Shown: in pieces, positions 1 through 24,876 of the stretch | How positions within the stretch are numbered: position 1 is the first letter of the stretch | How the letters are laid out: each line of letters starts with the position of its first letter | DNA from: Chromera velia | Taxonomy: Eukaryota > Sar > Chromeraceae | DNA: 24,876 nucleotides | Assembly (NCBI GenBank): GCA_018398765.1 | Contig: JAHBMJ010001904.1 | Span: 1 to 24,876 of the forward strand | Direction: 5' to 3' | Program-made: the position numbers and the translations under genes | The notes under the pieces: model-generated | What the model saw: only the letters and a program-made list of their open reading frames with translations | What the model was told of the DNA's origin: nothing | Database searches by the model: none

Positions 1-359
1 GATGTTATCGCATACTAACACGGTGGCTAAGAAAGCTATCTTAGAAGCGGTACATAACCTGCATGTATGGACGCGCGCTGCATAAGCAAACAGTATAAAC
101 AACACATTATCCCGTATAGCAGCATAAGATTATAAATCTCAGTGTAGAATAAATAACAGTACAAAAGTATAAATTCAATTGAGTGATATTGAATTAAACC
201 TAATTATGTTATAATAAAATATAAATTCAATTATTATTAAACTTATTATTAAAAAATGAGAATTGTATGTGTTTTAACATTATAAGTGTTTTTTGTATTT
301 AAAACATTGATTTTAATTATATATTTATGAATTAAAGCACACTGTCACTTCAATTAGTT
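1..359. other. AT-rich stretch without a gene
   Basis: No open frame of note on either strand. The stretch is strongly AT-rich with repeated ataa/ttat motifs, unlike the mixed-composition DNA that starts near 360, where the broken LINE begins. The composition resembles 11460-11818 and 17001-17480. I see nothing functional in it. Confidence 0.5.
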
Positions 360-2425
360 TTTTAAAGTCCGACTTAGGGGCAAAAGTCCATTTGTGAGGG
401 CACAGGCCTTCTTTCTATTCATTTTCTTTAGAGCAGAGGAGATTTAATGGAAAGAGAAGGGCAAAATAGAAGGGTGGAAAGGAGGAGGGGCAGGTGGGAG
501 GGCAGAAGAGAGAGGCTCTTCATTTTTGTCTTCAAACACCCCCGCCCAATGATTCGAGAACTCATGTGGAGAAAGACGGGAGGCTCCCCCAGCTGAGGCA
601 ACTTTTTTCTTTCTCCTCTAGATAGCAAGTGGGTCTTTTAACAACTCTTCTTGTACCCCCCGGGCTTGTGCTCTCTCCCATGCAACTCTCTTTCTTTTGA
701 ACAGAGTACGACGGACCCGGAAAAGCCTCTGCAGTCTATCGAACTCTATTCCCCTTCCATTCCCATCTCTCACTAGCTTCCATCTCTCGTCTGCCTCTCT
801 AACCTCTTTCTGTAAAGCTTTACATTCCGAATCAAACTATGTCCCTCTCTTTAATCGTCTACCTTTTAGACCAGGCCCCTTGTCCCCTGTCTGCTTGATC
901 GGCCCTACTAGCACACGCGACCATTCCTTAACTAACCTGTGCAGACACGCACGATCGTCACCGCTCTCCGAAGTCAGCCCTAGTTGAGGATGCGGGGACA
1001 CTGGGGGAGGCGGAGGAGCAGGCGGCTCCTCGAATGGTTCGATCTGCTCATGATAGGCCCACAAGCCAGGCCATCGATCCTCAGCAAACGAACTCACCAC
1101 TACTGTAAGCAGTGCAATTTCTTCATCAGAGACCGAGGCTGTGCGGTTTGAACAGAAAAGGGGAGGACAATCAGAGAGGTTTTGGTGGGGTGGGAGAGCA
1201 TCTTCAGATTCGGGTTCGCCTAAGGGAGGGGAGAAGGAGAAGGAAACGGTCACATGGTCGGGGGAGGCAATACCATCAAAGTCAATCTCCCAATCAAAAA
1301 CCCTCTGTACAGTAGATAGATCAGTAAGTACATAATCAATGAGGGAAGTGGGCGTAGACATGCTGCTCTGTCTGGAATAGTGGGTGCACTCACCAGGAAA
1401 AAGAAAGGACTCCCCCTCTGCTTCTCCCGTCAGTCCGTTCAAAGGAACAAGATTCGTATCACTACAAATCTGACTAAAGTCTCTCCCATTGCGGTCAACG
1501 TCTTTGCTGCACTGAGATATGCGGACGAACGAGGGTCTGTCAGGCTCCTCCGAGCCCTCATCATTTTTTCCTCTCCCATCAACCCCTCCAGAATCCCTTG
1601 GTGGGAGGAGGAGATCTGCACGGGACCATAAAAGATTTTCGGGGACGAGGCTGCCTGAGTGCACATTGAAATCCCCCATCACTACCTTGTCTGCCTCAAG
1701 AGGGACCCCTCCAAATACATCCTTCAAGAGGTCAGGGACCCTACTGTCCTTGTGATCGGACCAGGACCCGGGAAGGTAAAGACCGAATATATGTACCCTG
1801 CGCCCACCCACTGTAATCTTCACTTCAACTAAACTCGGGCCCACGAGGGAGATTTCGGGTTTCAGCTCACTCTACCGTTTTTCTTTTACAAGCAAACAAT
1901 TATGACATAAACACCCCTACTCCTGCCATCCCTATTATAGGCTGCTCTGCGCGTATCTAGTTGTTGCCGGTACCACTCGTGGTGGCTGAAGTTTTTACCT
2001 TTCCACCCCGCATAAGAGATGTCCCTCGTTATGTCCATTAGTTTTGTGAAGATGGCTAAGGCGGGATCTTTTTCGGCTAGCCAACGGGAAAGGGAACCGT
2101 TGTCTTCTTTACTTCTCACCCCATTCACATTCAACAACAAAAAGCGAACCGAGGCATCTCTCACTTTAGCCACGGCTGCCATCTCTTTCTCTTTCTCTTT
2201 CTGCCACTCTTTTCAAAACTCCCTTTGCAGCTCTTCGCAGTGATTCAGGTTTGCTGCGGGCTCCCACGTGTGAGAGAAATTCCCGCCCCAGTCAACCAGG
2301 TATTCCTTTTCTCCCCTTTCCCCGTTCGTGCGAGTACGAAGCACACGCACGATCTCCCACTCGAGCTCTTGGCTGGCAGGCTGAGCCGGGCTCCCCCGCT
2401 TTACTCGGCTGCTATAACGTGCCAT
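360..2425 (-). pseudogene. LINE ORF2 remnant: chromodomain + endonuclease, RT missing
   Basis: The frame opens with ATG at 2425-2423. Residues 22-66 match a chromodomain: aromatic W23, a Y42-L-V-D-W46 strand and W54-E-P. The frame meets TGA at 2215-2213 and continues in the same frame into an exonuclease-endonuclease-phosphatase fold. Its catalytic motifs are visible: LLNVNGVRS near the start, MGDFNVH, SLIDYVLTD and SPDHVTV. A frameshift lies between about 1890 and 1860. After the endonuclease the same frame passes through TAG (839-837), TAG (620-618) and TAA (446-444), and reads FDSECKALQKEVREA and SALKKMNRKKAC, the usual LINE linker just before reverse transcriptase. The TAG at 837 falls where this linker normally has Trp. 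Reverse transcriptase itself is absent. The conserved Glu of the endonuclease's second motif appears to be Lys (FTKL). Confidence 0.78.
2213..2425 (-). other. Chromodomain at the N-terminus of LINE ORF2
   Basis: Seventy codons from ATG 2425 to TGA 2213. The pattern WEIVRVL, then YLVDW, then TWEPAANL is the chromodomain consensus: aromatic residue in strand 1, tryptophan in strand 2, and the WEP turn before the C-terminal helix. Chromodomains bind methylated histone tails and occur in some gypsy-type integrases, where they steer insertion. Here the domain shares its frame with the LINE endonuclease, separated only by a TGA, so I infer they were once one protein. It could instead be a separate short ORF. 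Confidence 0.72.
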
Positions 2426-2427
2426 GC

Positions 2428-3117
2428 TTATGGTTGTCTCCTCCTGCGATGCTTCCTAACCGACCTCTCCTTCGAAACAAAAAACATATCAGATACAAAA
2501 GATAGAACAGACAAGCCCTCACCGGAAGGAGAAGATGCCTGACTGCAAGGGGAAGGCAAACAGGAAAGAGAATCAACATCAGGGGCATGAAGAGATGAAG
2601 AAGAATTAAATAGAGGAGAAGAACAGTCTGACTTGCCTGTAAGGGTATCAAGCTTGCCGCCGCTCACAGATCCTTCGTTCATTGCGCACTCCAACAGAAC
2701 ATTAAAACGGTTGCCATGAAAGACAGAGGGAGGGGGAGAGACAAGGGCTAAGCACCCTTTTCTATATAGATCGAATTTTATGTCACACCATTTCAATGAA
2801 TCAAAAAAGACATCACAAGGTGCAGTGCCCGGGGGAGAACACAACTCATTGACAGAGACAGAAGACAACCAGACATGCAAATCACACATCTCCTTTCTGA
2901 GAGCCTCCCTCTCTTCCAGGAGACCTAACAATTTCTTTTTGAGCCACGGGAGTCCAGTCGGTTTGGAGGGGGAAGGAGGACTCCCAACCATACGCCCTTC
3001 CCCCAAACTCTTCCCGTCTCCATCCGAAACTAAATTTAAATGACCAAAGCCGGGGGCAACACCCCCGTCTCCGTTTTCCGACTCGGGTCTCACTTGCATC
3101 GGGGTCTTGAAAACCAT
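2428..3117 (-). pseudogene. LINE middle ORF, 229 codons, unknown function
   Basis: An uninterrupted ATG-to-TAA frame between ORF1 and ORF2, lying 7 bp after the ORF1 stop and 2 bp before the ORF2 ATG. It has a basic/leucine-rich helix around residues 55-85 (WLKKKLLGLLEEREALRKE) that could form a coiled coil, a Ser/Pro-rich tail and a basic C-terminus (RKHRRRRQP). I do not recognise a family. It may be a second gag-like protein or the C-terminal half of ORF1 separated by a frame change. It is intact but lies in a dead element. Confidence 0.5.
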
Positions 3118-3124
3118 ACCACTC

Positions 3125-4133
3125 TCATGAGACGGCTGCGGGAGCTGTTTGGCTTGCTGTTGTTACCGTTTGACGTGCATGGCAAAGTTTAACGCAGCAG
3201 CGCTCGAGGTTTGCAGCACCGCAACTGCTACTGCATTCTGCTGCGCGACCTAGCTGCGTGACCGTGGCTGCCAGTAGTGAACCCATCATGTGAGAGTCGG
3301 CGGCCGAATTTTGTTGGGGCGGCATAGGGGGGAATGGGTGCTGCTGCAGTGGTGGTGCAGGTGCCCTGGGAATCGGTTGAGCGGACTCACTCACCTCTTC
3401 TTTCAGTAGAAGGGCCTGAGCCCTCTCTTTGTCCTTAGCGGATGCCCCGGCATCGCCAAGTGTGCTTTGTGCCCAGAAAATTCTGCCAGCTTTCTCTTCC
3501 TCCTCCGTCTTCCTGAGCACACACTTCACAGATCCAGTGAGAGCCAGGGAGAGGACGTTGTACTGTATTGAGCGGTCGGGGGCGCAGGCCTTGACCATCA
3601 AACTCTTCCACATCTTTTTTACGTTTGAATTTGACAGTGAGTTTGGAGACCCACTTGTAGTTTTTGCTACAGAAGATGGATTTCGCAGTGTGGTACAGCC
3701 GGGAAGAACGGGAGATCACTTCATCTGTCTGGCATACTTGGCCATTGAGGGAGAGAGAAAAAGTGAGCAAGTCTCTGAGGAAGGATTGGAATTGCTGCTA
3801 CTTCTTTGCCTTATTGAGAGAGAGGCCTAGCACCACACGTGAGCGAGGGACGGGGTCTTTCTCCTCATCGGAGGGCTGAAAACTCAGCACGGTTGATTCG
3901 ATCTTCTCAATTGACTTCTCACATTTTTCAACTTTTCTCTCATTCTGACTAATCCGGTTGTCAAAGTTGTCAATCTTTTTTGCAACAATGTCAAATCTGC
4001 CGTCGAAGTACTCTCTCTGAAAAGCTGTCTGTTGGTTGAACAGTGCTTTTATTTCAGGAAGGGTGCCCCCTCCGTTGCCAGAGGGGAGATCGGAACCACT
4101 AAGAGGGCCAGCCGATATTCCACAGGACATCAT
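3125..4133 (-). pseudogene. LINE ORF1-like RNA-binding protein, broken
   Basis: Starts at ATG 4133. Residues about 30-95 are rich in heptad-like Lys/Glu/Ile (KKIDNFDNRISQNERKVEKC), a coiled coil as in L1-type ORF1 proteins. TAG at 3800-3798 interrupts the frame, which then continues through an RRM-like stretch (FLRDLLTF ... LTVKFKRKK). At a run of six T (A on the minus strand) at 3615-3620 the coding frame shifts. Removing one base would restore a single frame into [15 protein letters not shown] and [10 protein letters not shown], ending at TGA 3127-3125. The tail is Pro/Gln-rich. LINE ORF1 proteins trimerise and coat the element RNA. The assignment rests on position and architecture, not on a diagnostic motif. 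Confidence 0.6.
3615..3620 (-). other. Homopolymer frameshift site in LINE ORF1
   Basis: Six A residues on the minus strand sit exactly where the coding signal moves to the next frame. The simplest reading is a one-base slippage mutation. The heptamer is not positioned as a classical minus-one slippery site in the upstream frame. Confidence 0.5.
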
Positions 4134-4262
4134 AATGGCGTTTCAGCAACAAGGAGGGAAAGATACACTCGGCGGAGACGGCTGTTATTTTCTGGCGAGA
4201 ACTCCCTCGTTTCAGGGAGATTTGACACAAGAGTTCCGAGGCAGACTGTCAATACAAGTACC

Positions 4263-4270
4263 AATCGCTT
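4263..4270 (+). repeat. Target-site duplication, left of MITE
   Basis: AATCGCTT, identical to 4692-4699 on the other side of the foldback element. The next bases after the right copy are CT, so 8 bp is the symmetric choice. Confidence 0.8.
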
Positions 4271-4691
4271 CTATACCGTGTACAGTTCAAATTCGCAAAT
4301 AGGGTGATCTGTTTGCGTTTGCATTTGCATTTTGACAAAAAAAAAGTGTTCCGGGCCAGGTTTTTTGAGTTGCCCAATGTTCTTAATAATATTCCCAAAG
4401 TGTAGCTAAAATTTCAGGGTCGTATCCTTCACCGTTCATAAATGACAAATTCGAGCCGTCTCCTTTTCTGACACTGTGAACCTACACAAATTCGAGCGTG
4501 TGGTTGTGCTCTTTGCCAATTTTGTTGTTCGCAAACGGTGAGGGATACGGCCCTGAAATTTTAGCCACACTTCGGGAATATTATTAGGAATATTGGGCAA
4601 CTCAAAAAACCTGGCCCGGAACACTTTTTTTTTTTTTGTTAAAATACAAATGCAAACGCAAATTTGCGAATTTGAACTGTACACGGTATAG
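4271..4691. mobile_element. 421-bp foldback MITE
   Basis: The two halves are inverted copies. The left arm, about 4271-4437, starts CTATACCGTGTACAGTTC. The right arm, about 4536-4691, is its reverse complement with a few mismatches and small indels, including an extra block near 4301-4310. A loop of about 98 bp lies between. Both sides are flanked by AATCGCTT (4263-4270 and 4692-4699), an 8-bp target duplication. There is no coding capacity, so it is non-autonomous. An 8-bp duplication is typical of hAT-type elements, but arms this long also occur in Mutator-like foldback elements, so the superfamily is open. Confidence 0.85.
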
Positions 4692-4699
4692 AATCGCTT
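4692..4699 (+). repeat. Target-site duplication, right of MITE
   Basis: AATCGCTT, matching 4263-4270. Confidence 0.8.
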
Positions 4700-4860
4700 C
4701 TGATTCAAGAACATGCACTTGATTTGCTTGCACTTTGCCCTGCATGCAAAGGAAGTGTAACCGGAGTTTCAATAACAACTCGAAAGAAAAGCAGCAAAGA
4801 GCAGAGCGCACAACCTACAGTGCAACACAGTGAATGGCACTATGGCGCCCTCTCTCTCAA

Positions 4861-5571
4861 CTAGGGGAGGGCTGGAAGGAATGCCTTGAGCATGCAGACG
4901 GTCGTCAACCCCAGCGCAAAATACTCTGCCAGGACGGAGATTCCGAATCCAGAGCTGCGCGAGTCCTTGTCCTGCTTGTAGAGGTTTGCGAACGTAAAAC
5001 GTCCATACATGTGCAGAAGCCCAATTAGCAATGCCAAGGGACCAAAAATAGCGGCGACCATCATCTGAAACACGATGAAGGTTGGCACGGACTCGTCAAA
5101 GTTGTACACTGCGCGCTGCGCTCGATTGAACCGACCGGCTTCCCCCGTGTTTGCCATGAGGACATATGGAGCATCACAAAAGGGCTTTTCGGGAGACATA
5201 ATCCTGTAGATGTGCTGGTCAGGACGGTCCACTCTTGCCGCAGCACGTGCCCCGTTGGCGTTGATGATCAGATACGCTCTTGTGAGAAAGATCATAAAGA
5301 CAGCAACGAAAACCCAGCCGAGGTCATACTCGCGAATGAAGAGAAACTTCTTGTCGATCTTCTCTGCCTGGCCTGGCACAAAACGAAACGCCAAGTACAT
5401 AAAGTACCCGAACAAAGGAGCTACACAAACCACCAATGTCGAGATCATCTTGAAATAAAAGGTCCGAGCTTCCTTCTCGGTCTTCATTTTCGGGTTCTTG
5501 TCCAGACCCATTCCGTCACGCTTTGCAAACTCATCCTCAACACGAGGTTTCGGAACTCCTCCGTAAGACAT
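4861..5571 (-). CDS. MAPEG-family membrane protein (microsomal GST-like)
   Basis: A single open frame of 236 residues, ATG at 5571 to TAG at 4861. The C-terminal half has the MAPEG signature: R150-A-Q-R-A at 150-154, N157, E160 and P163, then a Gly-rich helix and Y189-G-R191. Hydrophobic segments lie at about 42-63, 84-104, 162-188 and 208-230, giving the four helices of the family. The first 40 residues are charged and probably cytosolic. MAPEG proteins are trimeric membrane enzymes of glutathione and eicosanoid metabolism (microsomal glutathione transferases, leukotriene C4 synthase); many distant members have no known substrate. At 236 residues it is longer than the usual 150, because of the N-terminal tail and the loop at 105-145. 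No intron is needed. Use of TAG as its stop shows that TAG is a normal terminator in this genome. Confidence 0.85.
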   Translation of the reverse strand: MSYGGVPKPRVEDEFAKRDGMGLDKNPKMKTEKEARTFYFKMISTLVVCVAPLFGYFMYLAFRFVPGQAEKIDKKFLFIREYDLGWVFVAVFMIFLTRAYLIINANGARAAARVDRPDQHIYRIMSPEKPFCDAPYVLMANTGEAGRFNRAQRAVYNFDESVPTFIVFQMMVAAIFGPLALLIGLLHMYGRFTFANLYKQDKDSRSSGFGISVLAEYFALGLTTVCMLKAFLPALP

Positions 5572-6513
5572 CGTGCCGAATTAGGTTCAAGAGAGATAAT
5601 GAGAAGTGGGGACCTCAAAGTCTTGCTACAGAGCTCGAACGGGCGATAGGGTGGTTCAGCTGTAGCACGAAAGGCGGAAGCGTGAGCCGTGGTTCAGTCG
5701 CAACGAAGTGAGAACGAAGGGAAGCAGGAGACGGAGACGGCCGGAGACAGCAATGCTAAGATCTTCGGTGACTTCAGCCTCCAAAACAACCAGACTGTCA
5801 ACAGGAGCCAAGGATCGTCGTGCGCGGTGCGTGCTGTCAGCGGTGGCAGTATACGTTTCTTCCGTTTCGAAGCAAAAAAGGAATGCAGCTAGCATGCATG
5901 CATTCGATTGATTTCAGTTACTGTATGGGTTAAAACGAAAAAAATGTTGCACTTTTATAGCCGCAAGTCGCGCTCTCGAGTAAAGGAGCCGAAATTGCTC
6001 ACTGCCACTGAGCCGATCCGCTCTGCCAGACTTATATGAATATACTTTCGCGCGCTTTGACTTGCATGTATTATGTATTATAGGTCTGGATATACACAGC
6101 TTATATATATATATATATATATAGTCATGCATGCGTACAAAGAATGAATTGAGATCAGCATCAATTACAATGCACAGATCGAGCCAATTTAATATAAGCG
6201 GTATATATGACTGGTACATAGACAAAAGCACATATAGCCAGCTATGTAGATTTGACGTCCTGGAACCCATTTGATCAGTTCCTTTCTTGTCGCCCATCTA
6301 TGGAAGGCTTCCCTTGTTTGGCAATTGATAGATAGATACAAACATATATATCTGGAAGTTATTCCCTTTCTTTGAGACGATACACATCAACGTACATTCA
6401 GACTGAATCCCGCCCCTTCAACCGACAGAGTGGTGGCAGCAACGCGTCCTTGCAAATTGGAAGGCTTGAGCCCGCAGGCCGATCGAGGTTTGCAAGGAAG
6501 GAAGGAAGGAAGC
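5572..6513. other. Divergent intergenic region between the MAPEG and orphan genes
   Basis: This 942-bp stretch separates two divergently transcribed genes and should hold both promoters and 5' UTRs. I see a TA microsatellite (about 6105-6122), a GGAA run just before the plus-strand ATG (6495-6511) and palindromic tgcatgcatgca near 5892-5903. No open frame looks coding, and no TATA box can be assigned with confidence. Confidence 0.5.
6105..6122. repeat. (TA)n microsatellite
   Basis: Nine TA units in the divergent intergenic region. Confidence 0.9.
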
Positions 6514-9500
6514 ATGTCCTCTTCGTGTCCCTCAAACTGCTCGGCGGGCACCGAGCAGGAGCTCGTCGAGATGGTGAAGGGCATGTTGCAGGACAAATGG
6601 CGAGACAAACGCGACTGGGTTGACTGGATTCAGAACAACCCTCGGCAGGGTGGGCGGGTCCTTGACGGTCTGTTTATTTTGAAGGATGTGCTGCAATCAA
6701 AACAACGGCCTCGAACGGCGAGTTCGACGATGCGCTCTCAAGACGGGAGAGAGCAGACAATGAGCCGGCGAGAAATCCAAAAACGTTACAAAGAGTTGGC
6801 TAAGAAGCAGACCACGTACGGCGCCGCATACAATCGTCCTTACCAAGGCTTCCAGGAAAACGTCTTCAACTTCAAACCACCCGAGGAGGTAAGGAGCGAA
6901 CCGGGCAAGATATATATACATCTGTGTGTGTGTACGTGCATCCTTTACAGACTCGTGCAGAGGCTTATGCACGGATGCAATGGTCACATGATATGTAACA
7001 AGTGCAATTGTGTAGACGGATGTCAGAGGCCTTCACTTTGCTGCACTCAATACAGATGCCAAACGACTCGCATGCGGAGAGACAGACATATAGACGTTTT
7101 CGACTTTTTGGTTGCTTCATTTCAGCTGAGGCCGTCCGTCTTCTCGAATTAAGTTTGTGCTTCCTTTGCCCCCGCATTTCATCCATTTCATATATACTCC
7201 GACTGTTCTTCTTCCTCTTCGCAGTTTTTGCCATGTCTTCGTTCGATTTCATTTCTCGTGCGTCCACCCTTTTTCTGTGCCACTCTACATGGTTCGATTC
7301 AGCCTTCATGCTGTCCCTCCTTTTTGCGTCTTCAAACAGCAGAATCGTGCATTCGTCCTTGTCTTCTGAATCGCACATACAGATACAGAATGTGGCCTCT
7401 ATATATCTTAATTTCTTCTTCTGCAGCTCCCGATGGCAGACGTGCTCAAAATTGATGTCTTGATGAAACTGGACCGATGGCGGCACTCCGCATCCGAGAA
7501 GGAGAGGGTCGGTCGGTGGGTGCATATGTCGACATGCATGTGTTCGGTCATCAATGGAGAATGTCCTTCCACCACGCGTCGCTTTTCTGCACACGCACGG
7601 GTGTCGCCTCGTCTGCTTTTAGAAAACTCCTGCAGGCCTGTTCTTCGAGAAACAGGAAGATCTTGTGATCAAATTCATGAGTATGGGCAAGTGTGTTTGC
7701 TCTTCGAGATGGTGTCCAGTGACCATGTGGTGCAAGTGTTCTACAATACTGCGGTTCTCATATGTTCAGTATGAGTCTTTTCTCTTTCATTTTCTTTCGC
7801 CCCTTTTTGTCTTTCTTTTATTCCTCCATTTCGCTTCCTTCTTGTTCATTTATTTATTCATTCATTCACTCATTCTTGCCTTTCTTTTTTCCAATAAGTT
7901 TTCTAGATTTTCCTCGCCTGATTTCTTTCTTTTCTTTGTTAACGTTTCTTACCCTCATCTCTGCTCCAACTGTGCAGAAAAGAGTCTGTCACACGTTGCG
8001 CTCACTTCTGGGTGCAACGAAAGGAGCTGCCAACAAAGTGACGTCAAATTACAAGCAGACGTACATATGGGGAGCGGGTCACGTTCGCACTCTGGGAGGG
8101 AAACCCCCAGTAAAGGACACCGTAGCGATGATGAGCACAGTGCCTTATGGCATGTCTGTGGCTCACGTCCTCGATCACGTTGAGAAGAATAGAAGCGCAG
8201 TGAAAAGTTACAGAGAGGGGGCGCGGTTGAGAAGGCAGAAGCTCTTGGCACAGACTTACGGCATAACTCTACCTTCTCAAGCTCAAGCCCAAGCAAGGAG
8301 CACACCCACTCCCACAGGAGGCAACCCTGGAACCAACGCGCAGAGGAAGAATTCATCTGCAGAAGGGGGACCAGAGACTCTTCAAAGTAGGTCCATTTAC
8401 GCGTAGTATTTTGGTCCTTCAATTCTTTTGTGGTGTTTGTCTCGCTTCCTCACTCGATGTGTGTGGGAACCTTCCTCTCTATCCCACTCCGTCTCTGTGT
8501 TCACTCTCATTTTTGCCCTCTCTCTTTCTTCCCGCTTTTTTTCTGTCTTTGCCTTTGTCTGACTGTCCGTTCGTTTGTCAGTTTCGGTCGGTCTTGTCCC
8601 CTAGCTCTGTTTGTCTCTCTGTGTACCTGCGTTTGTGAGCTCCCATGTGTTTGCACATAATCAATTGCGCATCATCACTTCCCGTCTGCAGTTCTCGGCA
8701 GAAATGCCGCCGGACCCAGTCCAGCCGGAGACCCTCCCCCTGCGGCTGCCTCTTGTTCCATCCACACGGCAGCAGAGGGGGGTGCAGTTCATAACGGTAC
8801 CCATGGAAGTGCCCCCCCCGCGCCCAGAGGATCCTCATCATCTTCTTCCAGAGCCATGCCTCCTCGGAAACCCATGCAAGCTTCCGAACGGACAATAGCG
8901 CGCGCAAAGTCCGCACAGATGCAACACAAGTCATGTCCAAACCTCCATACTGTCCCTGTCACCCGAGAGTTCCCCCCCCCCGCACCGCATCATCCAGAAG
9001 CACCCGCAGAGGCTCCTCCATTGGTATCACAGCAGAAGGAAACAGCAGAGAAGTCTGCAAGAAAGAGACCCAGTACAGCAGGAGAGGGGCGACGGACTTC
9101 TGCAGGACGCACAGAGGGCCAGCCTGTCAATTGGGGGGGGGGTGGTTCTCTGTCGGAGGAGAAAATTCGGGAGATCCGCGCTCGAAGAACTTTGCCACAT
9201 GATTATTCAATCAAAGTATACAGACCACCTCCTGAGAATCCTGCAAGTGCCTTACCAGGTGTTCGCACGGAGATGCCCAATATCCCCTCCATGTCTTTCG
9301 AGGCACTTCTCACCCAGAGGGAGGCGCAGTGGAAGAAACAAAAATCAAAATCACGACCGTCAACTGCACACCCCGGCCGAACTCGAGACGCAGCAGCAGC
9401 AGCCACTTCCGGGGCCCAGGCTCGTCCCCGCTCTGCAATTTATGCCCGGAGTGTCTCTGGCTCCCTGCCTCTCTCTTCCTCTTTTGCTGGCGGCCTAGTA

Positions 9501-10584
9501 GAGGAAGGAGAAGACAAGGCCCAGCGTCTTGCTTGGGAGAGAAGGATGAAACGGGTCGGATGGACGAGGGGGTACTCAAACGTCCAGTGGCCCAAGGCAA
9601 CAGACACAGGGGTGACGTGGGCGTCCAACTACTTTGCGCCAGCGCAGTACAGACCCAATGCCTCGAACATTACTTTCGGTCGGTACAGTATAGGCTCAGA
9701 CGGACGATTGATGGAAGTGGCAGGAAAGAAGCAATAGCCTTCGACGGTACAAAAACAAAGTTCAGCATGTCGATGGCTCTCTGTGTGAGGCTATCATGGA
9801 AATTGCGTTGACTTGTCGTCTGTTGTCTGTTAGGATTAGTTGTTCCTCTGTTTGCTCCTCTTCTTTAGTTGCCTCTTTGTTCTAGCTCATCTGTCTGTTT
9901 CTTGATGCACTTTTGTTTCGAGTTCTCTTCCCCCATTCCTTTTCCCGGCCTTCATACACTTGTTGACCACACTTCCCTGCAGGGCCTAGCTCTCTTATTT
10001 GAATGGCATGTCACATGCACAGAAAGAAGAGAAAGCACTCCCACTCTCTGCACTGCATGACCGTACATGCACTTAGTCTTGCTACCTCCCTCCCTCCCTC
10101 CCTCCCATACCGCCTCCCTGTCTGCCTGCCTGCAGGAACAGACCCTCCGGCGTTCAGGCCAACGAACTTGGAGACCTACGTCGATTTCTCCAGACAGGAG
10201 AGATTCAACTGGATGAGGGTCAGTCAGGCAGAGCTAGAGCAGTAGAAAAAGTGAAGCAAGAAGCGTACATCAATTAGAGAGAAAGACGTCAAGCTTACCG
10301 GCATGTCAGAAAGTCGATTGGTTCTTGCTCAAGCAATATGGCTAGGATCCACGCAAGGAACCAGCTTTCTACTGTTGTCTAGAAAGATTTCATGGTGAAA
10401 GAGGACGCCTGTCCATCAGTTCAAGATTGCATGAGGAAAGTATTGACAATTCGTCACACGAGGTGACTTGGGGAGGTGAATCATCCGATAAGCGCCAAGC
10501 CTCTCCGAGAATGGTTCAATGGAACAAGTTGGCTGACTCAAAATCAGTCACCGAGTACATTAACAATTTAATAAGTGAGCGACT

Positions 10585-10616
<32 letters not shown>

Positions 10617-11072
10617 GACTGACTGATTGACTGACTGAATGACTGAATGACTGAATGACTGAATGACTGAATGACTGAATGACTGAATGACTGAATGACT
10701 GACTGAATGAATGAATGAATGAATATGAATCTTTCTTTGCAGAAGTGCACATCCATGTCGGGGGCCATGCGAGAGATGCAGAGATTCTCTCTTCCCGGTC
10801 TCCCCTGTTCGCCCGACCCTCACACTTTGAGAGTTCTAGAGGGAAAGATGGACGCCTCTCTGAGGGGACAGAGAGAGAGCCTGCAGCTGGCGTTGTCAGG
10901 CCAAGGTCAGGGAGCTGAACCTATCAACAACACCCTCATGATTCCCTTCGACCCTGCAGAGGCCGAAAGAGAGATTCAACTCCTTGAGGGTGCACAGCAG
11001 CAGAAGGGCCCCGGCATGACACACACCAGGAGACCCCGGACAGCGCACCCGGCGACGAGGAGCTGCTGTTGA
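6514..11072 (+). CDS. Seven-exon gene, hydrophilic protein of about 772 aa, unrecognised
   Basis: Proposed exons: 6514-6888, 7427-7511, 7636-7690, 7983-8386, 8692-9678, 10136-10218, 10743-11072 (TGA). All introns are GT-AG and the phases join. ATG 6514 follows a GGAA run. Exon 1 carries VEMVKGMLQDKWRDKRDWVDW. Exon 4 has a basic block (GATKGAANKVTSNYKQ). Exon 5 is low-complexity, Pro/Ser/Arg-rich, with RPSTA-like motifs that recur as RPRTA in exon 7. No transmembrane helix or known domain is seen; short basic RPSTA motifs occur in some cytoskeletal and flagellar proteins, but that is only a hint. Two junctions are uncertain. Exon 3 could end at 7694 and exon 4 start at 7978, or exon 3 could be read in another frame (donor after 7515). 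Exon 5 could instead run to the TAG at 9737, or use GTACAG at 9683, which gives a different ending. Confidence 0.6.
7427..7511 (+). other. Exon 2 of the orphan gene
   Basis: Follows a ttcttcttctgcag acceptor and reads LPMADVLKIDVLMKLDRW in phase with exon 1. The favoured donor is GTCGGT at 7512; GTGGGT at 7516 is an alternative that changes the frame of the next exon. The favoured junction gives EKERVG joined to LFFEKQEDLVIKF. Confidence 0.5.
8692..9678 (+). other. Exon 5 of the orphan gene, Pro/Ser/Arg-rich
   Basis: Acceptor cgtctgcag at 8683-8691; the split codon with exon 4 encodes Ile. The first third is Ala/Pro/Ser-rich low complexity. The rest alternates basic and acidic stretches (SEEKIREIRARRTLPHD; EDKAQRLAWERRMKRVGW). 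The favoured donor GTCGGT at 9679 keeps phase with exon 6. The open frame itself runs to TAG at 9735-9737, so a shorter protein ending here is possible. Confidence 0.55.
10087..10107 (+). repeat. (TCCC)n in intron 5
   Basis: Five tandem TCCC-like units upstream of the acceptor of exon 6, forming part of its pyrimidine tract. Confidence 0.8.
10579..10733 (+). repeat. (GACT)n/(GAATGACT)n tandem repeat in intron 6
   Basis: About 155 bp of tetranucleotide GACT units that grade into GAATGACT octamers and then GAAT units, ending only a few bases before the ctttctttgcag acceptor of exon 7. Read on either strand it gives long repetitive open frames that are artefacts of the repeat. Confidence 0.9.
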
Positions 11073-11818
11073 GGAAAGGGTGGATGGAATAAGGTTGGAT
11101 GGAGTAGGGATCGGGGTGAAGGTGAGGATGCAGACTGAAATGAACGGAAAAAAGGGAGCGGCTTGAAGAGCAGACTCCTCTCTGATTGCGCAACCCGTTC
11201 GTTGAGTGCGGTGGGCTTTCAAAGCACCCGGCGATCAAACCCTTGCAAGAGCTTTGCTCCAGCACTGCTTGACAAGGCGCTTAAGCTGAACATAAAAAGA
11301 TCTGGTCCAAACATCAAATCCTCAATTCCCTCCTTTTATCCAGTCTTCAACTTGAATCTCGATCGTGCGATCAGTTGATCGACCAGCTGATGTATTTATT
11401 CGATCGTCCTTTGTCAGGGCAGCTCTTTGACCAGCTGTTTGAATCGTTTTGCTTAGGGAAAAGAGGTTTCTCGGCATCCTTGTAATTTTTTTAACACTCA
11501 GAATTTGCGGTCTGAAAGTACTTAAAAATGATATGGCTCAGATAATAGCTGCGATACCTAATAGATGTATTTCACTTGAATTACTTTTTAAATATTAAAA
11601 GCTTAAAACAAATTATCAATCATTATATTTTGGTCGCTTTAAGCATTAGTAGTATTTATTCCAAATACTGGTTCAATAACATTTTTGTGTTATAATAAAT
11701 TGTTAACTATAATAATTTCTACATTATATCGCAAACTAGGATTAAAAACTTGAATAACAATAGCAAAGCAATGTAATCAAAGTATTTGCTAGAGTATTTG
11801 TTGGTTATAAAGTTGAAT
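11073..11818. other. 3' flank of the orphan gene, then AT-rich DNA
   Basis: 11073-11450 is mixed composition and should hold the 3' UTR; no clear poly-A signal is diagnostic. From about 11460 it becomes AT-rich and continues, across the copia insertion, into 17001 onward. No open frame is convincing. Confidence 0.45.
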
Positions 11819-11823
11819 CTTGT
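11819..11823 (+). repeat. Target-site duplication, left of copia element
   Basis: CTTGT, repeated at 16996-17000. A 5-bp duplication is normal for copia integrases. Confidence 0.85.
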
Positions 11824-12079
11824 TGTTGTATGCCACAACTTGTGCATCCGCGGCCCCGCCCGCGCATGCACCACGCCGACGGCGCCCGACGCAAGCCCTG
11901 CCGCGCCCTGCCGATCTGATCGAACACATTGGACTCAGCGATGCTTGAATATAAACAGAACAAATCAGTCTGAATTCGTCTGCTGATCGAGTAGAAAAGT
12001 CTATGAACAAACCTCTTATATACTCCTACGAGTGAGTAGAACGGACCCGTAAATGCTGCTTCACTGTGGGTCTATATCA
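11824..12079 (+). repeat. 5' LTR of the copia element
   Basis: 256 bp, TGTTGTATGCC to CTATATCA, with canonical TG...CA ends. It has a GC-rich block (11848-11915), then AT-richer DNA. The paired LTR at 16741 is about 93% identical by eye. Confidence 0.92.
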
Positions 12080-12095
12080 TGGTAGTAGATGTGGT
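12080..12095 (+). promoter_or_regulatory. Primer-binding site, initiator-Met tRNA type
   Basis: TGGTAGTAGATGTGG directly follows the 5' LTR. It resembles the complement of the 3' end of eukaryotic initiator methionine tRNA (TGGTAGCAGA...), the usual copia primer, with a few mismatches. Confidence 0.7.
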
Positions 12096-12172
12096 TTGAT
12101 CCGCTTCTTGCTGCGCAGGAGTAGAGGACTCTTCTTCGTTTGATCGTGTGGTGCACTCTCGACATCTACGCA

Positions 12173-13522
12173 ATGGAGTCGACGTCGTCCTCCCCTCGCT
12201 ACGACCTCTCCTCACTGGTCAGCCAGCCAGTGTCTGTTGCCTCACTTAACAAAATTCTTGATGCTACGATTGCTCTAGGCAAAGTCTATCTAAAAATCTG
12301 CTCGCACAATAGCACCGAGACCGTCGTTTCCGGTTGCTCTTCTTCATTTTCCTCGTTGTTTGTTTTGCAAAACCCTGAGGAGGTCACCTCGAATGCTTGC
12401 TCTGACCCCTCCAGCATCTCCACTGTCTTGGACGGTCTCCCTGCAGATGTCTGCGCAGCTGTGGAGAGTGCTTTGGCAGCTTTGCATGCCGCACAGAATT
12501 GCGCACTCCTCTCCTTTGCCTTCCATGGATTCTTTGCGATCCTGGACATTGGAGCCAGCCGCACCTGCTGCACTCGTGGGTGGCTGCGCAAGCGGAAGGA
12601 GCAGGACGGACTCACATGGACCGAGCGCCGCTTGCCCCGGCCTTCCACCTCCTTGACTGCCAATGGTCAGGTGCCTGTGGAGCTAAAGGCCATTATCCCA
12701 TGTTGAAGCCCCTCCAGTGATCTCTCTCTCGAGGCAGACATCCTGGAAACCAATGCGATCACTCCGGTCTTAATCGGAAATGCGGCATTGATTCCCCTCA
12801 AGGCGTCATTTGAGTATGCCACGGGCATTCTTTCCTTTCCCCATCGCCTCTCTCTGCACTTCCAACGCTCCCCAAACGACTTGTTCTTCCTTGCGTTGTC
12901 TCAGCCCCCAGAGCTTCGCACGAATGACACCGTCTCCGCCTCCGAACCCATAGAGCCCCGTACCCTTACCCTGGCGTCTTCACATTCAGCGCCAACTTCA
13001 TCCTCTGTTGTGCCCTCAGAGGACAATGGACACTACACACCTCTTCCCTGCCCATCCGACTCGAGTCATGCCAAACCGAATGTAGACCCGTCCCAGCCGC
13101 AGACTGCCGGGCCCTCCCCGACTGCTCAGTCGGTCGTCTCCAGCCAACCACCCTTGACGATGGTCGTGAGCCCCCGTCTCCTTACCGGACCGGGTCAGCC
13201 GTGCTCATGCTGCCACACAGCTCCTACGACTGAAGCTGCAGCGTGCCCCGCGTTGCACATCAAGGGTATGACTGCTGAACAGAAGAAGCGAAAGCGCCGT
13301 CCGCGCAAGCGCCGCCCCCGAAAGGGCAGCCGATCCCCTCCAGCCTCCGAGTTGGAGGCCATCAATTTTGAGATGGTCGATGAATTGATTCGTGCCTCCC
13401 ACGTTGAGATTGGGCATGCAGGGGTCATGAAAACCTGGATTTCCCTCCGTTGGGCACTGAAAGGGCACCCCAAAGCCCCCTCTTACGGTATTTCGCGACA
13501 AGCTGTGCAGCGTGCCCTTTAG
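12173..13522 (+). pseudogene. Copia gag/protease and start of integrase
   Basis: ATG at 12173. One frame runs to TGA 12704-12706 and continues unchanged to TAG 13520-13522. The N-terminal part is Ser-rich and short for a gag; I find no CCHC zinc knuckle. ILDIGAS with its Asp codon at 12545 is the aspartic protease active site, where copia proteases normally have D-S/T-G, so the second residue is changed. ETNAITPVLIGNAALIPL is the end of the protease fold. After a Ser/Pro-rich and then basic (KRKRRPRKRRPRK) spacer comes ASHVEIGHAGVMKTW, the His half of the integrase zinc-binding domain. Confidence 0.7.
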
Positions 13523-14146
13523 CCATGCATCAAGGGGGGGACCTGCGCACACGTGAAACCTCGCAATGTTTCTGACGGTTGCACATCTCCCTTGAAGGTT
13601 ACAGGTCCCAGGCAGCGCCTGCAAGCTGACCTAGTGTACGGAAGGGCCGACCGCCCTAACGCATGCTATTACCTCACTCTGAAAGATGAGTAGGAAGACG
13701 ACCTGCACTATATTGCTGTATCAGACAGGGCCCCCCTGGCGTGCCGCCACCCTTCGTGAAGCCTACAAGGGGTGGGCAGCGACCTCAGCGGGGTACTATC
13801 CCAATGAGGTCATCACAGATTTGGGAAAGGAATTTCAGGGAGACTAGGCAGACTTCTTGTCTCAGATAGAAGTCGGGCACACGCTTGCCCCTGTCGGTTG
13901 GCACCGGACCCTCGGGTGCCTCGAGTGCACCCACAGGGAGGTCGATATAATTCTGCGGGCGATCGTCCACGACAACGGACTGCCCTTGAGTCATGGCCTG
14001 ACGTGGTTCAACTGGCTGTCGAACGCTACAACCGCCGTCTGGGTCCAGGGGACATTTCTCCTGCGGAACGTTGACACGGTCAGCCCGTTGTTTTCCCAAG
14101 CATTCAGGCAATGCTTGACCTCCTTTCAGCAGAAGAGTTAAAGAAT
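13523..14146 (+). pseudogene. Copia integrase core, decayed
   Basis: After TAG 13520 the frame reads PCIKGGTCAHVKPR, the Cys half of the zinc finger, then ADLVYG near the first catalytic Asp. TAG 13691 and a frameshift near the C/G run at 13730-13740 follow. VITDLGKEFQGD (about 13807-13844) corresponds to the second catalytic Asp region, with TAG at 13845, and HTLAPVGW to the start of the segment before the catalytic Glu. The usual NGxAER is not preserved. LAVERYNRRLG near 14008 is in yet another frame. Confidence 0.6.
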
Positions 14147-14881
14147 GACCCTTCTTTGCGCACTTTTTCTGCGGGGGATCGGGTGTTGTTCAATCATCCA
14201 GAAAAGCAGAGGGACAAGAGAGAGGATTTGTGGGAAGATGCAATCATTAAACAGAGACACGGGGGGCATGTATACACCATTCAGCTGTCTCGCACCCAGC
14301 GTTCCACGCTTGCACACATTCGGTGTCTTCGTCCCTCCTCAGAAACCTCCCCTCCCGCCTCCCGTTCTTTCCTGCCGCACCCTTTGAATCCGCCGCACCC
14401 CCCCTCCAGCTCTCTTTCAGATAGTCAGCCTTCCCCGCCTTCACCACCGCATGCTTCATCCCCTATCCCTTTGGCACCGTCTGAGCCCACCCTCGGTGAG
14501 TTGCCTTCCATTCACGATTTTCATCAGGGAGAGATGATCATCTGGGAGGTCTCCGAGACGCAGAAGCGCTTCCTGGGGAAGGTGGTTGGGATTGACGAGA
14601 AGACAGAACTCCTTGAAGTCCATGCGTGGGGCTCTCTCAGGCACGGTGCCCTGAAGAACCGCATGTTTGCTCCCATGTGGCGCCGTCCCACGGGGCACCG
14701 TATCCGATACCAGCACCAGCAGCCCCCTTCCCACAACCCCGACATCTGTATCATTGCCTTAGATGAGATTCGAGAGCGTTGCATCTCCCTTTCCCCTGAG
14801 GGCCGACTCCCCCATTCTACCGTCTCTACGCATGCCTCCGCATTCTCTGTCGCCCGGACTCCCGCCCCCGACTCCCTCTGA
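14111..14881 (+). pseudogene. Copia integrase C-terminal domain and pre-RT linker
   Basis: An open frame of 256 codons. The first part (SAGDRVLFNHPEKQRDKREDL, then GHVYTIQLSRTQRSTLAH) looks like the small beta-barrel that ends many integrases. A Pro/Ser-rich spacer follows (14335-14480). Then comes a second barrel-like segment (GEMIIWEVSE ... FLGKVVGIDEKTELLEVHAWG) that I do not recognise as a standard domain. The frame is lost near 14880 and the coding signal resumes in another frame before reverse transcriptase. Confidence 0.55.
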
Positions 14882-15019
14882 AGTATCCCAATCCTTGCCG
14901 AGCTTGCTGCCCTCTCCGTCACCACTGCTGAATCGGAGTACCGCCCCTCTCTTGACCCCTCCGTTTGCCCTGCTGCCTTTGCTGCCTCTGCAACCGCCTC
15001 TGAGCCCTGCAGCAACGCC

Positions 15020-15847
15020 ACTACACACATCCTGGTCCGCGTTCGTGACCTGAAGGACCCTGAGGAACAGGCACAGCACCAAGCGGGGCGGAAGAAGGAG
15101 TTAGGGAAGTTTGAGACTTATGGTGTGAAAGAGAGCATTCCAATCGATGCAGTTCCTCCCTCAGCCCGTCGTACCGCCATCCCCTTGATCTGGAGGGACA
15201 CATTGAAGCGCGTGTCCGAACATGAGCGCATTTTCAAGTCCCGTCTCTGTGCTAACGGCTCCCCCCGCTTTGACCGCCAGTCGGACATTCCCGTTTCCAA
15301 CGTCACAGCAGCCCAATGGGGTCTCCGCATTGCGCTGTGCATTGCTTTCGCCTTTCCCGAATTGAACCCCCTCACTTCTTTCCTCCTTGCTGACATCGAA
15401 AATGCCTACCTCACAGCCCCCCGCCCTGACTCCCCAAGCGGAGAGCCCACGTATGTGCGGCCCCCTCCTGACCATCCCGAGTACCACACTCACCTCTGGC
15501 TCCTCTTGAAAGCCGTGTACGGCCTCAAGGACAGCGGCTTCATCTTTGACCGCCATAGAGACCGTGCGCTCCTCAAGGTAGGGTGGGTGAAGAGCGGGGT
15601 TCCGGGCTTGTGGTGGAAATGGTCTGGCCAGCCAGGAGCAGAGTCCTCTCAACTGCTTGGCCTGTGCGCGACTTTCGTCGACGATCTGGCTGTGATTGGC
15701 ATTGGGGCGTCTCCGTCCGACCTTGTCAACGAGATTGCATCCAAAGGCCCTTTCACCATCACTAAAGTAAAAGCGGATACAAACGGCTGCGCCCGGTGGG
15801 CTGAGGTAGACATTGAACTCCGACAAGACAAGATCCGTTTGAGTTAG
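15020..15847 (+). pseudogene. Copia reverse transcriptase
   Basis: The signal runs to TAG 15845-15847. Visible motifs of the copia RT family: KSRLCANGSPRFD (fingers), LADIENAYLTAP (first catalytic Asp), PTYVRPPP, LLKAVYGLKDSG and FVDDLAVIG (the FVDD catalytic box, near 15674). These are the polymerase residues that copy element RNA. The frame continues after the TAG into AEYVQSLLQT, so a sense codon, probably CAG, has become a stop. Confidence 0.85.
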
Positions 15848-16680
15848 GCAGAGTATGTGCAGTCTCTCTTGCAGACCGTCCCGCCCGGACCCATCCCAAA
15901 CACTCCGCTTCCCGCCGATTCTCGCGACCGTCCAGACGACTCCCCCGCCTTGCCTGCTTCCCAGGCCCACTCATTCCGCTCTCTCCTGGGCGGCCTTGCT
16001 TGGGTCGCTCGAGATACCCGACCAGACCTTGCTGAGGCCTGCAACGAACTCAGTCGCTCCGTTGCCTGTCCGACCGAGCGGAGCCTCTCGTATCTCCACG
16101 GCGCCATCCGCTATGCAGCCGCAACCAAACACCGCACTCTCTGCATTCGCAGAGATGATATCCCCAAGCGTTCCGAGCCGTTGGACGTGACTGGGTGGGG
16201 GGATGCGGCACTCGGCACTGCGGGGTGTGCCTATCCGCACACCGGGTAGTTGATTGCGATCAGAAACTCTCTGATTCATTGGAGATCCTTTCGACAGCCC
16301 CGCGTTGCTCGAAGCAGTGCTCGTGCTGAGCTGTACGCCTCGCACGACCTAGTGGATTTTATGGAGTTTGTTCTTCCCTGCCTGCGGGTCGTCTAGGGAG
16401 AGGGAGTGTCCTGCACAGTGCACACTGACACGCAGGACGTGCTGCACTTAGTTGCCACAGACCATCCATATCCACGTGAGCGGTCTGTTACCAAGGTTGT
16501 CGAATCCCTCCAAGAAAAGCTCCTGGAGCGGTCTTTGTCTACCCTTGTGACACAGTCTCTCGCGTTGCGCGACGCTCTGGATGCATGCCGCATCCGTCTG
16601 TATCATATTTCAACCGACCTCAACCGCGTTGACCCCTTGACTAAAAGCATGGCCCCCAGTTGCTTCTCTCATTCTTCAGC
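15848..16680 (+). pseudogene. Copia RT tail and RNase H
   Basis: Continues the RT frame. FRSLLGGLAWVARDTRPDLAEA is the conserved segment linking RT to RNase H, and DVTGWGDAA is at the first RNase H Asp. TAG codons at 16247 and 16394 interrupt it, but the frame goes on to RLYHISTDLNRVDPLTK, the conserved end of copia RNase H. It then runs into the 3' LTR, stopping at 16849. Confidence 0.8.
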
Positions 16681-16717
16681 CAACACATCCCCGATGAGTG
16701 ATCCGAAGCAAAGTTGT

Positions 16718-16736
16718 AAAAGGAAAGAAAAAAGGA
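16718..16736 (+). promoter_or_regulatory. Polypurine tract of the copia element
   Basis: A 19-nt unbroken purine run ending 4 bp before the 3' LTR. Polypurine tracts prime plus-strand DNA synthesis. Confidence 0.8.
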
Positions 16737-16740
16737 TTTG

Positions 16741-16995
16741 TGTTGTATGCCACAACTTGTGCACCCGCGGCCCCGCCCATGCATGCACCACGCCGACGGC
16801 GCCCGACGTAAACCCTGCCACGCCCTGCCGATCTGATCGAACACATTAGACTCAGAGATGCCTGAATATGAATAGAACAAATCAGTCTGAATTCGTCTGC
16901 TGATCGAGTGGAAAAGTCTATGAACAAACCTCTTGCATACTCCTACGAGTGAGTAGAACAGATCCGTGAATGCTGCTTCACTGTGGTCTATATCT
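16741..16995 (+). repeat. 3' LTR of the copia element
   Basis: 255 bp, TGTTGTATGCC to CTATATCT; the terminal CA has become CT. Differences from the 5' LTR are mostly G/A and C/T changes. Confidence 0.92.
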
Positions 16996-17000
16996 CTTGT
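16996..17000 (+). repeat. Target-site duplication, right of copia element
   Basis: CTTGT, matching 11819-11823. Confidence 0.85.
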
Positions 17001-17514
17001 TCTGTTTGTGAATAACAACTGATAATGTTACTGATTCATAATTAAGTTGAATTCGACTAAAAATTTAATAAGATATTTGTTTTTTAACTTATACTGTATG
17101 TTCAACTTCTTTTTCAGAGTTGTTTACCATTAAGATTTGGTACACTAGCTGGCATATTATGCCGCATATATCGTATATTCTACCTTAATTTTTATAATTA
17201 TTGATATAACCCTATATAATATTTTAATCTGGACTTAAATGCATGAAGCCACTTATCTGATACAATCTATAGAGATTTAGTTATATATATATGCATGCAG
17301 CTTAAAATTAATTTTAAAAACAAAATCAGAAAAGATATCATAGTATCTTAATTACAGTAAATCATGCTTAATTCATTTTATTGTAGACTGAGCTGCATGG
17401 GGACTGAATTGTTCGATCGACCATGGTCTACTGCCTGCATGATCAACTCGATATTAAATCAACATTGAATGCTTTTTGAGAAACTCGATCGCCGGGCTAC
17501 TTAGGCCCAGCATC
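17001..17514. other. AT-rich DNA right of the copia insertion
   Basis: Continuation of the AT-rich tract seen at 11460-11818 before the copia insertion. No open frame looks coding, and I see no RNA gene. Confidence 0.45.
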
Positions 17515-19121
17515 CTAGGCGTAGGCCATTAAAAAAAAAAAACTTAAAAAAAAACTTTAAAAAACCTTCAAATAAAATTTATTTACAAAAATACCCCCCC
17601 TGCAAAAACTAAAAGAGGCTTAAACAATTTAAGACCGGTTTTGAGCTTCTAAAACCCCAACGGGTTTTTTAAAAATACTTTTAGTTGTTTACAAAAACTT
17701 TTTTTTTTACTTAAAACATATTTTTAGCCTCTAGGTCTATATTTTCCTAGTCATTTCTTCTACTATTTCCTAGTATATTTTACATTATTTCGTACGTTTT
17801 TTACTTAAAATTTTTATGTTTAGATCTATAGTATTATATGTATGATTGAACTTGTTTGAATGGTCATAGAACACGCGCATTGCCTTCTTCCAACACTTCA
17901 ACCACTTTGAGAGGAACCTCTGCCCACCCCCCCACAAAGCCTTTGTTGCCCGCTGGCATCGTCATCTTCTTTCTTCGAATCTTCTCAAAGTCAGAGATAT
18001 CTGCAACTGAAAGAATGTTTTCAAAACGAGTCACATCATTGTCTTCAACTATCAGACCAAATGTTGCTGTTTCGCCACTGCGCTCAAATAGAGGGGCACG
18101 AAGACACTTGACCGTCCAATCTTTGTGTTTTGGATCATGAGCTAGATCACGAGCGGCAAGACCGGTGAACCTCCTGCCTGAAGCACTAAAAACAGCCTGC
18201 ACTTACGCTAATTTGTAACATTCCACCCCCCCCTTCTCTCCTTTCAATTTGCTCAATATGTGCAACTATATCCGCGCTTTTTCTTTTATGACCTGGCTGG
18301 CTTCATCCGTCACTGGCACCTGTCTCCCTTCTGCCTAAACACGGTTAAGGCGGTGCTCTTGAAGGCAAGGTTGGTGTGAAACGACTGTGGGGGGGGGTAT
18401 GTTGATTCATTGTTGAGATAATCTGTTTCTCCATCGTAAAAGATCTCAGAATCCATGTTTTTGTAAAGGAAACAAATGTGTACAGGAGACTGTGCGTGCT
18501 TGGAAAAAAAGAAATGGAGAAAAAGATTTTTTATGGTAGAGGGCGGATGAGGAGGGCAACGATCACTATAACATCCTTCTCCCTGAATGAGAAAGAAACG
18601 ACGTAGGAAATGAATGCTTCTCTGCCTTTGTTTGATTAACTGAGCAGCCTGGGTTTTCTTTTAGGTGAATTCCTGCTTGTGCAATACGGTCAAATATTTC
18701 AATTTTGTTTTCATATTAATTATGCCGTGAGTGATGGTCTCAGAGTGAGAAGGTCACTAAGAACCTGCAAGTACATGGTTCAGTAGGGGCTCAACCTGGG
18801 GTTCGGCGCACAAGAGTGAAAACTGCGGTTCAAAGCTCTTTGAATGAACATGGTTTCATTTTCGTTGCTGCTCAGACTTGTTGATCAATCAATAAAGCAT
18901 ATTCGATCAATTCATTTACTTTCAATTGTTCTATAATTGTTCTTAAAGTTTTTGAAGAGGCTATAGTAAATAGGAGGCGAAGACTAGGTCCCTAGCATTA
19001 ACCCTAGCATCAACCTAGGCATCAACATCAAAACTCTTAAAAAAAAAAAAACTCTAAAAAAAAAAATGGAAAGAAAAACACCCAATAAAATTTAGAGTTT
19101 TTTTTTATGGCCTACGCCTAG
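17515..19121. mobile_element. Possible DNA transposon with 15-bp terminal inverted repeats
   Basis: CTAGGCGTAGGCCAT at 17515-17529 is exactly the reverse complement of 19107-19121, and both are followed inward by an A (or T) run. The flanks CCAGCATC (17507-17514) and CCAGCGTC (19122-19129) match at seven of eight bases, as an aged 8-bp target duplication would. An 8-bp duplication would suggest hAT, but the ends do not show the family's usual start. The interior is 1.6 kb, AT-rich at the left, with one minus-strand ORF at 17864-18202. A partial extra copy of the end motif (ctaggcatcaacatc, near 19011) hints at a nested or shorter element at the right side. Confidence 0.42.
17864..18202 (-). 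CDS. 112-codon ORF or terminal exon, unrecognised
   Basis: Open from about 18202 to TGA at 17864-17866. It reads like real coding sequence: mixed composition in AT-rich surroundings, with WTVKCLRAPLFER, TFGLIVEDNDVTRFENI and SDFEKIRRKKMTMPAGNKG. The first codons lie beside possible acceptors (tgcag near 18197, cttcag near 18181), so it may be the last exon of a spliced minus-strand gene rather than a complete gene. It lies inside the proposed inverted-repeat element and could belong to it. I find no family motif. Confidence 0.4.
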   Translation of the reverse strand: MQAVFSASGRRFTGLAARDLAHDPKHKDWTVKCLRAPLFERSGETATFGLIVEDNDVTRFENILSVADISDFEKIRRKKMTMPAGNKGFVGGWAEVPLKVVEVLEEGNARVL

Positions 19122-19414
19122 CCAGCGTCTTTGTCACACTGTTCTCAGTGTCACGGCAGACAGGCTATGTGAACTGCCACGTGCCGTCAGCTGTGATCGA
19201 GGTACTTGCGAGACTTACTTTCTCGTTTTTTGCTTCAATGACTTCTTTGCATGGACTGCAACAGATGCTGAAACTTGAAGGAGATCAGCGTTGAGCGACC
19301 CGGCTGCTGAGTCCTGTTTGCATCGATCTTCTTTCTGCGTGCATGCTGTCAAAGCGAATCGCCAATCCTTAGTTAGGTTAGTTAGTTAGAGGATGCCTAA
19401 CCCCAGTTGGAGCG
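18203..19414. other. Stretch with no convincing gene
   Basis: Contains G and C homopolymers (about 18224-18234 and 18389-18398), A-rich runs at 19037-19068 and the right inverted repeat. If the minus-strand patches at 19415-19921 and 17864-18202 belong to one gene, this would be its intron(s); a GTATGT donor-like site lies near 19434-19439 on the minus strand. No tRNA or other RNA gene recognised. Confidence 0.4.
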
Positions 19415-19921
19415 CTAAGCTCCCGGGCGGCACATACATGCATGGTTGTTGTTTGTTAAGTCGCCGGTGGAGTTGATCAGTTGATCACTTTCTAGAATAG
19501 GGAGACAGGCATCAAAGAGACAGACCGGATGCGAGCGTAGAAGCGATCGAATGACATTACGGATGAAGAGTTCAGATGTACTTGCACCGCGGAGTGGACA
19601 GTTACAATCATTTGAATTAATGGATTCCAGCTCAGCCAGGCAGTGCAGGAATTCTCTTTCATCCAGCCACTTGGCACATGAAGAAAGTCTATGCATGAAG
19701 TCATCAACACACCGAATACAAGAGTCATGTACACAGAGTTTGTGGTCGCTACATTCAACAGACAGAGCACTGCTTTCGCCTTGTGGGTTAAATGAGAGCA
19801 GACGTAAGAAACCGAACAGAGAGCCGTCGGTTACTGTGAGAGCAGATCGAGGGAGGGCGGAAAAGGAGCCAGTGACTAAATGCCAGTGACTAAATGAGCC
19901 AGTGACTAAAACTAATGTTTT
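19415..19921 (-). CDS. Coding-like exon, 168 open codons, unrecognised
   Basis: Open on the minus strand from just after TAA 19924-19922 to TAG at 19417-19415. The stretch from about 19880 looks protein-like: LPRSALTVTDGSLFGFLRLL, CVDDFMHRLSSCAKWLDERE, LHCLAELESINSND and LFIRNVIRSLLRSHPVCLFD. It is Cys- and Leu-rich and probably helical. The first ATG is at 19696, but similarity in character extends well upstream, so an upstream exon or lost start is likely. The first codons come from the tandem repeat at 19866-19943. Near the end, a GTATGT site could be a splice donor. No family recognised. Confidence 0.4.
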   Translation of the reverse strand, partial: KTLVLVTGSFSHWHLVTGSFSALPRSALTVTDGSLFGFLRLLSFNPQGESSALSVECSDHKLCVHDSCIRCVDDFMHRLSSCAKWLDEREFLHCLAELESINSNDCNCPLRGASTSELFIRNVIRSLLRSHPVCLFDACLPILESDQLINSTGDLTNNNHACMCRPGA

Positions 19922-19943
19922 TTAATGAGCCAGTGACTAAATG
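19866..19943. repeat. Short tandem/dispersed repeat of gagccagtgactaaatg
   Basis: Four copies, some partial, of a 13-17 bp unit within 78 bp, one separated by a T-rich spacer. Read on the minus strand they encode repeated VTGSF/SHWHLVTG residues in the open frame of the neighbouring exon. Confidence 0.8.
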
Positions 19944-20145
19944 ACGGGCACAATAAATGCTTTGCGTGGCCTTTCTGCATGAATTAACGATCGAAAAATT
20001 TAATTATCTTTCTCTACTCTCAAACACATGCATTGCCTTGGAGGCTCAAAGTGTTTCTTTCTTTCCGTCTCAGACGGCCTTCCTTCTTCATGTCTATTGT
20101 CTCTTGAAGACCCTCATGCAGGGGGTACTTGCGGAGATACGCCAT

Positions 20146-20147
<2 letters not shown>

Positions 20148-20179
<32 letters not shown>
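20148..20179 (+). repeat. (CA)n microsatellite
   Basis: About 16 CA units in non-coding DNA. Confidence 0.95.
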
Positions 20180-20182
<3 letters not shown>

Positions 20183-20382
20183 GCCTGTCGCTTACCCATT
20201 GAGTCTCTATTTCTCTCTTGGACCCCCCCTATGATCTCACACTGACGCCCGTCCCTGTTACTCGGACGGGGGCAAAGGATCGAGAGACGAGGCGGGACAG
20301 ATCGATTGGCATCACGCAAAGAAAGCAAGTAAACAGATCGAAACAGAACAGAAAAGGAAAGGTACCATTCGTTCCCAACAAC

Positions 20383-20688
20383 ATGCGAGTGAAAAATCAC
20401 TCATCGATACTCGGCAATACAGAGATGATTCTTCAGGTGTCTTTCTGTCTCTCTCTCTCTGTCTGTTTCCTTATCCATTGACAGTCTGCTGGAGTGAGTG
20501 AGTTCTTGCAGACACTGATCGAATTTGGGGGACAGCAAAGTGCAGAAATCGGTTCACGGCTGGAGACTCATAAACACTCGTCTCAGTGCGTCTGGCGATC
20601 GAGCTGTCGTGTGCAGGACCTGTATGTCCAAACCTTCTGGACACACCTTTGTGATGCCATGAGTCGGGACAATGGGTTGAAGAAGTGA
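20383..20688 (+). CDS. Candidate two-exon coding segment, uncertain
   Basis: An ATG at 20383 reads MRVKNHSSILGNTEMILQ to a GT donor at 20437. A 48-nt intron with a ctctctct pyrimidine run ends in tgacag at 20484, and the frame resumes in phase as SAGVSEFLQTLIEFGGQQSAEI, stopping at TGA 20686-20688. The upstream frame stays open to about 20200, so the start may lie further left. Directly after, in another frame, a Lys/Glu-rich stretch (WVEEVNAQVMKEKKKMKAKL, to TGA 20820) also looks coding, so the exon ends shown may be wrong or the gene may be broken. No family recognised. Confidence 0.3.
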
Positions 20689-20822
20689 ATGCGCAAGTCA
20701 TGAAGGAAAAGAAAAAAATGAAGGCAAAACTGCAAATCAGAAAACGAGTCAGGGAGAAAATGGGCACAAGAGTACAAGAAAAGGAAGCAATTCAACGACT
20801 TAACTGTCTTTCGTGCACATGA
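20660..20822 (+). other. Lys/Glu-rich coding-like patch
   Basis: Open between TGA near 20653 and TGA 20820-20822. The sequence (VNAQVMKEKKKMKAKL, RKRVREKMGTRVQEKEAIQ) looks like a charged helix or coiled coil. It overlaps the end of the preceding frame by a one-base offset. Either a splice acceptor near 20665 (catgag) or a frameshift mutation would explain it. Confidence 0.3.
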
Positions 20823-21440
20823 TTGAGAGAAGAGCATGCCTGAAACAGCAAAGATTCAACTGCGATTTATTTCACTGAATGCAATCATGAGCAGACATGT
20901 ACATGATGTATGAAGTCAGACAGACAGACACATAAACAGTCAGTCAGTCAGACAGACAGACAGATCGTTAATTCTCCTCCCATGCAGCAGTAGGCAAACC
21001 CGCAGTGTCGACTCGACTCATGCAGCCTGGAGTCTGCCTTCCTGCCTGTCTCCCTGTCCGTCTAGTAAGGTCCTGCCTACCTATCTATCCGGCAGGGTTC
21101 CAATTTCTGTTTGAGAATGTCCAGGCAGCTGTCTTTATGGTCTGCGAAAAAGGGGGGCCATCTCAAGCAGCCTGTAATCTTCTGTGACCATCTTCTGCCT
21201 CTGCCTACCTCCTTTCTTCCCACAGCTCTGCCTATAACTCTCTCGATCCAGAGCTGCCTTCCTTGCCTTTCCCCCACTGTCTTTTCACACACACCCTGCA
21301 TGTTTTCCTGGTCTGGTCGAGGCATCGCCCGGGTCTGACTTGACCATGCAGGCCGATGCTCTTTCCTTTTTCTGCCTTCGCCTTTCTTCTCTGTTTCTTC
21401 TGCCTTTAGAGACTGAAGCTCTGACATGCACACAACGTGA
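20823..21440. other. Stretch with no convincing gene
   Basis: Contains GACA/GTCA microsatellites (20917-20966) and pyrimidine-rich DNA. Both strands have open frames here (for example minus 21433-21077), but they are low-complexity, derive from Arg/Lys- or Ser/Pro-rich repeats, and show no motif. Confidence 0.4.
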
Positions 21441-21666
21441 AAGGAGCACAGGGTGAAAGAGAAAAAGGGAGATGAGACATCAATTCGTCAGAAGAACATC
21501 ATAAATCGAGTGACCCAAACAGACAGACATTGCCGAAGTACGTTTATGGGAAGAGTTTGATAAAACAGTGCATGCCACCATGAAACTAACGAAAGAACAA
21601 GAAGAAATGCATGCAGAGAAAGAGAAGAAGAGAAATCAGACAATCAGACGGGCTCACACGGGCTGA
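21441..21666 (+). pseudogene. Coding-like patch with a 4-bp repeat frameshift
   Basis: Two adjoining frames read like one charged protein: KEHRVKEKKGDETSIRQKN up to about 21520, then DIAEVRLWEEFDKTVHATMK to TGA 21664-21666. The switch is at AGACAGAC (21521-21528). One AGAC unit too many accounts exactly for the frame change. The second part has a helix rich in Glu/Lys (LTKEQEEMHAEKEKKRNQ). It may be the remnant of the 3' end of the plus-strand gene hinted at in 20383-20822, or a spliced exon starting after cag at 21525. Function unknown. Confidence 0.3.
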
Positions 21667-22240
21667 CTGAAACCGTCCAAGGTGCTGCGCTTCACATGCC
21701 ATTTGAGATGCATGGCGCCTCACTTCTTTTTGTGGTTCGTTCCTTGTCGATGCTTTCCGTGATCAGAACAGCATCGCCAATCCATTGATGCACTTTCTTC
21801 CGCTTGCTGTGCTCAGGCCGTCCTGCATTTCTCGCGTTGTTGCCTTTTCATTTTTCTTTACTACCTGTCCTCATTTGCAGATATGCAGGTCATGCGAAGG
21901 TACGTCGAGCAGGGGACATTTCCTTTCCTTCATCACAATTGGTCAATTTGGTTGGCAATTCGTGTTGTTGCCTCCATTGGGACTCCCTCGCCTTGGAGTG
22001 CCTCCCTCTGTTGAACGATCTCTGCTCTTTCCTTTGCTTTTGTTTTGCTTCTGTGTCTCCCCTTCCACTCTAACTTGCTACCGTTCTCTTCCCTTTCCAC
22101 CAACATGGACACACAGATCAATCAAACGATGAGTGAACCCACTGGCCTGCCTGCCTGCCTGCCTGCCTGCCTTGACCTATGCATCCACCGCCCCGCCCCA
22201 TGCATGCATTGACCATGCATTCGAATGAGTGCATGTTCGT
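21667..22240. other. 3' flank of the rhodopsin gene
   Basis: No convincing coding sequence. A CTGC/GCCT tandem tract lies at 22146-22172, and gcatgcat palindromes near 22200. The nearest part should hold the rhodopsin 3' UTR on the minus strand. Confidence 0.4.
22146..22172 (+). repeat. (CTGC)n microsatellite
   Basis: Six tandem CTGC units just beyond the 3' end of the rhodopsin gene. Confidence 0.9.
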
Positions 22241-22733
22241 TTACACCATATCAGCCGAGCCTTCCTCGGGAAGGTCATCCTCCTCCAGTTGGACGAATCC
22301 GTTCGCGTTCGCACGCTGGGAGTGCCCCCCAGTTGTGGCAGCACGCTGGCCGGGGAAGAACGCGCTGGCAGGGGAGCGTCCCCCGATTGCTTGAGCGAGA
22401 GAATTGGCATCGAAGCAGTTGGCAATCACAATGCTCGGCGTCTGTGGAGCCGCCACCTGCTGTTGCGGTTCAGCCACGATTGCACGAGGCACGACTCGGT
22501 TGGGGCTCTTCTTGCTGGGCGACAGCCCATCGGTATTCTGCTGTACGAGTGCGGTTTCCTGGCGTAGTTCTTCCAGATCATCGCCGACTCGGGGCTGCCC
22601 TGTGACGAAGGACATCTTGCGCTTTCTATGTCTGGCAAAGTCTTCTGCAGTGCCGTTCTGTCGAGCTTGCTCCTCCTCTTCCACCTCCTTTCGGAGCGTG
22701 GCCGTCCACTTCTTTCGGACGTAGTAAACGTAG
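22241..22733 (-). other. Rhodopsin exon 4: end of helix G and cytoplasmic tail
   Basis: Acceptor gaatgcag at 22734-22741. YVYYVRKKW closes helix G with basic residues at the cytoplasmic face. An acidic helix (KEVEEEEQAR), a basic KRK patch and a long Gln/Ala/Pro-rich stretch follow, with one more hydrophobic piece (TPSIVIANCFDANSLAQAI). The end is acidic. No kinase, cyclase or response-regulator signature seen. Confidence 0.82.
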
Positions 22734-24150
22734 CTGCATTCGAGCACCCATTAAGACAGACGTCAAGCAGGTAAGCATTCAGAAATCGATGATAGAGCAG
22801 CGCAGAGAGAAAAGAAGGGGGAAAAAGGAAGAACTGAGCCACGCAAGTAAGTGCTGACAGGAGGAACGATAGAAAGACAAAAAGGACCGCCAGGAGGAAA
22901 TACACACCTCCCCCACCAAGATTGCCCCTCGGGACCCATATTTTCACCCACCCACCCACTTACCCAAAGACTAACCCACTCACCCTGAGAACGCCAGTTT
23001 GCTTGCAAGGTCCATCACGGACAGTATGATGGTTTCTGCCTGCCGAGGCACTGCCGCGACACCCGCAGGCCCAATAAACCACGTGATGGGAAAGGTCACC
23101 CAGGTAACCACAACACACAGACAGATGTATCTCATGTGCGAGTTACCTGCACACATCATTGCAGGACATTTGAATGACTCTGAATCGGAAGATTCCATTG
23201 CATGCAGCATCACGATGCATGTTCTGTGAAAGCGATCTGTGCATGTGCAAGGATTCATCCTCCATGCAACAAAATGAAACAGCATGACTTACAGACTCTA
23301 CGCGCATTTGATCGGGAGTACCGATAAAGCGTGTCACAGAACTGCAAACCGACAATGCACGTGTATAGCTGCATGCGTGTAGAGTCAAATTGACTGACCT
23401 TTGAACAGTGACTCTGCATTCTCGGAGGTTTCCCTGACTGCCCAGTCCAGGTTGACGACCAGCAGGATGAAGAAGAAGAAGGTCAGTCCGAACGCCATCA
23501 TGCGGTATGAGAACTCAGGGATCGCATTGACCCACACACCGAGAATGAGCAGAAGGAAGGTGGAAAGCACCATCTCGATCTGTCTCTGTCGGTTGGAGCG
23601 GGCAAGCAAAGAAACTTGCCAGGACAAGAGGGGACAAGTCACGGCGAACTGGATGTACCTGCATTCCACAAATATGAACCACAAGGAAGAGCAGGTTTTC
23701 TATACGTTTTAAAGCCATTTTCTTGAGGTGGCTCAAGTTGGTCTCGGACTGCAGGCCCCTAGCAAGTGTGTTACGATCCATATTATCGTCTGACCTTCCA
23801 ATGTCTGTTCTGGTGCAGTCTTCGTAGATGACGTCGTCTGCTTGCGAGAGCATGATGAGGTTGTGACACGCAGAGAACAACATAATGTAGCCGTTGAGAC
23901 TTGTACACAGGCTAAAGACAGCAAGGCGTTGGTCCTTCAGATGAGGGTCGGGAAATCTGGTCCAGTAAAAGACACCAATGATGAAAAAGAGCGTAGCCTG
24001 TGCAATGCGGACCCCCCTGGTGACGTTGCTCATCCCTTCAATGGCATCTTTGGCGATGCACTCTGCAAGAAAGTCACGGGTGGCTTCAATGCAAGGCAGC
24101 AGGACAGCTGCGAGGAACAGCACGGTGGAGAGCAGGCGGTTTCTCATCAT
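22241..24150 (-). CDS. Type I (microbial) rhodopsin, channelrhodopsin-like
   Basis: Four exons on the minus strand: 24150-23795, 23658-23399, 23146-22984 and 22733-22241 (TAA). Introns are GT-AG and split codons join as Arg119, Gly206 and Gly260, giving 423 residues. A signal peptide-like helix (1-22) precedes helices A (about 47-66) and B (77-101). Helix C is R119-Y-I-Q-F-A-V-T126-C127-P-L-L-S-W-Q133. Helix E starts S169-Y-R. Helix F has W221..F224-P225..W228 and GPAG. Helix G has D251-L-A-S-K255, the retinal Schiff-base lysine. Such proteins bind retinal in the membrane and act as light-gated channels, pumps or sensors. The TCP in helix C and GPxG after helix F recall channelrhodopsins. The positions of bacteriorhodopsin D85, T89 and D96 are Gln122, Thr126 and Gln133, so outward proton pumping is unlikely. 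Residues 261-423 are a hydrophilic tail with no known domain. Confidence 0.9.
22984..23146 (-). other. Rhodopsin exon 3: helices F and G with the retinal lysine
   Basis: Acceptor gtgtgcag ending at 23147; donor GTGAGT at 22983. Helix F (CLCVVVTWVTFPITWFIG) and helix G up to the Schiff-base lysine K255 lie in this exon. The match to bacteriorhodopsin W182-x2-Y185-P-x2-W189-x2-G is position for position except Phe for Tyr. Confidence 0.9.
23399..23658 (-). other. Rhodopsin exon 2: helices C, D and E
   Basis: Acceptor gaatgcag at 23659-23666. It encodes helix C with TCPLL, helix D (MVLSTFLLLILGVW) and helix E (FGLTFFFFILLVVNLDW). The donor GTCAGT begins at 23398. Confidence 0.88.
23795..24150 (-). 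other. Rhodopsin exon 1: signal peptide, helices A and B
   Basis: ATG 24150 (a second ATG follows at 24147). LSTVLFLAAVLLPC is a typical signal peptide core. Helices ATLFFIIGVFYW and FSLCTSLNGYIMLFSACHNL follow. The donor is GTCAGA at 23794; the last two bases AG join the first G of exon 2 to make Arg119. Confidence 0.85.
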
Positions 24151-24720
24151 GTTCGAGCTAGAGAGCAGTTCTGACACACGCCAGCGGGAGGGAGGACACA
24201 ATCAAGCGAGTGGCAGCTCCTGAAGGACAAAAAGGTTTCAGAGAGATGAATGAGCACTTAGGCACAGTTCAGTAAACCTGTTTCACTCTGTGAGGCCAAG
24301 GTTCAACCGGTACAACCGCGGACAAACACTGTCAGAGAGCTCCGTATTAAGCGTGTGTACGCGTCTTCAATGATCGACCGCGCCCGGGACGCGCGTGACC
24401 GAATTTAAAAAATCACCCGAAAAATTAAATTGCATGCATGCATGCGCGGGAGTGCGCGCGCGTTTTGCATATTGAGCATGTGCCACGAACCATAAAAACC
24501 GGGCTCTGCCCGGGAGCGCCGAGGAGCGCCAAGGAGAACCGGAGACAAAAATTTAAGGCACTAATAAAATTGAATAGAATTAAGTGAACGTATAAGTGCC
24601 ACTTAGCTTGGTTATAGCATGTACTAGCTATAGCTCTAGCTCGGTCAATTTAGATCGGACAAGAGTCGCCACATGCATGCATGCCTGTAATGTATATTGA
24701 GTTACCATTCATCTCATTGT
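24151..24720. other. Upstream region of the rhodopsin gene
   Basis: Should hold the rhodopsin promoter and 5' UTR. A perfect hairpin CCGGGC-TCT-GCCCGG lies at 24499-24513, CG-rich DNA at 24378-24465, and tgcatgcatgcatgc runs at 24433-24446 and 24672-24684. No coding frame. Confidence 0.45.
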
Positions 24721-24736
24721 TTGTTCTTTCAGATGT

Positions 24737-24876
24737 GCCTGAGATGTCTATTCAATCTTTGATGAAACTCAGAGAGTCTCTTTAAGCCTCTTTGATAAAG
24801 CAACTACATTCAGCTCTCTCTGGAGAACAAGCTTCAAGAACGTGGAGCCGACTCGGAGGACCAAATTGGTGAACCA
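24737..24876 (+). other. Possible partial exon at the right edge
   Basis: A ttgtttgttctttcag acceptor-like site ends at 24732. Short coding-like reads follow in two frames: VPEMSIQSLMKLRESL to a TAA, and, open to the window end, NYIQLSLENKLQERGADSED. They do not join without a further splice. Without the next kilobase this cannot be settled. Confidence 0.2.

What the first reader, a model, noticed from the sequence alone, without database searches (positions are those of the whole stretch)
22241..24150. Channelrhodopsin-like gene with a Gln-Thr-Gln helix C motif
Four exons join in phase into a seven-helix retinal protein with D251-x3-K255 and a W-x2-F-P-x2-W helix F. At the positions of bacteriorhodopsin D85, T89 and D96 it has Gln, Thr and Gln, so the main carboxylate counterion and proton donor are both missing while the helix G Asp remains. 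Known families (from general knowledge) replace the D85 carboxylate in chloride pumps and in anion channelrhodopsins, but a QTQ combination next to TCP is not one I know as a standard class. It may be an uncharacterised anion channel, a sensor, or a spectrally unusual opsin.
Basis: partly seen in the sequence, partly recalled or inferred. Interest (0 to 1): 0.88.

Follow-up and report, generated by a model that had tools for sequence, protein, structure and literature searches.

The report
Gln-counterion rhodopsin of Chromera velia
This is a real light-sensor gene of the alga Chromera velia, one of a family of sister genes that share an unusual neutral residue beside the light-absorbing pigment; the group has been noted in print, its function is untested, and its best tested look-alike is a blue-light-gated chloride channel of a related alga.

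Summary
Four exons on the minus strand (24150-22241) join in phase into a 423-aa type-1 rhodopsin with Q122-T126-C127-P128-Q133, D251-x3-K255 and W-x2-F-P-x2-W. The same protein is in UniRef/EukProt for Chromera velia. It is not isolated: all 14 C. velia family members whose helix C I could read without stops keep Gln at both the D85 and D96 positions (11 QTQ, 3 QSQ); dN/dS for the nearest pair is 0.14 over the helices. The clade and its QTQ motif are already in print (mSystems 2022), without a functional test. Trees join it to a TCP rhodopsin pair of dinoflagellate type with the opposite counterions (Glu on helix C, Asn on helix G). The best functional lead is VbACR2 of the related alga Vitrella: Gln at D85, Asp at D212 as only carboxylate counterion, a 440-nm anion channel. 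The four residue spacings implied for VbACR2 equal those of 10 of 11 family rows and of none of 35 other rows. The VbACR2 sequence was out of reach, so kinship is inferred. Best reading: a light-gated anion channel with Asp251 as sole carboxylate counterion (0.55). New member of a known kind, moderate interest.

The parts
23795..24150 (-). exon 1: start codon, N-terminus, helices A and B, first two bases of the Arg119 codon
   Evidence: helices in model
23659..23794 (-). intron 1, 136 nt, phase 2
23399..23658 (-). exon 2: helices C, D, E
23616..23651 (-). helix C motif from Q122 (codon 23651-23649) through T126 (23639-23637), C127, P128 to Q133 (23618-23616)
   Evidence: reading frame; BR positions
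23147..23398 (-). intron 2, 252 nt, phase 1
22984..23146 (-). exon 3: helix F with W221-x2-F224-P225-x2-W228, helix G start
22998..23012 (-). D251 (codon 23012-23010) to K255 (codon 23000-22998)
22734..22983 (-). intron 3, 250 nt, phase 2
22241..22733 (-). exon 4: rest of helix G and a long, mostly disordered C-terminal tail, stop codon

Best explanation
The gene encodes a retinal-binding seven-helix photoreceptor of a multigene family in C. velia, most likely a light-gated anion channel of the VbACR2 type. Shown by sequence: retinal Lys255; one carboxylate at the Schiff base, Asp251 on helix G, facing neutral Gln122 on helix C; no Glu at the aligned helix B positions of ChR2 (E90, E97, E101) or GtACR1 (E68); Cys127-Pro128 in helix C. 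Inferred: light isomerises the retinal; with neither a helix C acceptor nor a D96-type donor, no pump-like proton relay runs; helices A, B, C and G rearrange and open a neutral path through which chloride flows down its gradient; Cys127 helps set closing, as Cys128 does in ChR2 (recalled). In the alga the current would change membrane potential as a photosensory signal.
For: Residue pattern. VbACR2 has the same pattern (Gln at D85, no carboxylate at the E68 site, Asp at D212), absorbs at 440 nm and conducts Cl- (PMC10147648). Spacings implied by its published residue numbers (29, 37, 56, 129 among the E68, D85, G122, S141, D212 sites) equal those of 10 of 11 family rows and of 0 of 35 other measurable rows. 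The nearest tree neighbours P0008/P0009 (100/99 and 99/97) have TCP and Asn at D212 like the dinoflagellate rhodopsins, some of which gave small passive photocurrents (PMC8406140). Purifying selection, dN/dS 0.143.
Against: The VbACR2 sequence was not in hand, and none of three protein searches returned a Vitrella protein. The 129 spacing alone is shared by 10 non-family rows of A5. ChvCCR1 of C. velia also lacks a helix C carboxylate yet conducts cations (PMC9765531). In PMC8406140 four of five tested metagenomic dinoflagellate-type domains showed no electrogenic activity. PMC9601134 infers that some rhodopsins near this clade do not channel ions. By sequence the closest solved structures are sensory rhodopsin II and pumps.
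Confidence: 0.55

Rival explanations
1. A photosensory rhodopsin without ion conductance: light drives a conformational change that is relayed through the long C-terminal tail to partner proteins.
For: Tail with stretches conserved among P0001, P0002, P0004 and partly P0007 (RHRKRKMSFVTG, VIANCFDA) and dN/dS 0.237 in the P0001/P0002 tail. PMC9601134 suggests signalling, not channelling, for some rhodopsins near this clade. Best sequence matches in solved structures include sensory rhodopsin II.
Against: TCP kept in P0001-P0006, P0010-P0012, C86 and C3924 (SCP in the other three). VbACR2, with the same counterion pattern, is a channel. Several family tails are short and unlike (P0003, P0005).
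Confidence: 0.22
2. A light-gated cation channel that works without a helix C carboxylate.
For: ChvCCR1 of the same alga has a noncarboxylate at D85 and is permeable to Na+ (PMC9765531, section read).
Against: ChvCCR-type genes form a separate branch with HcKCR1 (96/93, 88/73), have Gly at T89, and keep Asp at D96. The aligned helix B Glu sites are not acidic in the family.
Confidence: 0.13
3. A light-driven anion pump.
Against: The model's alignment was mostly haloarchaeal rhodopsins (65 of 81 rows), so the fold ranking says little. Cys at the T90 site is a channel trait. The tree shows no join to pumps (chloride pumps were not deliberately sampled).
Confidence: 0.07

Closest known systems
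Chromera velia 'Colpodellida' QTQ clade of PMC9601134 (mSystems 2022)
   Different: Nothing seen that differs; which accessions the paper's clade holds could not be checked, so membership of this very protein is near-certain but inferred
VbACR2 (CEM28120) of Vitrella brassicaformis, PMC10147648
   Same: Gln at D85, no carboxylate at the E68 site, Asp at D212; the same four spacings
   Different: VbACR2 has Ala/Gly at BR 122/141, the window protein Gly/Thr; full sequences not compared
Dinoflagellate channelrhodopsins (SmChR1 type, PMC8406140), here represented by P0008/P0009
   Same: TCP motif; joins the family in both trees
   Different: P0008/P0009 have Glu at D85 and Asn at D212, the reverse of this family; organism of P0008/P0009 not given
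GtACR1 (cryptophyte anion channelrhodopsin)
   Same: Neutral residue at D85, TCP, Asp at D212
   Different: Ser, not Gln, at D85; Glu68 in helix B where this protein has Ser93; no specific join in the tree
ChvCCR-type rhodopsins of C. velia (PMC9765531)
   Same: Same species, noncarboxylate at D85, Asp at D212
   Different: Gly at T89 and Asp at D96 in L015/L017; separate branch with HcKCR1

Membership tests
Type-1 (microbial) rhodopsin | Pfam Bac_rhodopsin above its cut-off | tested here: met
   73.1 bits against 24.6
Type-1 (microbial) rhodopsin | Seven helices and the retinal-binding Lys in helix G | tested here: met
   K255; seven helices in the model
Type-1 (microbial) rhodopsin | Binds retinal and absorbs visible light | not testable with these tools
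   needs expression
C. velia QTQ clade (PMC9601134) | TM3 QTQ and TM7 DxxxK in a C. velia rhodopsin | tested here: met
Channelrhodopsin | Light-gated passive ion conductance | not testable with these tools
   needs electrophysiology
Channelrhodopsin | TCP motif in helix C, found in most known ChRs | tested here: met
   T126-C127-P128
Channelrhodopsin | Falls within a channelrhodopsin branch of the tree | tested here: inconclusive
   joins P0008/P0009 of dinoflagellate type; place relative to ChR2, GtACR1, HcKCR1 unresolved
Anion channelrhodopsin | Neutral residue at D85 | tested here: met
   Q122
Anion channelrhodopsin | Anion selectivity | not testable with these tools
   needs electrophysiology
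VbACR2-type | Gln at D85, Asp at D212 the only carboxylate of the three counterion sites, and the same spacings | tested here: met
   against residue numbers printed in PMC10147648
VbACR2-type | Sequence kinship with VbACR2 | not tested
   VbACR2 sequence could not be fetched; three protein searches spent
Heliorhodopsin | Match to Pfam PF18761 and Ser at D212 | tested here: not met
   Pfam scan lists only Bac_rhodopsin; Asp251 here, Ser in 8 of 8 heliorhodopsin rows
ChvCCR-type of C. velia | Gly at T89 | tested here: not met
   Thr126 here; Gly in L015 and L017

The most novel reading that the evidence does not exclude
Chromerids and dinoflagellates share an alveolate lineage of single-counterion channelrhodopsins in which the one Schiff-base carboxylate has switched helices: Glu on helix C with Asn on helix G in one branch, Gln on helix C with Asp on helix G in the other. 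C. velia expanded the Gln branch into a set of at least 14 light-gated anion channels, with Thr, Gly, Ser or Ala at BR position 141 spreading their colours.
Probability: 0.35. Interest if true: 0.6.

Novelty: new member of a known kind. Interest (0 to 1): 0.42.

Why it matters
If the family conducts anions, one alga holds more than a dozen natural variants with a neutral Gln beside the Schiff base: a ready set for testing how a channelrhodopsin works with a single helix G counterion and how colour is tuned around it. The mirror-image counterions of two neighbouring branches would be a natural test of whether the place of the carboxylate helps set ion selectivity. For C. velia the genes are candidates for light-guided behaviour; the papers I saw do not name its receptor, but I saw only listings and passages.

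Tried and rejected
Chance joining of exons: rejected by the identical public model, shared introns and the family. Pseudogene: unlikely given dN/dS 0.143; in the other 14 helix-region pairs of P0001-P0006 dS was 1.6 or more or undefined, so they add little. A different copy, on contig C2963, does look like a pseudogene. Viral or prokaryotic source: scans with A1 of viral contigs and genome contigs, and with P0008 of viral contigs, confirmed no relative; each used only a few short patterns, so this is weak. Restriction to C. velia: not shown, since searches missed P0010-P0012, which the database holds. Heliorhodopsin kinship, suggested in PMC9601134: only 55/77 in my tree, where long branches meet. 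Monophyly of the family: not one side of a branch (one side in 55% of bootstrap trees), one side at 93/88. First AlphaFold model, from 9 sequences, poor (pLDDT 53.2); replaced by the second (79.5). Fold ranking (50 rows shown in each) did not discriminate among rhodopsin classes; natural channelrhodopsins are not in those rows, which excludes nothing. Rfam (gathering threshold) and tRNA scans of the window were empty.

Rows dropped: 5 of 80 loci; 10 of the remaining 75 not put in A5; 10 of the 75 used in the tree; P0011 left out of the trees because its public model lacks helix G; C86 and C3494 not in the trees (exons only); 12 of 47 rows (8 heliorhodopsin, bac_L120, bac_L121, halo_L106, CvPump_C774) left out. 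halo_L071 could not be measured; 3 of the 47 rows are copies of others.

Full report
What is there. On the minus strand, four exons (24150-23795, 23658-23399, 23146-22984, 22733-22241) join through GT..AG introns into 423 codons and a stop. The source is Chromera velia CCMP2878: the identical protein is in UniRef and EukProt, named there 'Intimal thickness related receptor IRP domain-containing protein'. Pfam finds only Bac_rhodopsin, so that name looks wrong. The Arg at BR 82 is kept (R119).

A family, not one gene. I found 14 C. velia members readable at helix C without stops: P0001-P0007, P0010-P0012, and contigs C86, C3924, C4024 and C3494. C86 and C3494 were read as exons only; C3924 and C4024 as partial models. 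One further copy, on C2963, has three in-frame stops in 69 codons and no TCP. All 14 keep Gln at D85 and at D96; 11 are QTQ and 3 (P0007, C4024, C3494) are QSQ. P0007 has no near-identical match in the held assembly. Lys replaces the Arg at BR 82 in P0004, P0010, P0011, P0012 and C3924. Introns recur at the same places and phases. dN/dS (NG86) for P0001/P0002 is 0.143 over residues 42-275 and 0.237 in the tail.

Placement. In a 47-row tree the family joins P0008/P0009 with 100/99; in a 35-row tree without heliorhodopsins and four other rows, with 99/97. The family itself was one side of a branch in the second tree (93/88) but not in the first. P0008/P0009 (710 aa, JGI, organism not given) have TCP, Glu at D85 and Asn at D212: traits reported for dinoflagellate rhodopsins (Asn at D212 in PMC8406140, section read; ETx motifs and NxxxK in PMC9601134, section read). 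Joins to ChR2, GtACR1 or heliorhodopsins are unresolved. C. velia rhodopsins with Gly at T89 (L015, L017) join HcKCR1 (96/93, then 88/73), in line with PMC9765531 (section read). Three protein searches returned 10 C. velia family proteins and P0008/P0009 and nothing else; since the first two missed P0010-P0012, restriction to C. velia is not shown.

Function. PMC10147648 (passages; first part of the text; two sections, one of them in part) reports two Vitrella rhodopsins. VbACR2 has Gln128 at D85, no carboxylate at the E68 site and Asp257 at D212, absorbs at 440 nm and conducts chloride. CEL94649 has Glu96 at D85 as its only carboxylate of the three, absorbs at 550 nm and gives small channel currents of undetermined selectivity. 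These are the two mirror patterns seen here in the C. velia family and in P0008/P0009. The residue numbers printed for VbACR2 imply spacings of 29, 37, 56 and 129 among the E68, D85, G122, S141 and D212 sites. Ten of 11 family rows have exactly these (P0012 differs in the first) and none of 35 other measurable rows does; the 129 alone is not distinctive (10 non-family rows of A5 share it). This is circumstantial. On it I commit to a light-gated anion channel with Asp251 as sole carboxylate counterion (0.55). ChvCCR1, without a helix C carboxylate, is a cation channel, so selectivity is the weakest step; a nonconducting sensor remains possible (0.22), all the more as most dinoflagellate-type domains tested were silent or weak.

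Against the channel label. In solved structures the best sequence matches are sensory rhodopsin II and pumps: none of the 60 shown of 112, nor of the 60 shown of 154 with the family profile, is named a channelrhodopsin; with P0012 the engineered iC++ appears below several pumps.

Model. AlphaFold with 81 sequences gives seven helices with block-mean pLDDT of 83 or more over residues 31-300 and a mostly disordered tail. Foldseek and VIA-align rank many pumps and sensory rhodopsins close together: this fits the fold and does not tell function.

Colour. At BR 122 all 11 family rows have Gly; at BR 141 they have Thr, Gly, Ser or Ala. PMC10147648 links VbACR2's blue shift to Ala and Gly at these sites. 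By inference the window protein (Gly, Thr) should absorb at longer wavelength than 440 nm, and P0003, P0005 and P0006 (Gly, Gly) in between.

Known or new. 'QTQ' with 'rhodopsin' occurs in one paper of the library, PMC9601134, which names the C. velia clade. 'Chromera velia' with 'channelrhodopsin' or 'rhodopsin' gave 4 and 7 papers; 'chromerid' with 'rhodopsin' 8, 'VbACR2' 1, 'Chromera' with 'phototaxis' 3. In the listings, passages and sections that I saw there was no functional test of a QTQ protein; most subscription papers and all bioRxiv preprints are outside that library. So this is a real, conserved, unassayed member of a clade already noted, probably of a kind (Gln-counterion anion channel) already measured in a related alga.

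Noticed in passing
window 11824-16986, plus strand: Two direct repeats of 246 nt, 93% identical (11824-12069, 16741-16986), flank a stretch with a reverse-transcriptase-like frame (RVT_2, E 1.6e-6, just below Pfam's cut-off): looks like a Copia-type LTR retrotransposon.
   Followed up: partly
window 837-1871, minus strand: Open frame with weak endonuclease/reverse-transcriptase-endonuclease similarity (E 0.006-0.007, below cut-off), perhaps a LINE remnant.
   Followed up: partly
window 4861-5580, minus strand: MAPEG-family membrane protein (PF01124, 38 bits against a cut-off of 23.4).
   Followed up: no
C. velia contigs C774, C3946, C122 (L009, L010, L012): Bacteriorhodopsin-like frames with DTD-type helix C, close to haloarchaeal pumps; C122 shows two helix G matches of equal score about 1 kb apart.
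   Followed up: partly
C. velia contig C2963 (L031:1320-1526): A decayed copy of the family, 73% identical to the window gene over residues 119-185, with three in-frame stops.
   Followed up: yes
C. velia contig C3670 (L016): Rhodopsin-like frame with an odd helix C (RYMGWVVAMTGYAYL) unlike the other groups seen here.
   Followed up: no
proteins P0008/P0009: Glu at D85 with Asn at D212, the reverse of the C. velia family's Gln with Asp, although the two join in both trees.
   Followed up: partly
public record of P0001: Named 'Intimal thickness related receptor IRP domain-containing protein' in UniRef; Pfam supports only Bac_rhodopsin.
   Followed up: yes
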